DNA of 64,000 nucleotides, taken from contig NZ_VTWT01000003.1 in NCBI RefSeq assembly GCF_008727925.1, forward strand, positions 186,001-250,000, in the 5' to 3' direction. The notes under the pieces are model-generated. The model saw only the letters and a program-made list of their open reading frames with translations, did no database searches and was not told the origin of the DNA. Of the stretch, positions 1 through 64,000 are shown piece after piece. Source of the DNA: Adhaeribacter soli. GTDB lineage: Bacteria > Bacteroidota > Bacteroidia > Cytophagales > Hymenobacteraceae. Made by a program: the position numbers and the translations under genes. How positions within the stretch are numbered: position 1 is the first letter of the stretch; each line of letters starts with the position of its first letter.

Positions 1-91
1 CTTCAATAACTCCACAGGCTCTTACTTGTTTCGGCGGAAAAGGGTATCGGTTTTGCCATAAAATCAAGCTTCCCTTATCTGAAAAGAAATA

Positions 92-148
92 GTTTGCCCC
101 TGAACCAATTATTTACTTTCTTTGTACTGTAATAAATAATATTACAGT
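92..148 (+). promoter_or_regulatory. Promoter region and operator 1 of the Rrf2 gene
   Basis: A perfect inverted repeat, ACTGTAATA (126-134) and TATTACAGT (140-148) with a 5-nt centre, ends one base before the ATG at 150. A TTTG at 92-95 and a TTTCTTTG-like -7 element near 115-123 fit a Bacteroidota promoter loosely. The 21-nt core recurs at 574-594 before the next gene, so it is most likely the operator of the adjacent Rrf2 regulator and would block its own expression when bound. The repeat is seen; its binding partner is inferred. Confidence 0.7.
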
Positions 149-149
149 T

Positions 150-557
150 ATGAATAACCTCCGGTTTGCTACAGCCCTGCACATTCTTACCCTGCTCAGT
201 CAGCAGCCGGAAGAGTTGTTGCCTTCGGAATACCTGGCCGGCAGCATTAACGTAAACGCGGCGGTGGTCCGGAAAGAGATCAGCAATTTGCGCAACCACG
301 GCTTTATTCAGAGCAAGGAAGGCAAAGGCGGCGGCAGCATGCTGGCTAAACCAGCTTCGGAAATTCTGCTTTCAGATATTTACCAGGCCGTGCGACAAGC
401 CGCTATTTTAGGGCGAAACAATGCGCCGAACCCGGCCTGTCCGGTTGGGAAGCAAATCAACGCGCACCTGGAAGACCTTTATTCCGAAGCCGAAGCAAAC
501 CTGATCCGGAGCTTAAGCAAAAAGACGCTGGCTGATTTTGCCCGGCAATTCAGCTAA
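150..557 (+). CDS. Rrf2 family transcriptional regulator
   Basis: A 135-aa DNA-binding repressor of the Rrf2 family. The N-terminal winged helix covers about residues 1-80, with the family-typical recognition region (VVRKEISNLRNHG) and wing (EGKGGGSMLAKP). There is one cysteine (Cys97, in ACPVG), so it lacks the three-cysteine [2Fe-2S] signature of IscR/NsrR; it resembles the YwnA-like group, which may sense by cysteine oxidation or a small ligand. The start is an ATG directly after operator 1. The same operator precedes the oxidoreductase gene 70 bp downstream, which is the obvious target. The family is clear, the signal unknown. Confidence 0.9.
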   Translation: MNNLRFATALHILTLLSQQPEELLPSEYLAGSINVNAAVVRKEISNLRNHGFIQSKEGKGGGSMLAKPASEILLSDIYQAVRQAAILGRNNAPNPACPVGKQINAHLEDLYSEAEANLIRSLSKKTLADFARQFS

Positions 558-573
558 ATTTTTTTACTCATAA

Positions 574-594
574 CTGTAACTAAATTTATTACAG
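574..594 (+). promoter_or_regulatory. Operator 2, upstream of the oxidoreductase
   Basis: An inverted repeat CTGTAA (574-579) / TTACAG (589-594), 21 nt end to end, matches the core of operator 1 in length and in both half-sites. It lies between the Rrf2 gene and the NAD(P)-binding protein, 35 bp before the latter's ATG, and suggests a two-gene regulon. Confidence 0.65.
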
Positions 595-628
595 AAATAA
601 AATCTTTGAACTCATAAAACCAAAAAAC

Positions 629-1282
629 ATGAACGTAGCATTAATTGGAGCCTCCGGCTTCGTAGGCACTGCCTTATTGAATGAATTACTGGAACGTGGC
701 CACCACGTAACCGCCCTTACCCGCGATACGGCCAACATTAAAAAGCAGCACCCGAACTTAACCGTAGTACAAGCCACGGTAACGGATCCAAAGGACTTAG
801 CCGAAAAAGTTAAAGGTCACGAGGCCGTGATCAGCGCCTTTAACGCCGGCTGGACGAACCCGAACTTGTACGATGATTTCCTGAACGGTGCGAAAGCCAT
901 TCAGGAAGGTGTGAAAAGATCGGGCGTGAAGCGGTTTATCTTTGTGGGTGGCGCCGGTAGCTTGTATGCCGCCGAAAACCTGCAATTTGTAGATACGCCC
1001 GAGTTTCCTGAACAGATCAAGCCCGGCGCTACGGCAGCCCGCGATTATTTGAATATCCTGAAAGAAGAAAAAGACCTCGACTGGACGTTCCTCAGCCCGG
1101 CTTTGGAAATGCATCAGGGGACTTCCGGCGAACGCAAAGGCGCCTACCGCAAAGGTTTGGAAACCCCGGTATTCGACGAAAGCGGCCGTAGCGTAGCCTC
1201 GGTAGAAGACACGGCGCTGGCTATAGTAGACGAACTGGAGAACCCGCAACATATCCGCGAGCGGTTTACGGTGGCGTATTAA
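629..1282 (+). CDS. NAD(P)-binding oxidoreductase (atypical SDR, NmrA-like)
   Basis: 217 aa. The N-terminal Rossmann motif GASGFVG (residues 7-13) binds NAD(P); the later pattern (AVISAFNAGW, RFIFVGGAGSLY) matches NAD(P)H-binding proteins of the NmrA/YwnB type. These are flavin-reductase-like or redox-sensing proteins and the substrate is usually unknown. It lacks the classical YxxxK of short-chain dehydrogenases. ATG start, 71 bp after the Rrf2 gene, with a matching operator between, so it is probably induced under the stress the regulator senses. A strong terminator follows. Confidence 0.85.
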   Translation: MNVALIGASGFVGTALLNELLERGHHVTALTRDTANIKKQHPNLTVVQATVTDPKDLAEKVKGHEAVISAFNAGWTNPNLYDDFLNGAKAIQEGVKRSGVKRFIFVGGAGSLYAAENLQFVDTPEFPEQIKPGATAARDYLNILKEEKDLDWTFLSPALEMHQGTSGERKGAYRKGLETPVFDESGRSVASVEDTALAIVDELENPQHIRERFTVAY

Positions 1283-1343
1283 GCAACTGCCAATGCCGAT
1301 TGGGTTCTGTTGAACCAAACGGTATGAATTAAAGCAAAAAATT

Positions 1344-1386
1344 AAAAAGCCCGTTCTGCACCTTCCCGGCAGACTGGGCTTTTTTA
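1344..1386 (+). terminator. Rho-independent terminator after the oxidoreductase
   Basis: The stem AAAAAGCCC / GGGCTTTTT, with an inner TCTGC/GCAGA pairing, is followed by a T run. It closes the Rrf2-oxidoreductase unit. The rest of the gap up to 1601 holds one GGATTTGTAATCC palindrome and presumably the promoter of the response regulator; no gene is seen. Confidence 0.85.
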
Positions 1387-1435
1387 TGTCTGAAACCTAC
1401 TACACTGTTAAGTTAGTTAATAGCATTTGCTTGAC

Positions 1436-1450
1436 GGGATTTGTAATCCC
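1436..1450. repeat. Single GGGATTTGTAATCCC palindrome
   Basis: GGGATT / AATCCC around TGT. The same core occurs four more times at 15378-15522. It is a solitary copy of the REP-like palindrome described there. Confidence 0.7.
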
Positions 1451-1601
1451 ACTGTCTAAAAATTAACTTGACTATGTACTACCCTTTTATAGCATTGAAT
1501 CTTGATACTTGTGTCCTGATACTTATGTCTAAAAAAGAAAATTCCCACATCTTTCCCGATTTCTGCGTTTACTTTACCCGAATAAACAACCCGAAACCGA
1601 A

Positions 1602-2279
1602 ATGAAGATCCTGGTAATTGAAGACGAACCGGAAATGCTGGAAAACATGGTAACTTCCTTACAGAAAGAGAAATACCTGGTAGAAACCGCCACCACTTTC
1701 GACGATGCCCTGGATAAAGTAAGCATTTACGAATACGACTGCATCCTGCTCGATATTTCGCTGCCCGGCGGCAACGGCCTGGAAATTCTGGACCAGCTGA
1801 AGAAACTGCATAAAACCGAAGGAGTAATTATAGTGTCGGCTAAAAACTCCCTCGACGATAAAGTAGCCGGCTTAAACCTGGGCGCCGACGATTATTTAGC
1901 AAAGCCCTTTCATATGGCCGAATTGCACGCGCGGGTAAAATCGGTGTTGCGGCGCAAAAAGTTTGAAGGCAGTAACGAAGTAGTTCTAAACAATGTAACC
2001 ATCGATCCGGAAAGCCATACGGTAAAAGTTAACGGAAAAGACCTGCCGCTGAACCGGAAGGAATTCGATGTGCTGCTGTACCTGGTTACGAATAAAAGCC
2101 GGTTGGTAAGTAAAACCGCGCTGGCCGAACACGTGTGGGGCGACCAGATCGACGAGGCCGACAACTTCGAATTCATTTATTCCCAGATCAAGAACCTGCG
2201 CAAGAAACTGAAAGACAGTCAGGCCGATATTGAAATTCAGGCCATTTACGGCATCGGGTATAAACTAATAGCCGAATAA
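1602..2279 (+). CDS. OmpR/PhoB-type response regulator
   Basis: 225 aa. The receiver domain (residues 1-115) has the acidic pair E7/D8, phospho-acceptor Asp51 (ILLDISLP), the conserved Ser79 region (IIVSAK) and Lys101 (KPF). The C-terminal winged-helix DNA-binding domain runs from about 128 to 223 (HVWGDQIDEADN, IYGIGYKL). It is the output half of a two-component system with the histidine kinase 9 bp downstream. The target genes cannot be told from the sequence. ATG start. Confidence 0.95.
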   Translation: MKILVIEDEPEMLENMVTSLQKEKYLVETATTFDDALDKVSIYEYDCILLDISLPGGNGLEILDQLKKLHKTEGVIIVSAKNSLDDKVAGLNLGADDYLAKPFHMAELHARVKSVLRRKKFEGSNEVVLNNVTIDPESHTVKVNGKDLPLNRKEFDVLLYLVTNKSRLVSKTALAEHVWGDQIDEADNFEFIYSQIKNLRKKLKDSQADIEIQAIYGIGYKLIAE

Positions 2280-2288
2280 ATTATTTAA

Positions 2289-3617
2289 ATGAAACTGCTC
2301 AATTACACCTCGGCGTATTTTGCGGGCATCCTGCTCATTATTATTTCCATCTGGGCGGGTTTGTTCTACTTTTCCATGCTCGACGAAATCTACGACAGCA
2401 TGGACGACGGCCTGGAAAACCAGAAACTGCTCGTGATCCGGAAAGCCGCCGCCGATACTACCATCCTGAATCAGCCTGAATTCGAAGCCGGTTATTTTAC
2501 TATCAAAGAAATTCCAGCCGCAAAAGCCAGAACCTACACCGATATTTATCAGGACACGCTCATGTACATGGAAAACGAGGAAGATTACGAACCCGTGCGC
2601 CTGCTCCGGACGGCCTTCCGGCACCCGAATAACCGCTATTACGAGCTACAGCTCATTACCTCCATGGTAGAAGAAGACGACCTGATCGCGGACCTGCTAT
2701 ATTCCCTGGTGTGGCTGTATCTGGGTTTGGTAGCCACCATTTTGCTGCTGAATAATTTTCTGATGCGCAGGATCTGGAAACCGTTTTACCGCCTGCTGGA
2801 ACGTCTGCAAAAATTCCGCCTCGAAAACCCCAAAGAATTCAGGGTAAGCAAAACCAACATCGAAGAATTTAGGCTCCTGAACGAAACGGTACAAAAGCTC
2901 ATTCAAAGTAACGTGAACGCCTTCAACAGCCAGAAACAATTCATCGAGAATGCTTCGCACGAATTGCAAACGCCCCTGGCCATAAGCCTGAATAAACTGG
3001 AGCTGCTCATCGAAAACAATAACTTAAACGAAGAACAACTCCAGATCTTAGCATCGGTCATCAGCAATCTGGAACGTTCGGCCCGCCTGAATAAATCGCT
3101 TTCCCAGCTTTCGAAAATAGAAAACCGCCAGTTCCCGGAGGTAACCGACACCGACCTGAATGATTTGGTAAAAAACCTACTGGAAGATTTCAGCGAACTG
3201 GCCACCCACCGGAATATTACCCTGAAACTGGAAGAACAAGCTGTTTTAAGGGCTCAGATGAATCCGGACTTGGCAACCATCTTACTCACGAACCTGCTGA
3301 AGAACGCTATAAATCATAACCACAGCGGCGGCTTTGTAAACGTGATCATTCAGGAAAACAGCCTTGCAATCGAGAACACTGGCGCCGGAAAACCCTTGGA
3401 TAGAGAACAGATCTTCTCCCGGTTCTACAAAGGCGAACAAAGCAGCCAAAGCACCGGCCTCGGTCTAGCCATCGTAAAAGCCATTGCCAACCTCTACGAT
3501 TTCCGGGTGGAATATAGTTTTCAGGAAGGTTTGCACCGGTTTGTGGTTTACCCCACCCCGGCCCTCCCCTCCCCTAAAAACAGGGGAGGGAGCTTTGGCT
3601 GTTGTGCAGTTAGGTAA
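2289..3617 (+). CDS. Sensor histidine kinase
   Basis: 442 aa inner-membrane kinase. TM1 is about residues 7-30, followed by a periplasmic sensor stretch of about 105 aa and TM2 at about 137-160. The HisKA dimerisation helix carries His224 (NASHELQTPL); the ATPase domain has the N box (LLTNLLKNAINH) and G box (STGLGLAIV). It should autophosphorylate at His224 and pass the phosphate to Asp51 of the regulator upstream. The last ~20 residues (PTPALPSPKNRGG...) are encoded by a GC-rich palindrome, 3567-3590, so the original C-terminus has probably been replaced or extended by repeat insertion. Confidence 0.93.
   Translation: MKLLNYTSAYFAGILLIIISIWAGLFYFSMLDEIYDSMDDGLENQKLLVIRKAAADTTILNQPEFEAGYFTIKEIPAAKARTYTDIYQDTLMYMENEEDYEPVRLLRTAFRHPNNRYYELQLITSMVEEDDLIADLLYSLVWLYLGLVATILLLNNFLMRRIWKPFYRLLERLQKFRLENPKEFRVSKTNIEEFRLLNETVQKLIQSNVNAFNSQKQFIENASHELQTPLAISLNKLELLIENNNLNEEQLQILASVISNLERSARLNKSLSQLSKIENRQFPEVTDTDLNDLVKNLLEDFSELATHRNITLKLEEQAVLRAQMNPDLATILLTNLLKNAINHNHSGGFVNVIIQENSLAIENTGAGKPLDREQIFSRFYKGEQSSQSTGLGLAIVKAIANLYDFRVEYSFQEGLHRFVVYPTPALPSPKNRGGSFGCCAVR
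3567..3590. repeat. CCCTCCCCT / AGGGGAGGG palindrome inside the kinase 3' end
   Basis: 9-bp perfect arms with a 6-nt loop. They overlap the last codons of the histidine kinase and supply its proline/glycine-rich tail. It looks like a dispersed miniature repeat, not a terminator, because no T run follows. Confidence 0.6.
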
Positions 3618-3663
3618 ATGGTCAACTACCCTTGGCTTCTCTTGTGCAGGCGGGAGCTTATAA

Positions 3664-3925
3664 AATTGTCTGAATCAGGATTTTCAGGATTGACAGAATT
3701 TTCAGGATTTGAATTTTGAAATTTCACGCATATCGCCAGCGCAGCGCCCCTGAAAGCCACGTTATTCTAAAACTATACTAAAAAGAAAGCTCAATCGGAG
3801 GAAAACTGACACCAGTTTCTGTGAGAGCGGCCTCCAAGCTTACCGGTGCCGAGGAACGAGGCAGCCCGATAGGGCAGGTTAGGTTGCAGCCGCGAACGCA
3901 GAAACGAAGCCACCCGGCTTGAGGG
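3664..3925 (+). repeat. Dispersed structured repeat, copy A
   Basis: About 260 bp without a gene. It matches, in inverted orientation, the stretch 17826-18092. Shared blocks: a TCTGAATCAGGATTTTCAGG tract, GCATATCGCCAGCGCAGCGC, GGAGGAAAACTGA, GTTTCTN...GCGAACG, and GAAACGAAGCCACCCGGCTT. Between the copies the pairing GTTTCTG/CAGAAAC (here) becomes GTTTCTACGT/ACGTAGAAAC, which keeps the stem. Identity is highest in the blocks and low between them. The rest of the gap to 4141 is AT-rich with an AGTTAAAAGTTAGGAGTT-type simple repeat. Confidence 0.75.
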
Positions 3926-4141
3926 GAAAAGGTAATTAGAAGTTAAAAGTTAGGAGTTTAGAGTTAAAGCTAACCTGGAAACGCTACCCTTTTTAAGAAA
4001 AAGCTACTTAAAGCCAACAGGATCCTTCCCTTTCGCCAAAGAAGAAAAAAAATATCAAAATTCCCGTTTCTTCCCAATTCTTTCCGGAATCCCTCCCGAC
4101 CTTTGAATCAGAAATTAGTTAAACCCTTAAAATTTACCCTT

Positions 4142-4576
4142 ATGAAAGCATTAACCTTAGCCTTGTTTTTAAGCGCTTCCTCTTTTTTCTCCTTCGCGCA
4201 GGACATCAAAGAAACGGAAGTGCCTTCGGTAGTAATGAACAGTTTTAAAGGCCAGTTTGCCGATGCGCTGAAGCCGGAATGGGAAAAGAAAGGCAGCAAC
4301 TACGAAGTGGAATTCAATTCCGGAACGATAGAACGTAAGGTGATTTTAGACGCCTCCGGAAAAGTGCTGATGCAGAAACAGGAAATTGCTCTGACCGAAT
4401 TACCGGCTTCCATTGCCAGCGCTCTTAAGCAAAACTACGGCAGCTACGAACTGGAAGAAGCCGAGAAGATAGAATTCGACGGAAAAACGTATTACGAAGT
4501 AGAACTGGAACGTTTTTTCCTGGGCAAGGAACTCGTTCTGACCGCCGAAGGCAAGGAAACCAAACTGCCCTATTAA
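4142..4576 (+). CDS. Exported PepSY-like domain protein
   Basis: 144 aa from the ATG at 4142; a TTG 39 bp upstream only adds residues before the signal peptide, which is clear from the ATG (MKALTLALFLSASSFFSFAQ). The mature part has two PepSY-like units (PSVVMNSFKGQFADALKPEW... and LPASIASALKQNY...YYEVE), as in the small periplasmic PepSY-like (DUF2874-type) proteins common in Bacteroidota. The role is unknown; family members are thought to bind or inhibit partners in the periplasm. It is followed by another exported protein on the same strand. Confidence 0.75.
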   Translation: MKALTLALFLSASSFFSFAQDIKETEVPSVVMNSFKGQFADALKPEWEKKGSNYEVEFNSGTIERKVILDASGKVLMQKQEIALTELPASIASALKQNYGSYELEEAEKIEFDGKTYYEVELERFFLGKELVLTAEGKETKLPY

Positions 4577-4665
4577 GCCGTAAAAGCAGCCTTCGGGCAA
4601 ATGCGGAACTAAATAGAAATGGTCCGGAAAGTATTTCTGAGGACTTCACTTAAAGAGGAATAAAG

Positions 4666-5565
4666 ATGAAAAAGATAGCAGCAAGTATTCTAGGATTAAG
4701 TTTGTCGGCATTTTTTCTGGTAAGCGAAGCTTCCGAAACCTGGAAAGCGGAGATCGTGAAGGAAATTGGTACGGATAAAGGAAAAAAAAGTAAAGCTGCC
4801 AAAGAAGCCGTTTCCAAAGAAGTGCAGGTGGTTTCGAAGTGGGAAGTGCCCGATATTTTGCGGGAAGTTTCCGGCATTGCTTACCTTGGCCCGAACCGTT
4901 TTGCCTGCATTCAGGACGAACAGGGCACCATTTTTATTTACAATACCGCCGCCGCTAAAATTGAAAAAGAGATCGACTTTGCCGGACCCGGCGATTACGA
5001 AGGCATCGCGCTGGTAGGCAAAACGGCCTACGTGGTGCGAGCCGACGGCCGTTTGTTCGAGGTAAATAATATAGAAAGCGCCAAACCCCAGGTAACCGAA
5101 TATGGCACGCCTTTTACTGCCGAAAACAACATCGAGGGCCTGGGTTACGATGCCCGGAATAACCGCCTGCTGCTGGCCGTAAAAGACCGTGACAGCAACA
5201 GCAACGCCTATAAAGGCATCTACAGCTTCGACCTGGAAACTAAAAAGCTGGCCGCCACGCCGGTGTATAAGATCGATTTTGGGCACCCGGTTTTTGCAAC
5301 TGTGCAGGACAATGAAAAGACTATGATGCCATCGGAAGTGCAGGTGCACCCGGTAACCGGAAACGTGTACGTAACCGACGCTAAAAACGCCCAGATCGTT
5401 GTGATGGATGCGCAGGGCAACATTAAGAACCGCTACAAGATCAGCAAAGGCGATTTCTACAAAGCCGAAGGCATCACCTTTAGCCCGGCCGGCGAACTCT
5501 TCATCTCCAACGAAGGCAAGAAAACCAAAGCCAATATCCTGAAAGTGAACATCGCCGGGTTGTAA
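4666..5565 (+). CDS. SdiA-regulated-like beta-propeller protein
   Basis: 299 aa. The hydrophobic N-terminus (IAASILGLSLSAFFLVSEAS) is a signal peptide. The body matches the SdiA-regulated / esterase-like phytase propeller family: VSGIAYLG, GPGDYEGIAL, NNIEGLGYD, PSEVQVHPVTGNVYVTDAKN and YKAEGITFSPAGELFISNEGK are successive blades. It probably acts in the periplasm or on the surface; the substrate is unknown. It ends just before a bidirectional terminator shared with the convergent gene. Confidence 0.8.
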   Translation: MKKIAASILGLSLSAFFLVSEASETWKAEIVKEIGTDKGKKSKAAKEAVSKEVQVVSKWEVPDILREVSGIAYLGPNRFACIQDEQGTIFIYNTAAAKIEKEIDFAGPGDYEGIALVGKTAYVVRADGRLFEVNNIESAKPQVTEYGTPFTAENNIEGLGYDARNNRLLLAVKDRDSNSNAYKGIYSFDLETKKLAATPVYKIDFGHPVFATVQDNEKTMMPSEVQVHPVTGNVYVTDAKNAQIVVMDAQGNIKNRYKISKGDFYKAEGITFSPAGELFISNEGKKTKANILKVNIAGL

Positions 5566-5590
5566 TACCGGAAAATAGTAGGGCTCAGGC

Positions 5591-5640
5591 CATAAAAAGT
5601 AAAAGCCCGGTGCGGATGCATCGGGCTTTTACTTTTTATG
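5591..5640. terminator. Bidirectional terminator, GCCCGGTGCGG family, copy 1
   Basis: A hairpin with 19-nt perfect arms (CATAAAAAGTAAAAGCCCG and its complement) lies between two convergent genes and has T runs on both strands. Its core AAAAGCCCGGTGCGG..GCATCGGGCTTTT recurs at 7062, 8553 and 10117. Confidence 0.9.
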
Positions 5641-5655
5641 GTATTTATAATTGAG

Positions 5656-6930
5656 TTATTGAAGTACAACCTTCTTAACAAATCGTTGATTGCCAGTAAT
5701 GATGTGTAGCATATATATGCCTTTTTTTTCTTTGCCCAGATCAAGTTGAGTTTTACCAAAACGATTGCCTGTTTGCCGGTTTATTCTATTGCCTGTTACA
5801 TCGTACACTTCTATAGTATAAGGCTTATCAGAAGCGGGTAATACCTGGAGGGTGCCCGGACTTGGGTTTGGAAAAATAGCGTAAGAACCGGCCATGCTGA
5901 GCTCCTTTTTAATGCCTGAAATGTTGCTGCCAAACTTACGCATAACCGCAAAACCAGCCGAATAGCCAGTAGTAGCGTCAGCAAATTCCATATCGAGGTG
6001 GCTCATGGTGTTTTCCAGCAAAATCCAGGTGTTGCCATGATCGTGAGAAATGGAAGAACCAGGATTGTTGCGGTCTCGGTTAGAGCTAATGTAACTTGAG
6101 GTGCCGGGAATTGCTATTATTCTAAAAGGGAAGAAAGGCCCCGTTGGGGTAACGGTCATCCAGGTCGCGCCGCCATCTGTAGTCCGTCTTAATTGGCCAT
6201 TTAACCCGGCAAGGCCGTTATTGGCGTCGGTAAAAGCTAATGAGCCTTCAAGGTTAGAAAAAGTAAGTCCGGAACTTGCCGAAGTCCAGGTTAATCCTTT
6301 GTCTACCGATTTCAGAATATTAAAATCAAAATCCATTACCCAGACCGTATTGCCAACGGTTGCCAGTGTATTGTACAAAACATCTGCTGAAGGTGCAGCA
6401 GGCATATTTGCTGCAGGAACCTGGCTCCAGGTGGTACCACCGTCAGAAGTAGTAAGAATTTCGGTTTTAGTTGTGTTGCCGGGAGCTGAGGCAAAACCTA
6501 TGGCCAGGCCATTGTTGGGGTCAAAGAAGTGAATGTACTCACCATAGCTGCCCGGATTAGTATAGGCCGTTGGCTGGTGCTGCCAGGTGGTACCTCCATC
6601 AGTTGTACGGTAAATCCTCGAGAAATTAGTTTGCCCCATTTCGGCTACAACGATCCAGGCTGTATTTGCATTTAAAGCAGTAACGGAAGTGATGCTTGCG
6701 CTGGTAAAAACGGGATCAACCACGGGATAGGATTTCCAGGTTAGCCCACCATCAGTAGTTTTCACAACCTCCATAAATGGCGATGCAGCCCAGGTTACAT
6801 TGGCATCAACAGCTTCTACCTCATAGAGCATGGTATTTGGCAGATTTGGAGAGTTTTGGCTCACCCATTGTGCCTGTGCCGTACTAACCGCAACAATAGC
6901 AGTAAGAAGAATTGATAAGGTCTTTTTCAT
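5656..6930 (-). CDS. Type IX-secreted BNR/Ycf48-like repeat protein (paralogue 1)
   Basis: 424 aa from the ATG at 6930, chosen because it gives a standard signal peptide (MKKTLSILLTAIVAVSTAQA); the frame stays open 90 bp further upstream. The body has repeated TTDGG(L/T)TW motifs of a Ycf48/sortilin-like propeller. The C-terminal ~75 residues (FPNPSPGTLQVLP, YDVTGNRI, KKGIYMLHI, FVKKVVLQ) form a type IX sorting domain, so the protein should be exported by Sec, cross the outer membrane through T9SS and be released or anchored. It is the first of three tandem paralogues; ligand unknown. Confidence 0.9.
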   Translation of the reverse strand: MKKTLSILLTAIVAVSTAQAQWVSQNSPNLPNTMLYEVEAVDANVTWAASPFMEVVKTTDGGLTWKSYPVVDPVFTSASITSVTALNANTAWIVVAEMGQTNFSRIYRTTDGGTTWQHQPTAYTNPGSYGEYIHFFDPNNGLAIGFASAPGNTTKTEILTTSDGGTTWSQVPAANMPAAPSADVLYNTLATVGNTVWVMDFDFNILKSVDKGLTWTSASSGLTFSNLEGSLAFTDANNGLAGLNGQLRRTTDGGATWMTVTPTGPFFPFRIIAIPGTSSYISSNRDRNNPGSSISHDHGNTWILLENTMSHLDMEFADATTGYSAGFAVMRKFGSNISGIKKELSMAGSYAIFPNPSPGTLQVLPASDKPYTIEVYDVTGNRINRQTGNRFGKTQLDLGKEKKGIYMLHIITGNQRFVKKVVLQ

Positions 6931-7061
6931 AATAAAGGCTATTTTAAGATAAGTCGGATTATTAAAGGTAAAGGTTGCTTCTATTGTAGTGGGAAAATAA
7001 AGAAAGTTGTTATAAAACAAAAGTTATAACTTGAAATAATAGGGATTCAGTCTGAAAAAGT

Positions 7062-7095
7062 AAAAAGCCCGGTGCGGAAGCATCGGGCTTTTTTT
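7062..7095 (-). terminator. Terminator, GCCCGGTGCGG family, copy 2
   Basis: AAAAAGCCCG / CGGGCTTTTT around GTGCGGAAGCAT, placed 3' of paralogue 2. The flanking (C)TGAAAAAGTA is also shared with copy 3. Confidence 0.85.
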
Positions 7096-7126
7096 GTCAA
7101 AATATTCAAGTGCTTTTTAGGCAAAA

Positions 7127-8410
7127 CTAATGAAGTGCAATCTTTTCTACCAGCCGTTCTTCACCCCTTAAAATATGGAGCAGGTAAATTCCTTTTTTCT
7201 GCCCGGAAAGATCGACCATGGTTTTACCAAAACTGTTACCTTGCTGCAACTTCACTTTATTTCCGACCAGGTCATAAACCTCAATATCAAATGGCTTGGA
7301 AAAGGCCGGTAAAATGGTAAATATGCCCTGGCTCGGATTCGGATAAATTACAAAGCTGTTAGCGAAAGCTACTTCTTCTGAAGTGTTTAATGCATTGCCA
7401 TTCAGTTTATAAATAACCCCATTTCCACCGCTCCAGCCAAGGCGGTTGGTAATAAAAGCGGCACTATGATGCGCATTATTAGTTAACTGGGTCCAGGATA
7501 AACCACCATCTTGCGAAATAGAAAGGCCGGGGTTGGTGCCGGATCCGCTATAACTTACATAACTGTTTGGAGTACCGGGAATATGCGTAAGGCCATGTTC
7601 AAAAAAACTGCCTGAATAGTTTACAGCTGTCCAGGTTAATCCTCCGTCCGTTGTGCGGCTTAAAGCGGAACCTTTACTTATCAGGCCATTCATGGCATCC
7701 TGAAAAGCAATGCCCGCTAACGACTGTCCGGGTATATTAGGGATGTTGGTAGCTGAAACAGTCCAGCTCAAGCCTTTATCCGTAGACTTATACACCCGCA
7801 TACTGCCTGCCGGCACCCAGATGGTGTTGCCTATTACAACCCGATGGTCAAAGGAAAAGTCATCCCGGTGTGCCGGTGGTAAATTACTTGCAGGTACTCT
7901 AGTCCAGGTAGTGCCGCCATCGCTGGTAGTATAAAATTCCAGCATATCACCCACAATTACCCCGTTGTTTGCATCAAAGAACTCTACCTGATTTACAAAA
8001 GAGTTTGTAGTGGTAAACATATTCGGGATATGAGACCAGGTTAGGCCGGCATCTGTCGTTTTATACACCCTGGTGTTTGCCCCGGACGCGATATAATATA
8101 TATAAACTGTAATGTAAGCGGTGCTGGCATTTACTGCTTTCAGGGAAAATATATTGAAGGGATCCGTAATGCCTGGCAACGATACATTTACATCCGACCA
8201 GGTAAGGCCGCCGTTAGTAGTGCGTAGAATTTTATCGGGTCCATTGGTTGCGTTAAAGCTAAAGGCCTGGGCCCAGATTACGTTCTGATCTACAATAGCA
8301 ACATGCCTAACCGTTTTTATATGCGACGGGACTGGCTGGGAAACCCATTGTGCCCGTACAGCTGAGATCGTGGTAATAAAGCTAACTAGAATTGCTAAAA
8401 ATGCTTTCAT
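7127..8410 (-). CDS. Type IX-secreted BNR/Ycf48-like repeat protein (paralogue 2)
   Basis: 427 aa from the ATG at 8410, where the signal peptide MKAFLAILVSFITTISAVRA starts. It has the same architecture as its neighbours: TTNGGLTW, TTDAGLTW, TSDGGTTW and STDKGLSW propeller motifs, then a sorting domain (YPNPSQGIFTILP, YDLVGNKV, KKGIYLLHIL, LVEKIALH). A TATATTTG element upstream (about 8450-8457 on the minus strand) could be its -7 box. Paralogues 1 to 3 are alike throughout, which points to local duplication followed by divergence. Confidence 0.9.
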   Translation of the reverse strand: MKAFLAILVSFITTISAVRAQWVSQPVPSHIKTVRHVAIVDQNVIWAQAFSFNATNGPDKILRTTNGGLTWSDVNVSLPGITDPFNIFSLKAVNASTAYITVYIYYIASGANTRVYKTTDAGLTWSHIPNMFTTTNSFVNQVEFFDANNGVIVGDMLEFYTTSDGGTTWTRVPASNLPPAHRDDFSFDHRVVIGNTIWVPAGSMRVYKSTDKGLSWTVSATNIPNIPGQSLAGIAFQDAMNGLISKGSALSRTTDGGLTWTAVNYSGSFFEHGLTHIPGTPNSYVSYSGSGTNPGLSISQDGGLSWTQLTNNAHHSAAFITNRLGWSGGNGVIYKLNGNALNTSEEVAFANSFVIYPNPSQGIFTILPAFSKPFDIEVYDLVGNKVKLQQGNSFGKTMVDLSGQKKGIYLLHILRGEERLVEKIALH

Positions 8411-8552
8411 ACGGTATTTAAACAGGTTGGGATTATTTAAACAAAGGTTACCCAAATATAATGAGATTAGGTGGCATAACATTTCTAAAAGTAAAATCTG
8501 CTACAATTATGCTGCTAATTACCCGAAGTGCTATGGTTCAGACCTGAAAAAG

Positions 8553-8586
8553 TAAAAAGCCCGGTGCGGAAGCATCGGGCTTTTTG
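8553..8586 (-). terminator. Terminator, GCCCGGTGCGG family, copy 3
   Basis: The same hairpin as copy 2, including the upstream CTGAAAAAGTA. It lies 3' of paralogue 3. Confidence 0.85.
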
Positions 8587-8599
8587 ACTTTTAGAATGA

Positions 8600-9907
8600 T
8601 TATTGAATTATTATCCTCTTTGTGATTATTTGCCCCCGGCTATAAATTCTTACAAGATACATTCCTTTTGGCTGGGCGGTAAGATCTAGGCGGGTACTGC
8701 CAAATCTGCTGCCTTGCTGCTGTAACACGCTTACTCCAAAAGAGCTGAACACTTCCAGGCGGAAAGGTTGATTGGTCGGATTGGTAATTGTGAAAACGCC
8801 AGTGCTTGGATTAGGTGAAATAAAGAAACTGTTAACCCTGGAAAAATCGTTTAACCCAAGTACGGTGCTGGAAAACTTATACAACGTATTTACACCGCCG
8901 GTCCACCCTGAGGTTGGGCTATAGAATCTTGGAAGTCTGTGCTGGATGGTATTTTCCAGGCTTATCCAGGTGTTGCCTCCATCATTTGAGTAAGAGGAAC
9001 CAACAGGACGTGTTCCACCCGGACCCGTGCTGATGTAGGTATTGGTTGCACCAGGCACGTTGGAGAGGTAAAATTTTACTGGCCCGGTATAATTTACTGT
9101 AGTCCAGGTTTGACCGCCATCTGTAGTCCGCTTTAACTGAGAATTTGCTAATACTAAACCGTTATTTATATCGCTAAATGCTAAGCCCAGAGGTAAATTG
9201 TTTGGACCTGCCTGCGTTAATCCTGTATTGGCTACGGTCCAATGTAAACCTTTATCGTTCGACTTTAATACCCGCATCCCCAGTACGCTTATCCAGATAG
9301 TATTTCCAGATACTGCATAAAGATCCCCGCCGGTACCTACATCATTGTTGCCGTCTGGCGCAGGCAGATTAGAAAGCGGAACCCGGCTCCAGGTGCTTCC
9401 CCCATTACTTGTGGTATAGATCTCAAAATAGCCGCCATTGGTATCGCCCATCGTTACCCCGTCATTGCTATTAAAAAAGTGGATCATATTTGGCCAGCTG
9501 TTTCCGTTGTAGCCAATTGTTTGCTGAGTCCAGGTCTGGCCGCCATCCGTAGTTTTAAAAACTCCGGATATTGAAGCGGAAGGAAACCCAGCTTCTACTG
9601 TCGTAATCCAGGCGGTTGAAGCATCCAAAGCCGTTATGCAATTCACTTCTATCATAGGAAAGCCGGTAGCAGCAATCAGCGAAGAAACGGTCCAGGTTGC
9701 CCCTCCATTTGTGGTTCGAAGCAATTCGTTAGCTGAAGTTATAGCCCATACCACATTATTATTTACCGGCGAAATTGAGAGAACCTGGCTGTTCGAGACC
9801 TGCCCGGTTGTTTGACTTGCCCATTGGGCCCTGGCGGAAATACTGAAGCAGATGATGATTAGGAGTAGTAGAGTTCTTTTCAAGGCGGTCGATTTTAGTT
9901 TTAACAA
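8600..9907 (-). CDS. Type IX-secreted BNR/Ycf48-like repeat protein (paralogue 3)
   Basis: 435 aa if begun at the TTG at 9907; a second in-frame TTG at 9883 would give a shorter signal peptide (LKRTLLLLIIICFSISARA) that aligns better with the paralogues. No ATG is available, so the start is uncertain. A TAGATTTG -7-like box lies just upstream. The propeller motifs (TTNGGATW, TTDGGQTW, TSNGGSTW, SNDKGLHW) and the C-terminal type IX sorting domain (SPNPSTGVFTI, QPKGMYLVRIYS, KRIIIQ) are intact. The 200 bp upstream show nothing else recognisable. Confidence 0.88.
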   Translation of the reverse strand: MLKLKSTALKRTLLLLIIICFSISARAQWASQTTGQVSNSQVLSISPVNNNVVWAITSANELLRTTNGGATWTVSSLIAATGFPMIEVNCITALDASTAWITTVEAGFPSASISGVFKTTDGGQTWTQQTIGYNGNSWPNMIHFFNSNDGVTMGDTNGGYFEIYTTSNGGSTWSRVPLSNLPAPDGNNDVGTGGDLYAVSGNTIWISVLGMRVLKSNDKGLHWTVANTGLTQAGPNNLPLGLAFSDINNGLVLANSQLKRTTDGGQTWTTVNYTGPVKFYLSNVPGATNTYISTGPGGTRPVGSSYSNDGGNTWISLENTIQHRLPRFYSPTSGWTGGVNTLYKFSSTVLGLNDFSRVNSFFISPNPSTGVFTITNPTNQPFRLEVFSSFGVSVLQQQGSRFGSTRLDLTAQPKGMYLVRIYSRGQIITKRIIIQ

Positions 9908-10116
9908 TCAATTGAAAAACAAATCTACTAACTAAAAATAACAAAGCCTTGTATATTAAGTATTCCCCGGATAGAGAAGCTGTGTCAGGCTACCCGGCTG
10001 GGAGGTGTGGCAGTCTTGGCCATACTCCGGCTGCCGGGAGAAAAGCAATCTGACTGAAGGAGCCATTTCAGTTCTTAGTACCGGCAATGGTAGACGTCCT
10101 GCCGGTAGGGTAAAAT

Positions 10117-10150
10117 AAAAGCCCGGTGCGGATGCATCGGGCTTTTAAAA
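10117..10150. terminator. Terminator, GCCCGGTGCGG family, copy 4
   Basis: AAAAGCCCGGTGCGGATGCATCGGGCTTTT, the same core as copy 1. It lies 3' of the small minus-strand ORF at 10164-10313 and completes a series of four such hairpins within 4.6 kb. Confidence 0.8.
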
Positions 10151-10163
10151 ATGTTAGTAGTAA

Positions 10164-10313
10164 TTATTTCTTTTTACCACCCGTGGACTTATTAGGAGCT
10201 TGGCTTAAAACTGAACCAGCTAAAGATTTAGCATTTGCTGAATAGCGGTTATCATTTAAGACTTTGCTTGCCAGTGCTGCTAATTTTTTTGAGGATTCAC
10301 CGGATTTGGTCAT
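10164..10313 (-). CDS. Small conserved-looking protein, 49 aa
   Basis: A 49-aa ORF: ATG at 10313, TAA at 10164, followed at once by a terminator. The translation starts MTKSGESSKKLAALASKVLN, continues with NAKSLAGSVLSQ and ends in a basic tail (GGKKK). The repeated A-x-S-K/L pattern and the terminal KKK resemble small DNA-associated proteins often seen near accessory genes, recalled only in general terms. The proper start, stop and terminator support a real gene. Function unknown. Confidence 0.6.
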   Translation of the reverse strand: MTKSGESSKKLAALASKVLNDNRYSANAKSLAGSVLSQAPNKSTGGKKK

Positions 10314-10557
10314 AATCAAAAAATAAAGTTCCTACCAAAGTGGTAGTCCACCGGGATTTCCTATTTTCGAAAACAACTAGTATCTTTGCGCTCCGTTAAG
10401 AAAGCTATCTCTACTGTTGAAAAGGCGAACGGTATCCCAACTATTCTCCTTTTTAAGAAGTTATTAAGTCTCTAATTGCGTGCGAAACAATTAAAAGCTT
10501 AATAAACAACTTCAGTTTTAGCAATACTTAGTCCTTGACTAACTAATGCTTAGGAAC

Positions 10558-10698
10558 TTAGGCCTGTTTTTTAACTGGTGCACAAAATCTGAAGAATTGC
10601 CCTTTTTTAGGGTAGATTTTTTTGCCGCCCTTCACAATGTAACGGCAGAAAACTTCTACATAGCCTTCAGTACATGCACCTTGTTCATCGTTTTTCAT
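10558..10698 (-). CDS. Small hypothetical protein, 46 aa, three Cys
   Basis: A 46-aa ORF (ATG 10698, stop 10558) starting MKNDEQGACTEGYVEVFCRY, then a basic segment KGGKKIYPKKGQFFRFC. Three cysteines (9, 18, 39) and many lysines and aromatics suggest a small metal- or nucleic-acid-binding fold. It is preceded by TTTG and a TAACCTTA-like element at promoter spacing. No family recognised. A + strand TATCTTTG at 10381 and a + strand terminator at 10761 also frame this gap, so an antisense transcript is possible. Confidence 0.55.
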   Translation of the reverse strand: MKNDEQGACTEGYVEVFCRYIVKGGKKIYPKKGQFFRFCAPVKKQA

Positions 10699-10760
10699 AG
10701 TAGATGAATAAGGTTAATAAACCGGCCAACACAAAGCCAAGGCCGACCTTGGCTAGATCT

Positions 10761-10793
10761 AAACCTGATTGTAATAAGCAATCAGGTTTTTTT
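10761..10793 (+). terminator. Orphan terminator reading on the + strand
   Basis: AAACCTGATTG / CAATCAGGTTT with a 7-nt loop and a T7 tail on the + strand. No + strand gene precedes it. Either an unannotated RNA ends here or it insulates the minus-strand genes. Confidence 0.6.
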
Positions 10794-10811
10794 ATTGTAA
10801 TTTCAATGGCT

Positions 10812-11525
10812 TTATATTTTTTTTCGGATACTATCTAATATTAGGGTGATGATTTCTAGATCATGCTTATCCTTAATAGTAATTTTCGTATCAATTTCGG
10901 GGCCTGTAATCTGTATCGAATAATATTTAGGTTGTTTAATAAATTGCTGGAAGTAGTTAATAATTTCAGAGTTTTTAGGCCCTGCTCCTGAGAGGTGTTT
11001 TTGACTTTCTACTTGTAAATCGATTTCAGGAAATAATGACCTTTGACCAATCTCATCTAAGTCAAGTAATTTGTTCTCTTCATTTATTAATTTAACAAGT
11101 TTTCCCCCATCTATAAAATACTTCGTAATTCTGCTAGTACTTTCCCCAGGAACATGGAATTCGTTGACTAATAAACCCTCGATTAGAGGAACCCTTAATC
11201 TCTGCCCTTTAATCTTTTCATAAAGATCATTGAAGAGTTTAAGCGACAAGAAAGATCTTCGTAAAAATGAAATTCTACTTTCTTCATCACCCGCATCTCT
11301 GATTTTTATGTATAAATCTGTTAGATGCAAAAAGCCTCTTGACGAATCTATTAGATTAAATTTTTCAGCTGTACTAATTACTGCACGAAAGGCTCCTCCT
11401 TGGCTCATTCCCATTCTATACCCACTTGCTTCATGAGTAGCCTTACCTCCTAAAGCATCGACAGCCTTTGCTAGATCATATGACCTTTTGAAAGATGCTT
11501 TTGGTAATTCTACAAGTTTAGGCAT
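10812..11525 (-). CDS. Putative DUF5343-like DNA-binding/effector protein
   Basis: 237 aa from the ATG at 11525 (a TTG at 11546 only adds seven residues). The N-terminal half looks like a winged helix (KASFKRSYDLAKAVDALGG, AFRAVISTAEKFNLID, LTDLYIKI), followed by a helical stretch (FLRRSFLSLKLFNDLYEKIKG) and GLLVNEFHVPGESTSRITKYFIDGGK, which recalls DUF5343-type proteins found near defence and restriction genes. The C-terminal ~60 residues (YYSIQITGPEIDTKITIKDKHDLEII) form a separate small domain. The gene is AT-rich, unlike its neighbours, and flanked by terminators, suggesting horizontal origin. Family assignment is tentative. Confidence 0.55.
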   Translation of the reverse strand: MPKLVELPKASFKRSYDLAKAVDALGGKATHEASGYRMGMSQGGAFRAVISTAEKFNLIDSSRGFLHLTDLYIKIRDAGDEESRISFLRRSFLSLKLFNDLYEKIKGQRLRVPLIEGLLVNEFHVPGESTSRITKYFIDGGKLVKLINEENKLLDLDEIGQRSLFPEIDLQVESQKHLSGAGPKNSEIINYFQQFIKQPKYYSIQITGPEIDTKITIKDKHDLEIITLILDSIRKKI

Positions 11526-11747
11526 TAGACAGTCTTTAAATAACAATGCAATTTAATAAGGAATTATTGAAAAGCAATAACATGACTGAAATAATTCCGT
11601 TGTTTTTGGTCAATAAATGAAACATAAAATAAATTAGTCCTTGTTAATGCGTTTTTGAGTTATATTTTTTATTTTTAAAATTATAATTGGTCAAATTTTA
11701 TTGTTTTTGCCTAAAAAAGGTGTGGATAATGCCTAGGGGTTTATTAT

Positions 11748-11781
11748 AAAAAAAGGAGCCCATTTCTGAGCTCCCTTTTTA
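11748..11781 (-). terminator. Terminator after the 108-aa exported protein
   Basis: AAAAAGGAGC / GCTCCCTTTTT with T runs on both strands, between two minus-strand genes. It ends transcription from nrdA and the small exported gene. Confidence 0.85.
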
Positions 11782-11795
11782 TTTTAATCAGTTAT

Positions 11796-12122
11796 TTACT
11801 TCTCGAAAACATACCGTTTGTGCATATCTCCTCCATTTGAAGAAACTAGTATCCAGCCTTCTGAATAAAGATCCCGAAAAGTTTTGGCTACCAGATCAAG
11901 GCGCATTGTATAAACTTTCTCATCTGGCGACTTATGATCAAATTTGATATACTTCGTTTCTTTCCCTGCTTCACTAATGTAAATCCCTTTACCAAGTGCA
12001 TTGGAATTAAAGGGCTCAAAAACATCAACAACTAAAATTTGCTTTTGTGCTTTAGTTTGTTGGCTAAAGCCTAAGTAGCAAATGGAACAGAGAAAAATCG
12101 TTAGAATAACCTTTTTCAGCAT
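11796..12122 (-). CDS. Small exported hypothetical protein
   Basis: 108 aa from the ATG at 12122. The signal peptide (MLKKVILTIFLCSICYLGFS) fixes the start; an upstream GTG/TTG-type start would overlap nrdA. The mature domain (QILVVDVFEPFNSNALGKG, TMRLDLVAKTFRDLYSEGW) is not recognised. It starts 12 bp after the nrdA stop, so it is probably co-transcribed with ribonucleotide reductase. Confidence 0.65.
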   Translation of the reverse strand: MLKKVILTIFLCSICYLGFSQQTKAQKQILVVDVFEPFNSNALGKGIYISEAGKETKYIKFDHKSPDEKVYTMRLDLVAKTFRDLYSEGWILVSSNGGDMHKRYVFEK

Positions 12123-12133
12123 ATCAATCCCAA

Positions 12134-14539
12134 TTATGATCCACAAGCCTCACAAGCATCCGGATTATCCAGGCTGCATTGCATGTCGGAATACCCTTGT
12201 TGCGCGTTAACAGTGGCGTTCTGCTTGGCGTTTACCATTGGCTCCAGCGTTTCGGCGGCTTGTTTTTCTACCGTGAACTTAATGGCGTCGGCGGCGGCTT
12301 TGGTGCGCAGGTAGTACATACCGGTTTTCAGGCCGCGTTTCCAGGCGTGGAAGTGCATAGAGGTAAGCTTACCGAAGTTCGGGTTCTGCACGTGCAGGTT
12401 CAGGCTCTGGCTCTGGCAGATGTAGGCCCCGCGGTCAGCACTCATATCGATAATGGTTTTCTGCTTGATCTCCCATACCGTTTTGTACAGATCCTTAATG
12501 TTCTGTGGAATGTTCGGAATGTTCTGGATCGAGCCGTTGGCCGCGATGATCTGGTTCTTCATGTTGTCGTTCCAGATGCCCAGCTTGATCAGGTCTTTCA
12601 GCAGGTGCTTGTTTACCACCATGAACTCCCCGCTCAGTACGCGACGCACGTAAATGTTAGAAGTATATGGCTCGAAGCTTTCGTTGTTGCCCAGGATCTG
12701 AGCCGTAGAAGCCGTAGGCATCGGTGCTACTAATAAAGAGTTGCGCACGCCGTGCTCAACTACTTCGTTGCGCAGCGCTTCCCAATCCCAACGACCGCTT
12801 TCCGGCTTCACGCCCCACATATCGAACTGGAAGATACCGCGGGAGATCGGCGAACCTTCGAAGGTAGAATACGGACCATCTTTCTTGGCCAGGTCTTTCG
12901 AAGCCGTCATGGCCGCGAAGTAAATGGTTTCGAAGATCTCTTTGTTCAGGCGCGCGGCCTCGTCGCTTTCGAACGGCATGCGCAGGTGAATAAAGGTATC
13001 GGCTAAGCCCTGCACACCTAAACCGATCGGACGGTGACGCAGGTTCGAGTTTTTCGCTTCTTCTACCGGGTAATAGTTAATATCGATAACCTTGTTCAGG
13101 TTCTTGGTAGCGTGGTAGGTTACTTCGTACAGTTTCTGGTGGTCGAAGAACTTCTTGCCGTTCGCATCTTCGGCAACGTAACGCGGCAGGGCTAAAGATG
13201 CCAGGTTACAAACCGCAATTTCGTCCGGCGCAGTGTACTCGATGATCTCGGTGCACAGGTTCGAAGACTTGATGGTACCCAAGTTCTGCTGGTTCGATTT
13301 AGCGTTTGCGTGATCTTTGAACAGCATGTACGGCGTACCGGTTTCGGTCTGGCTTTCCAGAATAGCAAACCACAGTTCCTGTGCTTTAATGGTTTTGCGG
13401 CCACGGCCTTCACGCTCGTATTTTTCATACAAACGTTCGAATTCTTTGCTGTGCGACGTTTCCAGTCCCGGGCATTCGTGCGGACACATTAAGGTCCAGT
13501 CGCCGTTCGCTTCCACGCGCTTCATGAAAAGATCCGGGATCCAGAGGGCATAGAACAAGTCGCGGGCGCGCATTTCTTCTTTGCCGTGGTTTTTCCGCAG
13601 ATCCAGGAAATCGAACACATCGGCGTGCCAAGGCTCCAGGTAAACCGCAAAGGCGCCTTTACGCTTGCCGCCGCCCTGGTCTACGTAGCGGGCTGTGTCG
13701 TTAAACACTTTCAGCATAGGAACCAGACCGTTGGAAGTACCATTGGTGCCTTTAATGTAAGAACCCGTTGCCCGGATAGAACTTGCGCTTAAACCGATAC
13801 CACCCGCGCTTTGCGAGATCATGGCGCAGTTTTTCAGCGTGTCGTAAATACCGGCAATGCTGTCCTCTTTCATGGTAAGCAGGAAGCAGGAAGAAAGCTG
13901 TGGTTTCGGCGTACCGGCGTTAAATAACGTTGGCGTAGCGTGCGTAAACCAGCGCTCCGACATCAGGTTATAGGTTTCGATGGCCGAATCGATATCGTCT
14001 TTGTGAATGCCGATGGCCACGCGCATAAGCATGTGTTGCGGACGCTCTACAATTTTGCCGTTCAGGCGCAGCAGATACGAACGCTCCAGGGTTTTGTAAC
14101 CGAAATAATCGTAGGAATAATCGCGGTCGTAGAGGATAGAGGAATCCAGCACGGCGGCGTGTTTCTTAATTACTTCGTACACCTCGCGGGAAAGCAAGGC
14201 GGCGTTCTCACCCGTCTTCGGATCTACGTAGGTGTAGAGCTGCTTCATGGTGTTGAAGAACGACTTGCTGGTTACCTTGTGCAGGTTGGAAACCGCAATG
14301 CGGGCAGCCAGAATGGCGTAATCGGGGTGTTTGGTGGTGAGGGAGGCGGCGGTTTCGGCGGCCAGGTTATCGAGTTCTACCGTGGTAACGCCGTCGTAAA
14401 TACCGTCGATCACTTTCTTGGCCACCTCGATCGGCGACACATAGATCATATTCAGGCCGTAGCAGAGTTTTTCTACCCGGGCTGTTACCTTATCGAACTT
14501 TACCGACTCACGTCTGCCGTCTCTTTTTACTACTAACAT
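12134..14539 (-). CDS. nrdA: Ribonucleoside-diphosphate reductase, class I, alpha subunit
   Basis: 801 aa. It reduces ribonucleotides to deoxyribonucleotides with the NrdB radical subunit. An N-terminal ATP-cone (about residues 1-90: [15 protein letters not shown]...) provides allosteric control. Catalytic features: active-site Cys in LSSCFLLTM, the glycine-rich [13 protein letters not shown], substrate/radical residues in [20 protein letters not shown], and [21 protein letters not shown]. The C-terminal CEACGS pair is the swinging disulphide reduced by thioredoxin or glutaredoxin. The sequence is of the eukaryote-like class Ia type. ATG at 14539. Its partner nrdB lies 1.1 kb upstream in the same direction. 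Confidence 0.97.
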
Positions 14540-14731
14540 ATTCTTCGTTCCTTTAAAATTCCACGGGGTCGAAAATCCCGCTTACGCATACATATTTTTA
14601 TTCTGACTAATGGGAAAGCACCTTCTTCTTTTTACGAAAAAATGCCCTCTTAGGCTGGCTTGCTTTTCTATTCTAAAACCCTACCCTTTTACTGCAGTTT
14701 TTAAGCTGAAACGGTAGCGTTCCGGGGTTGG

Positions 14732-15088
14732 TTATTTGGTTAGGATGTAGGTGGTTACATTATAAGTGTTATTCATGCTAATAGGTACAGCAGTTATATT
14801 TCCAATTGTGTAACCTGACTTGGTATATTGATTTAACAAATTTGAAATAGTTTCTAAGTTTTTGTTTGACTCTGGTGAGTCAAAACCATTAACTAAGCTA
14901 ATTTCCTTTACCATGTCTCCTTCGGCTATAAGAATTCTAGCTTTGTACTTGCTAAAATCTTTATGCGCTTCATATACTTTAATCGTCACCACACTTCCTT
15001 CTCCACCAACTGCATTAGTAAAAGAAAGCAGCGAAAAAAGCAGCGGTGCTACCAATCCAAGCAAAGCCAACTTCTTCAGAGACTTCAT
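14732..15088 (-). CDS. Small exported hypothetical protein between nrdB and nrdA
   Basis: 118 aa with a signal peptide (KKLALLGLVAPLLFSLLSFTNA). The mature part is short and polar (VVTIKVYEAHKDFSKYKARI, ITAVPISMNNTYNVTTYILTK), typical of small periplasmic Bacteroidota proteins; no family recognised. The ATG at 15088 is 1 bp from the preceding stop, so the two small genes are translationally coupled. Confidence 0.65.
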   Translation of the reverse strand: MKSLKKLALLGLVAPLLFSLLSFTNAVGGEGSVVTIKVYEAHKDFSKYKARILIAEGDMVKEISLVNGFDSPESNKNLETISNLLNQYTKSGYTIGNITAVPISMNNTYNVTTYILTK

Positions 15089-15089
15089 C

Positions 15090-15269
15090 TTAGTTCAGGG
15101 AAATAGCAATGCTTTTAATTACTTCTGCTACCGGAAGCACTTTTCCGGCTGCCACCTCCTGCCTGGCGTTTTCCACCTTCTCCAGGAATAAAAGCTTTTC
15201 TACCAGTTCCTCGGTTTTGAATTCCTCCGGCAGGCTGTTCAGGGTTTCTATTACTTTGGCTTTATTCAT
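15090..15269 (-). CDS. Small protein resembling an orphan antitoxin
   Basis: 59 aa from the ATG at 15269 (MNKAKVIETLNSLPEEFKTE); the open frame upstream is not needed. The pattern NSLPEEFKTEELVEKLLFLEKVENARQE resembles small Bacteroidota antitoxin-like proteins with a coiled C-terminal helix. No toxin lies beside it; the next gene is an exported protein. Function unproven. Confidence 0.55.
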   Translation of the reverse strand: MNKAKVIETLNSLPEEFKTEELVEKLLFLEKVENARQEVAAGKVLPVAEVIKSIAISLN

Positions 15270-15377
15270 GGCTTTATACTTAAAATTAAGTTGAAAGTGG
15301 TTTGCTTTTTCAGCTGAAATGATAGCGTTTCTAACCACTTTGTGCGCTCTTTACGCTCTAGTGCTCTTCCTGGTGCT

Positions 15378-15522
15378 CTTCCGGATTTGTAATCCGGAAG
15401 TAAGTAGCTGCGGATTTGTAATCCGCCTTGCACTGCTGCTTGCTACAAAGTGCTAGGCTTTTCAGCTAAAAAGTCGGATTACAAATCCGAACCTCAAAAC
15501 TTCCGGATTACAAATCCGGAAG
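15378..15522. repeat. REPIN-like cluster of four CGGATTTGTAATCCG palindromes
   Basis: Four palindromes with the core CGGATT-TGT-AATCCG or its complement: 15378-15400 (10-bp arms), 15410-15426, 15473-15490 and 15500-15522 (10-bp arms). The first two read GGATTTGTAATCC and the last two GGATTACAAATCC, so the cluster is itself an inverted repeat. A fifth copy is at 1436. There is no gene here (gap 15270-15651). At 15561-15590 the gap also holds a TTCGCTGGCGCTCAGGATGA tract that looks like another dispersed repeat. Confidence 0.85.
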
Positions 15523-15651
15523 AGCGGCATTTATATTTTCATGCTTCACTACTGTTCGCCGACAAGTTCCTTCGCTGGCGCTCAGGATGACAAAAGAGAG
15601 AAAGCTGAAAAACAGTCGAACATACGAATCTCGAAAATTCTAAAGTTCGAA

Positions 15652-16611
15652 TTAAAAATCTTCATCCAAAGAGAAAACGTTATCGCTCCGTTCGGTCATT
15701 ACGCCGGCTTTCTGGTACTCACCTACCCGCTTCTCGAAGAAGTTGGTTTTGCCCTGCAGCGAGATCATTTCCATGAAATCGAACGGGTTGGTGGAATTGT
15801 AGATCTTAGACGCACCTAATGCAACCAGTAAACGGTCGGCTACGAACTCGATGTACTGGTTCATTAAGGTGGCGTTCATACCAATTAAGGAAACCGGCAG
15901 CGCATCGGTCACGAATTCCTGCTCAATGGTTACTGCGTCTTTAATAATAGCGTGCAGACGGCTTTCAGGCAACTTGTTTTCCAGCATGGAGTAAAGCAGG
16001 CAGGCGAAATCGCAGTGCAGGCCTTCGTCGCGGGAAATAAGCTCGTTGCTGAAGGTTAACCCTGGCATTAAACCGCGTTTCTTCAGCCAGAAAATAGAGC
16101 AGAACGAACCGGAAAAGAAAATGCCTTCTACGGCGGCAAAAGCAATTAAACGCTCGGTAAAGTTTTCGGAATTGATCCATTTCAGCGCCCACTCGCCTTT
16201 TTTCTTCACGCAGGGTACCGTTTCCAGCGCGTTAAATAAATGGTCTTTCTCTTTCGGGTCTTTAATGTAAGTATCGATCAGGAGCGAGTAAGTTTCGGAG
16301 TGAATGTTCTCCATCATGATCTGGAAACCATAGAAACAACGTGCCTCCGGGATTTGCACTTCCTGCATGAAATTCACGGCCAGGTTTTCGTTTACAATGC
16401 CATCGGAAGCGGCAAAGAAAGCCAGTACGTGGCTGATGAAATGGCGCTCGCCATCGTTCAGGTTTTCCCAATCTTTGGTGTCCGCAGAAAGGTCGATCTC
16501 TTCGGCGGTCCAGAAGCTGGCCTGAGCCTGTTTATACATCTTCCACACGTTGTCGTACTGAATAGGCAGCAGCACAAAGCGGTTCGGGTTTTCTTTTAGA
16601 ATTGGTTCCAT
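15652..16611 (-). CDS. nrdB: Ribonucleoside-diphosphate reductase, class I, beta subunit
   Basis: 319 aa from the ATG at 16611; an upstream TTG is not needed. Ferritin-like di-iron radical subunit. Visible ligands: Asp70 (FFAASDGIV), Glu101 and His104 (MENIHSE), a glutamate in [10 protein letters not shown], and EGLHCDF with Glu and His. The radical tyrosine is Tyr108 (HSETYSLL), by alignment with mouse R2. The C-terminal tail ends in [10 protein letters not shown], the acidic/aromatic peptide that docks on NrdA. DnaA-box-like sites lie in the upstream gap. Confidence 0.97.
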
Positions 16612-16774
16612 AGCAGGTAAAGCTTTAAAATTCAACAACTTGCAACATTATAAAACAACTGTGCCCGCAGGGTGGTTCAGGTTTTATGGCTTTTCGCATG
16701 CGTCTGCCGCCGGAAGCGGGCGACGTAAAACGAGTTCAAATATAGGGAGGAATACGGGAGAAAGGGGCTGAAAT

Positions 16775-16884
16775 TTATCCACAAAAAACAGTATTTCTCC
16801 ACAGCTTTCAGGAGCTTGTTTTTCAATTGTTTAGGCACTGATTTTCCGGAACACGGGTGATTTCCACCGGTTAATTGTGGATAG
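16775..16884. promoter_or_regulatory. Cluster of DnaA-box-like sites upstream of nrdB
   Basis: TTATCCACA at 16775-16783 (a perfect DnaA box), TTCTCCACA at 16795-16803 exactly 20 bp on, and TGTGGATAG at 16876-16884 (reverse, one mismatch) lie in the 400-bp gap between nrdB and rplU. DnaA boxes regulate nrdAB in Escherichia coli; a similar role here is inference. Confidence 0.55.
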
Positions 16885-16951
16885 CGGATTAACATACCAA
16901 TATAGCGATAGGTAAATATTGGGACGGAAACAAAAATATGAGCGGCAAGGG

Positions 16952-16983
16952 TTTGGTAATCTGAAAAATAGGAGGTACTTTTG
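16952..16983 (+). promoter_or_regulatory. Bacteroidota-type promoter of rplU-rpmA
   Basis: TTTG at 16952-16955, a 20-nt spacer, then TACTTTTG at 16976-16983: a textbook -33/-7 pair (TTTG / TAnnTTTG). The start of transcription would be about 16990, leaving a ~24-nt leader before the rplU ATG. Confidence 0.85.
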
Positions 16984-17013
16984 CAGACTTAAAACAAATT
17001 TACATAGAAGCTG

Positions 17014-17319
17014 ATGTACGCAATTGTAGAAATCGCAGGTCGACAGACCAAAGTAGAGAGCGGCAAGTTCATCTACACTAACAAGCTTTCCGGCAATGAA
17101 GGGGACGCCGTTGAGTTCGCCAATGTATTACTTACTGACAATGATGGTAAACTGAGCATCGGTGCGCCATTCCTGAATCTGAAAGTTACTGGCAAAATCT
17201 TAGGTCACGTGAAAGGTGACAAGGTTATCGTTTTCAAGAAGAAACGCCGTAAAGGTTACAAGAAGAAAAACGGTCACCGTCAGGATTATACCAAAGTTCT
17301 GATCAACTCGATCGGTTAA
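17014..17319 (+). CDS. rplU: 50S ribosomal protein L21
   Basis: 101 aa, full length for L21. Starts MYAIVEIAGRQTKVESGKFI, with the conserved IGAPFL, GKILGH, KGDKVIVFKKKRRKGY and KKNGHRQDYTKVLI elements. It binds 23S rRNA near L20. It is the first gene of the usual rplU-rpmA pair. Confidence 0.98.
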   Translation: MYAIVEIAGRQTKVESGKFIYTNKLSGNEGDAVEFANVLLTDNDGKLSIGAPFLNLKVTGKILGHVKGDKVIVFKKKRRKGYKKKNGHRQDYTKVLINSIG

Positions 17320-17390
17320 TTCCCTGGTTATTTTTCAGTTAAAAAAGTTTAAAACACATCTGGTTTCGGCCGGATAAATTATAAAAGAAA

Positions 17391-17663
17391 ATGGCACACA
17401 AAAAAGGAGCTGGTAGTTCGAACAACGGCCGTGAGTCGCATTCCAAACGCTTAGGCGTAAAAATTTACGGTGGTCAGCCGCTTATCGCTGGTAACATCAT
17501 CGTTCGTCAGCGCGGTACTGCGCACCACCCGGGCCTGAACGTAGGCATGGGCAAAGACCATACATTATTTGCGATGGTTGATGGCGTAGTTGAATTCAAA
17601 AAAGGAAGAAAAGATCGTTCTTACGTTTCTGTAATTCCGTTTGAAACTGAAGCGCAGGCATAA
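17391..17663 (+). CDS. rpmA: 50S ribosomal protein L27
   Basis: 90 aa. Starts [20 protein letters not shown], the L27 N-terminus that reaches the peptidyl-transferase centre, with [34 protein letters not shown] and GVVEFKKG. There is no N-terminal cleavage extension of the Firmicutes type. It lies 71 bp after rplU and a terminator follows. Confidence 0.98.
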
Positions 17664-17720
17664 CGTATAAAGTATTGTAAGTAACTTAAACCGGTTTTCT
17701 AGCTGATTAGGTTACTTTAG

Positions 17721-17747
17721 AAAAGGGAAGCGGTTAGCTTCCCTTTT
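17721..17747 (+). terminator. Terminator of rplU-rpmA
   Basis: AAAAGGGAAGC / GCTTCCCTTTTT with a CGGTTA loop, 58 bp after the rpmA stop. Confidence 0.85.
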
Positions 17748-17825
17748 TGTTTTATAAGGGTTTTCTGCTTTAGTTCTGCTTTGATTGTTGTTGTCTGCTG
17801 AATCAATGGCTTGCAGCTTTTAGTT

Positions 17826-18092
17826 AGCTTTCTCCCTCAAGCCGGGTGGCTTCGTTTCTACGTTCGCGTCTTCTATTCAAACTGGCCTAGCGGCCTGCCT
17901 CCGGCACCGTATGAATAGGAGGCCGCGCACGTAGAAACTGGGATCAGTTTTCCTCCGTGGCTGGCTTTCTTTTATTTAGTTTTTATCAGTTAATGTGGTT
18001 TTCAGGGGCGCTGCGCTGGCGATATGCGTGAGATAAAAAAAAGAAAATTCTGAAAATTCTGTTAATCCTGAAAATCCTGATTCAGACAAAAA
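17826..18092 (-). repeat. Dispersed structured repeat, copy B (inverted)
   Basis: The reverse complement of this stretch matches 3664-3925 in order: the TCTGAATCAGGATTTTCAGG tract, GCATATCGCCAGCGCAGCGC, CGGAGGAAAACTGA, GTTTCTACGT ... ACGTAGAAAC, and GAAGCCACCCGGCTT. The paired GTTTCT.../...AGAAAC arms differ between copies but stay complementary. No ORF spans it. It fills most of the gap between rpmA and the next gene. Confidence 0.75.
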
Positions 18093-18230
18093 AAGCTGCT
18101 CATCTTTCAATTAAATCCTGAAAACGCTAACTTCTGCAACAAAAAAAGGCTGGCTGTCGTATAAACAGGTATAGGCGAAGCCTGTGAGATAAAAGTAATT
18201 CGTTTCTGCCGTAAGTGGCAGGATAGATAG

Positions 18231-18262
18231 AAAAAGGGGAGCAGAAATGCTTCCCTTTTTTG
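18231..18262 (+). terminator. Orphan terminator-like hairpin
   Basis: AAAAAGGGGAGC / TGCTTCCCTTTTTT with a T run on +. It is very like the rpmA terminator (GGGAAGC/GCTTCCC) and lies just beyond repeat B. No gene ends here, so the repeat may have been inserted between duplicated terminators, or it may be transcribed rightward. Confidence 0.6.
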
Positions 18263-18329
18263 TTTTACCAGTAAATTCAAATTGGCGAAAAGCTTATAGC
18301 TAAAAACAAACCTATAGCTAGTTTAAAAT

Positions 18330-18364
18330 AAAAGCGCTTCCCAAAGATTTGGGAAGCGCTTTTG
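18330..18364 (-). terminator. Terminator after the hotdog-like gene
   Basis: 16-nt perfect arms, AAAAGCGCTTCCCAAA and its complement, with a 3-nt loop. T-rich on the minus strand, 49 bp 3' of the minus-strand gene at 18413. Confidence 0.85.
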
Positions 18365-18412
18365 GTGGAAAACAGGAAGCTTTGGAGATGCCTGGCTTCA
18401 GGAAACCGGGTT

Positions 18413-18760
18413 CTAGTTTGAAGAAAAATAGGTGTAGCTTTCGCCTGGATCCTGTCTGGTTGGGTACGGGCTTTTCGGCCGGATGGCTACCAGGGTAAAG
18501 TGTCCTTCGCAAATGCGGGCAATTTTGCCTTTCGGGGTTTCGTGCTCGGCGGTAACTTTAAAATCGATGGTATTTTTTCTCAGACGCGTCATTTTAGAAC
18601 GAATGGCTACCATGGTACCGGCAATGCCGGCAATAAAGTAAACCTGCTCGGCATCGTTCGATAATAGGGTGCCGTAGTTGATGGTCGGTAAAACCCGGGT
18701 GGCCGTATTGGTGACTGCCCGATCCATTTCGGTTAAGATATTTTTAAGTAAGATGTCCAT
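18413..18760 (-). CDS. Hotdog-fold thioesterase-like protein (tentative)
   Basis: 115 aa. The segment AGTMVAIRSKMTRLRKNTIDFKVTAEHETPKGKIARICEGHFTLVAI follows the beta-strand pattern of small hotdog thioesterases (acyl-CoA hydrolase or FlK-like): a hydrophobic strand, a K/R-rich strand, then G-H/R-x-T-x-V. No catalytic residue can be assigned with confidence. It lies 8 bp after the 168-aa gene and ends at a strong terminator, so the two form an operon. Alternative: an unrelated small alpha/beta protein. Confidence 0.45.
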   Translation of the reverse strand: MDILLKNILTEMDRAVTNTATRVLPTINYGTLLSNDAEQVYFIAGIAGTMVAIRSKMTRLRKNTIDFKVTAEHETPKGKIARICEGHFTLVAIRPKSPYPTRQDPGESYTYFSSN

Positions 18761-18767
18761 GGTCTGG

Positions 18768-19274
18768 TTAAATTAATTGTTTCCGAAGGGCGAAATCTCC
18801 GAAGGTTTCATTGGTTCTCCTGGTTATCTTAAAAGCAGCCAGAAGAGTACTTAGTTCATTTAAAAGCGCTGATTCTGAAAGGTTTAGCTTAAAGACCTTG
18901 TTCAGGCGGCTGCCGCTTGGGTTGCCGCCTAGGTGCAGGTTGTAAAAGCCCGGCATGGTGCCTACCAGACCGATCTCCGCCAGGTAAGACCGGGCGCTGC
19001 TGCCGTCGTAACCCGCCAGGCCGATGCTGATCTCCTGCTCGCTGAAGCCATATCTGGCCAAAAGCTGCAGCAGACTGGCGTAAGGTTCGGGTGGTTTGCC
19101 TGGGTGCGTTTCCAGTGCTGCAACCTTTGTTTTAAACGGCTTGGTTACCTTCACCTGATCCTCCGGCTTAAAATTAACGGGAGAAATGACCTTAAAATTA
19201 TTTTCGGCGACCTGTAAAGCCAGAATTTCGGTATGAGTTCGGTGCATGGGGTTGGTGGCAATTGCGTTTTTCAT
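18768..19274 (-). CDS. Protein with a cysteine-less sulfite/nitrite reductase C-terminal domain
   Basis: 168 aa. Residues about 85-168 align by eye with the last domain of CysI/NirA haemoproteins: AEIGLVGTMPGFYNLHLGGNPSGSRLNKVF matches the AEIGFVGxxPGxYNLYLGGxxxGxRLNK pattern, and ETFGDFALR matches the terminal GERFGDFxxR. The preceding T-G-C-P-N-G-C loop, which holds two of the four cysteines of the [4Fe-4S]-sirohaem centre, is replaced by AGYDGSSA, and the protein has no cysteine at all. It therefore cannot be a reductase; it is a decayed or repurposed fragment. The N-terminal ~80 residues (MKNAIATNPMHRTHTEILAL...) are unfamiliar. Confidence 0.7.
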   Translation of the reverse strand: MKNAIATNPMHRTHTEILALQVAENNFKVISPVNFKPEDQVKVTKPFKTKVAALETHPGKPPEPYASLLQLLARYGFSEQEISIGLAGYDGSSARSYLAEIGLVGTMPGFYNLHLGGNPSGSRLNKVFKLNLSESALLNELSTLLAAFKITRRTNETFGDFALRKQLI

Positions 19275-19363
19275 GATAATTGGTTTTTAAAGGTTTAGTA
19301 ATTGGTTTTAAGGATTTCAGAAGCGTTTGCTTTCTGGTTGGTTTAAATAGTTTTGCTTTAAAT

Positions 19364-19396
19364 AAAAAGCCCTTCGGGCGGCGGCTCGAAGGGCTT
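19364..19396 (-). terminator. Terminator of peptide ORF 1
   Basis: AAGCCCTTCG / CGAAGGGCTT with a T run on the minus strand, directly after the stop of the 41-aa ORF at 19405-19530. Confidence 0.75.
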
Positions 19397-19404
19397 GGGT
19401 GGTT

Positions 19405-19530
19405 TTATCGCTTGTAATGCTTAAGTACGGATAGGCCAGCTTTGCTCCTTCGATGGGTATAGCGCTTCATCATGCAAGGTTTATGATTGCAGTTAAAGCA
19501 GAAAGAGACAATAATGAGATTCTTAATCAT
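19405..19530 (-). CDS. Short Cys/His/Arg-rich peptide ORF 1, 41 aa
   Basis: ATG at 19530, stop at 19405, then a terminator within 10 bp. Starts MIKNLIIVSFCFNCNHKPCM, followed by MKRYTHRRSKAG. Its nucleotides align with peptide ORF 2 around the shared FNC...MKR segment, and both begin M(I)KN-x-I as does the 168-aa protein downstream. It may be a leader or precursor peptide, or a decayed paralogue. No function known. Confidence 0.4.
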   Translation of the reverse strand: MIKNLIIVSFCFNCNHKPCMMKRYTHRRSKAGLSVLKHYKR

Positions 19531-19673
19531 GTCAGTTTATATAGTAGACACAGGTTTCAGAATGCCGGCATCTATGTTTTTTTATTAATCGGCTTGGCGA
19601 AGAATTCTTCTGGCTATCCTTTAAAATTTGTTTATCCGGCTTGTGCCGGAACTTTATTTAATCTGGTTTAAAA

Positions 19674-19705
19674 TAAAAAAAGCCCTCCGGTTCTCCGAAG
19701 GGCTT
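19674..19705 (-). terminator. Terminator of peptide ORF 2
   Basis: AAAGCCCTCCGG / CCGAAGGGCTTT with a long T run on the minus strand, 31 bp after the stop of the 28-aa ORF. Its sequence is close to the terminator at 19364. Confidence 0.75.
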
Positions 19706-19735
19706 TGTATGTTTCTTGATAAAATCCTCTGATCC

Positions 19736-19822
19736 TTATCCAATAGCATTCCCTTCGGCGGCCGGCAAGTGGCGCTTCATGCAGTTAAAAGGAAGGACAA
19801 TATTCTGGATGCTGTTTTTCAT
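19736..19822 (-). CDS. Short peptide ORF 2, 28 aa
   Basis: ATG at 19822, stop at 19736. Starts MKNSIQNIVLPFNCMKRHLP and ends EGNAIG. Immediately upstream on the minus strand is a good promoter (next entry), and a terminator follows, so the unit is probably transcribed. Homologous by eye to ORF 1. Confidence 0.45.
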   Translation of the reverse strand: MKNSIQNIVLPFNCMKRHLPAAEGNAIG

Positions 19823-19829
19823 TACGCTA

Positions 19830-19862
19830 CAAAGGTAAGACTTAACCGGGCAAACTTCCAAA
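19830..19862 (-). promoter_or_regulatory. Promoter of peptide ORF 2
   Basis: Read on the minus strand: TTTG (19862-19859), a 21-nt spacer, TACCTTTG (19837-19830). This fits the Bacteroidota -33/-7 consensus. The ATG is only 8 nt from the -7 box, so the mRNA would be leaderless or nearly so. Confidence 0.65.
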
Positions 19863-20012
19863 TTTATTTTTTATTTACCGGGCGATGCTTGTATTTTGTT
19901 AAGTTTAAAAGCCTTTTGTTTAAATCCTAAAGCGGCTTTTTCAGGAGGGAAATTCGTAAAATATTTCCTGTAAATGCTTGATTTTCTGAAAAATAACAGT
20001 GTAAAACTGTAG

Positions 20013-20780
20013 TTATTGAGGCTGTATCTCGTCTAAGACATACAATACCGGCTTGCTCGGACTGGCATCCAGGGTCAGGCTGGTGATCTGAATATTCAGC
20101 AAATACAAGCCGTCTTTTATTTCATCAGGAACGAAAATAAGCTCGGTAATGGTGGCGTTTTTCCGGGTGTTTTCCGGGTACTGCCAGAAGGCATGATGCG
20201 CCAGCAACTCGCCGCCATCTTCTTCCCGGTCAACCGACGGAAGGTCGACGAGTAAATGTTTCACTTCACTTTGCACCAGAAATTCGGCTAAAGCAGCTTC
20301 CAGGTACGTGGGATTGGTACCGGAATATTGGGCCGTTTTTTTCGATTCCGCATTTTCCAGGGTCCGGATGATGATAGCTTCCGGTTGCTCCGCGCTGAAC
20401 TTTGGCTTTACGTCTTCCAGCATTACTACCAGGTCGCCGTTTTCCTGCTTCTTTGGCACTACCGAAATAACCTGAGCCACAAATAAAAACTGCTTCAGGC
20501 AATTGTAAATGGTGGCTTCCGGATCGGGGGAAATATGCCCGTAGCATTCGGTATGCGTGCCGTTGCCGTGCGGCGTAACGTGCACGCGCTGGTAATTGGT
20601 GCAACCGCCTTCGGCCACGCTGCCCACAAAACTCCCGATCCGGATCGTATCGAACTGCACGGGTTCCGCCCAGAAACAATTCACGGTATCTGCTCCGGGT
20701 TTTAATGGCAGAGAAATATCGAGCGGGTTTTCCGGGCTGAAGCGGTACTGTTTCCCGGCGTGCGTGATGGTGGCTTGCAT
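20013..20780 (-). CDS. Cyclase family protein (kynurenine-formamidase-like)
   Basis: 255 aa from the ATG at 20780; the open frame upstream to 20954 runs through repeat DNA and is not credible. The motif HGNGTHTECYGH corresponds to the HxGTHxDxxxH metal-binding signature of the cyclase/KynB family, here with Glu in place of the usual Asp. DLPSVDREEDGGELLAHHAFW provides the later conserved acid and His. Family members are metal-dependent amide or lactone hydrolases; the substrate is unknown. Fairly isolated, downstream of hemW on the same strand. Confidence 0.85.
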   Translation of the reverse strand: MQATITHAGKQYRFSPENPLDISLPLKPGADTVNCFWAEPVQFDTIRIGSFVGSVAEGGCTNYQRVHVTPHGNGTHTECYGHISPDPEATIYNCLKQFLFVAQVISVVPKKQENGDLVVMLEDVKPKFSAEQPEAIIIRTLENAESKKTAQYSGTNPTYLEAALAEFLVQSEVKHLLVDLPSVDREEDGGELLAHHAFWQYPENTRKNATITELIFVPDEIKDGLYLLNIQITSLTLDASPSKPVLYVLDEIQPQ

Positions 20781-20912
20781 TGTTTTAAATGGGGGGATTT
20801 TACAATGTGGAAATTTGGAAATGAGGAAATGTGAAGATGGGGAGGAAATCTGAGATTCGGAAACTGGCTGAATCAGGATTTGCAGAATTTCAGAATTTGC
20901 AGAATTCCGTAC

Positions 20913-21007
20913 GGACAGGGCTTGACCTGTCCCCGGGCATTCCCGATCAAACATTCCTGATCAAATATGCCTAATCAGATACTGTGCGGACAGGTCGCGA
21001 CCTGTCC
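20913..21007. repeat. Pair of GGACAGG...CCTGTCC palindromes
   Basis: GGACAGGGCTTGACCTGTCC at 20913-20932 and the perfect 20-bp palindrome GGACAGGTCGCGACCTGTCC at 20988-21007, the latter touching the hemW stop codon. Between them are AATTCCTGATCAAA-like short repeats. The flank 20800-20850 has GTGGAAATTTGGAAATG simple repeats that recur at 22145-22180. Dispersed repeat DNA; no gene. Confidence 0.75.
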
Positions 21008-22138
21008 CTACTTCATCACAAACAAATCCAGCGCAATCTGATCGGCCAGCAACTTTCCGGCATCCGTTAATTTTAATTTGTTTCCGGAAATTTCGGCCAG
21101 GTTACGCTGCTGCAATTCGGCTAAATATTCCTTTTGCGAAACCAGCAGATCGAGGTTGAACTGGTTCTTGAGGTAGGCTAGATCGGTTCCCCAGATGGTG
21201 CGCAACGTGGTAAGCATGTATTCGTTGGCCTGGTCTTCCAGCGAAAGGTTTTCCAGCGTAAAAGGCAGTTCGTCTTTCTCCAGTGCCGTGATATACTGGT
21301 GGTTGTGCGCTATGTTGAACTGCCGCGAAACACCGTTAAAGGAATGCGCACTCGGGCCAATGCCCAGGTATTTCACCCCTTGCCAATAGCTGCTGTTGTG
21401 CTTCGATTCGAAACCGGGCTTGCAGAAGTTGGAAATCTCGTATTGAATAAACCCGTGCTTTTTCATTTCCTCCAGTAAAATTTCGAATTGTTGCGCGGTG
21501 AATTCGTCTTCGGCGGGTTTGAATTTGCCTTTCTTCGTCCAGTTGCCTAAAACGGTTTGCGGCTCCACGGTTAAAGCGTAGCAGGAAACGTGCTGCACAT
21601 CGAGCGCAAACAGTTCTTCCAGGTCCTTGCGCCAGATAGTATGGTCCGTTGCCGGAACGCCGTAGATCAAATCGATGGAAATGTTCTGGAAGCCGGCCTG
21701 CTTTGCGCCGCGGATGCTGTTGCGGGCTTCCAGGGCATTGTGGGCGCGGTTCATAAAACTCAGATGTTCCCCGTGAAAACTCTGGGTGCCAATGCTCAAA
21801 CGGTTTATGGGCAAGCTCCGTAATTCCCGGATCTTAATCGGTGTCAGGTCATCGGGGTTGGCTTCAAGGGTGATTTCGGCATTGGGATCTACATTGTAAA
21901 GGCGGTAAACAGTATCGAGAAGGCGCTGCAAACTGCTTACCGGCAACAGCGAAGGCGTGCCGCCGCCAAAGTAAATCGTCTTGATCTCTTCGCCGCCCAG
22001 GTAATCTTTGCGCAATTCCAGTTCCCGCTTCAGCGCATCAACCATCGGGATAAGCGTAGTTGTGTTCGTGCTGAAATGAAAATCGCAATAATGGCAGGCT
22101 TGTTTGCAGAAAGGAATATGAAAATAAAGTCCGGCCAT
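21008..22138 (-). CDS. hemW: Radical SAM haem chaperone HemW
   Basis: 376 aa, a normal length. The N-terminal CxxxCxxC (Cys11, Cys15, Cys18: FCKQACHYCDFHF) binds the [4Fe-4S]/SAM cluster; IYFGGGTPSLLP and EANPDDLT are standard for the family. It lacks the extra N-terminal domain and the fourth cysteine of HemN, which fits HemW, the haem-delivery chaperone formerly called an oxygen-independent coproporphyrinogen oxidase homologue. The C-terminal HemN_C region (QRNLAEISGNKLKLTDAG) is present. ATG at 22138. Confidence 0.92.
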   Translation of the reverse strand: MAGLYFHIPFCKQACHYCDFHFSTNTTTLIPMVDALKRELELRKDYLGGEEIKTIYFGGGTPSLLPVSSLQRLLDTVYRLYNVDPNAEITLEANPDDLTPIKIRELRSLPINRLSIGTQSFHGEHLSFMNRAHNALEARNSIRGAKQAGFQNISIDLIYGVPATDHTIWRKDLEELFALDVQHVSCYALTVEPQTVLGNWTKKGKFKPAEDEFTAQQFEILLEEMKKHGFIQYEISNFCKPGFESKHNSSYWQGVKYLGIGPSAHSFNGVSRQFNIAHNHQYITALEKDELPFTLENLSLEDQANEYMLTTLRTIWGTDLAYLKNQFNLDLLVSQKEYLAELQQRNLAEISGNKLKLTDAGKLLADQIALDLFVMK

Positions 22139-22421
22139 GGGTAGATTTGAAGATTTGAAAATGTGGAAATTTGAAAATGGGTTTTGGGAATAATTCTGAT
22201 ACGGTTTTAAATTCAGGTTATTCGAACGAAAACAGGTTTCTTTGTCGTTAAAGTGCTTTAGGTTCCTTTATTCTAACATGCAGGCTTTCGTTTCGTTCAG
22301 CAAATACTTTGCAGCTTTCCTCCGGAAGTCTAAAGCCGCATTCCCGAGCCCGAACAACGAACAACGAACAACGAAAAACGACCCTCCCAGCAACGAACAA
22401 CCAGCAACCAACGACCAAACA

Positions 22422-24206
22422 GTGCAAAGGTACAAACTTGCCCTGTGGTTTCTTGCCTTTTGCCTGGGGCTGAATGTTGCCGCTGCTCAGGATACGCTTA
22501 CGAGGGTTGCTCCTGATAAAGTCCCGCTCCGTTTCCGTACCACCGAAGCAGATAAAGCGGTTTTACGCAAATACAAGTTCAAACGGGAAGCGCCGGATTC
22601 TTTAAGCGCCGTGCAGGTGGTGCGTAACCTGGTGCTTGCCTTGCAGAAAGATGCCTACCTCACGGCTTCGGCCGATAGTTTTTTTCTGAAAAAAGATACC
22701 CTTTTCGTGGACCTCTACATTGGGCAGCCTTTTAAATGGGTAGCGCTGAAGAACGGAAATTTAAGCGAAGGCTTGCTGCAGAAGTCCGGCTTCCGCGAAC
22801 GTTTTTACCGGAACAAGCCCTTCAACCCCGACGATTTTGTAAAGCTGCAAAAGCGGGTGGTGGAATACACCGAAAACAGCGGTTATCCGTTTGCCTCCCT
22901 GAAACTCGATTCAGTGCAGATAACCGGGAACGGCGAAGTACAGGCTATTGCCCGCCTTACCCGCGGCCCGCTTATTACTTTCGATTCGGTGGTGGTACAA
23001 GGCCGGACAAAGACCCAATCGCGGTTTTTGTCACGCTACCTACAGATCCGCCCCGGACAGCCTTACGAACACCGGAAAGTGGAAAATTCCTTGCAATTAC
23101 TGAAACAGTTGCCCTATTTACAGGTTTCGCGTGCGCCGCAAGTACGCTTTGCCGAAAATAAAGCCCGTTTGTACTACTTTATCGAAGACCGGAACGCGAA
23201 CCAGATCGATGCCCTGATTGGGGTGTTGCCACCGGACGAAAACGCCGAAGATAAAAAAGTAATGCTGATCTGGGAAGGCAACCTGAATATCCGGAATATT
23301 AAAGGCACCGGAATTCAGCTTGGTTTGCAGGCGCGGAAAGTGGACCGGAATTCCCAGGTGCTCGATGCCAATTACCTGCAACCTAACATTCTGGGTTCGC
23401 CCCTGGAAATGAGCGTGAACTTTAACCTCTACAAGCAGGACACCACCTTCATGACCATTAAGCCCCGGCTGGAGTTCGGCTACTATACTACCCGCTACGG
23501 GAAGGTCAGTTTCTTTACCCAGTCGCGGAGCTCCCGTTTGCTTTCCACGGCCAACCTGAAAAACCTGACTTCCATGCCGGAATACGCCGACGTAAAATAT
23601 ACGTCCTTCGGCGCGGCCTACCTCTGGAACAACCTCGATGATTTTTACTTTCCCCGGAAGGGTTTGCTGATCAGCGGGCAGCTGGCGCTTGGCAACAAGA
23701 CTATTGTGCGCAACCTGGCCCTGGAGCCGCAAAGCATTTACGATACCCTGAAACTGAAAACCACCCAGTTCACCGGCAGCCTTCGAGTAGAAAATTATGC
23801 TCCCATCGGGAAGAATGGGGTTTTACTGGCTCGTTTGCGTGGCGAAAACCTGGTAAACGAGCAGATCTTCCTGAACGATATGTTCCGGTTAGGAGGTTTG
23901 AATTTATTGCGCGGCTTCAACGATTATGAGTTCTATGCGTCCTCTTACCTTTTAAGCACGCTGGAGTACCGTTTTTTTACCGCCGAAGATTCGTACCTGC
24001 TGCTTTTCTACGACCAGGCGTATTACCAGAGCAAGCTGCCGGGGGCCTTCAACGAAGATATGCCTTTGGGAATTGGCGCCGGCGTGAGCTTCAGTACCCC
24101 GGCCGGGGTGTTTCAGTTCGTTTATTCGGTAGGGCGTTCGGAGTTGCAAAAGCAGCTTAGCTTAACCAATTCGCGGGTTCATTTCGGTTTGGCGAGTAAA
24201 TTTTAA
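22422..24206 (+). CDS. BamA/TamA-type outer-membrane assembly protein
   Basis: The frame is open from 22242, but codons up to about 22420 are AACAACGA simple-repeat DNA. I take the GTG at 22422, which begins a good signal peptide (QRYKLALWFLAFCLGLNVAAA), giving 594 aa. POTRA-like segments (FDSVVVQGRTKTQSRFLSRYLQIRPGQPYEHRKVENSLQLL) are followed by a C-terminal beta barrel with the Omp85 signature (FRLGGLNLLRGFNDYEF, LGIGAGVSFSTPAGVFQFVYSVG) and a terminal Phe. Role: inserting proteins into the outer membrane. Start uncertain. Confidence 0.85.
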   Translation: MQRYKLALWFLAFCLGLNVAAAQDTLTRVAPDKVPLRFRTTEADKAVLRKYKFKREAPDSLSAVQVVRNLVLALQKDAYLTASADSFFLKKDTLFVDLYIGQPFKWVALKNGNLSEGLLQKSGFRERFYRNKPFNPDDFVKLQKRVVEYTENSGYPFASLKLDSVQITGNGEVQAIARLTRGPLITFDSVVVQGRTKTQSRFLSRYLQIRPGQPYEHRKVENSLQLLKQLPYLQVSRAPQVRFAENKARLYYFIEDRNANQIDALIGVLPPDENAEDKKVMLIWEGNLNIRNIKGTGIQLGLQARKVDRNSQVLDANYLQPNILGSPLEMSVNFNLYKQDTTFMTIKPRLEFGYYTTRYGKVSFFTQSRSSRLLSTANLKNLTSMPEYADVKYTSFGAAYLWNNLDDFYFPRKGLLISGQLALGNKTIVRNLALEPQSIYDTLKLKTTQFTGSLRVENYAPIGKNGVLLARLRGENLVNEQIFLNDMFRLGGLNLLRGFNDYEFYASSYLLSTLEYRFFTAEDSYLLLFYDQAYYQSKLPGAFNEDMPLGIGAGVSFSTPAGVFQFVYSVGRSELQKQLSLTNSRVHFGLASKF

Positions 24207-24233
24207 CTTTTTTTGAAAATTTTTCGTAAAATA

Positions 24234-24264
24234 TTTGCAGAGTCAGGAATCTTTCCTACTTTTG
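24234..24264 (+). promoter_or_regulatory. Promoter of tRNA-fMet
   Basis: TTTG at 24234-24237, a 19-nt spacer, TACTTTTG at 24257-24264, 13 nt before the mature tRNA 5' end. Confidence 0.85.
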
Positions 24265-24277
24265 CATCACCAAACAG

Positions 24278-24350
<73 letters not shown>

Positions 24351-24358
24351 CCTAAAGG

Positions 24359-24384
24359 GCCTTACAGGAAGTGTAAGGCTTTTC
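24359..24384 (+). terminator. Hairpin between tRNA genes
   Basis: CCTTACA / TGTAAGG with a T-rich tail after tRNA-fMet. Confidence 0.65.
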
Positions 24385-24420
24385 TTTGAAAAAGTAACGT
24401 TGCCGCCTTGCACGTTCAAT

Positions 24421-24492
24421 GGTCCATTCGTCTAGGGGTTAGGACACCAGATTTTCATTCTGGTAACAGGGGTTCGATTCCCCTATGGACTA
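24421..24492 (+). tRNA. tRNA-Glu (TTC)
   Basis: Acceptor GGTCCAT / ATGGACT, anticodon stem CCAGA/TCTGG around TTTTCAT (anticodon TTC), and T arm AGGGG-TTCGATT-CCCCT. Its 3' end and the following GGCCTT terminator are imitated at about 33.97 and 39.65 kb, so it appears to be the integration site of the downstream accessory blocks. Confidence 0.95.
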
Positions 24493-24555
24493 CTTCAAAG
24501 GCCTTCAGTTAATCCTGAGGGCCTTTTTTCTTTATACTGCGTACACATTTGCGTA
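24484..24555 (+). repeat. Island junction repeat L (tRNA-Glu 3' end to ACATTTGCGTA)
   Basis: The tRNA-Glu 3' end (GGACTACT), an AAGGCC...GGCCTT terminator hairpin (24497-24531) and ACATTTGCGTA (24545-24555). The same order (CTACT, GGCCTT tract, ACATTTGCGTA) recurs at 33960-34039 and 39638-39694. Likely a left attachment junction; the hairpin also terminates tRNA-Glu. Confidence 0.6.
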
Positions 24556-24606
24556 CTAATATTTAGATTGGCTTTATTTCAATACTTAAATAAAGCAGGG
24601 CTTCCA

Positions 24607-25029
24607 CTAAAAGAAATCAAACTTAAGAGCGAGCTTTCTGAAAGGAATAAGTTTCATTAGCTCCAGCACTTCTGGCTCTATTGGAAAAGCAAAATCATCC
24701 TGAAACCAGACGATAGCTAAGGCAGCATAATCAGCATCCTGGATTGCATAATCCTCTACCCTGGCAACACAGGTAATCCTGGGAAGCCTTACTGCCTCTT
24801 CCCCTTCAGAAAATAGTGGTGCAATTTCTAGTGGAGTAAGCTTTGGTTCTACTATATAAACTGCTTCCAGGTAACATACCCTTTTAGCAACTGCTACAGC
24901 ATTCTCTATTTCTATTCTATTCATTCTGGCACTTGGAACCCCTTCCATCTGGCTTTCATACGTACGCCATTGCAGGAGCTTATTTATTTTGACTTTTCCT
25001 TTCCCTTCAACTATTATCTCCTGGTTCAT
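24607..25029 (-). CDS. Hypothetical protein, 140 aa
   Basis: ATG at 25029. Compact alpha/beta protein, no signal peptide or membrane segment; starts MNQEIIVEGKGKVKINKLLQ and contains RVCYLEAVYIVEPKLTPLEI and ADYAALAIVWFQDDFAFPI. Not recognised. It reads on the minus strand, between the tRNA-Glu junction and the broken recombinase, so it belongs to the accessory block. Confidence 0.6.
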   Translation of the reverse strand: MNQEIIVEGKGKVKINKLLQWRTYESQMEGVPSARMNRIEIENAVAVAKRVCYLEAVYIVEPKLTPLEIAPLFSEGEEAVRLPRITCVARVEDYAIQDADYAALAIVWFQDDFAFPIEPEVLELMKLIPFRKLALKFDFF

Positions 25030-25156
25030 TCTTTCATTTGTCTTAGTTAATCACAAAGCGTTGTTGGTTTACGATCAAAACCTTATCTTCTGATAAGAGC
25101 AAGTAACCATAGTCGTAGCTGGGGTGCTGTTCCGGCATTCCCTGCAGCTAAGCTAA

Positions 25157-25717
25157 GTGGAAAGGCGGGAGAAGGCCCGTACTCTGCCCCAGGTTCTTAG
25201 CAAAGCAGAAGTAGCAGCTTTGCTCTAGGCTACTGATAACCTAAAGTACCGCTGTTTGATGCAGCTGCTTTATTCTGAAGGCTTGAGAATAAGTGAAGTA
25301 ATAAACTTGAGGCTCACCGATGTGCAAAGTAAAAGAATTTTACGTCTGATCCGGGGAGCCAAGGGCAAAAAGGGCCGCACTACCCTACTATCGCAAAAAC
25401 TTCTACAGAGTTTAAGAGAGAATTACAGGGTATACCGGCCATAGCTATGACTCTTCGAAGCTCAAGGTGGCGGTCAGTACACTACCGAAAGTATCAGGAA
25501 TGTGTTTAATGCTAGTAAAGAAAAGGCCCGGATCAAAACCATAGCTACTCCTCATACCTTAAGACACTCTTTTGCTACTCATTTACTGGAGCAGGGAACA
25601 GATTTCAAGTACATTCAGGCAATGCTGGGTCAAAGGAGTAGTAAGACAACTGAGATCTACCCCCATATAACCACTCATGTGCTGGAGAAAATAACCAGCC
25701 GGCTGGACAATCTGTAA
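25157..25717 (+). pseudogene. Broken tyrosine recombinase / integrase
   Basis: One reading frame carries the catalytic domain of a XerC/D-like tyrosine recombinase: LPQVLSKAEVAALL, LLYSEGLRISEVINLRLTDV (catalytic Arg), IRGAKGKKGRTTLL (Lys), TPHTLRHSFATHLL (HxxR), LGQRSSKTTEIYPHI (active Tyr). It is interrupted by in-frame stops at 25226 (TAG), 25442 (TAG) and 25448 (TGA), and the N-terminal core-binding domain is missing. The ending EIYPHITTHVLEKITSRLDNL is of the Bacteroidota Xer-like type, not a canonical IntI. It is dead, but its position at the head of the cassette array and beside tRNA-Glu makes it a relic of the mobilising enzyme. Confidence 0.85.
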
Positions 25718-25877
25718 CATTTTACTATATTAGCCCAACGATGTTACTGCAACTGCTATTTACCGGTCACAATTGCTTGAAGCTTACAAAAACTGGGCTC
25801 AAAACCTACGGACATAATTCAGATAACCGAAGTAGTTTTGTTAATCTAGTAGTTGGCAGAAATTTAATAAAATAGAA

Positions 25878-27359
25878 ATGAATGCAATAAAAGCTTTACT
25901 TGAAACTGATTTTGGAAACCCAGATGGATTATATGATCCTCATTTGGAAGAATATTTCTTAGACCAAAACTACTGGGAAAATATAGTAAAAAGCAAAACC
26001 TACTTTGTTATAGGTAGAAAAGGCACGGGGAAATCAGCAATTTATAATTGGATTAAGAATAGGGAATCAGAAAAAGGAATAATTATAAGCAATCTATCAT
26101 TTAGAAGTTTTCCTTTTGAAAAACTTCTAAGGCTTTCTGATGATGATTTCACCAGACCAAACCAATACCAAAGCATTTGGAAGTATATTATCCTTAGTGA
26201 ATTTGCTAAGCAAATTGTGCTTGACCAACATACTTCTAAAAATACTGATGACTTTAAAGAACTTGTTAATTTCGTAGAGTTCCGGTTCGGAAAGAATTTA
26301 CAGGATTTACATTCTAAAATTACCACAAGAACTGATAAAACGGAAGTAGGACTTCAATTTAGAGGAATAGGGCCTAAAACAACAAGTGAAAGAGCTGTTC
26401 AGCTAGGAGATGAAATTGAAAATATTTCCGAAATTAATATAAGACTTGAAGATTTAGTTCTTTCAAATTTAAATAATAGTCAAAGAAGCTATATTGTTCA
26501 ATTTGACCAGCTTGATGATAATTACACACTGTATATAGATAATAAGAAATACTTCGAATCTCTTATAAGTTTATTTAAAATTATTTACTCCTTAAATTCA
26601 GTTATTGCTTCTTACAATCCAAATGCGAAAGTAATAGCTTATATCCGTTCAGATATTTTTTATCAATTTAGTAGTCATGACCCAGATAGTGCAAAATTCG
26701 ACTTCCATACATATTATTTAAATTGGGCTATAGTTAATAAAAATGACTGGATTAACCCACCATTACTCCAATTAATAAACAATAGGATTGAAAATAGTAT
26801 TGATGAATTATCGGGTAAAGATTCATTTAGTTTTATTTTTAATAAAACATTCATCAGGCTTTATGAAAATGGAAAGCTAATTGAGCCATTTAAATATATT
26901 ATTCATAGAACATTTCACAGACCAAGGGATTTAGTTCAATTCTGCATAAAAACAAAGGAACAAGCAGAAAAAATGAATAAGTTAGATTATCAAACCATTA
27001 AAGCAGCAGAGAAAGAATATTCAGCTTGGTTAATTGATGAACTTAAAAATGAAATTTCTCCTGTTATTCCAAGTACAGAAACTTTATTTACACTTCTTCG
27101 GACCCTCGGAACAAGAAAGTTTTCATCAAATGAATTCAAAGAGATGTTTTTATTAGGAAGGAATAAAAATATCAACAAGAGCCCAGAAGCCCTTTTGAGA
27201 TATTTATATGAACTTGGAATTATTCAAAATATCAATACTATAGATAACCGAACGGAACTATATTCAATAATAAGGAATGAAAAATCCAGCTATGAGCCTA
27301 GAATGAAGGCAATTTTACATTCTGGTTTAGTTAAAGGATTACATACATTTAGAGAATAA
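25878..27359 (+). CDS. P-loop ATPase, Sll1717-like (cassette 1)
   Basis: 493 aa. Walker A GRKGTGKSA at residues 46-54 after the start pattern LYDPHLEEYFLDQNYWENIV; a Walker-B-like IVQFDQLDDNY at about 210; a C-terminal arginine-rich HRTFHRPRDLVQFC helix typical of STAND/KAP-related Sll1717 ATPases. These are found in defence and mobile contexts; substrate unknown. The gene is strongly AT-rich compared with the core genes. It is the first unit of the array and ends 8 bp before attC-like site A. No clear recombination site was found upstream. Confidence 0.75.
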   Translation: MNAIKALLETDFGNPDGLYDPHLEEYFLDQNYWENIVKSKTYFVIGRKGTGKSAIYNWIKNRESEKGIIISNLSFRSFPFEKLLRLSDDDFTRPNQYQSIWKYIILSEFAKQIVLDQHTSKNTDDFKELVNFVEFRFGKNLQDLHSKITTRTDKTEVGLQFRGIGPKTTSERAVQLGDEIENISEINIRLEDLVLSNLNNSQRSYIVQFDQLDDNYTLYIDNKKYFESLISLFKIIYSLNSVIASYNPNAKVIAYIRSDIFYQFSSHDPDSAKFDFHTYYLNWAIVNKNDWINPPLLQLINNRIENSIDELSGKDSFSFIFNKTFIRLYENGKLIEPFKYIIHRTFHRPRDLVQFCIKTKEQAEKMNKLDYQTIKAAEKEYSAWLIDELKNEISPVIPSTETLFTLLRTLGTRKFSSNEFKEMFLLGRNKNINKSPEALLRYLYELGIIQNINTIDNRTELYSIIRNEKSSYEPRMKAILHSGLVKGLHTFRE

Positions 27360-27366
27360 AAACTAT

Positions 27367-27430
27367 TGCCAACAACGCATATGCAAAACCCTTGCTCCGC
27401 TGCGGGCTTTGCATATACTAACCGTTATGG
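27367..27430 (+). repeat. attC-like site A
   Basis: 64 bp. Left end GCCAAC, right core GTTATGG in the context CTAACCGTTATGGG. Inner arms CATATGCAAAACCC and GGGCTTTGCATATAC pair as a long imperfect hairpin with a 12-nt loop. It directly follows the stop of cassette 1. Confidence 0.65.
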
Positions 27431-27452
27431 GTAATTCAAAAGTAATAAAAGG

Positions 27453-28127
27453 ATGTTAAGAATAGAGAATGTGGAAGAATATATGCAAGCCTTTGACATA
27501 TATACTTTCATTGATTCAATAAAAGTTGTTCCATATGCTTGGAACCAGTCAAGAGTAGGAAAGGATGATTATTGGGGAGTTAATATTGGCTTTGAAAATA
27601 AAATTATTGAGGACCCATATTTTATAATTAATAGAAGTCTATCACATCCTAAACTTGGCCAAGTTTGGAGAGATTCAGGATATACCTCTGGTTCTAGGCA
27701 AGAAGAGCAAATTAAAAAAGATGGAATGAAGGACGAATGGAAAATTGCAGAAGAAGTTGAAAAAGAAATTAGAAATAACCTCCTTAATAGTTATTGCAGA
27801 AACGAACATAAACAAGTCCTTGAGACTTTCTCTAAATTAAATGAAAAAGAATTAAAGACATACCATTTTTTCATTTTTAGAGGAATAACGAATTTCATAA
27901 TTGTTCCTGATATAAGCCGTTGTGCAGGCTGTTCAAATTCTCATATTATTGATGAAGGATTTGATATAGAAAGTATTATTGGGCTTGTACAAAAAGATTT
28001 TCTCCAAGAAATAATTTTTAATTTGTTTTTAAAAGATGAAAAAAAAGAGTCTATTCAATTATCCTTCAATCAAAAACAATTTAAAGAGTTCTTAATAAAT
28101 AATGCTAATGTTTTACTCAAAAAATAG
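27453..28127 (+). CDS. Hypothetical protein, 224 aa (cassette 2)
   Basis: ATG 22 bp after site A. No signal peptide or membrane segment. A central CAGC pair (SRCAGCSNSHI) could bind metal; the rest is charged and helical (EEVEKEIRNNLLNSY, EKELKTYHFFIFRGITNFIIV). Not recognised. AT-rich, + strand, single gene between two attC-like sites, as expected for an integron cassette. Confidence 0.6.
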   Translation: MLRIENVEEYMQAFDIYTFIDSIKVVPYAWNQSRVGKDDYWGVNIGFENKIIEDPYFIINRSLSHPKLGQVWRDSGYTSGSRQEEQIKKDGMKDEWKIAEEVEKEIRNNLLNSYCRNEHKQVLETFSKLNEKELKTYHFFIFRGITNFIIVPDISRCAGCSNSHIIDEGFDIESIIGLVQKDFLQEIIFNLFLKDEKKESIQLSFNQKQFKEFLINNANVLLKK

Positions 28128-28187
28128 GATTTAAAAGATTAGAAAAAAGGCCTCAGCATTAAAAGCAAATTAAGAAATAGAACACCC

Positions 28188-28239
28188 CCACAACAAAAAC
28201 TAAAGCACATTAAAACTTACCTTAGCCCAACCGTTGGTG
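28188..28239 (+). repeat. attC-like site B (weak)
   Basis: Right core GTTGGTG in CCCAACCGTTGGTGGGCATTT, like the other sites. The left end (CCACAAC, then AAAACTAAAG) pairs only partly with it, so the site may be degenerate. The next gene starts 90 bp later. Confidence 0.45.
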
Positions 28240-28329
28240 GGCATTTAGGATATACGATCTATAATTATTTGTTTTTTTTAAAAAGCATTACAATAAATAT
28301 TAATAATCACTGAATTAACCTAAACACAA

Positions 28330-28845
28330 ATGACTAGGATATTAATGTTAATTTTTGCCTTATTTCTTACTACTGATTTAATAGCGCAGAACTGCAAATT
28401 CGAAAAGAATGAAGTAGATAAATTTACGCATAAAAAAGTTATAATTACTGAACCCTATATGATTTGGAGGGATTCATGGAGCGGTAGCAATATGACTGTT
28501 CAAGGTTATAAATCAGATTCTTTAAAATGGATTAGATTCAGGTATAGTTCAACTTCTATCTTTTCAATTCATCAGAAAAGTAAATTGATATTACTTTTTG
28601 AAGATGGTTCAACCGTAGATTTATTTAATATTGAAAGTATTGTTGCAGATCCCATTCATGCAGGTTCAATGACTCGATGGGTTGCCTTTGTTTCCTACGG
28701 TTTTACAGATGATATAGAGAAAAAAATTTTATCAAAGAAAATAACTTCCATAAGATTATACACAGCAGATGGTTATATTGACAAAGAAGTAAAAGGGAAA
28801 GACAGCAATAGCTTTAAAGACGCCATTAATTGTATTCAAAATTAA
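28330..28845 (+). CDS. Exported hypothetical protein, 171 aa (cassette 3)
   Basis: ATG with a signal peptide (MTRILMLIFALFLTTDLIAQ). The mature domain is beta-rich (ILLFEDGSTVDLFNIESIVADPI, ITSIRLYTADGYIDKEVKG) with cysteines near each end (NCKFE, NCIQN). No family recognised. It occupies a whole cassette between sites B and C. Confidence 0.6.
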   Translation: MTRILMLIFALFLTTDLIAQNCKFEKNEVDKFTHKKVIITEPYMIWRDSWSGSNMTVQGYKSDSLKWIRFRYSSTSIFSIHQKSKLILLFEDGSTVDLFNIESIVADPIHAGSMTRWVAFVSYGFTDDIEKKILSKKITSIRLYTADGYIDKEVKGKDSNSFKDAINCIQN

Positions 28846-28870
28846 AAAATATTAAATAAAGAAAAACGTC

Positions 28871-28936
28871 GGCCAACAAGGTTTAAAAACCAAACTTCAG
28901 CTTCGCCTTGTTCCCCTTTTATACTAACCGTTAGAG
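28871..28936 (+). repeat. attC-like site C
   Basis: 66 bp. Left end GGCCAAC followed by AAGG; right end CCTTGTTC...CTAACC-GTTAGAG. The right flank CTAACCGTTAGAGCACATTT matches site E (AAACCGTTAGCACACATTT). It starts 25 bp after cassette 3 and the next ATG follows 12 bp after the core. Confidence 0.6.
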
Positions 28937-28948
28937 CACATTTAATTT

Positions 28949-29587
28949 ATGGCAATACATATTATCGATCACCTTGAAACTACAGAATGTGGACCAGAGG
29001 CGAATAATGGAGAGGATTACTTGCAAGAAGTATTTCTTAACCAAGGATCGATTGATGGTGCTTGTGGGCCCTACAGTATTTTCATGGGACTTTTAACATT
29101 AGGGTTAGCGGACAGAACTGAAGTAGTTGCTTACAATACAGATGGACGAAAAAGATTAGGCAAACTTATAAATAGATTAAATAATGATTACGATAGCCTA
29201 TTCAAACACGGAACCCACCTGGACGATTTGGAAAAAATACTTCAAGACAATTATGGTAGTTTAATTCACACAGAAACGAGAGAAACTAAGAATAAGGACT
29301 TAATTAATTTTACAATTCATCATTTAAGAGAAAATCACCCTGTTATTGTTGGAATTAACTTTTCAGGTGGTGGGCATTGGATGCTTGCGGTTGGATTTGA
29401 AGAAAATAATGAAAAAGGAATTTCAAGATTGTTATTTCTCGACCCTTCTGGCGATAAACCTATAGTTTTATCATGGAATTCAATTATTGATCTTAATGTG
29501 ACACAAAAAGGAAGATACCCGTTCAAATGGTGGACGAATTCATGCCATGTGCAATTTGACCAAGCTATTGCTATTTGGTGTAGATAG
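28949..29587 (+). CDS. C39/papain-like cysteine protease-type protein (cassette 4)
   Basis: 212 aa, no signal peptide. Catalytic-site pattern of a C39-like fold: GACGPYSIFMGLL (Cys39), GGGHWMLAVGF (His about 147) and LFLDPSGDKPI (Asp). In known families such proteins are cytosolic or fused peptidases or transglutaminase-like enzymes; the substrate is not evident. Single-gene cassette between sites C and D. Confidence 0.6.
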   Translation: MAIHIIDHLETTECGPEANNGEDYLQEVFLNQGSIDGACGPYSIFMGLLTLGLADRTEVVAYNTDGRKRLGKLINRLNNDYDSLFKHGTHLDDLEKILQDNYGSLIHTETRETKNKDLINFTIHHLRENHPVIVGINFSGGGHWMLAVGFEENNEKGISRLLFLDPSGDKPIVLSWNSIIDLNVTQKGRYPFKWWTNSCHVQFDQAIAIWCR

Positions 29588-29657
29588 AAAAGATAAAAAT
29601 AAAATGGTATAATTTGTGGCTTAAAAAGTCAGAAAACAGTCTGAAATAAAACACAAG

Positions 29658-29789
29658 CTCTAACCAAAGCTTCACGCCAGTCAGGTTATCGTGCCATTTG
29701 AAATTTTGTTAACCTTCAATAACTAAAAACCAATAGGTCACTAATCTTCAGGCAAGTTTCCCGCCCGTCGCAAAGCCCAACCGTTAGCG
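29658..29789 (+). repeat. attC-like site D
   Basis: 132 bp. Left CTCTAAC (29658-29664), right GTTAGCG (29783-29789) in CCCAACCGTTAGCGGTCAGTTT; the outer 7-mers are complementary at 6 of 7 positions. The next arms, CAAAGCTTCACGCC and GGCGG..GTCGCAAAGC, pair imperfectly. The length matches sites E and F. Confidence 0.7.
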
Positions 29790-29876
29790 GTCAGTTTAGG
29801 GCGACACCTAAAAACTAAAATTTCACATACGGAAACTAAACAATGACAAGACAGAAACACAAAAGAATTTAACCTA

Positions 29877-30992
29877 ATGAGGGGGAAGAATAAACTGCTA
29901 CTAACAATGGAAATTCCAGCATTTCGTCGATACTACGCAACCGAGCGAGATATGACCTCAGCTCAACTTGTGTTTTACAAAGAGGTAAAGAAAAGCCTAT
30001 CCAAAGGAACATACATTAATGTGGACGGCAACATTAGTTATGTGTTTGCTTACACATCGGAATTATTAGCTAATTGGGGAGAAAAAGGTTTTGAAAATCT
30101 TAGTGAGTTCTTGTTATACTTGTCTGAATTATATTTTCACGAAAAAGATTTATCAGACTATTGCAAGTATTGGGCATATGATTGTTTGCTTGGGTTAGGA
30201 AAATATGAAGAATACTTAGAAAAAACCGAACCTCAAGAAGCGTACGGCACATTAACTCACATGTCTAATTTACGCCTAAATATTCAACGCCACATAAACG
30301 TAGAGGCTAATCCTTTAGACCTTTTACTTATGGCTGGTGGACGGAAAACAAAAATCATTAAGTCTAATCACATTTTATACAAAGACAAAGTGAGAAAAGT
30401 TTTTTCAGAGTATGGAAGCAATAATGGAGGTTGGTTTAAGATATTTGAAAAATGGCAGACTAATTTTCATTTGTATGAACATTCACTTTTTAATGGTGCG
30501 CCTATTTGGAATTCGCCCAAAATAAATTTGAAAACAGAATGCTTTTACAGTATAAATGAATACCTAAATCTTTCAAAAGAACTTTCTAAGACAGCCGAAA
30601 ACCAAACAAGAGAGGATTTAGGAATTCCATTGATTGGCGAAGGATGGGTATCTGAAACAGAATTATTCAGAAAGTTAGAAACTCACTTTGCTCAAACCAA
30701 AGTAATGCAACACGGACAACCAATTTGGTTAGGAAGACAACATTATGACATTTGGTTTCTTATTTGGAAGATTGCAATCGAATATCACGGGAAGCAACAC
30801 TTCGAACCTGTTGAATTCTTTGGAGGCGAAGTAGCCTATTTGAAAAATGTTGAGAGAGATGAGAGGAAAATAAAACTATCAAAAAAGAATGGGATAAAGT
30901 TTATTGTTGTTACAGAAGGTTATCATTTATCAGACGTGATTACTGAAATAGAAACGCATATTTCTAAAAGAAACATCACAAGTCCCAACTGA
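29877..30992 (+). CDS. TerB_N-like protein with a C-terminal nuclease-like domain (cassette 5)
   Basis: 371 aa. The N-terminal half (TSAQLVFYKEVKKSLSKGTY, SYVFAYTSELLANWG) resembles the TerB_N domain. The C-terminal ~110 residues look like a Vsr/PD-(D/E)XK-type nuclease: GRQHYDIWFLIWKIAIEYHG with D and E, then KQHFEPVEFFGG, RDERKIKLSKKNGIKFIVV. TerB_N-plus-nuclease architectures occur in stress and defence loci, so an anti-phage role is possible. AT-rich, single cassette between D and E. The ATG at 29877 is used. Confidence 0.6.
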   Translation: MRGKNKLLLTMEIPAFRRYYATERDMTSAQLVFYKEVKKSLSKGTYINVDGNISYVFAYTSELLANWGEKGFENLSEFLLYLSELYFHEKDLSDYCKYWAYDCLLGLGKYEEYLEKTEPQEAYGTLTHMSNLRLNIQRHINVEANPLDLLLMAGGRKTKIIKSNHILYKDKVRKVFSEYGSNNGGWFKIFEKWQTNFHLYEHSLFNGAPIWNSPKINLKTECFYSINEYLNLSKELSKTAENQTREDLGIPLIGEGWVSETELFRKLETHFAQTKVMQHGQPIWLGRQHYDIWFLIWKIAIEYHGKQHFEPVEFFGGEVAYLKNVERDERKIKLSKKNGIKFIVVTEGYHLSDVITEIETHISKRNITSPN

Positions 30993-31106
30993 AAAATGGC
31001 ATTTTTTTCGGCATTATATTTAAGGCTGTATAAGTTGTGTTTTGCGGTGTAGTATGCCCAAAAATGAGCAGAAAAAACGGCATTGACGAAAGGATAAAAT
31101 CCAAAC

Positions 31107-31236
31107 CACTAACTGCGGCTTAGCGCAAGTGGGTTGACGTTCTCCGTTTGACAGATACTCGTAAATTTAAACATACGGCTTCGCAGAAAGTTGGGTGGTA
31201 AAATCCCTGCCTGCGCCAAGCCGCAAACCGTTAGCA
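31107..31236 (+). repeat. attC-like site E (best example)
   Basis: 130 bp. R'' CACTAAC (31107-31113), L'' TGCGGCTTAGCGCA, then a long variable terminal structure, L' TGCGCCAAGCCGCA, spacer AACC, R' GTTAGCA (31230-31236). The two 14-nt arms are complementary except at one position (A in one, C in the other), as expected for a folded attC. Confidence 0.8.
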
Positions 31237-31388
31237 CACATTTAAAAAATAGAAAAAATATGAGCAGTTGTATTTTATGTTCAATAGAGTTGAAATTTAT
31301 GAATACTCCAACCTTCGGCGCAGGTGTAAGTACCCCATTTTCAGGACAGTTCAAAAGTAGACTTTTTAAAAATCAACTACTACCACTA

Positions 31389-32279
31389 CTATGAAGTGGG
31401 AATGTGGTAAACCTTTTGGTCTGGCCTTGCGAGGCTGGTCAGGTTTTCCATATTTCCACTTCCTTTTTTTAGCGGCCATTCTTTTGGCGTGTGGTTTGCC
31501 AGCGCTTCGTGCGGCCTCTGGGTATTGTAATGCTCTATCCAATCATTTGTCAGCTGCCGGACCTCATCCAAGTCAAAGAAAAGGTAACTATCGAGTATCT
31601 CCCGGCGATAACTGCCGTTGAAGCGTTCGATAAAGCCATTCTGCATCGGCTTGCCCGGCTGGGTAAACTGTATGCCGATCCTTTCTTTTTCACACCATAA
31701 GGTAAAGTCTGCGCTGGTAAACTCCGGACCGTTGTCTACTCTGATAGTTTTGGGCTTTCCCCGCCAGTCTATAAGCTGCTCCAGCGTGCGGACAACGCTT
31801 TTAGCTCCGATAGAGGTAGCTACTTCAATGGCCAGCGCTTCCCGGTTACAATCATCAATCACGTTCAGGGTCCGGAACTTATTGCCCGAAGCCAGTGAAT
31901 CGCTCATAAAGTCCATGCTCCAGCTGCTATTCAGTTCCTGCTGCTGCACCAAAGGCTGTTTTACCCGGGTCGGCAGCCGGCGCTTACCTCTTCTCTTCTT
32001 ATTTAGCTTCAGCAGCTTATAGACCCGGTACACGCGCTTGTGGTTCCAGGCATTGCCCTTCCTTCGCAGGCAAGAGAGCAGCTTTCTGAAGCCATAGGCC
32101 GGATGCGCAGTAGCCAGTTCCTGCAAGGCGGTGATTACTTCTGAATCATCCCGGCAGCTTTTATAATAGTACTTCGAGCGAGATAGCCCGCTTAAGCTGC
32201 AGGCCCTGGTAACCGATAAGCTATGCTCGGAGACAAGTTCATCCGCTAAAGCTTTTTGCTGCCAGGGCCCCAGCCTTTT
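31389..32279 (-). CDS. IS3-family transposase OrfB (DDE, frameshift-expressed)
   Basis: About 296 codons open in the -1 frame relative to orfA, with no start of its own near the junction (the first ATG is at about 32126). HTH_21-like N-terminus (LSVTRACSLSGLSRSKYYYK), then the rve integrase core: first Asp in SWSMDFMSD, second in IRVDNGPEFTS, Glu in QNGFIERFNGSYR. The product OrfAB cuts and joins the IS ends. The A7 tract (minus strand; T7 at 32276-32282) is the likely slippery site. Confidence 0.9.
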   Translation of the reverse strand, partial: KRLGPWQQKALADELVSEHSLSVTRACSLSGLSRSKYYYKSCRDDSEVITALQELATAHPAYGFRKLLSCLRRKGNAWNHKRVYRVYKLLKLNKKRRGKRRLPTRVKQPLVQQQELNSSWSMDFMSDSLASGNKFRTLNVIDDCNREALAIEVATSIGAKSVVRTLEQLIDWRGKPKTIRVDNGPEFTSADFTLWCEKERIGIQFTQPGKPMQNGFIERFNGSYRREILDSYLFFDLDEVRQLTNDWIEHYNTQRPHEALANHTPKEWPLKKGSGNMENLTSLARPDQKVYHIPTS

Positions 32280-32536
32280 TTTGTGATCACTTCCTTGAGA
32301 ATAGCATGATCCAGGCTCAGGTCATCGAACATCTTCTTGAGCCGCTGGTTTTCTTCCTCCAGTTCTTTGAGCCGCTGCACATCCGAGGCTTCCATACCTC
32401 CGTAACGGCTCTTCCACTTGTAAAAGGCCGCACGGCTGATCTCAAGCTCACGGCAAATGTCCTCGGCCTTACGGCCTGCTTCGTGCTCCTTTAAAGCCTT
32501 TACGATCTGGCTTTCGGTAAATCTTGTCTTTTTCAT
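32246..32536 (-). CDS. IS3-family transposase OrfA
   Basis: 96 aa. Helix-turn-helix TTFTE-like start (MKKTRFTESQIVKALKEHEA), RAAFYKWKSRYGG, then a leucine-zipper-type coiled coil (RLKELEEENQRLKKMFDDLSLD) and LKEVITKK. It overlaps orfB by 34 bp; translation through the A7 tract with a -1 shift would yield the OrfAB transposase. Confidence 0.92.
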   Translation of the reverse strand: MKKTRFTESQIVKALKEHEAGRKAEDICRELEISRAAFYKWKSRYGGMEASDVQRLKELEEENQRLKKMFDDLSLDHAILKEVITKKGWGPGSKKL

Positions 32537-33291
32537 CTTAACAGTTTAAAATTAAACATTTCTGTCTACTTTTAAACTGTCTCAGTTTTAGGGATACTTA
32601 CACAGGAAAACTAAGTGACGGAGGAGTAGTATGTATGTCCTGTTACAAGAGAATTAACAAAGCTAATCCAAGTGTAGCATTTAAGTTGAAAAAGCATTCA
32701 CTTGTCGACATTCAAAATCTTTTACAAGAAAAAGTAGTTGAGGACAGATCAAAGAATTCAAGATTAGAAGAAATCAAAGCTGAAATAAAAAGTCTAAACT
32801 TAGACAATATTTCAACTTTTTTTGGGAGAAAAGAAATTAATGAATTGCCGAATATATTAGCTCATAACGAAAAAATAGACAATATTATACAAGGGACTTA
32901 TAATAAGGGACAAGGAATTCTAGTATCAACTAATAGACGTTTAATATTTATTGACAAAGGATTATTATATGGTCTAAAAGTAGAGGATTTTCCACTTGAC
33001 AAGATAAGTTCTATTCTATATGAAACAGGATTAATTTTTGGAACTGTAAAAATCCATACTACAGGCAATATTGCGACTATTGAGAATGTGGAAAAGTCTT
33101 CAGCAAGAAAATTCGCTGAATTCGTAAGAGATAAATCATCTAGGCCCAAAGATCCAGCAACTCAGATTAAGCCAGAACCAAGCATACTTGACCAGCTTGA
33201 GAAGCTTGGTAAACTAAAAGAAAATGGAATATTGACAGACTTAGAGTTTAGCGAGCAAAAGAAAAAATTGCTTGAAAAATTATAAAACGCA

Positions 33292-33420
33292 CACTAACAA
33301 TGACTATACAGTAGTTTGGTTTTAATCCGGTAGTTACTGCATTACTTTTTGCAAGCGGTCATCAGGTAGTTATGTCCTGCGGACTGCCTCCCAGCCGACC
33401 GCATAGCGAACCCGTTAGGC
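33292..33420 (+). repeat. attC-like site F
   Basis: 129 bp. Left CACTAAC (33292-33298, the same 7-mer as site E), right GTTAGGC (33414-33420) in GAACCCGTTAGGCACCAATT. The outer 7-mers are nearly complementary; the interior has further palindromic parts (GCAAGCGGTC...GCCGACCGC). The next ATG follows after 10 bp. Confidence 0.65.
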
Positions 33421-33430
33421 ACCAATTAAC

Positions 33431-33781
33431 ATGAAATACAAACTTTTTCTTGACGATATAAGGACTGTAGAAATGGTATATTCCAACCTAACTGACGAAG
33501 ACTTTATTATTGTTAGGAATTTTGAGGATTTTAAATCTACAATCCTGCAAAAGGGGTTGCCAGGTTACATTAGCTTTGACAATGACCTAGGGTTAGACAC
33601 AAATGGCAATATTGCACCAGACGGATATGCAGCTGCAAAATGGTTAGTATATGACTCAGGATTAGACCTGTCCGAACTTAAGTTTTATGTGCATTCCGCA
33701 AATCCGGTTGCAGCCAGTCAAATACAAGGGCTTCTAGATAATTACATAATATTTTTAAAGAATGAAAACAACGATGATTAG
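33431..33781 (+). CDS. Cyclic-phosphate-processing receiver-like protein (cassette 7)
   Basis: 116 aa. Matches the cREC-like receiver family by LFLDDIRTVEM, FEDFKSTILQKGLPGYISFDNDLG, APDGYAAAKWLV and FYVHSANPVAASQI. These small Rossmann-like proteins keep the acidic pair (DD) and are predicted to process cyclic phosphates, often beside RNA-repair or defence genes. Last unit of the array; no attC-like site follows before junction M. Confidence 0.7.
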   Translation: MKYKLFLDDIRTVEMVYSNLTDEDFIIVRNFEDFKSTILQKGLPGYISFDNDLGLDTNGNIAPDGYAAAKWLVYDSGLDLSELKFYVHSANPVAASQIQGLLDNYIIFLKNENNDD

Positions 33782-34653
33782 CAAAACCTTTACTTTAACA
33801 AGGTTGTATTCCTTCCATAAAACCAATACTTTTCTACAACTGTCTAAATAATTGACCAGGATCAACAAGTAAATCTCCCGGCAGCAGCTTACCCAGGATT
33901 GTTAATCTAATAAATAAATTCCCTAATTGAAGCTAAATCCAAGTGGATAAAGTTCGGTATTTCACTCCTTCGGTCTACTGAAAAGGCCTTTACTTCGCTG
34001 TAAAGGCCTTATTTATTTATAAAGCGACACATTTGCGTACAGCGATTTAATTTCGCTCTTCCACAGCTAACTGCAATATCCGTACTTCTGTAAAGGTCTT
34101 CCTTTGTAGTTTATGCATTTCTTTGCCAGCCTGCCAAACACAATTTTCTTCCTTTGGGCCATCAACAATGAATAAATTGGGAGTGCAAAGTTTTATTAAA
34201 AAATGCCACAACCAAGATTGCATTAAAGGCACCTAGCCAGTCAATATCATTTAAGATAGCTATACAAGCTACCTTGAGAAATGTAAAAGGGCCTTATTAC
34301 TAACCAGCCCTTCATACTGAATAGACACTTACAAGGGATCGAGGATAGGCACGATTCCCATATTAAAAAAACGTTTGCCTCTTCAGTAGCCTGTTCCCTA
34401 AAACTGCTTATAGATTTCCTTAATAGGTATTCCTTCAAGCATTCTTTTGTAAATACCCAGTTGTATAATCAAAGTCACTCCAAATGCTTTGGACATTTCA
34501 ACTATTACATTGCAATCATATTTCATGTAGAGTAATAATTTACAATCACAAACAAAATGCAAAAAACACGGTCACTATTCTCCTAAGTATGGGCTCTTAC
34601 TTGGTATTACAATAGTGTTTCAGATCAAATTCGAAAATTTAAAAAATGTTAAG
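33782..34653. other. Gene-poor stretch between the two accessory blocks
   Basis: Holds junction repeat M (33960-34039) and AT-rich DNA. Minus-strand open frames of 61 aa (34047-34232) and 63 aa (34247-34438) exist; the first (LFIVDGPKEENCVWQAGKEM...) reads like the tail of a real protein, so it may be a gene remnant. Neither has a convincing start. Nothing else is recognised. Confidence 0.4.
33960..34039 (+). repeat. Island junction repeat M
   Basis: TTTCACTCCTTCGGTCTACT, a hairpin AAGGCCTTTAC / GTAAAGGCCTT, then ACATTTGCGTA (34029-34039). It shares its order and most bases with repeat R (39638-39694) and, more loosely, with the tRNA-Glu 3' end at L. It separates the cassette array from the qat operon. 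Confidence 0.65.
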
Positions 34654-34686
34654 TTTGGCAAATATGATTTCTATTCTTTACCTTTC
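34654..34686 (+). promoter_or_regulatory. Promoter of the qat operon
   Basis: TTTG (34654-34657), a 21-nt spacer, TACCTTTC (34679-34686), one base off the -7 consensus. 38 bp before the qatA ATG. Confidence 0.6.
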
Positions 34687-34724
34687 CCTTTTAACACAAT
34701 ATAAGAAAATCTTTAGAACACATT

Positions 34725-36587
34725 ATGTGGAGTGATAACGATACTTCAATAGATTTTATTGATTACAAACATTTGGTTGACGGTGTAGAAGCAATCGTAA
34801 AAAATGACGATTTAACCCCTTGCACTATAGGGCTATATGGTGACTGGGGCAGCGGCAAATCAAGCCTACTACGTATGATTGAATCTAGGCTGGACCAAGA
34901 TAATAATATCCTTACCATCAAATTTAATGGGTGGTTGTTTGAGGGTTATGAAGATGCTAAAGTAGTTTTAATGTCCACTATTTTAGAAGAAATTATTTCT
35001 AAACGCACTTTTACAGCTGAGGCGAAAAAATTAGCCATTAAGCTCTTCAAGCGAATAGATAAAATGAAAATGTTAAAGCTTGGGTTAAAAGGGGGAATGG
35101 CTTTTGCTACTATGGGGCCCGCTGGAGTTGCTGCTTTAGGTGCGACAGAAATTTATAAAGGCCTTGCCGAAACCGATTATGAAGGCCTTTTTAGGGAAGA
35201 CGAGGAAAAGGATGAATCAGCAACAATGGGCATTCGCCAATTTCACTTGGAATTTGAACAATTATTACAAGATACTAAAATTAAGCGGCTAGTAGTTTGT
35301 ATTGATGATCTTGATCGCTGCCTTCCTGATACCATTATAGCAACCTTAGAAGCAATAAAACTTTTCCTTTTCACTAAAAACTCGGCATTTATTATATGTG
35401 CGGATGAAAGGATCATTGAATATGCCGTCCGTAAACGATTCCCTGAAATTCCAGGAGGAGAACGATTAGATGTAGGTCGGGACTATTTGGAAAAACTAAT
35501 CCAATTCCCTATCAGAATCCCACATATGAGTGCTTCCGAACTTGAAACATATGTAAACCTCCTCTTTTCAAAATTATATATTAGAGATGAACAAAAATTT
35601 CAAAAATTGAGGGATACAGTTTTAGCCAATAAAGCGACCTCGATTTTCGGAAGTAGTTACAATTTTGATGTTGCCCAGAAGATACTGACCAACGTCCCTG
35701 TCGAATTAAATCACGCTTTGGTTTTGTCTCAACAAATAACTCCAGTACTTGCTGCCAACCTTCATGGTAATCCTCGACAAAGTAAACGGTTTCTGAATAT
35801 GCTTCTAATGCGGGCTGCAATGGCAAAGTCAAAGGAAGTTGCAATTGACAACCGCATCTTAGCTAAATTAATGCTTTTAGAATACTTTAGAAAAGAAAGT
35901 TTTACCAAACTCTATGCGCTTCAAGTTACCCAAGATGGTGTTCCCAATGAAATTAAAACACTTGAAATCGCTTGTCTAACCCCGGATCAAACAAGCCAGG
36001 ATCCGGAATTATCCGCTGAACCAGATATTTCTCCAGAGCTGGAACTTTGGGTAAAAGACCCATGGCTGCATTCTTGGCTTAAATCCGAACCCAAACTATC
36101 AAGTATTGATTTAAGGTCTTATTTCTACTTCTCGCGGGATCAATTAAGTGCCTCTATTATCGTTTCTCGAAGAATGAGCTCATTGGCTCAAACTATTTTA
36201 GGAAAATTAATGCATAGCAGTGAGGCAATTCAACGACAGGCAATTAGTGACTCGGGACAATTAAATGCGGGTGATGCCTCTGCAATATTCGATTCACTTA
36301 CACAGAAAATAAAACAAGAGGGTGATAAGGTCTATCGAGAAGCCTTAGTAACAACATTATTTGGTTACATTGAAAGTCGAAAGGAACTTACCTCTCAGTT
36401 GTTAGAGTTTCTAGCCAGTATGGCTCCAGAGAATTTAACTCCAACTGCTATACCTCAGTTACTCAAAGCAATCAAAGGATCCCCATTCGAAAAAACTGGA
36501 TCCAGCATTCTTAAAAAATGGAGTGAAAACACAACTAATACTTCTCTTGCTAAAATCGCCAAAAGTAGAATTACTAAAATAAATTAA
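34725..36587 (+). CDS. qatA: QatA, KAP family P-loop ATPase
   Basis: 620 aa. Walker A YGDWGSGKSS (residues 38-47), a KAP-type insertion with a small hydrophobic, glycine-rich stretch (LKGGMAFATMGPAGVAALGA), Walker B LVVCIDDLDRCLPD and the arginine-containing NPRQSKRFLNMLLMR helix. In the QatABCD anti-phage system this is the ATPase subunit. The C-terminal ~150 residues are a helical repeat-like region. Four genes in the qat order with gaps of 2-4 bp follow, which makes the assignment firm. The operon is AT-rich and lies between junction repeats. Confidence 0.9.
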   Translation: MWSDNDTSIDFIDYKHLVDGVEAIVKNDDLTPCTIGLYGDWGSGKSSLLRMIESRLDQDNNILTIKFNGWLFEGYEDAKVVLMSTILEEIISKRTFTAEAKKLAIKLFKRIDKMKMLKLGLKGGMAFATMGPAGVAALGATEIYKGLAETDYEGLFREDEEKDESATMGIRQFHLEFEQLLQDTKIKRLVVCIDDLDRCLPDTIIATLEAIKLFLFTKNSAFIICADERIIEYAVRKRFPEIPGGERLDVGRDYLEKLIQFPIRIPHMSASELETYVNLLFSKLYIRDEQKFQKLRDTVLANKATSIFGSSYNFDVAQKILTNVPVELNHALVLSQQITPVLAANLHGNPRQSKRFLNMLLMRAAMAKSKEVAIDNRILAKLMLLEYFRKESFTKLYALQVTQDGVPNEIKTLEIACLTPDQTSQDPELSAEPDISPELELWVKDPWLHSWLKSEPKLSSIDLRSYFYFSRDQLSASIIVSRRMSSLAQTILGKLMHSSEAIQRQAISDSGQLNAGDASAIFDSLTQKIKQEGDKVYREALVTTLFGYIESRKELTSQLLEFLASMAPENLTPTAIPQLLKAIKGSPFEKTGSSILKKWSENTTNTSLAKIAKSRITKIN

Positions 36588-36590
36588 GTT

Positions 36591-37463
36591 ATGGGTACGT
36601 CAAGTTCCTACAAGGGGCCCAAAAACAGGTCCCCATTGCTCCCACCCTGGGCGCCTCCGGTACAACCAGAAGAAGAACCTACCTCTCCTAATGAACCGGC
36701 CTCTACTCCCAATCCTAGTGATGAAATGGAGCAGGCCCCTACCACAATGCCCATTTCTCCATCAATTAATCCCCAAAACCCTGAAGAAACCGGAAATTGG
36801 GGAGGAGCAAAAGGCTACATGGCTAAAACGGCTTCCGGTAGTTCCGGGTATACCATTTCAAAAGGTGCTAAAGCATATGTAAAGGCCATGGGTGGGGCAC
36901 GTAAAGCTTCAAGGGCTGCCCGTGTAGGTAAAACATCTACTGCCCGATTAGGTAATTTCCTCCGGAGCATTTCTGAAAATGGTTTTGAAGAAACCCTAAG
37001 AAGGTATGGATTAGCCGATCTTATTGGTCAGCCGGCCGCAAAAGTATTTGCAAGTATTGCAGACTTAATTGCTCCTTCCGGTGCTACAAACGAGGATGCA
37101 AATACTCGGGCTGCTGTACTGGATGCCTTAGAAAATTTGTATGTACAGTTTGAGTTGGAGAATGATGATTTAACTAAGCTTGAAGCACTTGGCGAACAAG
37201 ACATCCGTATAGCCATTCTGGATTGTTGTAAAGCTTATATTTATGAGAAGTGGTTGCAACAGTTAGGTTTAGCCATTGAGCGAAAAGCAATTACCGCCAA
37301 TGAGGCTCTTGCTAAAGAGCAGGAAGCAAAAAACTTCATTAAAGAAGCTGTTAATTATGATTTTGAGAATAAATCATTACTAAACATGGATTTTTCAAGG
37401 GGTGAAGGTAAATTACTGATTAATAATATTTTTACTGAGGCTTACTTAATTTTAGAACAATAA
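36591..37463 (+). CDS. qatB: QatB
   Basis: 290 aa, 3 bp after qatA. The N-terminal ~75 residues are Pro/Ser/Asn-rich and probably disordered (RSPLLPPWAPPVQPEEEPTS), followed by a basic, glycine-rich linker (YVKAMGGARKASRAARVGK) and a helical C-terminal domain (GFEETLRRYGLADLIGQPA, CCKAYIYEKWLQQLGL). This matches the layout of QatB, a subunit of unknown biochemical role that binds QatC in the known system. Identification rests mainly on gene order. Confidence 0.85.
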   Translation: MGTSSSYKGPKNRSPLLPPWAPPVQPEEEPTSPNEPASTPNPSDEMEQAPTTMPISPSINPQNPEETGNWGGAKGYMAKTASGSSGYTISKGAKAYVKAMGGARKASRAARVGKTSTARLGNFLRSISENGFEETLRRYGLADLIGQPAAKVFASIADLIAPSGATNEDANTRAAVLDALENLYVQFELENDDLTKLEALGEQDIRIAILDCCKAYIYEKWLQQLGLAIERKAITANEALAKEQEAKNFIKEAVNYDFENKSLLNMDFSRGEGKLLINNIFTEAYLILEQ

Positions 37464-37464
37464 T

Positions 37465-38796
37465 ATGGTTACCTGGAATATTATTCAGAGAGACGGCAAT
37501 GAAGATACTTTTGGAATAGTGGAAGATGCTGCTAATCAGGTAATGCTTATACCAGCGCTTGAACCAGATACCGAAGTAAAGACAATATCACATGATATAA
37601 TTAAGAAATTTACTAAGAATAAACTACTCCTTACGAACGTAAGGCGGGAAGTAATAAATCTTGGACTTGCAGTTTATACCAGTGATCAACTTGTGGCAAG
37701 AAACCGACATGGTTATGATGCCTGGAGTAGAAGCTTTAAGCTTTATTTACCGGTACAAGATCTTTCAAAATGGGAGGCTATTAAGGAAAATTTAGCTGAA
37801 ATGCTATCCTTTTTAAGCGGAGACCATTGGGAATTGTACTTCCGCCAATCCGAGCGAGGGGAAGTACAATTTCCAGACCAAGGCACTTTGGAATTTTCTC
37901 GAATTAATGCCGTAACCTTATTTTCCGGGGGGCTAGATTCTTTTATCGGTGCTTCTGATTTATTAAAAGACAATAAAAATATAGCTTTAGTTGGTCACCA
38001 TAAAAGTCAAGGCTATGAAAATAAAACGCAACAGGCATTAACCATTACTCTTCAAAAACAATACCCAGGTAGAACGATCGAAAGTTTCTTCTTTTTCGCT
38101 CAACCTAACCAAAGGGCTAATATTGGCGGAAAGGAAAGATCTTCCCGTGCTAGGTCGATTTTGTTTATTACTTTAGGTCTGACCGTTGCAAATGCTTATG
38201 GAGAGGACGTCCCTTTGTATATTCCAGAAAACGGCCTCATTTCGTTGAATGTGCCCTTAACCAATACCCGGATGGGGAGTTCAAGCACCCGCACTACCCA
38301 TCCTTATTTTTTATCTCTCATTAGGGAAATGGCTGTAGCATTGGGAATGAAAAATGAAATTATCAACCCTTACAAATATCTAACGAAAGGGGAAATGATA
38401 AACAAATCCAAGGATCTAGCTTTTGTAAAAGCCCAAGCCCAAAACACAATCTCCTGTGCCAAGCCAGGCTATCATAAACAATGGCATAAATCTTTTGAGC
38501 TACATTGTGGCTATTGTACGCCTTGTTTAATACGGCGGGCAGCTATGAAAGCCGGTGGTATTGACGATCCTCAAAATTATGTATATAAAGTAGATCGAGA
38601 AATTCCGGATTATAAAGAAGATATAGGGAGAGATCCGCGAGCTTTTCAAATGGGCATAAATAAGATGAAAAATTATTCTAAGCCTTTATTTTTTAAGCTA
38701 TTAACCTCTGGTCCAATTCCTAAAACTGAAAATTTACAATCTTATACTGATGTTTACCGGCGTGGCCTTTTAGAAGTTGACCGGTTACTTTCCTAA
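37465..38796 (+). CDS. qatC: QatC, QueC-like protein
   Basis: 443 aa, start 1 bp after the qatB stop. PP-loop SGGLDS at residues 154-159, as in the 7-cyano-7-deazaguanine synthase QueC; the C-terminal SCAKPGYH...CGYCTPCLIRRAA holds a four-cysteine zinc site. The N-terminal ~150 residues are an extra domain absent from housekeeping QueC. In Qat systems this enzyme is thought to modify a protein partner (QatB) with a deazaguanine-type group. Confidence 0.92.
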   Translation: MVTWNIIQRDGNEDTFGIVEDAANQVMLIPALEPDTEVKTISHDIIKKFTKNKLLLTNVRREVINLGLAVYTSDQLVARNRHGYDAWSRSFKLYLPVQDLSKWEAIKENLAEMLSFLSGDHWELYFRQSERGEVQFPDQGTLEFSRINAVTLFSGGLDSFIGASDLLKDNKNIALVGHHKSQGYENKTQQALTITLQKQYPGRTIESFFFFAQPNQRANIGGKERSSRARSILFITLGLTVANAYGEDVPLYIPENGLISLNVPLTNTRMGSSSTRTTHPYFLSLIREMAVALGMKNEIINPYKYLTKGEMINKSKDLAFVKAQAQNTISCAKPGYHKQWHKSFELHCGYCTPCLIRRAAMKAGGIDDPQNYVYKVDREIPDYKEDIGRDPRAFQMGINKMKNYSKPLFFKLLTSGPIPKTENLQSYTDVYRRGLLEVDRLLS

Positions 38797-38800
38797 TCTT

Positions 38801-39529
38801 ATGCACCTTATAGATACCCATTTCCACTTAGATCTTTATCCAAAACCAGAAGCTCTAGTATTAGAAATAGAGGCGTTAAAAATTTATACTATTGCTGTTA
38901 CTAATACTCCTAGCGTTTTTGATTTTACCTATCAAGTTACTAAAAATCTAAAATATGTGCGTGCAGCAATTGGACTACATCCCGAACTTGCTTTGCAGCG
39001 GAAGTCTGAATTACCTCTATTTAAAGAACATTTAGGTAAGACTCGGTTTGTTGGTGAAATCGGTTTGGACTATGGTAATTTAAATGATTTAGAAAAAAGA
39101 CAACAAAGAAATATATTTGAATCCATACTCGATTCTTGTGCCACTTCAAAAGACAAAATTTTAACGGTTCATTCTCGAGGCACCGCTTCGGATGTAATTT
39201 CTACCATCGGGAATAATTTTCCCGGGAAAATTATTTTGCATTGGTTCAGTGGTAGCATTAGGGAGTTAGAGCAAGCAGTAGAGTTTGGGTTTTACTTCTC
39301 TATTAACAGTGCCATGGCATCTTCAGTCAAAGGCAAAAGGTTAATATTAAATATACCTTCCGATAAATTATTAACTGAAACAGATGGTCCTTTTATAGAA
39401 GTTGAAAGAAAGCCAGCGCTTCCTTCTGACGTTGTCCTAACTCTTGAAAAGTTAGCCACAATGCGGGATATAAGTATTGATTCACAAAGGTCTATAATAT
39501 TTAACAATTTTAAATCTTTACTAGAATAA
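38801..39529 (+). CDS. qatD: QatD, TatD-like metal-dependent hydrolase
   Basis: 242 aa from the ATG at 38801 (4 bp after qatC); the frame upstream overlaps qatC and is not needed. TatD/amidohydrolase features: IDTHFHLDLYP (metal-binding His pair), GEIGLDY (Glu), VHSRG and LHWFSG (His), TETDGPF (Asp). In Qat it is the putative nuclease. It closes the four-gene operon; the AT-rich gap 39530-39807 holds junction repeat R and nothing else seen. Confidence 0.92.
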   Translation: MHLIDTHFHLDLYPKPEALVLEIEALKIYTIAVTNTPSVFDFTYQVTKNLKYVRAAIGLHPELALQRKSELPLFKEHLGKTRFVGEIGLDYGNLNDLEKRQQRNIFESILDSCATSKDKILTVHSRGTASDVISTIGNNFPGKIILHWFSGSIRELEQAVEFGFYFSINSAMASSVKGKRLILNIPSDKLLTETDGPFIEVERKPALPSDVVLTLEKLATMRDISIDSQRSIIFNNFKSLLE

Positions 39530-39637
39530 TAGATTTTCAGTATAAAATATAACTAAGGCATAACTCGGCTGATGAATGATTAAAATGGTTATAGAAATTT
39601 CTAAATCAGACTAATCCTAGCAAATGAACCTCCTGTT

Positions 39638-39694
39638 TTTCACTCTTCGATCTACTAATTGGCCTTTTTATTATGATAGTTATACATTTGCGTA
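39638..39694 (+). repeat. Island junction repeat R
   Basis: TTTCACTCTTCGATCTACT, TGGCCTTTTTATTA, then ACATTTGCGTA (39684-39694). Close to repeat M but without its hairpin. It marks the right end of the qat block. Confidence 0.6.
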
Positions 39695-39807
39695 TATCTT
39701 CAGCTGAAAACCACTTTAACTCAGTATGTCAAGTTTAATCTATCATTGGATCCACTTGAATAAATACACCTCGTTTTGAAATACCATATAATTTAAACAA
39801 AACTGAG

Positions 39808-39815
39808 TATCTTTG
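39808..39815 (+). promoter_or_regulatory. -7 element before the metal-efflux operon
   Basis: TATCTTTG, a perfect TAnnTTTG box, 6 nt before the ATG at 39822. The TTTTG upstream (about 39774) is too far for the usual spacer, so the -33 part is unclear. The transcript would be nearly leaderless. Confidence 0.5.
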
Positions 39816-39821
39816 TATTGA

Positions 39822-40142
39822 ATGAAGTGGTTCAACTACATATTGAGCATCTACCTGATAATTATATCCTGCATGCCCTGCACGGATCAGGAACCGGCTA
39901 CTTCATTCTCGTCCGTTATCACTGCCAATACACATGTCGATGCTCAACATCCGACTCACGCAGAAGATGCCTGTTCTCCTCTGTGCATTTGTACTTGTTG
40001 CAGTGGTTTTACCATTCAGGCGAATACCTTTCATAATTTCCAAACCCTAACTGTGGGATTCAAAACCGAATTTCCGATTTACCCGCAATCAAACTGGTTA
40101 GACCTTTCCTTTTCAATCTGGCAACCGCCTAAATTAAGTTAA
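39822..40142 (+). CDS. DUF6660-like small exported protein
   Basis: 106 aa. N-terminal membrane/signal segment (MKWFNYILSIYLIIISCMPC), then a His/Cys-rich middle (HVDAQHPTHAEDACSPLCIC, TCC) and a C-terminus ending IWQPPKLS. This is the small protein usually encoded directly before CusA/CzcA-type pumps in Bacteroidota (DUF6660). The Cys/His content suggests periplasmic metal binding. First gene of the efflux operon. Confidence 0.75.
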   Translation: MKWFNYILSIYLIIISCMPCTDQEPATSFSSVITANTHVDAQHPTHAEDACSPLCICTCCSGFTIQANTFHNFQTLTVGFKTEFPIYPQSNWLDLSFSIWQPPKLS

Positions 40143-40239
40143 TAGCCTTTTTTCCATATCAGCAATTGCTGATGTATTGCGCTGGTACTGCCTTTAGTAT
40201 TCCAGAGCAATGATCTGTCTATTAATTTAATTTAAGAGA

Positions 40240-43200
40240 ATGCTCGATAAAGTAATTCATTTTTCGATCCATAATAAGCTGATCGTAGGGCTTTTTACGC
40301 TCGCTTTGATCGCTTGGGGAGCCTTTTCGGTAACGCAGCTCCCCGTAGATGCCGTGCCTGATATTACCAATAACCAGGTTCTGGTAATCACCTCCAGCCC
40401 CTCTTTGGCTACCCAGGAAGTAGAACGATTAATCACGTTCCCTATAGAAGTTACCATGGCTACTATCCCGGAAATAGAAGAGATCAGGTCTTTTTCCCGG
40501 TTTGGCCTATCGGTAGTAACCATCGTTTTCCAAGAAAACACAGATGTATATTGGGCCAGGCAACAGGTCAATGAGCGGCTTTCTGAAGCTGAAAAACAAA
40601 TCCCGGCAGGCGTAGGCTCGCCAGAACTGGCTCCGGTTTCTACGGGCTTAGGGGAAATTTACCAATACCTATTGCATCCGAAAAAGGGTTTTGAGAAAAA
40701 ATACGATGCCGCAGAATTAAGAACCATTCAGGACTGGATCGTAAGGCGGCAGTTGCTGGGTACGCCTGGTGTAGCGGATGTAAGCAGTTTTGGCGGGTTT
40801 CTGAAGCAGTATGAAGTAGCGGTAAACCCGCAGCAGCTCAGAAGCATGGGCGTAAGCATCAGCGAAATTTTCACAGCTCTGGAACGAAACAACCAGAATA
40901 CCGGCGGTGCCTATATCGACAAAAGACCCAACGCTTATTTTATCCGGACGCAAGGCTTAATTACTGACCTGGATGAAATTGGAAAGATCGTTGTCAAGAA
41001 TAACGCATCTGGCTTACCAGTGCTGATCCGGGACGTAGCCAACGTGCAATTCGGCCATGCTACCCGCTATGGGGCTATGACCAGGAATGCAGAAGGCGAA
41101 GTAGTTGGCGGTATCGTGATGATGCTGAAAGATGCCAATGCCTCCAAAGTAATTAAAGAAGTAAAAGAACGGATCGAAACCATCAATAAATCCTTACCAG
41201 AGGGGGTAGAGATCGAACCCTTCCTGGATCGTACCAAGCTGGTAAAAAACGCCATTAATACGGTTACCAAAAACTTAGCTGAAGGTGCGCTCATTGTGAT
41301 CTTCGTATTGGTGCTGTTCCTCGGAAATTTGCGGGCAGGGTTGGTAGTGGCATCCGTAATTCCGCTGGCCATGCTCTTTGCTATCAGCATGATGAACCTG
41401 TTTAATGTCTCAGGAAATTTAATGAGCCTGGGAGCTATAGATTTCGGCCTTATTGTAGACGGAGCGGTTATTATCGTGGAAAGCATTGTACACCGGATCG
41501 CCACCATTACCGGCCAAAACCGCTTAACCCAGCAGCAGATGGATAAGGAGGTTTACGGTGCTGCTTCCAAGATCAGGAGTTCAGCCGCTTTCGGGGAAAT
41601 TATAATCCTGATCGTTTACCTGCCAATACTGGCATTAGTAGGAACGGAAGGTAAAATGTTCCGACCGATGGCCCAAACGGTAGGTTTTGCCATTTTAGGT
41701 GCATTCATCCTATCGCTTACTTATGTGCCTATGATGTCGGCTCTATTCTTGAGCAAGAATACCCACCATAAACGGAATATTTCTGACCGGATGATGGATT
41801 TCTTTCAGCGGGTATACGACCCAATGATAAAATTTGCCCTCCGCAGCAAAGCAATCATATTGTTTATTGCGGGAGCCTTATTTGCCATCAGCTTATTAAT
41901 TTTCAGCCGGATGGGTGGAGAATTTATTCCTACGTTAAGCGAAGGCGACTTTGCGGTAGAAACCCGGGTTCTGACCGGTAGTTCCATGCAGGAAACTATA
42001 GATGCGTCTCAAAAAGCAGCTGCTATTTTGTTAAAAGAATTTCCGGAGGTAGTTGAGGTAGTAAGTAAAATTGGTTCAAGTGAAATCCCGACCGATCCAA
42101 TGCCGGTTGAAGCTGCTGATATGATGGTGATCCTGAAAGATCAGGATGAATGGACAACGGCCGATAACCGGGAAGAATTAGCCACTAAAATGGCAGAAGC
42201 ATTAGAAGATATTCCGGGCGTTTCGTTCGGCTTTCAGCAACCCATCCAAATGCGGTTTAACGAACTGATGTCCGGTGCTAAGCAAGATGTGGTGGTAAAA
42301 ATCTATGGCGAAGACCTAGAAACGCTATCCCGTGAGGCTGAAAAAGTCGGCAAACTGGCTCAATCGGTTGAAGGTGCAGAAGATGTGTACGTAGAAACAG
42401 TAACCGGTTTGCCCCAAATTGTGGTTGATTATAACCGGAACCAGCTGGCAAAATTTGGAATAGCTGTTGAAGACGTAAACCAAGTTGTACAAACGGCCTT
42501 TGCCGGGCAATCTACGGGTCAGGTTTTCGAAGGCGAAAAAAGATTTGACCTGGTAGTAAGGTTAAGTAAAGAAAGTCGCCAGGGAATTGAAGATGTGCAG
42601 AATTTATTTGTTTCCACGCCAAACGGCCAGCAGATTCCGCTCATCCAGGTAGCCACGGTTAGTTTTCAGCCAGGGCCTTACCAGATTCAACGGGATGATA
42701 CCAAACGTCGCATTACCGTAGCCTTTAACGTGCGAAACCGGGACGTAGAAAGCCTGGTGGAAGAACTTAAAAGTAAAGTTGAAAGCCAGATCAAATTGCC
42801 AGCTGGTTATTATGTAACCTACGGCGGCCAGTTCGAAAACCTGATCGAAGCCCGCCAACGCTTAAGTATTGCCGTTCCGGTAGCGTTAGGATTGATCTTT
42901 ATTCTCCTGTTTTTCACCTTCAATTCTGTAAAGCAATCCCTGCTCATTTTTACCGCCATTCCGCTATCGGCCATTGGCGGCATCTTTGCGCTTACGTTAC
43001 GGGGTATGCCTTTTAGTATTTCGGCGGGAATTGGTTTTATTGCCCTTTTTGGGGTGGCGGTATTAAATGGTATTGTGTTGATCGGTGAATTTAACCATCT
43101 GAAAGCTGAGGGAATTACGGATATTTATCAGCGGGTTATAGAAGGCACCAAACACCGTTTAAGGCCGGTTTTAATGACCGCCAGCGTGGCCTCCCTGGGA

Positions 43201-44619
43201 TTTTTACCGATGGCCTTATCCGGTTCGGCAGGTGCTGAAGTGCAACGTCCGTTGGCTACCGTAGTGATCGGCGGGCTAATTACGGCTACCCTTCTTACGC
43301 TCTTAGTTTTACCGGTACTCTATATTTATTTCGAAAGAGGTATGAAAAACAAACCTGGCAACCAGGGTGGATTGGCAGCAATAACCTTGCTTCTGGTTTT
43401 TGGGTTTCCACTAATTAGCAATGCTCAGAATCAGCCAGCGAAGCAGGTAACCTTACAGGAAGCCATTTCTATAGGTCTCCAAAATAACGGTACCATCCGT
43501 ACGGCCAATTATGAAATAGAGCTGCAACAGGCACTGAAACGAACTGCCACAGGTATAAACAAGACCGATATTTCTCTAACCTACGGCCAGTATAACAGCA
43601 GCGCCAACGATAATAATATTACGGTATCCCAAACTATTCCTTTCCCAACGGTATGGAGTGCCAAAGCAAAACTGGGCCAGGCCAATATCAAAGGCAGCGA
43701 ATTACAAAAGAATGTTACGGCCAATGAACTGGTGCGCAGCATCAAGGAAACCTATTACCAGTTAGTTTTCCTGAAAGCCCAACGCCGCATTTTCCTCCAC
43801 CAGGATAGCCTCCTGAATACCTTCGTAAAAGCTGCCCAGGTGCGCTACCGAACCGGCGAAACCACTTACCTGGAACAGGTTACAGCCGAAGCGGAAGGTG
43901 CCAGAGCCAAAGCTACCCTGATCCAGAACGAAGCTGATCTTAAAGCCTACCAGCTTAATTTGCAATACCTGCTTAACAGCAAAGAACCGGTAGATGCAGC
44001 CGAAACCAGGTTAGTAAGAAAAGACCTGGTTATCGCTGCCGATAGCGGTGCACTGGCCAACAATCCGAATTTAAGTTACCTGAAACAGCAGATCGAAATT
44101 GCCAGGCAAAGTACCAGCCTCCAAAAAGCAGAACTTCTGCCCGATCTCCGGTTAGGATATTTTAACCAGACGCTTATTGGAAGCATCGAAGAACAAAACG
44201 GCGTAGTGAAGCGGTTTGGACCGTCGGATCGCTTTTCAGGAATTGAAGTAGGCGTATCGGTTCCCCTTTGGATTGGCCCAGGCAAAGCCAATGTACAGGC
44301 AGCCAGGATCAGGGAGAAAATTGCGGAATCTACTCTCCGGCAAAATCAAACCGTTTTACAAGGGCAGTACGTGCAATTGGTGCAGCAATTCCTGAAATAC
44401 CAGAATAGTCTGGCTTATTACGAAGAAACTGCCTTGCGCCAGGCCGATCTGATCCTGAGCAATTCCACGAAAGCCTTCCGGGCTGGCGAGATCGGTTACT
44501 TAGAATATGTACAGGCCCTGACCAGGGCTTTAACCATTAAACAGGAACATCTCGAAATCGTGAACCAGTACAACCAATCCGTGGTAGACCTGGAGTTTTT
44601 TACAGGAAATCAATATTAA
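40240..44619 (+). CDS. CzcA/CusA-type heavy-metal RND pump fused to a TolC-like domain
   Basis: 1459 aa. Residues 1-1033 are a full RND transporter (ERLITFPIEVTMATIPEIEEIRS, GAIDFGLIVDGAVIIVES, PTLSEGDFAVETR, FTAIPLSAIGGIFAL) of the heavy-metal family: twelve TM helices and two periplasmic loops. After a short linker come a signal-like hydrophobic stretch (LAAITLLLVFGFPLISNAQ) and a TolC-type outer-membrane factor (VTLQEAISIGLQNNGTIRTA ... RYRTGETTYLEQVTAEAE, AFRAGEIGYLEYVQAL). The fusion joins two parts of a tripartite proton-driven exporter for Cu, Ag, Co, Zn or Cd. Metal specificity is not certain. Confidence 0.93.
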   Translation: MLDKVIHFSIHNKLIVGLFTLALIAWGAFSVTQLPVDAVPDITNNQVLVITSSPSLATQEVERLITFPIEVTMATIPEIEEIRSFSRFGLSVVTIVFQENTDVYWARQQVNERLSEAEKQIPAGVGSPELAPVSTGLGEIYQYLLHPKKGFEKKYDAAELRTIQDWIVRRQLLGTPGVADVSSFGGFLKQYEVAVNPQQLRSMGVSISEIFTALERNNQNTGGAYIDKRPNAYFIRTQGLITDLDEIGKIVVKNNASGLPVLIRDVANVQFGHATRYGAMTRNAEGEVVGGIVMMLKDANASKVIKEVKERIETINKSLPEGVEIEPFLDRTKLVKNAINTVTKNLAEGALIVIFVLVLFLGNLRAGLVVASVIPLAMLFAISMMNLFNVSGNLMSLGAIDFGLIVDGAVIIVESIVHRIATITGQNRLTQQQMDKEVYGAASKIRSSAAFGEIIILIVYLPILALVGTEGKMFRPMAQTVGFAILGAFILSLTYVPMMSALFLSKNTHHKRNISDRMMDFFQRVYDPMIKFALRSKAIILFIAGALFAISLLIFSRMGGEFIPTLSEGDFAVETRVLTGSSMQETIDASQKAAAILLKEFPEVVEVVSKIGSSEIPTDPMPVEAADMMVILKDQDEWTTADNREELATKMAEALEDIPGVSFGFQQPIQMRFNELMSGAKQDVVVKIYGEDLETLSREAEKVGKLAQSVEGAEDVYVETVTGLPQIVVDYNRNQLAKFGIAVEDVNQVVQTAFAGQSTGQVFEGEKRFDLVVRLSKESRQGIEDVQNLFVSTPNGQQIPLIQVATVSFQPGPYQIQRDDTKRRITVAFNVRNRDVESLVEELKSKVESQIKLPAGYYVTYGGQFENLIEARQRLSIAVPVALGLIFILLFFTFNSVKQSLLIFTAIPLSAIGGIFALTLRGMPFSISAGIGFIALFGVAVLNGIVLIGEFNHLKAEGITDIYQRVIEGTKHRLRPVLMTASVASLGFLPMALSGSAGAEVQRPLATVVIGGLITATLLTLLVLPVLYIYFERGMKNKPGNQGGLAAITLLLVFGFPLISNAQNQPAKQVTLQEAISIGLQNNGTIRTANYEIELQQALKRTATGINKTDISLTYGQYNSSANDNNITVSQTIPFPTVWSAKAKLGQANIKGSELQKNVTANELVRSIKETYYQLVFLKAQRRIFLHQDSLLNTFVKAAQVRYRTGETTYLEQVTAEAEGARAKATLIQNEADLKAYQLNLQYLLNSKEPVDAAETRLVRKDLVIAADSGALANNPNLSYLKQQIEIARQSTSLQKAELLPDLRLGYFNQTLIGSIEEQNGVVKRFGPSDRFSGIEVGVSVPLWIGPGKANVQAARIREKIAESTLRQNQTVLQGQYVQLVQQFLKYQNSLAYYEETALRQADLILSNSTKAFRAGEIGYLEYVQALTRALTIKQEHLEIVNQYNQSVVDLEFFTGNQY

Positions 44620-44637
44620 TTTTTGAATGAAGACCAT

Positions 44638-45915
44638 ATGCGTTTTATCCATATAAATAAACGAACCACCCTTGACTTGCTCCTTAGAAGGGCAAGCACC
44701 TTTCTATTTTCGGCAGTTTTTAGCCTTTTTTTCATAGCCTGTTCTGGTTCAGAAACAGAATCGAAACCAGAAGCTGAAGGCCACGGAGAAGAAACAGAAA
44801 ACCACACAGAAGAAAAGGAAAGCCACGCAGAAGCACCGGGCAATAGAGTAGAATTAACTGCCCGCCAGTACGAAGTTGCCGGAATTGAACTTGGTAAACC
44901 TGAAATGAAAAACCTGAGCCAGGTGCTGCAGGTTAACGGCGTTTTGGATGTACCACCACAAAATATGGCCAGCATCAGTGCCCCGCTGGGCGGCTTCGTA
45001 AAAAGCACCGACCTTCTGCAAGGGAAATTTGTAAAAAAAGGCTCCGTAATTGCCATTATTGAAAACCCTGAATTCATTCAGATTCAGCAGGATTACCTGG
45101 AAAATAAAAGCCAGTTAGATTACCTGAGCATGGAACTGGCAAGGCAAAAAGAATTGCGGGCCGAAAATGTAAACTCCGCTAAAACCTTGCAACAAACCGA
45201 AGCTGAGTATAAAACCATCCGGGCAAGAGTTAATGGCTTAAAAGAACGGTTGGCCATGATCGGCATCAGCCCGAAACAAATCCAAGCTGGCAATATTTCC
45301 CGAACTGCTCCGCTGATTGCTCCGATTACCGGCTATGTAACCGATGTAAATGTGAACATAGGAACGTTTGTAAACCCTACCGACGTTTTATTTATGATCG
45401 CCAATACCGAACATTTGCACGTTGAGCTAACCATTTTCGAGAAGGATGCGGCCAAAATAAAGATGGGCCAGAAAGTACGATTCACCCTGCCCAACGAAAA
45501 CCAGGAACGCCACGCTACCATTTACCTGATCGGCAAAGCCGTTAGAGAAGATCGTACGATTCGGGTGCATGCCCACCTGGACGAAGAAGACCACGAACTG
45601 ATCCCCAACACCTATGTAAATGCGCTGGTAGAACTAAAAGGGGCTTCGGTTTTGGCTTTACCACAAGAGGCAATTGTTCACGCTGATGGAAAGAACTACT
45701 TGTTTTTGGCCAAGGGCCAACGCAAGGAAAACAACGTGGTAATGTATGACTTTGAGCGGCAGGAAATAATGACCGGTGTATCGGAATTCGGTTTTACTGA
45801 GGTCTTTTTACCCGAGAATACTGCCGATACCGCAAAGGTGGTGGTTAAAGGGGCTTATTCGTTGCTTGCTAAAATGAACAATACCGAAGAAGAAGGAGAA
45901 GGCCACGGCCACTAA
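44638..45915 (+). CDS. RND periplasmic adaptor (CusB/CzcB-like) lipoprotein
   Basis: 425 aa from the ATG at 44638; a TTG at 44623 is possible. Lipoprotein signal with the lipobox FIAC (LFSAVFSLFFIACSGSE), then a His/Glu-rich tract (EGHGEETENHTEEKESHAE) that may bind metal. Barrel-sandwich and alpha-hairpin segments (SISAPLGGFVKSTDLLQGKF, LEVTAEAEYKTIRARVNGL-like coil, APITGYVTDVNVNIGTFVNP) define an HlyD/CusB adaptor. The C-terminus again ends GEGHGH. It links the pump and the outer-membrane channel. Confidence 0.92.
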   Translation: MRFIHINKRTTLDLLLRRASTFLFSAVFSLFFIACSGSETESKPEAEGHGEETENHTEEKESHAEAPGNRVELTARQYEVAGIELGKPEMKNLSQVLQVNGVLDVPPQNMASISAPLGGFVKSTDLLQGKFVKKGSVIAIIENPEFIQIQQDYLENKSQLDYLSMELARQKELRAENVNSAKTLQQTEAEYKTIRARVNGLKERLAMIGISPKQIQAGNISRTAPLIAPITGYVTDVNVNIGTFVNPTDVLFMIANTEHLHVELTIFEKDAAKIKMGQKVRFTLPNENQERHATIYLIGKAVREDRTIRVHAHLDEEDHELIPNTYVNALVELKGASVLALPQEAIVHADGKNYLFLAKGQRKENNVVMYDFERQEIMTGVSEFGFTEVFLPENTADTAKVVVKGAYSLLAKMNNTEEEGEGHGH

Positions 45916-45925
45916 TAAAAACGCT

Positions 45926-46339
45926 ATGGTTAAAGAACTTGAAACTGATCTGCTGGCAAAAGGCATCCGGCCTACGGCTATGCGCTTGCTGGTGCTGGAT
46001 TATCTTCTGAAACAGTCTGCTGCCGTTAGCCTGAACGACCTGGAAACGTATTTCCTGAAAGCTGACCGCATTACGCTTTACCGGACGTTAAAGAAATTTG
46101 AAGATAAAGGCATCGTTCATAAAATTGAAGACGGCACATCATCCGTAAAATATGCGCTTTGCCCGGAAAGCTGTTACGGCATGGCTTATTGCGATCTTCA
46201 TCTGCACTTTTATTGCACCCAATGCCAGAATACCTTCTGCTTACCAAAAACCCGGATTCCGGAACTTCAATTACCTGAAAATTACCAACCGGAAGAAATA
46301 AGCCTGACCGTGAAAGGCAAGTGCAGCAACTGCAGCTGA
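45926..46339 (+). CDS. Fur family metal-responsive repressor
   Basis: 137 aa. Winged helix (IRPTAMRLLVLDYLLKQ, ADRITLYRTLKKFEDKGIVH) followed by a metal-binding domain with DLHLHFYCTQCQNTFC and KGKCSNCS: two CxxC pairs for structural zinc and a His cluster. It lies inside the efflux operon, 10 bp after the adaptor, so it likely regulates it, acting as Zur or as a sensor of another metal. Family certain; metal inferred. Confidence 0.9.
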   Translation: MVKELETDLLAKGIRPTAMRLLVLDYLLKQSAAVSLNDLETYFLKADRITLYRTLKKFEDKGIVHKIEDGTSSVKYALCPESCYGMAYCDLHLHFYCTQCQNTFCLPKTRIPELQLPENYQPEEISLTVKGKCSNCS

Positions 46340-46407
46340 TAAAATGCAATGCAGTTGCACATGCTTACCACGTAGCTTTGTACAGCAAACAATTAAATGT
46401 CTGTTGT

Positions 46408-46785
46408 ATGAAGTTCAATTGGGAAATGCCTTATAACCTTCAGCCATTTTATAAAACTGAGTTGGATAATTACCTGATAAACTGGCAAAACGGAGAGCCT
46501 GCCCTGGCCTTTCATCATCTGGAAAGAGCACATATCCTGGGGCAGGCTTTCCCGTATCAGCATACTTTTGTGCACTGGGAAATGCTCAAATTCGGTTTCC
46601 GGATAAAAAGCTGGCAAGAAGTAACCGGCCAAATCCCCCGTTTGTTGGTTGGTGGGGTTAAATCCTTTATCGGTAAAATTCCCGTAGGCAATACCGGTGG
46701 TGCTAATGTTCATCCGCTTCAACCAATGGAAATTTCTGCTGATCTGAAGGCAATACTTTCTAAATTAAAAACAAATGAAAATTAA
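46408..46785 (+). CDS. DUF3703 family protein
   Basis: 125 aa from the ATG at 46408. Matches DUF3703: FYKTELDNYLINWQNGEPALAFHHLERAHILGQ, HTFVHWEMLKFG, GGVKSFIGKIPVGNTGGANV. Members are found with heavy-metal resistance operons; biochemical role unknown. It overlaps the next gene by 11 bp, which implies translational coupling. Confidence 0.88.
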   Translation: MKFNWEMPYNLQPFYKTELDNYLINWQNGEPALAFHHLERAHILGQAFPYQHTFVHWEMLKFGFRIKSWQEVTGQIPRLLVGGVKSFIGKIPVGNTGGANVHPLQPMEISADLKAILSKLKTNEN

Positions 46786-47383
46786 TACAAACCTAAGCAC
46801 CATTGGCACATGTAGTTTATTTCTTACTGCTTTGGCCTCGCCTTGCTGCTTTCCCTTATTTGGCTTTATTCTGGCCGCACTTGGGCTTGGTACGTTCGAA
46901 TTATTCGGCGGCTGGACGATGTGGGTTTTCCAGGTGCTGGTGGCTTTATCAATTGTGGGGCTGTTTATTTCATACAGGAAGCACAAATGTATGTACCCTA
47001 TATTGATTGCCATACCAAGCGCACTTGTGATTTTCTATAGTTATCATTTTCTGGAAAACGATAACTGGATTTACCTGATGTACCTGGGTATGTTTGGCCT
47101 TGGAATTTCAGCAATTGTAAACCATTACCGCAACAGGTTACATTATAGTTGCTGCATTACACAAGAAAAAATCGTTAGCGAAATCAACTTAAAAAGTACC
47201 ATTACCTGTCCAAATTGCGGGCATAGCAAAGAGGAAACGATGCCGACAGATGCTTGTCAATACTTTTATGAATGTGAAAATTGCCACCTGGTTTTAAAAC
47301 CAAAGGCTGGCGATTGTTGCGTGTTTTGCAGTTACGGCACAGAGAAGTGTCCACCCATCCAAACCGGAGCAGGCTGCTGTTAA
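46775..47383 (+). CDS. MerC-like membrane protein with a GDCCVFCSYG tail
   Basis: 202 aa. Four TM helices in residues 1-115 with the metal-binding pair SPCCFPLFGF as in MerC mercury-uptake proteins. The C-terminal ~70 residues are a separate zinc-ribbon-like part (TCPNCGHSKEETMPTDACQY, CENCH) ending in GDCCVFCSYGTEKCPPIQTG, a motif seen in Bacteroidota and mercury operons. Probably carries or delivers a soft metal; in this context it may serve the P-type ATPase 22 bp downstream. Confidence 0.87.
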   Translation: MKINTNLSTIGTCSLFLTALASPCCFPLFGFILAALGLGTFELFGGWTMWVFQVLVALSIVGLFISYRKHKCMYPILIAIPSALVIFYSYHFLENDNWIYLMYLGMFGLGISAIVNHYRNRLHYSCCITQEKIVSEINLKSTITCPNCGHSKEETMPTDACQYFYECENCHLVLKPKAGDCCVFCSYGTEKCPPIQTGAGCC

Positions 47384-47404
47384 TTAATTCTTATCCCGAT
47401 TTTT

Positions 47405-49444
47405 ATGAACCTCAACGATAAAAGAAATCAAGACGAGCCGAAAGGCTTGGAAATCACATCTCCACGCACTGCTGAGCATCCTGGCCCCCAAATTCCTAAA
47501 ACCGGTCTTCAGTACGAACCAGGCGGCGATGCCTGTTGCAGTACGGATGCCAAACCGGAAAAGAAAACAGATGAAGATGGCCACGACCACGAAACCACTT
47601 CTTACCTTCCAGCTATTGGCAGTTTGGTTTTATTGCTCACTGGTATTGCCCTCGACTACTTTGAGGTAAGCTGGTTTAGCGGTTATATCAGGTTAGCAGT
47701 TTTTATGATTGCCTATTTGCTGGTAGGTGGGAAAGTGCTTTGGCATGCCGTAACCAATTTTTCCAAAGGCAATATATTCAACGAGTTCTTCCTGATGGGT
47801 ATCGCTACGCTGGGTGCCATCTACATCGGAGAATATGCGGAAGCGGTAGCTGTAATGCTGTTTTACGTGATTGGCGAACACTTTCAGGAAGCAGCAGTAG
47901 CCAAATCCCGGAAATCCATAAAAGATCTGATTGATAACCGGCCGGAAATTGTAACGGTACTAAGAAACGGTATTGCTACCGAAGTTAACCCGAAGCAGGT
48001 GAACCTGGGTGATGTGATCCAGGTAAAAGCCGGGGAAAAAGTTGCCCTGGATGGGGAAATGCTCACCGAAAGTTCATCGTTCAATACGGCAGCACTAACC
48101 GGAGAGTCAAAACCGGATACGAAGCGCAAAGGTGAAAAAGTACTGGCTGGTATGATTAACCTGGATAAAGTAATCGAGCTGAAAGTTACTGCTGGTTACG
48201 AAGACAGTGCCTTGTCTAAAATCCTGCAAATGGTAGAAAATGCCGGAACCAGGAAAGCCAAAACCCAGCTCTTTATTACCCGATTCGCCAAAGTTTACAC
48301 ACCCATTGTAGTTTTCCTGGCTTTGGGTATAGCCTTGCTGCCATACTTCTTTGTAGACGATTACATCTTTAACGATTGGCTTTACCGGGCGTTAGTGTTC
48401 CTGGTAATTTCCTGCCCTTGTGCTTTGGTTGTCTCTATCCCATTGGGATATTTCGGCGGCATTGGAGCAGCTTCCAGAAACGGGATTTTATTCAAGGGTT
48501 CGAATTTCCTGGACTTGATCACAACCATCGACACTGTTGTAATGGATAAAACCGGAACGCTTACAGAAGGGGTTTTCAAAGTTCAGGAGATTAAAACCAA
48601 TGGACTTGAGCAAGCTGATTTTTTAGCCACCGTGGCAGCTCTGGAAAGCAAATCAACCCATCCTATTGCCTCAGCCATTGTGCAGCACACAGGCCTGAGT
48701 TACCAACAAAAAACGGTATCGGAAACGGAAGAAATATCGGGCCACGGTTTAAAAGGTAAAGTTGATGGACAGGAAGTGTTGGCAGGCAACGGCAAACTGA
48801 TGCACAAATACAACATTGCCTACGATCCGCAGATAGATGCCATTGTCGATACAATTGTGCTGGTGGCTATCGGAGGGAAATTTGCCGGTTATATTACCAT
48901 TGCCGATCAGATAAAAGAAGATGCGCCAGGAACCATAGAAACTTTGCACCAAATGGGCATTAAAAACATCGTAATGCTTTCCGGCGATAAAGATTCTATT
49001 GTTCAGAAGATAGCAAAACAGCTTAAAATAGACCTGGCATTTGGCGGGCTGCTACCTCAGGATAAAGTAACCAAAGTGGAAGAGCTGAAAAACCAAGGGA
49101 AACAAGTTGCCTTTATAGGCGATGGCATAAACGATGCGCCGGTAATAACCCTGGCTGATGTAGGCTTAGCTATGGGCGGTCTGGGTTCTGATGCGGCAAT
49201 CGAAACTGCTGATGTAGTAATTCAAACCGACCAGCCTTCCAAAATTGCTACGGCCATCAACATCGGGAAGAAAACGAAACAGATTGTGTGGCAGAATATT
49301 GGTTTGGCCTTTGGCGTAAAAGCCCTGGTTCTGATCTTTGGGGCATTTGGCGTGGCTACTATGTGGGAAGCAGTTTTTGCGGACGTAGGCGTAGCGTTTC
49401 TGGCAATATTAAATGCAATCCGGATTCAGCGCATGAAGTTTTAA
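47405..49444 (+). CDS. Zn/Cd/Pb-type P-type ATPase (ZntA-like)
   Basis: 679 aa. The N-terminal tail lacks a complete HMA domain but has CC and His clusters (GGDACCSTDAKPEKKTDEDG, HDHE). P-type features: TGES (AALTGESKPD), the transport motif SCPCALVVSIP, the phosphorylated DKTGTLTEG, HP motif in STHPIASAI and GDGINDAPV. The CPC motif with the following SIPLGYFGG is typical of Zn/Cd/Pb exporters. Last gene of the + metal operon; exports metal from the cytoplasm to the periplasm for the RND system. Confidence 0.93.
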   Translation: MNLNDKRNQDEPKGLEITSPRTAEHPGPQIPKTGLQYEPGGDACCSTDAKPEKKTDEDGHDHETTSYLPAIGSLVLLLTGIALDYFEVSWFSGYIRLAVFMIAYLLVGGKVLWHAVTNFSKGNIFNEFFLMGIATLGAIYIGEYAEAVAVMLFYVIGEHFQEAAVAKSRKSIKDLIDNRPEIVTVLRNGIATEVNPKQVNLGDVIQVKAGEKVALDGEMLTESSSFNTAALTGESKPDTKRKGEKVLAGMINLDKVIELKVTAGYEDSALSKILQMVENAGTRKAKTQLFITRFAKVYTPIVVFLALGIALLPYFFVDDYIFNDWLYRALVFLVISCPCALVVSIPLGYFGGIGAASRNGILFKGSNFLDLITTIDTVVMDKTGTLTEGVFKVQEIKTNGLEQADFLATVAALESKSTHPIASAIVQHTGLSYQQKTVSETEEISGHGLKGKVDGQEVLAGNGKLMHKYNIAYDPQIDAIVDTIVLVAIGGKFAGYITIADQIKEDAPGTIETLHQMGIKNIVMLSGDKDSIVQKIAKQLKIDLAFGGLLPQDKVTKVEELKNQGKQVAFIGDGINDAPVITLADVGLAMGGLGSDAAIETADVVIQTDQPSKIATAINIGKKTKQIVWQNIGLAFGVKALVLIFGAFGVATMWEAVFADVGVAFLAILNAIRIQRMKF

Positions 49445-49531
49445 ATTATAACCTTCCATGTTAATTTTTGTACCTCCGAATTTTATAACTCTCTGCTAAA
49501 ATCCTGTAACGCTTTCGGTAAGGCATGTCGG

Positions 49532-49539
49532 TATCTTTG
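49532..49539 (+). promoter_or_regulatory. -7 element before the copper chaperone
   Basis: TATCTTTG, 23 bp before the ATG at 49563. No perfect -33 TTTG is seen at the usual distance. Confidence 0.5.
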
Positions 49540-49562
49540 AATAGAACTTAAATGCTTTAGTT

Positions 49563-49772
49563 ATGAATTATTTAAAATTTAAAACCAATATTAATTGTGG
49601 TGGTTGCGTTGCCAATGTAACCCCATTCCTGAACAAGGAAGCAGGTATTTGCAAGTGGAACGTTGATACAACTAATGCTCAAAAAGTGCTTACTATTTCT
49701 ACTGATAAACTTAGCGAAGAGGAAGTAATTAAAATTATTCAGGAAGCTGGATATAAGGCCGAAAGGTTATAG
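49563..49772 (+). CDS. Heavy-metal-associated (CopZ-like) chaperone
   Basis: 69 aa, a single HMA domain with the metal site NINCGGCVANV (CxxC) near residues 11-14 and a typical C-terminus (EEVIKIIQEAGYKAERL). A cytosolic Cu(I) carrier that would hand metal to a P-type ATPase; it has its own promoter and lies between the two ATPase genes. A terminator follows. Confidence 0.92.
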   Translation: MNYLKFKTNINCGGCVANVTPFLNKEAGICKWNVDTTNAQKVLTISTDKLSEEEVIKIIQEAGYKAERL

Positions 49773-49791
49773 TCAATCCTTGCTTACCAAT

Positions 49792-49820
49792 AAAAAAGGC
49801 AGCCATTTAGCTGCCTTTTT
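49792..49820. terminator. Terminator between convergent copZ-like and copB-like genes
   Basis: AAAAAAGGCAGC / GCTGCCTTTTT with a 6-nt loop and T runs on both strands. Confidence 0.9.
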
Positions 49821-49827
49821 GTTTAAT

Positions 49828-51909
49828 TCAAATCACTTCTCGTCTTAAAAGCTGAGCATTTATTGCCACGATTATAGTACTTAAGCTCATTAAAACCGCA
49901 CCAACAGCAGGAGAAATCATAATGCCCCAATTGTACAGCACGCCTGCTGCCAGCGGTAAAGCAACAACATTATAACCAGTTGCCCAGATTAAGTTTTGGA
50001 TCATTTTCCGGTAGGTGGCTTTACCGAACAGTATAAGCGAAGCAATGTCCTGCGGGTTGCTGTTCACCAGGATAATGTCTGCGGTTTCGGCCGCAACGTC
50101 GGTTCCGGAACCAACAGCAATACCTACGTCCGCTTGGGCTAAAGCTGGTGCATCGTTTACCCCGTCGCCAGTCATGGCTACGAACTCGTTTTTGGCTTGC
50201 AGCTCTTTTACCTTTTCCTGTTTCTGGTGAGGTAATACATTGGCAAGGAAGCCATCCATTTGCAGCTTTTCGCTCACGCTTTTGGCCACCCGTTCGTTGT
50301 CCCCAGTCAAGAGCAGGTTTTTGATACCGTTTTCTTTTAATACCTTAATAGCCGTTGCTGATTCTTCCCTTATCTGATCCCGTAGTTTAATGTAGCCTAC
50401 TGGTTGCTGATCCACAAGCACGTAAACCGCTGTTTCGACACCTTCTTCTGCTTTATTCTGAGGCACTTCAACCTTAAATTCCTCCAGGTAATTCGGGCCT
50501 ACCACTTTTACATCCCGACCCTCTACCGTTCCTTCCAGCCCTTTACCAGGCAAGTAATTAAAGTTTTCAGAAGCTGGCACCAGAATATTCTGCTCTTTGG
50601 CTTTGCGTAATATTCCCTGCGAAATGTAATGCTCTGAATGTTGCTCTACTCCTGCTGCCAGCCTGAGCATTTCTGTTTCAGAGATATTGTTACTAAATGT
50701 AACCACTTCGGCAACTTCATGGGAGCCTTTGGTTAGCGTACCGGTTTTATCAAAAATAATGGTGGTTATCCTGCGGGAATTTTCGAAAGCGGTACGGTTC
50801 CGGATCAACAAACCATTTCGGGCAGAAACGGCTGTAGAAATGGCTACCACCAGCGGTACAGCTAAACCTAAAGCATGAGGGCAGGATATTACCATTACAG
50901 TTACCATTCGCTCCAGTGCAAAAGCGAATTCCGCTCCCATTAGTAACCAGACTGCCAGCGTACCAAAACCTGCAAAAAGGGCAATATAGGTAAGCCATTT
51001 GGCAGCTTTGTCCGCAAGGTTCTGCGTTTCTGATTTGGTTTTCTGAGCTTCTTGTATCAGGTTAATTACCTTGTTCAGATAGCTGTCCTTACCGGTATTT
51101 TGCACTCTAACCTGCAGCGAACCGTTACCATTTATGGAGCCACCAATTACTTTATCGCCTTGTACTTTCTGGGCAGGTTTGCTTTCCCCGGTAAGCATAC
51201 TCTCGTTCAGATAACTTTCTCCACTTTCAACCAAACCATCTGCCGGTACTTTTTCTCCCGGCTTAACCTGAATCAGGTCATCTTTCTGTAGTTCGGCTAT
51301 TGGAATATTAACCATCTGGCCGTTTCGAATCACATGGGCTTCAGAAGGCATCATGCTCACCAGCAATTCAAGGGCTTTGGAAGCGCCCATTACTGATTTC
51401 ATCTCGATCCAGTGGCCCAGGAGCATAATCACGATCAGCGTAGCCAGTTCCCAGAAAAAGTCCATGCCTTTCAGGCCAAAGACAATTGCGGTACTGTATA
51501 CATATGCTACCGAAATGGCCACGCCAATCAAAGTCATCATGCCCGGCGATCCTCTCTTTACTTCATCTAACAAACCAGTTAGAAAAGGCCAGCCACCATA
51601 AAAGAAAATGACTGATGAAAGCACAAAGGCAATGTACATGGCGTATGGCACATCCAGGGTATAGCCCAGAATGTGTTGTACCATTGGGCTTAGAACAATA
51701 ACCGGTATTGACAATGCCAATGAAATCCAGAAACGCTTTTTAAAATCGTCGATCCTCATAGCGTGGTGATCGTGGCCATGTTCGCCGTGACCAGCATGAC
51801 CACCTGCTTTTTCATGGGCATGCACTGTTTTCTCTGCAAGATCCGTTTTAAGCTTTCCTGCTGTACTGTGAGCATGATGTTCTTCTGGATGATGATGGGT
51901 ATGATCCAT
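49828..51909 (-). CDS. CopB-type copper P-type ATPase
   Basis: 693 aa. The His-rich N-terminus (HTHHHPEEHHAH, HAHEKAGGHAGHGEHGHDHH) replaces HMA domains. The transport motif is SCPHALGLAVPLV; CPH rather than CPC marks the CopB (P1B-3) class. TGES (SMLTGESKPA), DKTGTLTKG and GDGVNDAPAL are intact. Exports copper (or silver) to the periplasm. Last gene of the minus-strand copper operon that starts with the His/Cys-rich exported protein; ATG at 51909. Confidence 0.94.
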   Translation of the reverse strand: MDHTHHHPEEHHAHSTAGKLKTDLAEKTVHAHEKAGGHAGHGEHGHDHHAMRIDDFKKRFWISLALSIPVIVLSPMVQHILGYTLDVPYAMYIAFVLSSVIFFYGGWPFLTGLLDEVKRGSPGMMTLIGVAISVAYVYSTAIVFGLKGMDFFWELATLIVIMLLGHWIEMKSVMGASKALELLVSMMPSEAHVIRNGQMVNIPIAELQKDDLIQVKPGEKVPADGLVESGESYLNESMLTGESKPAQKVQGDKVIGGSINGNGSLQVRVQNTGKDSYLNKVINLIQEAQKTKSETQNLADKAAKWLTYIALFAGFGTLAVWLLMGAEFAFALERMVTVMVISCPHALGLAVPLVVAISTAVSARNGLLIRNRTAFENSRRITTIIFDKTGTLTKGSHEVAEVVTFSNNISETEMLRLAAGVEQHSEHYISQGILRKAKEQNILVPASENFNYLPGKGLEGTVEGRDVKVVGPNYLEEFKVEVPQNKAEEGVETAVYVLVDQQPVGYIKLRDQIREESATAIKVLKENGIKNLLLTGDNERVAKSVSEKLQMDGFLANVLPHQKQEKVKELQAKNEFVAMTGDGVNDAPALAQADVGIAVGSGTDVAAETADIILVNSNPQDIASLILFGKATYRKMIQNLIWATGYNVVALPLAAGVLYNWGIMISPAVGAVLMSLSTIIVAINAQLLRREVI

Positions 51910-51969
51910 AGATTCTCAGCTATTTATTAAATCAAATTATTTAAGACCATTCATTTTGGCACCTCCACC

Positions 51970-54615
51970 CTAATAAGTAATGGTTACACCAGCTCCATAT
52001 TTCATGTCGCTATCGTAATGGGTAGATAATGAAAAGTATTTGGTTACTATGTAGCGTAAGCCTGCCATGTACTCTTTATCGGTGTTAGCCATTAAGTTAA
52101 GGCGTAGACGGCTGGTAAGCGGAATGTCTTCCCGGCGCAGTTGCAGCCGGAATTTACCTTTGCTATCCACCCTGGCTTCAGCCTGTACCAACATCGGCAA
52201 CATATACTGAACCCCGGCCACAAAAGCCTTCCTGTTATTTTGGTTGCTGGTCTGTCCTAAAAGCGTTTCTTCCGCTTCGTTTTCTACGCTGTTGTGATGA
52301 TAGTCAAAACCGATGAACGGAAAGAGCCACTGCATTTTACCAAAATACCGGCCAAAGTAGGTTTCGCTTTCAATGCCATATTCCTTTTTGAAGCCGACCC
52401 GCCATTCGGTTATAGCTTGCCAGCGGGTAGTGCTGAGGGAAAATTCCCCATCGCTGCCATTTGTTTCAATGCCAATCTGCCCCGATTTTGTAATCATTCT
52501 TTCATCCATGTTCAGCATTCTCCAGTTCATTTTCGGATCGTGCAGTTCAGGATTGTGCGGTGAGTTTTCGTAAGAAAATACCCGGCCCATACCGGTCATC
52601 ATGTGGTAAAGAATGTGGCAGTGGAAAAACCAGTCACCACTTTCGGAAGCTGCAAATTCCAGGGTATCTGTTTCCATAGGCATAATATCAACCACATTTT
52701 TTAAAGGCGCATATTCTCCTTGTCCGTTCAACACCCGGAAATCGTGGCCATGCAGGTGCATGGGGTGGCGCATCATGGAATTGTTGTACATGATTATCTT
52801 TACATTTTCGCCCTTTTTGATCAGGATTTTATCCGTTTCCGATACCGTTTTATTATCGATTGTCCATACATAGCGGTTCATATTACCGGTAAGTTCAAAG
52901 CGCAGTAACTTTTCCGGTCCGGGTTTTAAAGTGGTTTTTTCTGTAGCCCGCAGCATGCCGTAATTCAGCGTAACCAAGTCACCCTCATCGGCAGCCATAT
53001 CCATATTATGGCCTTCATGCCCCTCCATGTTGTGGCCTTGCATAGATTGGGTTTTCTGCGTGGTATCAGTTTTTTGCTCCATTGGCATAGCATTTCCGGA
53101 AGCAGGCTTTGAGGTTTCTTTACCCTTCTTACCTGTTTCTTCTTCTCCGGTAACCTCCGGATACATTACCATGTTCATGTCCATTTGCTGCAGGCTCATC
53201 TGCATGCCCATAGGTTCCATGTCGCCATTCATCTTCATCATGCCGTTCATCATCTTCATACCTTCGAAATATTTGAGACGGCCTAAAGGTTTTGCAGGCA
53301 TTTTATGGCCGCTGCCCAGCCACAAAGAGGTGGAATTGGTGCGGTCTTCGGCAGTAGCTAAAAATTCGTATTGCATATCCTCCGGAATGGTCACGATGAG
53401 GTCATAAGTTTCGGAAGGCGCGATGATGAGGCGATCTACTTCCACGGGTTCTACATCGTTGCCATCGTTGGCTACAACCGTAATTTTGCCTCCGGAATAG
53501 GTGAGCCAGAAATACGTGGAAGCGCCCCCGTTCACAAGCCTAAGTTTTACCTGGTCACCACCCTTAAATTGGGTTTGCTCATTTATAGGCTTGCCGTTGG
53601 TCAGGAATTTTTCGTAAGCCACATCGCTTACGTCCATAGCCGTCATCCGCTTCCATTCGTTGGTGAGTTTGGTTTTGAAGTGTCCTTTCCGGATCGCTTC
53701 GGCATACGCCTGGGCAGCTCCTTTCTGAATCCCAAACCAATCGTTAGCACTGCGCAGGAAACGGAAAACTTCTTCTGGTTTCATATCCGTCCAATCGCTC
53801 AATACTATTGGAATGGCCGGAATTTCTGGTTCATTAACCTTATTAAAAATCAATGCTCCGTACATACCACTCTGTTCCTGCAATGCGCTATGGCTGTGGT
53901 ACCAGTAAGTGCCGTTCTGAATGATCGGGAATTTGTATAAATAAGTGGAATGGGGTTTTATGGGCATTTGAGTTAGCCAGGGCACGCCGTCGAAGCGATT
54001 CGGCAGAAAAACCCCATGCCAGTGAATGGACGTTTCAACATCCATTTTGTTGTGCACGTAAATTTCGGCGGTATCGCCTTCGGTAAAGGTTAAAACAGGC
54101 GCTGGAATCTGACCATTTATCGCTACAGCTTTCCTAGGTTTACCAGAATAATTTACAATGGTATCTTCTACATAAAGATCGTACCGGACTTTTTTAGGTT
54201 TATAAGTTGGCCCAGGACTTTCTACTTTATGTCCTGATGATTGTGCAGGCGCATTTTTTACGTCTTCGTTTAGAACTGGTGGCTTAGGTTTTTCTGCCTC
54301 ATTCTCTACCTTTTTTCCGGCTGGTTTTGTGGGCCTAACGGTTGGTTTCGTTGCTGGTTTGGCTGCCTCCTTTGGGGTAGGCTTAGCAGCTGGTTTCGGA
54401 GCTGGTTTAGGTATAGCTTTGGGCTTTTGGCGCACAAGAGCCATACCACATTTCGGGCAGGTACCGGGCTTGTTGCTTTGCACTTCGGGGTGCATTGGGC
54501 AGGTGTAAATTGTCGATTGCTGTTGTTGCTTGACTGGCATGTTATGCCCTTCGTGCTGGGCAAATGTTACTTGACCAAAACTTAAAAACAGCAGGATTGC
54601 TATAATATTTTTCAT
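51970..54615 (-). CDS. Multicopper oxidase (CopA-like) fused to a CopB-like outer-membrane domain
   Basis: 881 aa from the ATG at 54615. Signal peptide (MKNIIAILLFLSFGQVTFAQ), then a heavy-metal-binding YHS-like module (CPMHPEVQ...CPKCGM), a long Pro/Lys/Ala-rich linker, and the oxidase: SIHWHG, YWYHSHS, HPMHLHGHDF and FFHCHILYHMMTGM supply the type 1-3 copper ligands. Methionine-rich stretches (MKMMNGMMKMNGDM) are copper sinks. The last ~150 residues (TEWRVGFKKEYGIESETYFG, KYFSLSTHYDSDMKYGAGVTI) look like a CopB-type beta-barrel. It should oxidise Cu(I) in the periplasm. Confidence 0.92.
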   Translation of the reverse strand: MKNIIAILLFLSFGQVTFAQHEGHNMPVKQQQQSTIYTCPMHPEVQSNKPGTCPKCGMALVRQKPKAIPKPAPKPAAKPTPKEAAKPATKPTVRPTKPAGKKVENEAEKPKPPVLNEDVKNAPAQSSGHKVESPGPTYKPKKVRYDLYVEDTIVNYSGKPRKAVAINGQIPAPVLTFTEGDTAEIYVHNKMDVETSIHWHGVFLPNRFDGVPWLTQMPIKPHSTYLYKFPIIQNGTYWYHSHSALQEQSGMYGALIFNKVNEPEIPAIPIVLSDWTDMKPEEVFRFLRSANDWFGIQKGAAQAYAEAIRKGHFKTKLTNEWKRMTAMDVSDVAYEKFLTNGKPINEQTQFKGGDQVKLRLVNGGASTYFWLTYSGGKITVVANDGNDVEPVEVDRLIIAPSETYDLIVTIPEDMQYEFLATAEDRTNSTSLWLGSGHKMPAKPLGRLKYFEGMKMMNGMMKMNGDMEPMGMQMSLQQMDMNMVMYPEVTGEEETGKKGKETSKPASGNAMPMEQKTDTTQKTQSMQGHNMEGHEGHNMDMAADEGDLVTLNYGMLRATEKTTLKPGPEKLLRFELTGNMNRYVWTIDNKTVSETDKILIKKGENVKIIMYNNSMMRHPMHLHGHDFRVLNGQGEYAPLKNVVDIMPMETDTLEFAASESGDWFFHCHILYHMMTGMGRVFSYENSPHNPELHDPKMNWRMLNMDERMITKSGQIGIETNGSDGEFSLSTTRWQAITEWRVGFKKEYGIESETYFGRYFGKMQWLFPFIGFDYHHNSVENEAEETLLGQTSNQNNRKAFVAGVQYMLPMLVQAEARVDSKGKFRLQLRREDIPLTSRLRLNLMANTDKEYMAGLRYIVTKYFSLSTHYDSDMKYGAGVTITY

Positions 54616-54616
54616 T

Positions 54617-55081
54617 TTAATTCTTGTTTTCAAGGTCTTCCTGAATTTTTTCCGACCAATTAATCAGTGCCAGTTTTTCCTCGTCTGAAAGTTTGGCTTT
54701 AGGGTGCAATAGCAGATAGGATTTCAGAGGCATTTCATCATCCTGAATGCTATTTACTATGGATTTTAACTTGCTTTTTTGTCTCCGGGTAGAGTAATCG
54801 CCAAAAGTGCTGAAGTTTAATTCATCCTTACCTTCTCTGATGTGAGAAGCCAGCCACCAGCCTCCCGGCTGAATCTTTGCATACCAGGGATAATGCGTAT
54901 TGTTGCTATGGCAGTCATAACAGCTGTTCCTGAAAATGGTCTGGACATTATCCGGGATGGCATAGACTTTAGTTATTTCGGAAGGCAAAACCTGCCCGTT
55001 TTCATTACGGGCAGGTTGAATGAACTGAATTGCAATGAACAGGATTACCAACCCCAACAATATTTTCTTTGTCCAGGTCAT
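54617..55081 (-). CDS. Haem-binding domain protein
   Basis: 154 aa, an N-terminal membrane anchor (KKILLGLVILFIAIQF), and the motif NSCYDCHSNNTHYPWY: CxxCH for covalent haem c. The YPWYAKIQPGGWWLASHIREGK segment is typical of the Haem_bd family. It stops 1 bp before the oxidase ATG and so is co-transcribed; it may serve electron transfer in copper detoxification. Confidence 0.9.
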   Translation of the reverse strand: MTWTKKILLGLVILFIAIQFIQPARNENGQVLPSEITKVYAIPDNVQTIFRNSCYDCHSNNTHYPWYAKIQPGGWWLASHIREGKDELNFSTFGDYSTRRQKSKLKSIVNSIQDDEMPLKSYLLLHPKAKLSDEEKLALINWSEKIQEDLENKN

Positions 55082-55087
55082 TCAGGT

Positions 55088-55666
55088 TTACTTTAATTCT
55101 TCTTTAACTACGCCGCAAGTAGGCATAGATTTGCCTAAATACGGATTTTGGATCGCTTTGCTTTCGCTTACCCAATAGCCGCCTTTGTTTTTGTTGTACA
55201 TCGGGCAATGATCGTAATAAAGCGGCTGGCTGGTGCCAAAGGTTTTTACCAGCTGGTATACATCCTGGCTTAGGGTTTCGAAGTGCTCACGCTGGTGTTT
55301 CAGGTTGCCGGCGTTCGTGCTGATATGCTCCGCGTGCTCTTTGGCATCCTCTTCAATATCAGCGTAGGTTTTAGCTTGTTCGGGCGTAAGGGCACTTTTA
55401 TTAAAGTTTTGGATAGCGTTTACCAGTTCTTTACCGCCGGAAGCAGCAAGTTTATCATTGTCCTTCGCCAGAGCATTTTTTACTTTTATGTAAGCATCCA
55501 CTATACCTTTGATTGAAACTTCACTTTGCGCTGGTGTTTCATTAGGCTTGGCTACTTCTGTTTTTTGAGATTGATCAGATTTTGTGACCTGGTTCTTTGG
55601 AGAGTCGGCATTGCAGCTGGTCAAGAATATGGTTGAAAAAGCAAAACTTAGGATTAAGGCTTTCAT
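55088..55666 (-). CDS. DUF3347 lipoprotein
   Basis: 192 aa from the ATG at 55666. Lipoprotein signal (MKALILSFAFSTIFLTSCNA, lipobox LTSC). The domain has IKGIVDAYIKVKNALAKDND, HFETLSQDVYQLVKTFG, YYDHCPMYNKNKGGYWVSES and IQNPYLGKSMPTCG: the DUF3347 signature, related to the metal-binding regions of CusB-like proteins. Probably binds copper in the periplasm. Nothing is seen in the 300 bp upstream (55667-55966) except a weak open frame. Confidence 0.87.
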   Translation of the reverse strand: MKALILSFAFSTIFLTSCNADSPKNQVTKSDQSQKTEVAKPNETPAQSEVSIKGIVDAYIKVKNALAKDNDKLAASGGKELVNAIQNFNKSALTPEQAKTYADIEEDAKEHAEHISTNAGNLKHQREHFETLSQDVYQLVKTFGTSQPLYYDHCPMYNKNKGGYWVSESKAIQNPYLGKSMPTCGVVKEELK

Positions 55667-55966
55667 CGGTTTTTTATAATTAGAGTTAAAAAATTTACAG
55701 GTAGCCGGAATCCTTTCCAAATGATCGATAAATCATATGGAATGAACATGGCTGTAATTCCAAAGCCAATAGCGTTACGTTCTACCAAAACTTCAGAATA
55801 AAGGTCTAAAAGTGATGGACGCTGTTTTTCATCTTGCGTTGGGCAAGATCCTCCTGGCAAATGAATAATTAAATTATTGGGATGGGTGGAGTAAAACTCC
55901 AGTGCAGTAAAATATGGGCACAGGGATTTGCCTCAGTTATTTACTGCGGTAGAACTGAATTGTAAA

Positions 55967-56473
55967 TCAAATTATGAGGGAGCAAATAAATATCCTGATG
56001 TCCGGAATTTTTGGTTTTAGCCCAACATCGGGGAAAAGATTTACCGGTAAATCGGCGTGTGAATTGGCGTGAGAGCCTGTAAAAGTAAGATGATCAGGAA
56101 CTATGAATTGGAAATCGTCAGGGGCAAACTGAAACTTCTGTAGCCCAGAACCTGATGCATAAAAGAAATTAGTCTGATCACAGCAGTCCTCTTTCTCCTT
56201 GGATGAACCTTGATGCGGGCATTTATCTTCGTGCTTCTGTAATTCAGAATTTATGAGAGCAACATGGCCTTTTTGGTCATGATTGGCGGCTAAGCCTTCA
56301 TGATGGTGATCTACAGGACTTTCACTATGTACAAGTCCAGAACCTTTTCCCTGATGATGCCCAGGTGCCATGGATATGCTGCACCATACTTCTAAAGCAT
56401 AGACATTGAAGATAGATGCAATCAATGCAAATACCATCAATTGTTTGCTTATTTGTTTCAGGTGCTTGTTCAT
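55967..56473 (-). CDS. His/Cys-rich exported protein, HYC_CC_PP-like (tentative)
   Basis: 168 aa from the ATG at 56473; further upstream codons are not convincing. Hydrophobic N-terminus (QLMVFALIASIFNVYALEVW), then metal-ligand-rich stretches (MAPGHHQGKGSG, DHHHEGLAANHDQ, HEDKCPHQG, EDCCDQTN) and a terminal IPDIRIFICSLII. The pattern of CC, His clusters and a P-x-R-x-I-F-I end recalls the small HYC_CC_PP proteins near copper genes. Likely a periplasmic metal scavenger heading the copper operon. Confidence 0.6.
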   Translation of the reverse strand: MNKHLKQISKQLMVFALIASIFNVYALEVWCSISMAPGHHQGKGSGLVHSESPVDHHHEGLAANHDQKGHVALINSELQKHEDKCPHQGSSKEKEDCCDQTNFFYASGSGLQKFQFAPDDFQFIVPDHLTFTGSHANSHADLPVNLFPDVGLKPKIPDIRIFICSLII

Positions 56474-56649
56474 AAACAGGTTTACATACCCAATTACAAA
56501 GAAAAGGTTTCTTATGGTGGTTTTCGTTACAGAATTTGGGAATTGTTTTGCAGAATTATACAAAATATAAAAGAGATTACCTTTTATCATTGTTTCCAAC
56601 TTTCCTATGTTTTTAATATATTGAAGAACAAATTAACCGGCAAGTTTCT

Positions 56650-58125
56650 ATGGGGAAGATTACATTTTTCTGGGCTTTAGATAAGAAATTGGAGCGAATA
56701 TCCATAAATGACGCAGAAAGTGGCGCTAATGGTTATTATTGCGAGGGCTGCAAAAATGAAATGGAAGCCTGTAAAGGCCAGGAAGTCAGGCCTTATTTCA
56801 GGCACCATACAAAATTAGGTTCTAAGGATATTCAAGAATGTAACTGGTCAAATGAAAAAGCCAGGCATGCCATAGGAAAAGACATTCTCCAAATGGAGAA
56901 GCAAATTAAGGTTCCAAGCCTTTACATTGAAGTTCCTCCTGAATATAGATACAAGCGCAACGAAGTTGAATTTACTAAAATCAGGAGTTCACATATAATC
57001 CAGGCTTATGAGGTCCTGAAGGAAAAATATGTGTATGAAAATGAGTTTGGTGAGGTCAAATATGCTTCCGGAGAGAATAAAGAAATTGAAAAAAAGTATC
57101 TGTATGTTAAGCCAGATGCCCTTTTTCTGGATCGAGAGGGTAAAATAATTTTGTTGGTTGAGCTACATGCAACTCATAAAGTAGACCACGAAAAACAAGC
57201 AAAATTATTTCGGCTAGGAATAGATGCAATTGAAGTAAAAATTCCGAAGGCGCACGACAGTACAGAAATTGGAAACAACTTTAAGATTACTAAAAATACC
57301 AAATGGCTTTATAATCATGAACAAGCAACCACGAAATTTAACGCCAATACCCACCTTGCTGGAAAGAGAAGTAAGAGAACTATTGTGGACGGAGGAGACT
57401 TTATTCCAGAAGAGGCTTACGAGTGCAGAGCGTTCAGGATTAATGAAGCTATACGCACAATTAAAGGAATATTGGGAGGAGCTGAATTTAACGAAAGTAG
57501 AAACGCAATTGAAGGAGAGTTCCTTAGAATTGAACAAGCTAAAGAAGGATTTAGAGAAAGACTTTCCGACCGTAATTCAAGAGCAGAAACAGAAGCTAGG
57601 ACTATTCTTGCAAGGCTTGAAAAGCTCGAAGTCCAGGAAATTGATAGCCTTACAAAACAGGAGGCTGAAATTGCAGGAGAAGAAGTTGGAGAACAAGAAG
57701 CTTATAGAAAACGCTATTCAGGATTGGAGCAAAGATATAAAAACAAGAGAAAAGAACTTGAACGAGAGGAAGGAACAGTTGCCGATTCAGAAAATGAATA
57801 TGGAGAAGGAATCCAAGCTGTTAGAGACAGACTGGATGATGAGGAAAGCGACCTTAGAAGAAAATTTGAGCCAAGAATTGCAGAACTTAGAAGATCAATA
57901 CAGCAAGTATTGGGATCAATTAACCTTACTGGAAAAAGAGGAACTGGACTGGCAGATAGAGAACGAAAGATTAAACTTGATGCAGAAGAAGCTCAGCGAG
58001 ACCTTGAAACAGAAATCGGAAATCTTGAAGCAGAAAGAGGAGCTCTCGAAGCTACACAAGAAAGACTTAGAAGAGTTAGCATGGCTAGAAAAAAGTTCAG
58101 TGACATTCAAAACGCGACTCGTTAA
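56650..58125 (+). CDS. CoiA-like zinc-finger/nuclease protein with long coiled coil
   Basis: 491 aa. Residues 1-75 hold a zinc-finger-like YYCEGCKNEMEACKGQEVRPYFRHH as in CoiA; residues about 150-190 look like a nuclease core (YVKPDALFLDREGKIILLVELHATHKVDHEKQAKL: D...E-x-H). From about 250 the protein is a long charged coiled coil (LARLEKLEVQEIDSL, RYKNKRKELEREEG). Within 57269-58195 the +1 frame is also open and continues 70 bp past this stop, so the true C-terminus may lie in the other frame. ATG at 56650. No partner gene is obvious. Confidence 0.65.
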   Translation: MGKITFFWALDKKLERISINDAESGANGYYCEGCKNEMEACKGQEVRPYFRHHTKLGSKDIQECNWSNEKARHAIGKDILQMEKQIKVPSLYIEVPPEYRYKRNEVEFTKIRSSHIIQAYEVLKEKYVYENEFGEVKYASGENKEIEKKYLYVKPDALFLDREGKIILLVELHATHKVDHEKQAKLFRLGIDAIEVKIPKAHDSTEIGNNFKITKNTKWLYNHEQATTKFNANTHLAGKRSKRTIVDGGDFIPEEAYECRAFRINEAIRTIKGILGGAEFNESRNAIEGEFLRIEQAKEGFRERLSDRNSRAETEARTILARLEKLEVQEIDSLTKQEAEIAGEEVGEQEAYRKRYSGLEQRYKNKRKELEREEGTVADSENEYGEGIQAVRDRLDDEESDLRRKFEPRIAELRRSIQQVLGSINLTGKRGTGLADRERKIKLDAEEAQRDLETEIGNLEAERGALEATQERLRRVSMARKKFSDIQNATR

Positions 58126-58195
58126 ATACGGCATGATTAAAGAAACTGATTTCCCTGAAGTCCAGATCAATTATGATATTATGGATTCTATTTAA
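57269..58195 (+). other. Overlapping +1 open frame, 308 codons
   Basis: Open in the +1 frame inside and beyond the CoiA-like gene. Its last part (LEELAWLEKSSVTFKTRLVK, then YGMIKETDFPEVQINYDIMD) reads as ordinary protein, and the 70 bp after the frame-0 stop have coding character and end at a TAA 14 bp before the terminator. The earlier part is purine-rich, which leaves both frames open. Either a frameshift in the parent gene or chance. Confidence 0.35.
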
Positions 58196-58209
58196 AAATT
58201 TCCAAAACT

Positions 58210-58240
58210 AAAAAGCCTTCTTTAAAGGAAGGCTTTTTTA
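58210..58240 (+). terminator. Terminator after the CoiA-like gene
   Basis: AAAAAGCCTTC / GAAGGCTTTTTT with a 7-nt loop. Confidence 0.88.
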
Positions 58241-58242
58241 TT

Positions 58243-58299
58243 AAGCATTGCAGCCATCCCGGTCAAGATTGTTAGGCTTACCGGCGAACCGCAATGCTT
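58243..58299. repeat. Compound hairpin AAGCATTGC ... GCAATGCTT
   Basis: Nine-bp perfect outer arms (58243-58251, 58291-58299) and an inner CCGGT/ACCGG pair (58259-58263, 58279-58283) around a loop containing GTTAGGC. No T tail, so not a terminator. Possibly a structured RNA or a recombination-site remnant. The rest of the gap to 58425 is AT-rich without a feature. Confidence 0.5.
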
Positions 58300-58425
58300 T
58301 CTATATTAACATATCAAATGCCTGCAAAGTTACAAATTTCCCTTTTGAAGCTTTTTTTTTAAATAAACCTCGATGATATTTTTGTGAGTTGACAAGAAAG
58401 ATCTATTTAAATAGATTTATATAGC

Positions 58426-58659
58426 CTAAAAATGATCTATTTTAAAGGGTTCAAACACTTCATTTTTTTGCAAATTCTGCGAATTAGGAAAGTCAAAAAA
58501 AACAGCTGTAACTATTTGTAACAGCTGCTTTTTAGTTAAAATAAGACGTATGTTCTTTTTGTAAAATTCTCGCATTTTAGATCCCAGAAAATGGATAGAT
58601 TTTGCAGTTTCAAATTGTAACTTCTCTTTTATTTCTATCCCTTTTGAAAAGCTCTTCAT
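58426..58659 (-). CDS. Hypothetical protein, 77 aa
   Basis: From the ATG at 58659 (MKSFSKGIEIKEKLQFETAK); the frame is open another 48 bp upstream. Basic, helical, no signal peptide. It ends in FEPFKIDHF. Nothing recognised; the gap around it is AT-rich. Short and with weak support, it may be chance. Confidence 0.35.
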   Translation of the reverse strand: MKSFSKGIEIKEKLQFETAKSIHFLGSKMREFYKKNIRLILTKKQLLQIVTAVFFDFPNSQNLQKNEVFEPFKIDHF

Positions 58660-58785
58660 CGCAAACAATTTTTCATTTGGTTTAAAGCCATTACAAAAAG
58701 TAACCAACTGTTACAAAAGGTTACAATTAAAAATTTGGAGTTTCAGAACATAGTTCCGGATAATTTAAACCAGGAATACTGTTTC

Positions 58786-61653
58786 CTATAACCGAGCACC
58801 CATTCCCCGGATGAATGTTTCTACAAAGCCAATCATTTTAGTGGTAATCCGTTCCGCAACGGGTTTCCGTTCCAATAGTTTGGGCATAGCTGGAAGCATA
58901 CTTAGCACTTCATCCCTAAGTGGTTTTCGTTCGGTAAACAAGTAATTTCCTAAAACAGCTTGTAACTTTACAGGATCTAGCTTTTCTTCGGCAGTCAGGG
59001 CATCAAACGCTTTCATTTGTTCCGCAGCCCAGAAGTTTTCAAAGGCCTCCTGAACATCGTCGGTATCTTCAATGTGTGGCAGGTTTTCTTCGATGAATTT
59101 CCGGATCAGTTCCCGTTTGCTACGAAGGGTGGTTTCACCTGTAAGGATTTCCAGGATGGCTCGTTTTTGCTTGTCTTGTTCTTCTGGTTTTGCGTTGCTT
59201 AGTTTGGCGAGAAGCTTTAAGATATAGGCTACATTGATCTCGTCGCGGTGAATTAATTCCAGCTCAAAATCCACGTCGTTCAGGATCGATTCTTTCTCTT
59301 TGGATGTGCCGGTTTTTACTTTATCGTACAGGTCCAGGTACTTGCTTTTATAGTCCTCGAAACTCTGCTCGCTCATAGCCAAATTATCGAAGCTGAAATC
59401 GGCAAAAGTAACCAGAATGTTTTTGATGCGCATCAACTCCCGAAAGGCTGTTACAAATTGTAACTCTTCGTTTTCGCTGGGTAAATTATCTACGCTGCTC
59501 ACGGAGGGCGCTATTTTTAAAAGCTCGGCAAAAGCTATATTGAATTTGCTTACATAGTCTTCAAAAGGAGCCATAAGAATGGTTTCTTTGGCATCCTTAT
59601 TAGAGAACAGCGCAATAGCATCATCAGTGGCCTGTTTCAGATTTCGGAAACAAACAATATTACCCTGCGATTTCTGCTCGGTATATAGCCGGTTGGTACG
59701 GCTATAGGCTTGTATCAGTCCGTGGTGCTTCAGGTTCTTATCTACATACAGGGTATTCACAGCCGGACTGTCGAACCCGGTCAGGAACATGTTTACCACC
59801 AGCAGAATATCTATTTCTCGGTTTTTAACCCGCTTCGAAATATCGTTGTAATAGTTGTAAAACGACTGGCTGTCGGTAGTGGTAAATTTGGTGCCGAAAA
59901 GGGTATTGTAATCGGCAATAAAAGCATCCAGCTTTTCGCGGGTGTGGCTGGCAGCGCAGTAAGTTTTGGTGGGCTCGGCGGCTAGTTGGATCGGCTCCTC
60001 CGAAAAATCAGGCAAAATTCCGGTAGCCCCTTTGTCTTCTTCGTTTTCGGTGTAACTAAAAATAGTGGCTATTTTCAGGTTGTGGCGGCCTTCAGTTTTT
60101 CGCTGCTTAAATAGCTCGTAATATTTTATAAGCGTATCTACACTGCCAACGCAGAACATGCCAGTAAGATCCTTGCCGTGCGTTTTCTTTGAGTGATTTT
60201 CGATTATGTAATCCGTGATCTTTTCCAGGCGCTGGGGCGATTCCAATAGTTCCTTAGTATCGATATCTTCTACTTCAATATCGAGGTTGGTATTGCTGCC
60301 TTCCTTTTCTTTGTAGCGGCCAATATATTCTACCGAGAATTTGAGCACATTCTCATCTTTAATGGCATCTGTAATCAGGTACTTGTGCAGACACTCGCCA
60401 AACAGGTCTTTGGTAGTACGCTTGCCCAGATCATTTTTGATTACGTTTTCGGCAAAAATCGGCGTACCGGTAAACCCGAATAGCTGGGCATTGGCAAAAT
60501 AGCGCTTAATGCGGTTATGGGTTTCGCCGAACTGGCTGCGGTGGCACTCATCGAAAATAAAAACGATGCGCTCGTTTTGCAGAGCCTCCATTTTTCCAGT
60601 AAAACGTGCGTTACCAATGGCGTTGTTCAGCTTCTGGATGGTGGTTACAATAAGTTTAGTAGAGCCAGCAAGTTGGTTTACTAGGGCCCGGGTATCGTCG
60701 GTGCCATCTATGCTGCCGGCCGAAAAGCTGTTGAATTCTTTAGTGGTCTGGAAATCAAGATCTTTGCGGTCTACTACAAATACTACTTTATGCACTTTAG
60801 GCAAGTGCATGAGGATCTGGCTGGCCTTAAAAGAGGTAAGCGTTTTACCGGAGCCCGTGGTATGCCAAATATAGCCGTTCTGATCGCTGGATTTTACCTG
60901 GTTTATAATGGCCTCGGTAGCGTAATACTGGTACGGTCGCAGCACCATCAGTATTTTGTGCGTTTCGTTGAGTACAATGTACTTGGTAAGCATTTTTGCC
61001 AGGTAGCTGGGCTCCAGGAAAACCTTGGCAAAGGCTTCAAGCTGGGTAATAAGTTTGTTGTTTTTATCGGCCCAGTAAAAGGTTTGCTTAAAGCTTTGAG
61101 ATTTGTTGTTGGCGTAGTACTTGGTGTTTACACCGTTGCTGATAACGAACAACTGCGCATATTGGTAAAGGCCATGCGAAGCTCCGAAAGAATGCCGGTG
61201 GTAGCGGTTTACCTGGTTAAAAGCTTCTTTCAATTCCAGGCCCCGGCGCTTTAGCTCGATCTGCACCAAAGGCAAACCGTTGACCAATAAGGTAACGTCG
61301 TAGCGGTTTTTATACAGGCCGGCCATGCTTACCTGTTGCGTAACCTGGAACTGGTTCTGGCTCCAATCTTCCTGTTGGATAAACTCCAAGTAAATGCTTT
61401 CGCCGTTATCTTTGGTGAGCTGCATTTTATCCCGGAGTATTTTGGCCCGGTCGAACACGTTGCCTTTATTCAGGTGGTTGAGCACGCGCTCAAACTCCTT
61501 AGCCGTAAGAGTAACCTGGTTATATTTTTCCAGCTGGGTTTTCAGATTAGCCAGCAAGGCCTGCTCGTCTTTTATGGACACAAATGCATAGCCGAGCGTC
61601 TGGAGCTGCTTTACCAGGTTATCTTCGAGTTCCTGCTCCGGTTGTTTGCTCAT
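58786..61653 (-). CDS. hsdR: Type I restriction enzyme R subunit
   Basis: 955 aa. N-terminal nuclease domain with the YDVTLLVNGLPLVQIELKRR motif (D...E-x-K), then a helicase motor: Walker A TTGSGKTLTSFKA, DEAD-box-like FIFDECHRSQ, FGFTGTPIF, VNMFLTGFDSPAVNTLYVDK and QAYSRTNR. The C-terminal ~200 residues are a helical HsdM-binding part (EILTGETTLRSKRELIRKFI). It cuts foreign DNA after translocation when the HsdMS complex meets unmethylated sites. ATG at 61653. Confidence 0.95.
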   Translation of the reverse strand: MSKQPEQELEDNLVKQLQTLGYAFVSIKDEQALLANLKTQLEKYNQVTLTAKEFERVLNHLNKGNVFDRAKILRDKMQLTKDNGESIYLEFIQQEDWSQNQFQVTQQVSMAGLYKNRYDVTLLVNGLPLVQIELKRRGLELKEAFNQVNRYHRHSFGASHGLYQYAQLFVISNGVNTKYYANNKSQSFKQTFYWADKNNKLITQLEAFAKVFLEPSYLAKMLTKYIVLNETHKILMVLRPYQYYATEAIINQVKSSDQNGYIWHTTGSGKTLTSFKASQILMHLPKVHKVVFVVDRKDLDFQTTKEFNSFSAGSIDGTDDTRALVNQLAGSTKLIVTTIQKLNNAIGNARFTGKMEALQNERIVFIFDECHRSQFGETHNRIKRYFANAQLFGFTGTPIFAENVIKNDLGKRTTKDLFGECLHKYLITDAIKDENVLKFSVEYIGRYKEKEGSNTNLDIEVEDIDTKELLESPQRLEKITDYIIENHSKKTHGKDLTGMFCVGSVDTLIKYYELFKQRKTEGRHNLKIATIFSYTENEEDKGATGILPDFSEEPIQLAAEPTKTYCAASHTREKLDAFIADYNTLFGTKFTTTDSQSFYNYYNDISKRVKNREIDILLVVNMFLTGFDSPAVNTLYVDKNLKHHGLIQAYSRTNRLYTEQKSQGNIVCFRNLKQATDDAIALFSNKDAKETILMAPFEDYVSKFNIAFAELLKIAPSVSSVDNLPSENEELQFVTAFRELMRIKNILVTFADFSFDNLAMSEQSFEDYKSKYLDLYDKVKTGTSKEKESILNDVDFELELIHRDEINVAYILKLLAKLSNAKPEEQDKQKRAILEILTGETTLRSKRELIRKFIEENLPHIEDTDDVQEAFENFWAAEQMKAFDALTAEEKLDPVKLQAVLGNYLFTERKPLRDEVLSMLPAMPKLLERKPVAERITTKMIGFVETFIRGMGARL

Positions 61654-61656
61654 TGG

Positions 61657-62856
61657 TTAATTTTCAGTTTCGAAAAAAGCACGTAACTGTTCAGCATGTT
61701 GATCAAGATAGGCCTCAACCTCTATTACAATATATTCAACTAGCTCTTCTTTAAATTTACCATTGGTATGTAATTTCTGAAGCGTATCGGGATTGCCAAA
61801 ATTTAACTCATTGCCATCGTAGTTTGGCAGCTCTTTTAAATTATACCAGTTATTTGTAAACCGTTCGCTTTTTGAAGTATAATCATTCTTTTTGCCGCTG
61901 GAACTGTGTACCCCAATAAATAAGGCTCCTCCTTTATGGCCTTGACCACTGAAGGACTCAAGACCAAAAAACATTTTTCTGCTTTCCATACCTTTCAATT
62001 TTATCCAGATTTGTGAATAACGCTCATTTGCTGGCCTTCCTGCATAAATTGTATAGTTAGAATTAAGGCGGTCTTTTAATTTGTTTAAAACACTTTGCCT
62101 AACATGCTCTTTTATTGCTGCACTCACTTTAGCAAAGTTCTCCGCAATATAAGATGACTCCCTGATATGCTTTAGCATCAACTCATTCAGGTTTTGCTGA
62201 TGTTTTTTATCCATAGTTGAAGTAAGCTTTTGGATCAAGAGTTTGTATTGCTTTATTGATTCACGTAGTATGGGCTGATCGAAGGCTTCCTTTATACATC
62301 TCTCCAACCAATCTTGTATCTGGTCACGATAAGATAATATATAAAAATCTGTACCACTCTGAAGATCACCTTTACTATCTGACGAGGGATCGCCTCCTTT
62401 CAAGGTTAGGTAATAAACCTTATTCCTGTCCTTTCTGAAATTGCAGTATCGTTCTACCTGTACATTCTGGTCGCCTGCGTCAATTTTGTTTTCAATAGTA
62501 ATACAGCTTCCTTTTTTATCCCAGATATAAATATCTATCCTCCCACCAGTTTTGGCCTTATCGTCTCGCGGTCCGATGTAATGCTCGGCTTTTACCTGAG
62601 CAGTTTTGTAATCAATGGTTTTATCCTTCAGCACTTTTAAGAAGTGCCGCAAAAAGATACTTCCTTTAAGATGAGAACCTTTTGGATTTAACAATTCGGC
62701 TAGGAAGGCAGAGTGTGATTTATTTTCGCAACGCTCCATGCTTAGCACAGAGAACACATTGAAAGTTTCTCCTCGTGCTTTTTTCAACTCCCACTGATGG
62801 TCGATGATTGTTTTGGTATGCCCCAATAAGTAGCCTAGTTTTTCCGCATTAGCCAT
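61657..62856 (-). CDS. PD-(D/E)XK nuclease superfamily protein
   Basis: 399 aa from the ATG at 62856, 7 bp after the hsdS stop. Motifs of the PDDEXK_4 family: VFSVLSMERCENKSHSAFLAELLNP, then KAEHYIG, GGRIDIYIWD (Asp) and CITIENKIDAGDQNVQVERY (E-N-K). The C-terminal half has an alpha/beta domain (FGLESFSGQGHKGGALFIGV). It lies between hsdS and hsdR with gaps of a few bases, which ties it to the restriction system as an accessory nuclease or anti-phage partner; it is not a standard type I subunit. Confidence 0.85.
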   Translation of the reverse strand: MANAEKLGYLLGHTKTIIDHQWELKKARGETFNVFSVLSMERCENKSHSAFLAELLNPKGSHLKGSIFLRHFLKVLKDKTIDYKTAQVKAEHYIGPRDDKAKTGGRIDIYIWDKKGSCITIENKIDAGDQNVQVERYCNFRKDRNKVYYLTLKGGDPSSDSKGDLQSGTDFYILSYRDQIQDWLERCIKEAFDQPILRESIKQYKLLIQKLTSTMDKKHQQNLNELMLKHIRESSYIAENFAKVSAAIKEHVRQSVLNKLKDRLNSNYTIYAGRPANERYSQIWIKLKGMESRKMFFGLESFSGQGHKGGALFIGVHSSSGKKNDYTSKSERFTNNWYNLKELPNYDGNELNFGNPDTLQKLHTNGKFKEELVEYIVIEVEAYLDQHAEQLRAFFETEN

Positions 62857-62863
62857 ACCGTTT

Positions 62864-64000
62864 TTAAACAAACATTTGCTGTAAAAGGCCTTTTTTGTAC
62901 CGCTCAGTTTTATCTATCTGGGCTTGGCAATGGTTTATTTTTTTATCAAGCGCAGAAAGGAAATAGGCAATTTTAATAAGCTCTTGTTCAGAACTTGGAA
63001 GAGAAATTTCGGCACCATTTAAAAAATCATTATTCCCAATATTCATAGTGTTTTTTGCGCCTTTCTGAACTAATGGATTAAGGTAATTATATGTGTTTTT
63101 CCAATTAGAAAAATAATAATCCAGAAATAAACCTAAATATTGATTAGTCGGGGAAAATACTCCGTACAAAACTGAAACTATGCCAGTTCTATTAAGTTTG
63201 TTTTGCTTAATAATACCAAAAGGAAAATCACTTGTTGGGCTCTTTGTATAAATTACATCACCTGGATAAACAACTTTGTAGTTGGAAGTATCTTTTGAGG
63301 CATAAGATCTACCCAAATGCTCAATTTGATTTATTACTCCCTTTTCTTTTGCCACTGAAAAAACTTCTTCTATCTTACCCTTTGCATTTCTGGTTTTGTG
63401 CTCCTTTAAAATCTCCGCCAACTGCTTTTCCTCCCACTCCGGAAAATCATTGCCTTGTTCATCTTTCAAGCGAAGTTCCTGGGAAAAGATCTTTTGCATT
63501 ACACCTTTTTTATATTGCTCTAGCAGACTTTTCTTTTTCTTTAAGGCTTGTAGTTTCTTATCTACAGCAATCAAAAAAGATCCTATTTTTTTCTGTTCAA
63601 CCCTAGAGGTAGAAACATACATTTTCAACTCTCGCACATCTTTAAGATTAATTCGTGAGAAGGTTGATCCACCAGACAGTTTCGAAATCAGTGTTTGAAT
63701 TAAATGAGTTTGAATAACAAAATAGATAAAGAAAGGATCTACTTTCTTAGCTTGAATCAATACAGTATCTTGGCCTAAAACAAATTTCTCTTTTTTGTAG
63801 AGTATACTTGCAATACCAATAGATTGATTTCGGCTAAAAACCAAATCTCCAATTTCTGGACTGCAATGATCCATCAGTGATTCATACTCTTCCGGTGCTA
63901 CTCTTTTGTTTGGAGTAATCAAGTCTAATTCCCCCCAATTGATAGAGCCAGGTGAAATTACTGGAATCCCTTCCTCCACATATGGTGGCGTTCTGTGCTT
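62864..64000 (-). CDS. hsdS: Type I restriction specificity subunit (partial, 5' end outside)
   Basis: Open to the window edge; at least 378 aa visible. Reading in from the edge the sequence is KHRTPPYVEEGIPVISPGSI, typical of the first target-recognition domain. Two recognition domains are separated and followed by conserved coiled coils: FLIAVDKKLQALKKKKSLLEQYKKGVMQKIFSQELRLKDE and FLSALDKKINHCQAQIDKTERYKKGLLQQMFV. It determines the DNA site of the HsdM/HsdR complex. The start codon and hsdM lie beyond 64000. Confidence 0.93.
   Translation of the reverse strand, partial: KHRTPPYVEEGIPVISPGSINWGELDLITPNKRVAPEEYESLMDHCSPEIGDLVFSRNQSIGIASILYKKEKFVLGQDTVLIQAKKVDPFFIYFVIQTHLIQTLISKLSGGSTFSRINLKDVRELKMYVSTSRVEQKKIGSFLIAVDKKLQALKKKKSLLEQYKKGVMQKIFSQELRLKDEQGNDFPEWEEKQLAEILKEHKTRNAKGKIEEVFSVAKEKGVINQIEHLGRSYASKDTSNYKVVYPGDVIYTKSPTSDFPFGIIKQNKLNRTGIVSVLYGVFSPTNQYLGLFLDYYFSNWKNTYNYLNPLVQKGAKNTMNIGNNDFLNGAEISLPSSEQELIKIAYFLSALDKKINHCQAQIDKTERYKKGLLQQMFV

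Follow-up and report, generated by a model that had tools for sequence, protein, structure and literature searches.

A putative attC-like recombination site and its cassette array in an integron-like element of Bacteroidia

Sequence comparison within one genome and among its relatives indicated that site E, an imperfect inverted repeat downstream of an ORF, is very probably the recombination site (an attC analogue) of a mobile cassette in a Bacteroidia integron-like element, for which a recombination cycle is proposed below. Site E closes the fifth of six cassettes in the window, which denotes the whole 64,000-nucleotide stretch analysed.

Site E and its array in the window

The window lies on contig C10 of a genome of 5.0 Mb; in it, tRNA-Met and tRNA-Glu precede a recombinase pseudogene. 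This pseudogene shares 68% identity with the intact recombinase encoded on contig C8 of the same genome, is interrupted by one TGA, two TAG and one TAA, and matches TIGR02249 in two pieces (82–179 and 241–315) with the middle absent. It is followed by an attI-like site, with a predicted crossover at G25852|T25853 in TCTAGTA-GTTGGCAGAAATTTA, 135 nt past the recombinase stop, and then by six consecutive units of an ORF and a hairpin spanning 25853–33414 (Table 1). The cassette 1 ORF encodes a P-loop ATPase of the Sll1717 family that weakly resembles an anti-phage protein model, and the cassette 6 ORF encodes a Cys-rich protein with a bacterial PH domain (bPH_3) and SHOCT. PADLOC returned weak matches for the cassette 5 protein only (SngA, 2e-7; pVip, 0.009) and none for the other window cassettes; in relatives, the cassette 5 protein gave domain-level matches only, in five other genomes, which are uninformative on mobility. 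The IS3-family element, with a CAGG target duplication, breaks the cassette 6 ORF near its start and is outside the integron machinery, and the array seems truncated after site F. The dead recombinase, the drifted R''/R' matches (22/30, with the lowest value in cassette 6) and the insertion sequence in that cassette are fitting for a relic array.

Table 1. Predicted features of the array in the window. Own-start match: agreement of the reverse complement of R'' with the start of its own cassette.
Feature	Positions	Strand	Remarks
Tyrosine recombinase pseudogene	25115–25717	+	covers the C-terminal ~200 aa, with four internal stop codons; related to the intact C8 recombinase
attI-like site	25807–25862	+	same position and motif as after intact recombinases
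Cassette 1	25853–27424	+	ORF 25878–27359; own-start match 4/5
Site A, attC-like	27367–27430	+	64 nt; bottom-strand T.G wobble at +14
Cassette 2	27425–28233	+	ORF 27453–28127; own-start match 4/5
Site B	28188–28239	+	52 nt; weak stem
Cassette 3	28234–28930	+	ORF 28330–28845; own-start match 3/5
Site C	28871–28936	+	66 nt; weak stem
Cassette 4	28931–29783	+	ORF 28949–29587 (C39-peptidase-like, weak); own-start match 5/5
Site D	29658–29789	+	132 nt; A/G at +9, +14, +18
Cassette 5	29784–31230	+	ORF 29877–30992 (371 aa); attC = site E
Site E, attC-like	31107–31236	+	boxes read from sequence; 3' site of cassette 5
Site E, R''	31107–31113	+	CACTAAC
Site E, L''	31114–31127	+	TGCGGCTTAGCGCA
Site E, loop	between L'' (31114–31127) and L' (31212–31225)	+	
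Site E, L'	31212–31225	+	TGCGCCAAGCCGCA
Site E, spacer	31226–31229	+	AACC
Site E, R'	31230–31236	+	GTTAGCA; crossover G31230|T31231
Site E, conserved A	31240	+	+10 after crossover G
Cassette 6	31231–33414	+	ORF from 31260, IS-disrupted, resumed to 33285; own-start match only 2/5
IS3-family insertion sequence	31325–32602	-	inside cassette 6; transposase ORFs 32246–32536 and 31389–32126
Site F	33292–33420	+	129 nt; A/G at +9 and +11
Start of last cassette	33415–33781	+	cREC_REC ORF 33431–33781; own site not recognisable

The boxes R'', L'', L' and R' that the preliminary description had reported between 31107 and 31236 were all confirmed in place. The two L arms are paired at 13 of 14 positions. 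The odd base, previously taken for one extrahelical position, proved to be a one-for-one A/G discordance between arms of 14 nt each: the left-arm A lies opposite a right-arm C, so that the top strand has an A.C mispair here and the bottom strand a T.G wobble. Another A/G discordance occurs at +14, and the arm alignment revealed no bulge or extrahelical base in the R''L'' arm. The R–L spacers are 0 nt, where the L stem abuts R'', and 4 nt, leaving no two-sided open central spacer. The label of a near-textbook attC was therefore too strong for a site without extrahelical bases or a two-sided central spacer, whose cognate recombinase lacks the IntI-specific insertion. Site E was assigned to the long one of three site-length classes.

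Bottom-strand folding, which had been suggested as a check, was carried out: the full R+L helix was present in the bottom-strand MFE and centroid structures and absent from the top-strand MFE, and the bottom-strand z-score was -1.45 (15 of 200 shuffles as good; top strand, -2.41). The fold energy was -22.8 kcal/mol for the bottom and -20.8 kcal/mol for the top strand, and folding a slightly shortened segment gave R-box pairing probabilities of 0.87 and 0.74, respectively. The z-scores are modest, and fold energy is not diagnostic as a stand-alone test of site E. A tRNA-like element, which had been named as an observation that would speak against recombination, was looked for as well, and neither tRNA nor Rfam searches returned any tRNA or family overlapping site E.

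Taken alone, site E was within chance: inverted repeats of 14 bp with at most one mismatch and a loop of 20–130 nt numbered 2.05 on average in shuffles of the window (maximum 8), so that about two are expected in each window by chance. The hairpin by itself is therefore weak evidence, compelling only together with its neighbours and relatives. It had been ranked as the strongest single piece of evidence; it is far outweighed by the complementarity of R'' to its own cassette start and by an identical cassette present in two families. Together with cassette chains in relatives and a bottom-strand bias, these two observations strongly support reading the repeats as sites of recombination rather than as terminators.

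The loops of sites A, C and E, and of six of the nine C8 sites, carry GCTNCGC on the top strand, corresponding on the bottom strand to d(GCGNAGC), an unusually stable DNA mini-hairpin. As a candidate general site feature this apical motif was rejected, being enriched (15 versus 5 shuffled) yet not general.

Cassette structure, arrays in relatives and cassette movement

Once a cassette is integrated into an integron, its opening bases and its R'' stem from one circular molecule, and R'' should therefore be complementary to its own cassette start rather than to that of the following cassette. This relationship was evaluated in 15 hand-annotated cassettes, comprising the six in the window and nine on contig C8, which carries an intact 525-aa recombinase, an attI-like site and these nine cassettes. 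Of the 75 positions after GTT, R'' agreed with its own start at 65 and with the next start at 31. Permuted partners gave a mean of 33.5 ± 4.4 and a maximum of 56, and none of 100,000 permutations reached 65/75. The matching was nearly perfect in the C8 array and had drifted in the window array, as given above; for cassette 5, the reverse complement of R'' (GTTAGTGG) matched its own start (GTTAGCGG) at 4/5 and the next start at 2/5. As judged from the sequences, own-start complementarity is the decisive evidence for the cassette reading, showing both a cassette structure and a circular history.

The conserved R' motif alone, searched genome-wide, performed barely better than a reversed-pattern control. 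A first stem detector was noisy and strand-symmetric and gave way to a cassette-chain test. In this test, units with exact 8-mer self-complementarity and a stem are chained by dynamic programming. At least two chained cassettes, and up to 16, were found in 28 of 40 loci of relatives, whereas with scrambled decoy matching at most 3 of 40 loci reached two. Among 80 named loci, at least two cassettes lay downstream of the recombinase in 16 and upstream in none, with none in decoys; the positive loci include Rufibacter, Arundinibacter, Algibacter, Lutibacter, Winogradskyella, Flavobacterium, Zunongwangia and Saccharibacillus. The same test detected the arrays beside canonical IntI of the same phylum, indicating that the method is sound. 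The longest ORF lay on the + strand in 181 of 206 cassettes. Moreover, the first unit often began approximately 50–150 nt from the recombinase stop, at a motif that, with A, T or C preceding GTT, is unlike the cassette sites. Position and motif thus place a putative attI site next to the recombinase gene, as expected.

Many contigs of relatives stop close to the recombinase, so the frequency of arrays is uncertain, and arrays are likely undercounted. The assemblies of L078, L085, L086, L089, L099, L102, L105 and L110 break a few kb downstream of the recombinase, probably owing to repeated sites that defeat short-read assembly.

In an order-level sample, homologues of the C8 recombinase were present in 127 of 291 genomes at E <= 1e-30, a count that may include more distant recombinases. 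In a sample of class Bacteroidia, 127 of 247 genomes carried the recombinase (E <= 1e-50 to a family member), and a single one carried canonical IntI above the cut-off. Canonical IntI occurred in 105 of 395 genomes of a phylum sample, almost all of them outside Bacteroidia. Related recombinases with short cassette chains were also observed in Saccharibacillus and Paenibacillus (L175 and L176), so the system is not confined to Bacteroidota.

Evidence of movement came from a 1015-bp cassette that was 100% identical in two genomes of different families, G140 (L076, 3145–4160, reverse complement) and G105 (L111, 8508–9523). The identical stretch opens with the first base past the G of G|TT and closes on the G in the next site; beyond it, only TTA is common to both genomes and the flanks are unrelated, which shows the G|TT boundaries at the sequence level. 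This cassette is the first of its array, directly at attI, in the single-contig genome G140 and the sixth in G105. Its ORFs, named by eye from the sequence, we take to be MerT/MerP-like. It was the only inter-family identical cassette found, and as read from these two loci it shows that cassettes move as discrete units, with one inter-family transfer. In addition, a plasmid search with this cassette recovered only a 72-nt piece resembling a family site, on the Adhaeribacter radiodurans plasmid NZ_CP055152.1 (108495–108567), hinting at plasmid-borne cassettes.

Recombinase relatives and site grammar

The C8 recombinase scored 196.5 bits against TIGR02249, below the curated cut-off of 265, and no match above this cut-off was found anywhere in its own genome. 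Residues 182–249 of IntI4 (2A3V), 68 in number, align to only 25 residues of the C8 recombinase (430–454), and TIGR02249 model positions 180–244 are skipped. The IntI-specific catalytic-domain insertion was likewise absent from 16 of 16 aligned relatives, and the catalytic R-K-H-R-H-Y residues and a C-terminal SPLD-like motif are kept in the C8 recombinase and its relatives. The best fold match was the IntI4 structure 2A3V. Furthermore, a quick tree, which does not distinguish a nested from a sister position of IntI, split IntI and the insertion-less family from host Xer (98% SH-aLRT). By these comparisons, the recombinase is related to IntI and is missing the insertion.

Sites of this family (n = 164) were compared with 32 canonical IntI sites of the same phylum. 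An extra base in the R''L'' arm was present in 37/164 family sites, in contrast to 32/32 canonical sites, where the extra bases cluster near +7/8 and +12 to +16; the canonical sites are nearly without mismatches (11 in all over the 32). In family sites, transition-type mismatches were strand-polar, with the wobble on the bottom strand in 241 cases and on the top strand in 19; A/G made up 236 of the 241 bottom-strand wobbles, clustered at +9 and +14. This wobble polarity, shown here by sequence alignment, was not imposed by site selection or alignment scoring. With DNA parameters, the bottom strand was predicted to be more stable in 151 of the 164 family sites (mean -2.84 kcal/mol, P 5e-25), showing a folding bias that was not seen in random segments of the same loci; canonical controls had the same strand direction, more weakly (20/32, P 0.07). 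The spacers of family sites have medians of 3 and 6 nt, and site lengths fall into the three classes mentioned above. Moreover, A occupied position +10 after the crossover G in all 164 family sites and in 15 of 15 hand-annotated ones, versus 10 of 32 canonical sites. This invariant A+10 is not explained by hairpin pairing.

Most members of the recombinase family carry one to three N-terminal EEHEEH repeats. Because Foldseek with the full-length model returned recombinase domains only, the N-terminal part was folded separately. The repeats matched Pfam HARP (PF07443) weakly in 7 of 16 members (best E 1.2e-5), and a profile search gave as its top match 4O66 (SMARCAL1 HARP), also weak (E 0.0033). 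Foldseek matched XPB with a probability of 0.99, though with an E of 0.11, and the Z of 6.6 for XPB was middling. These matches are suggestive of a resemblance to SMARCAL1 HARP and to the XPB damage-recognition and MutS mismatch-recognition folds. The idea that the HARP-like repeats read the wobbles was weakened by L101, a locus with a 285-aa recombinase without a HARP repeat in which the wobble polarity is nonetheless present; the repeats are thus not required for this polarity.

Proposed cycle, rival explanations and known systems

In the cycle that we propose, the bottom strand of a site would fold into an imperfect hairpin, which would serve as the substrate of single-stranded recombination. 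An IntI-related recombinase, without the insertion and often with N-terminal HARP-like repeats, would cut at G|TT, and circular cassettes would enter a double-stranded attI 50–150 nt downstream of the recombinase gene, co-oriented with that gene. The two T.G wobbles of the L stem (+9 and +14), which stand where extrahelical bases occur in IntI sites, may be the signal that marks the strand, and the HARP-like repeats may act as readers of DNA structure that help to recognise or open the folded DNA. The recombinase beside each array presumably acts on that array, and the intact C8 enzyme might mobilise the window relic in trans. It seems fairly probable that these elements form a separate, widespread integron class in Bacteroidia and some Paenibacillaceae, with an insertion-less integrase and two fixed T.G wobbles instead of extrahelical bases. 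Such a class may represent a sister group of IntI or may stand near the state that preceded the insertion.

Inverted repeats 3' of ORFs would also be expected if the hairpins served as intrinsic terminators, or as RNA structures between genes transcribed in the same direction, and played no part in recombination, but this explanation is extremely improbable: there is no Rfam match, no T-run follows site E, and the strand of the DNA that folds better, the bottom one, is opposite in sense to the transcript. It also leaves unexplained the complementarity of R'' to the gene-distal cassette start, the invariant boxes, A+10 and the identical cassette cut at G|TT. Dispersed transposon repeats of the MITE or REP type, separating genes by chance, would account for repeated imperfect palindromes; such an origin is scarcely credible for sites that are diverse in sequence, follow the ORF orientation described above, begin at a fixed point after the recombinase and accompany cassette self-complementarity. 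An ordinary canonical integron or CALIN, with standard attC sites and a conventional IntI, has more in common with the array, namely the YAAC/GTTR grammar, the G|TT boundary, the circular logic, the bottom-strand bias and IntI as the best structural match. We nevertheless consider it quite unlikely, given the one IntI-bearing genome among the 247 Bacteroidia and none above the cut-off in this genome, the associated recombinase without the insertion, and sites with no systematic extrahelical bases and with the A+10 difference noted above.

The Bacteroidia system shares the recombinase, adjacent attI and tandem cassettes with sedentary chromosomal integrons that carry IntI (TIGR02249), among them those of Vibrio and Treponema and the canonical arrays from further classes of this phylum, as well as the YAAC/GTTR boxes, the G|TT crossover, the cassette-start/R'' complementarity and bottom-strand folding. 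The Treponema integron also has its integrase co-oriented with the cassettes (PMC3607928). In contrast to IntI integrons, the Bacteroidia system has a sub-cut-off recombinase without the catalytic-domain insertion and with N-terminal HARP-like repeats, and its sites have fixed T.G wobbles and an invariant A+10 and no systematic extrahelical bases. The attC sites VCR and attCaadA have the same R''-L''...L'-R' layout, single-strand hairpin and strand asymmetry; attC recombines via the bottom strand, its strand choice comes mainly from extrahelical bases, and an unpaired central spacer is needed (PMC2727003). The bottom-strand bias of family sites matches that of attC, but with wobbles rather than bulges: bulges are few, and the spacers of site E are 0/4. 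By profile and fold, the N-terminal repeats match SMARCAL1 HARP (4O66), the XPB damage-recognition domain and the MutS mismatch-recognition domain, although here they are fused to a tyrosine recombinase, with no helicase.

Smyshlyaev et al. (2021) described an 'integron-like' tyrosine recombinase subgroup and regarded the insertion as essential for integron function (PMC8138268), whereas the insertion-less family nonetheless adjoins cassette arrays, an association that calls into question the necessity of the insertion for cassette recombination. The only complete integron that IntegronFinder 2.0 reported in Bacteroidetes is the one of Salinibacter ruber M1 (PMC9024848), and taxon-specific attC models include no Bacteroidota (PMC8352920); Bacteroidetes are listed among integron-bearing phyla (PMC8618304, PMC9668308), and reports are sparse. 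In the open-access papers searched, we found no description of arrays with an insertion-less recombinase, and priority is not asserted. Bacteroidia are regarded as almost devoid of integrons. Should roughly half of the species carry the recombinase, in many cases alongside arrays, then a large reservoir of mobile cassettes has escaped notice, since existing searches require the IntI insertion and canonical attC; the differences in recombinase and hairpin would conceal the system from standard integron searches. The missed pool would include the mercury-transport-like cassette that crossed families. The system also amounts to an experiment of nature, in that sites whose recombinase lacks the insertion also lack the extrahelical bases and have wobbles at nearly the same positions.

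Elsewhere in the window, strong nested inverted repeats of the GGATTTGTAATCCG type were observed at 15375–15525, with 55-nt arms that are 87% complementary; they are REP-like and unrelated to the cassette sites.
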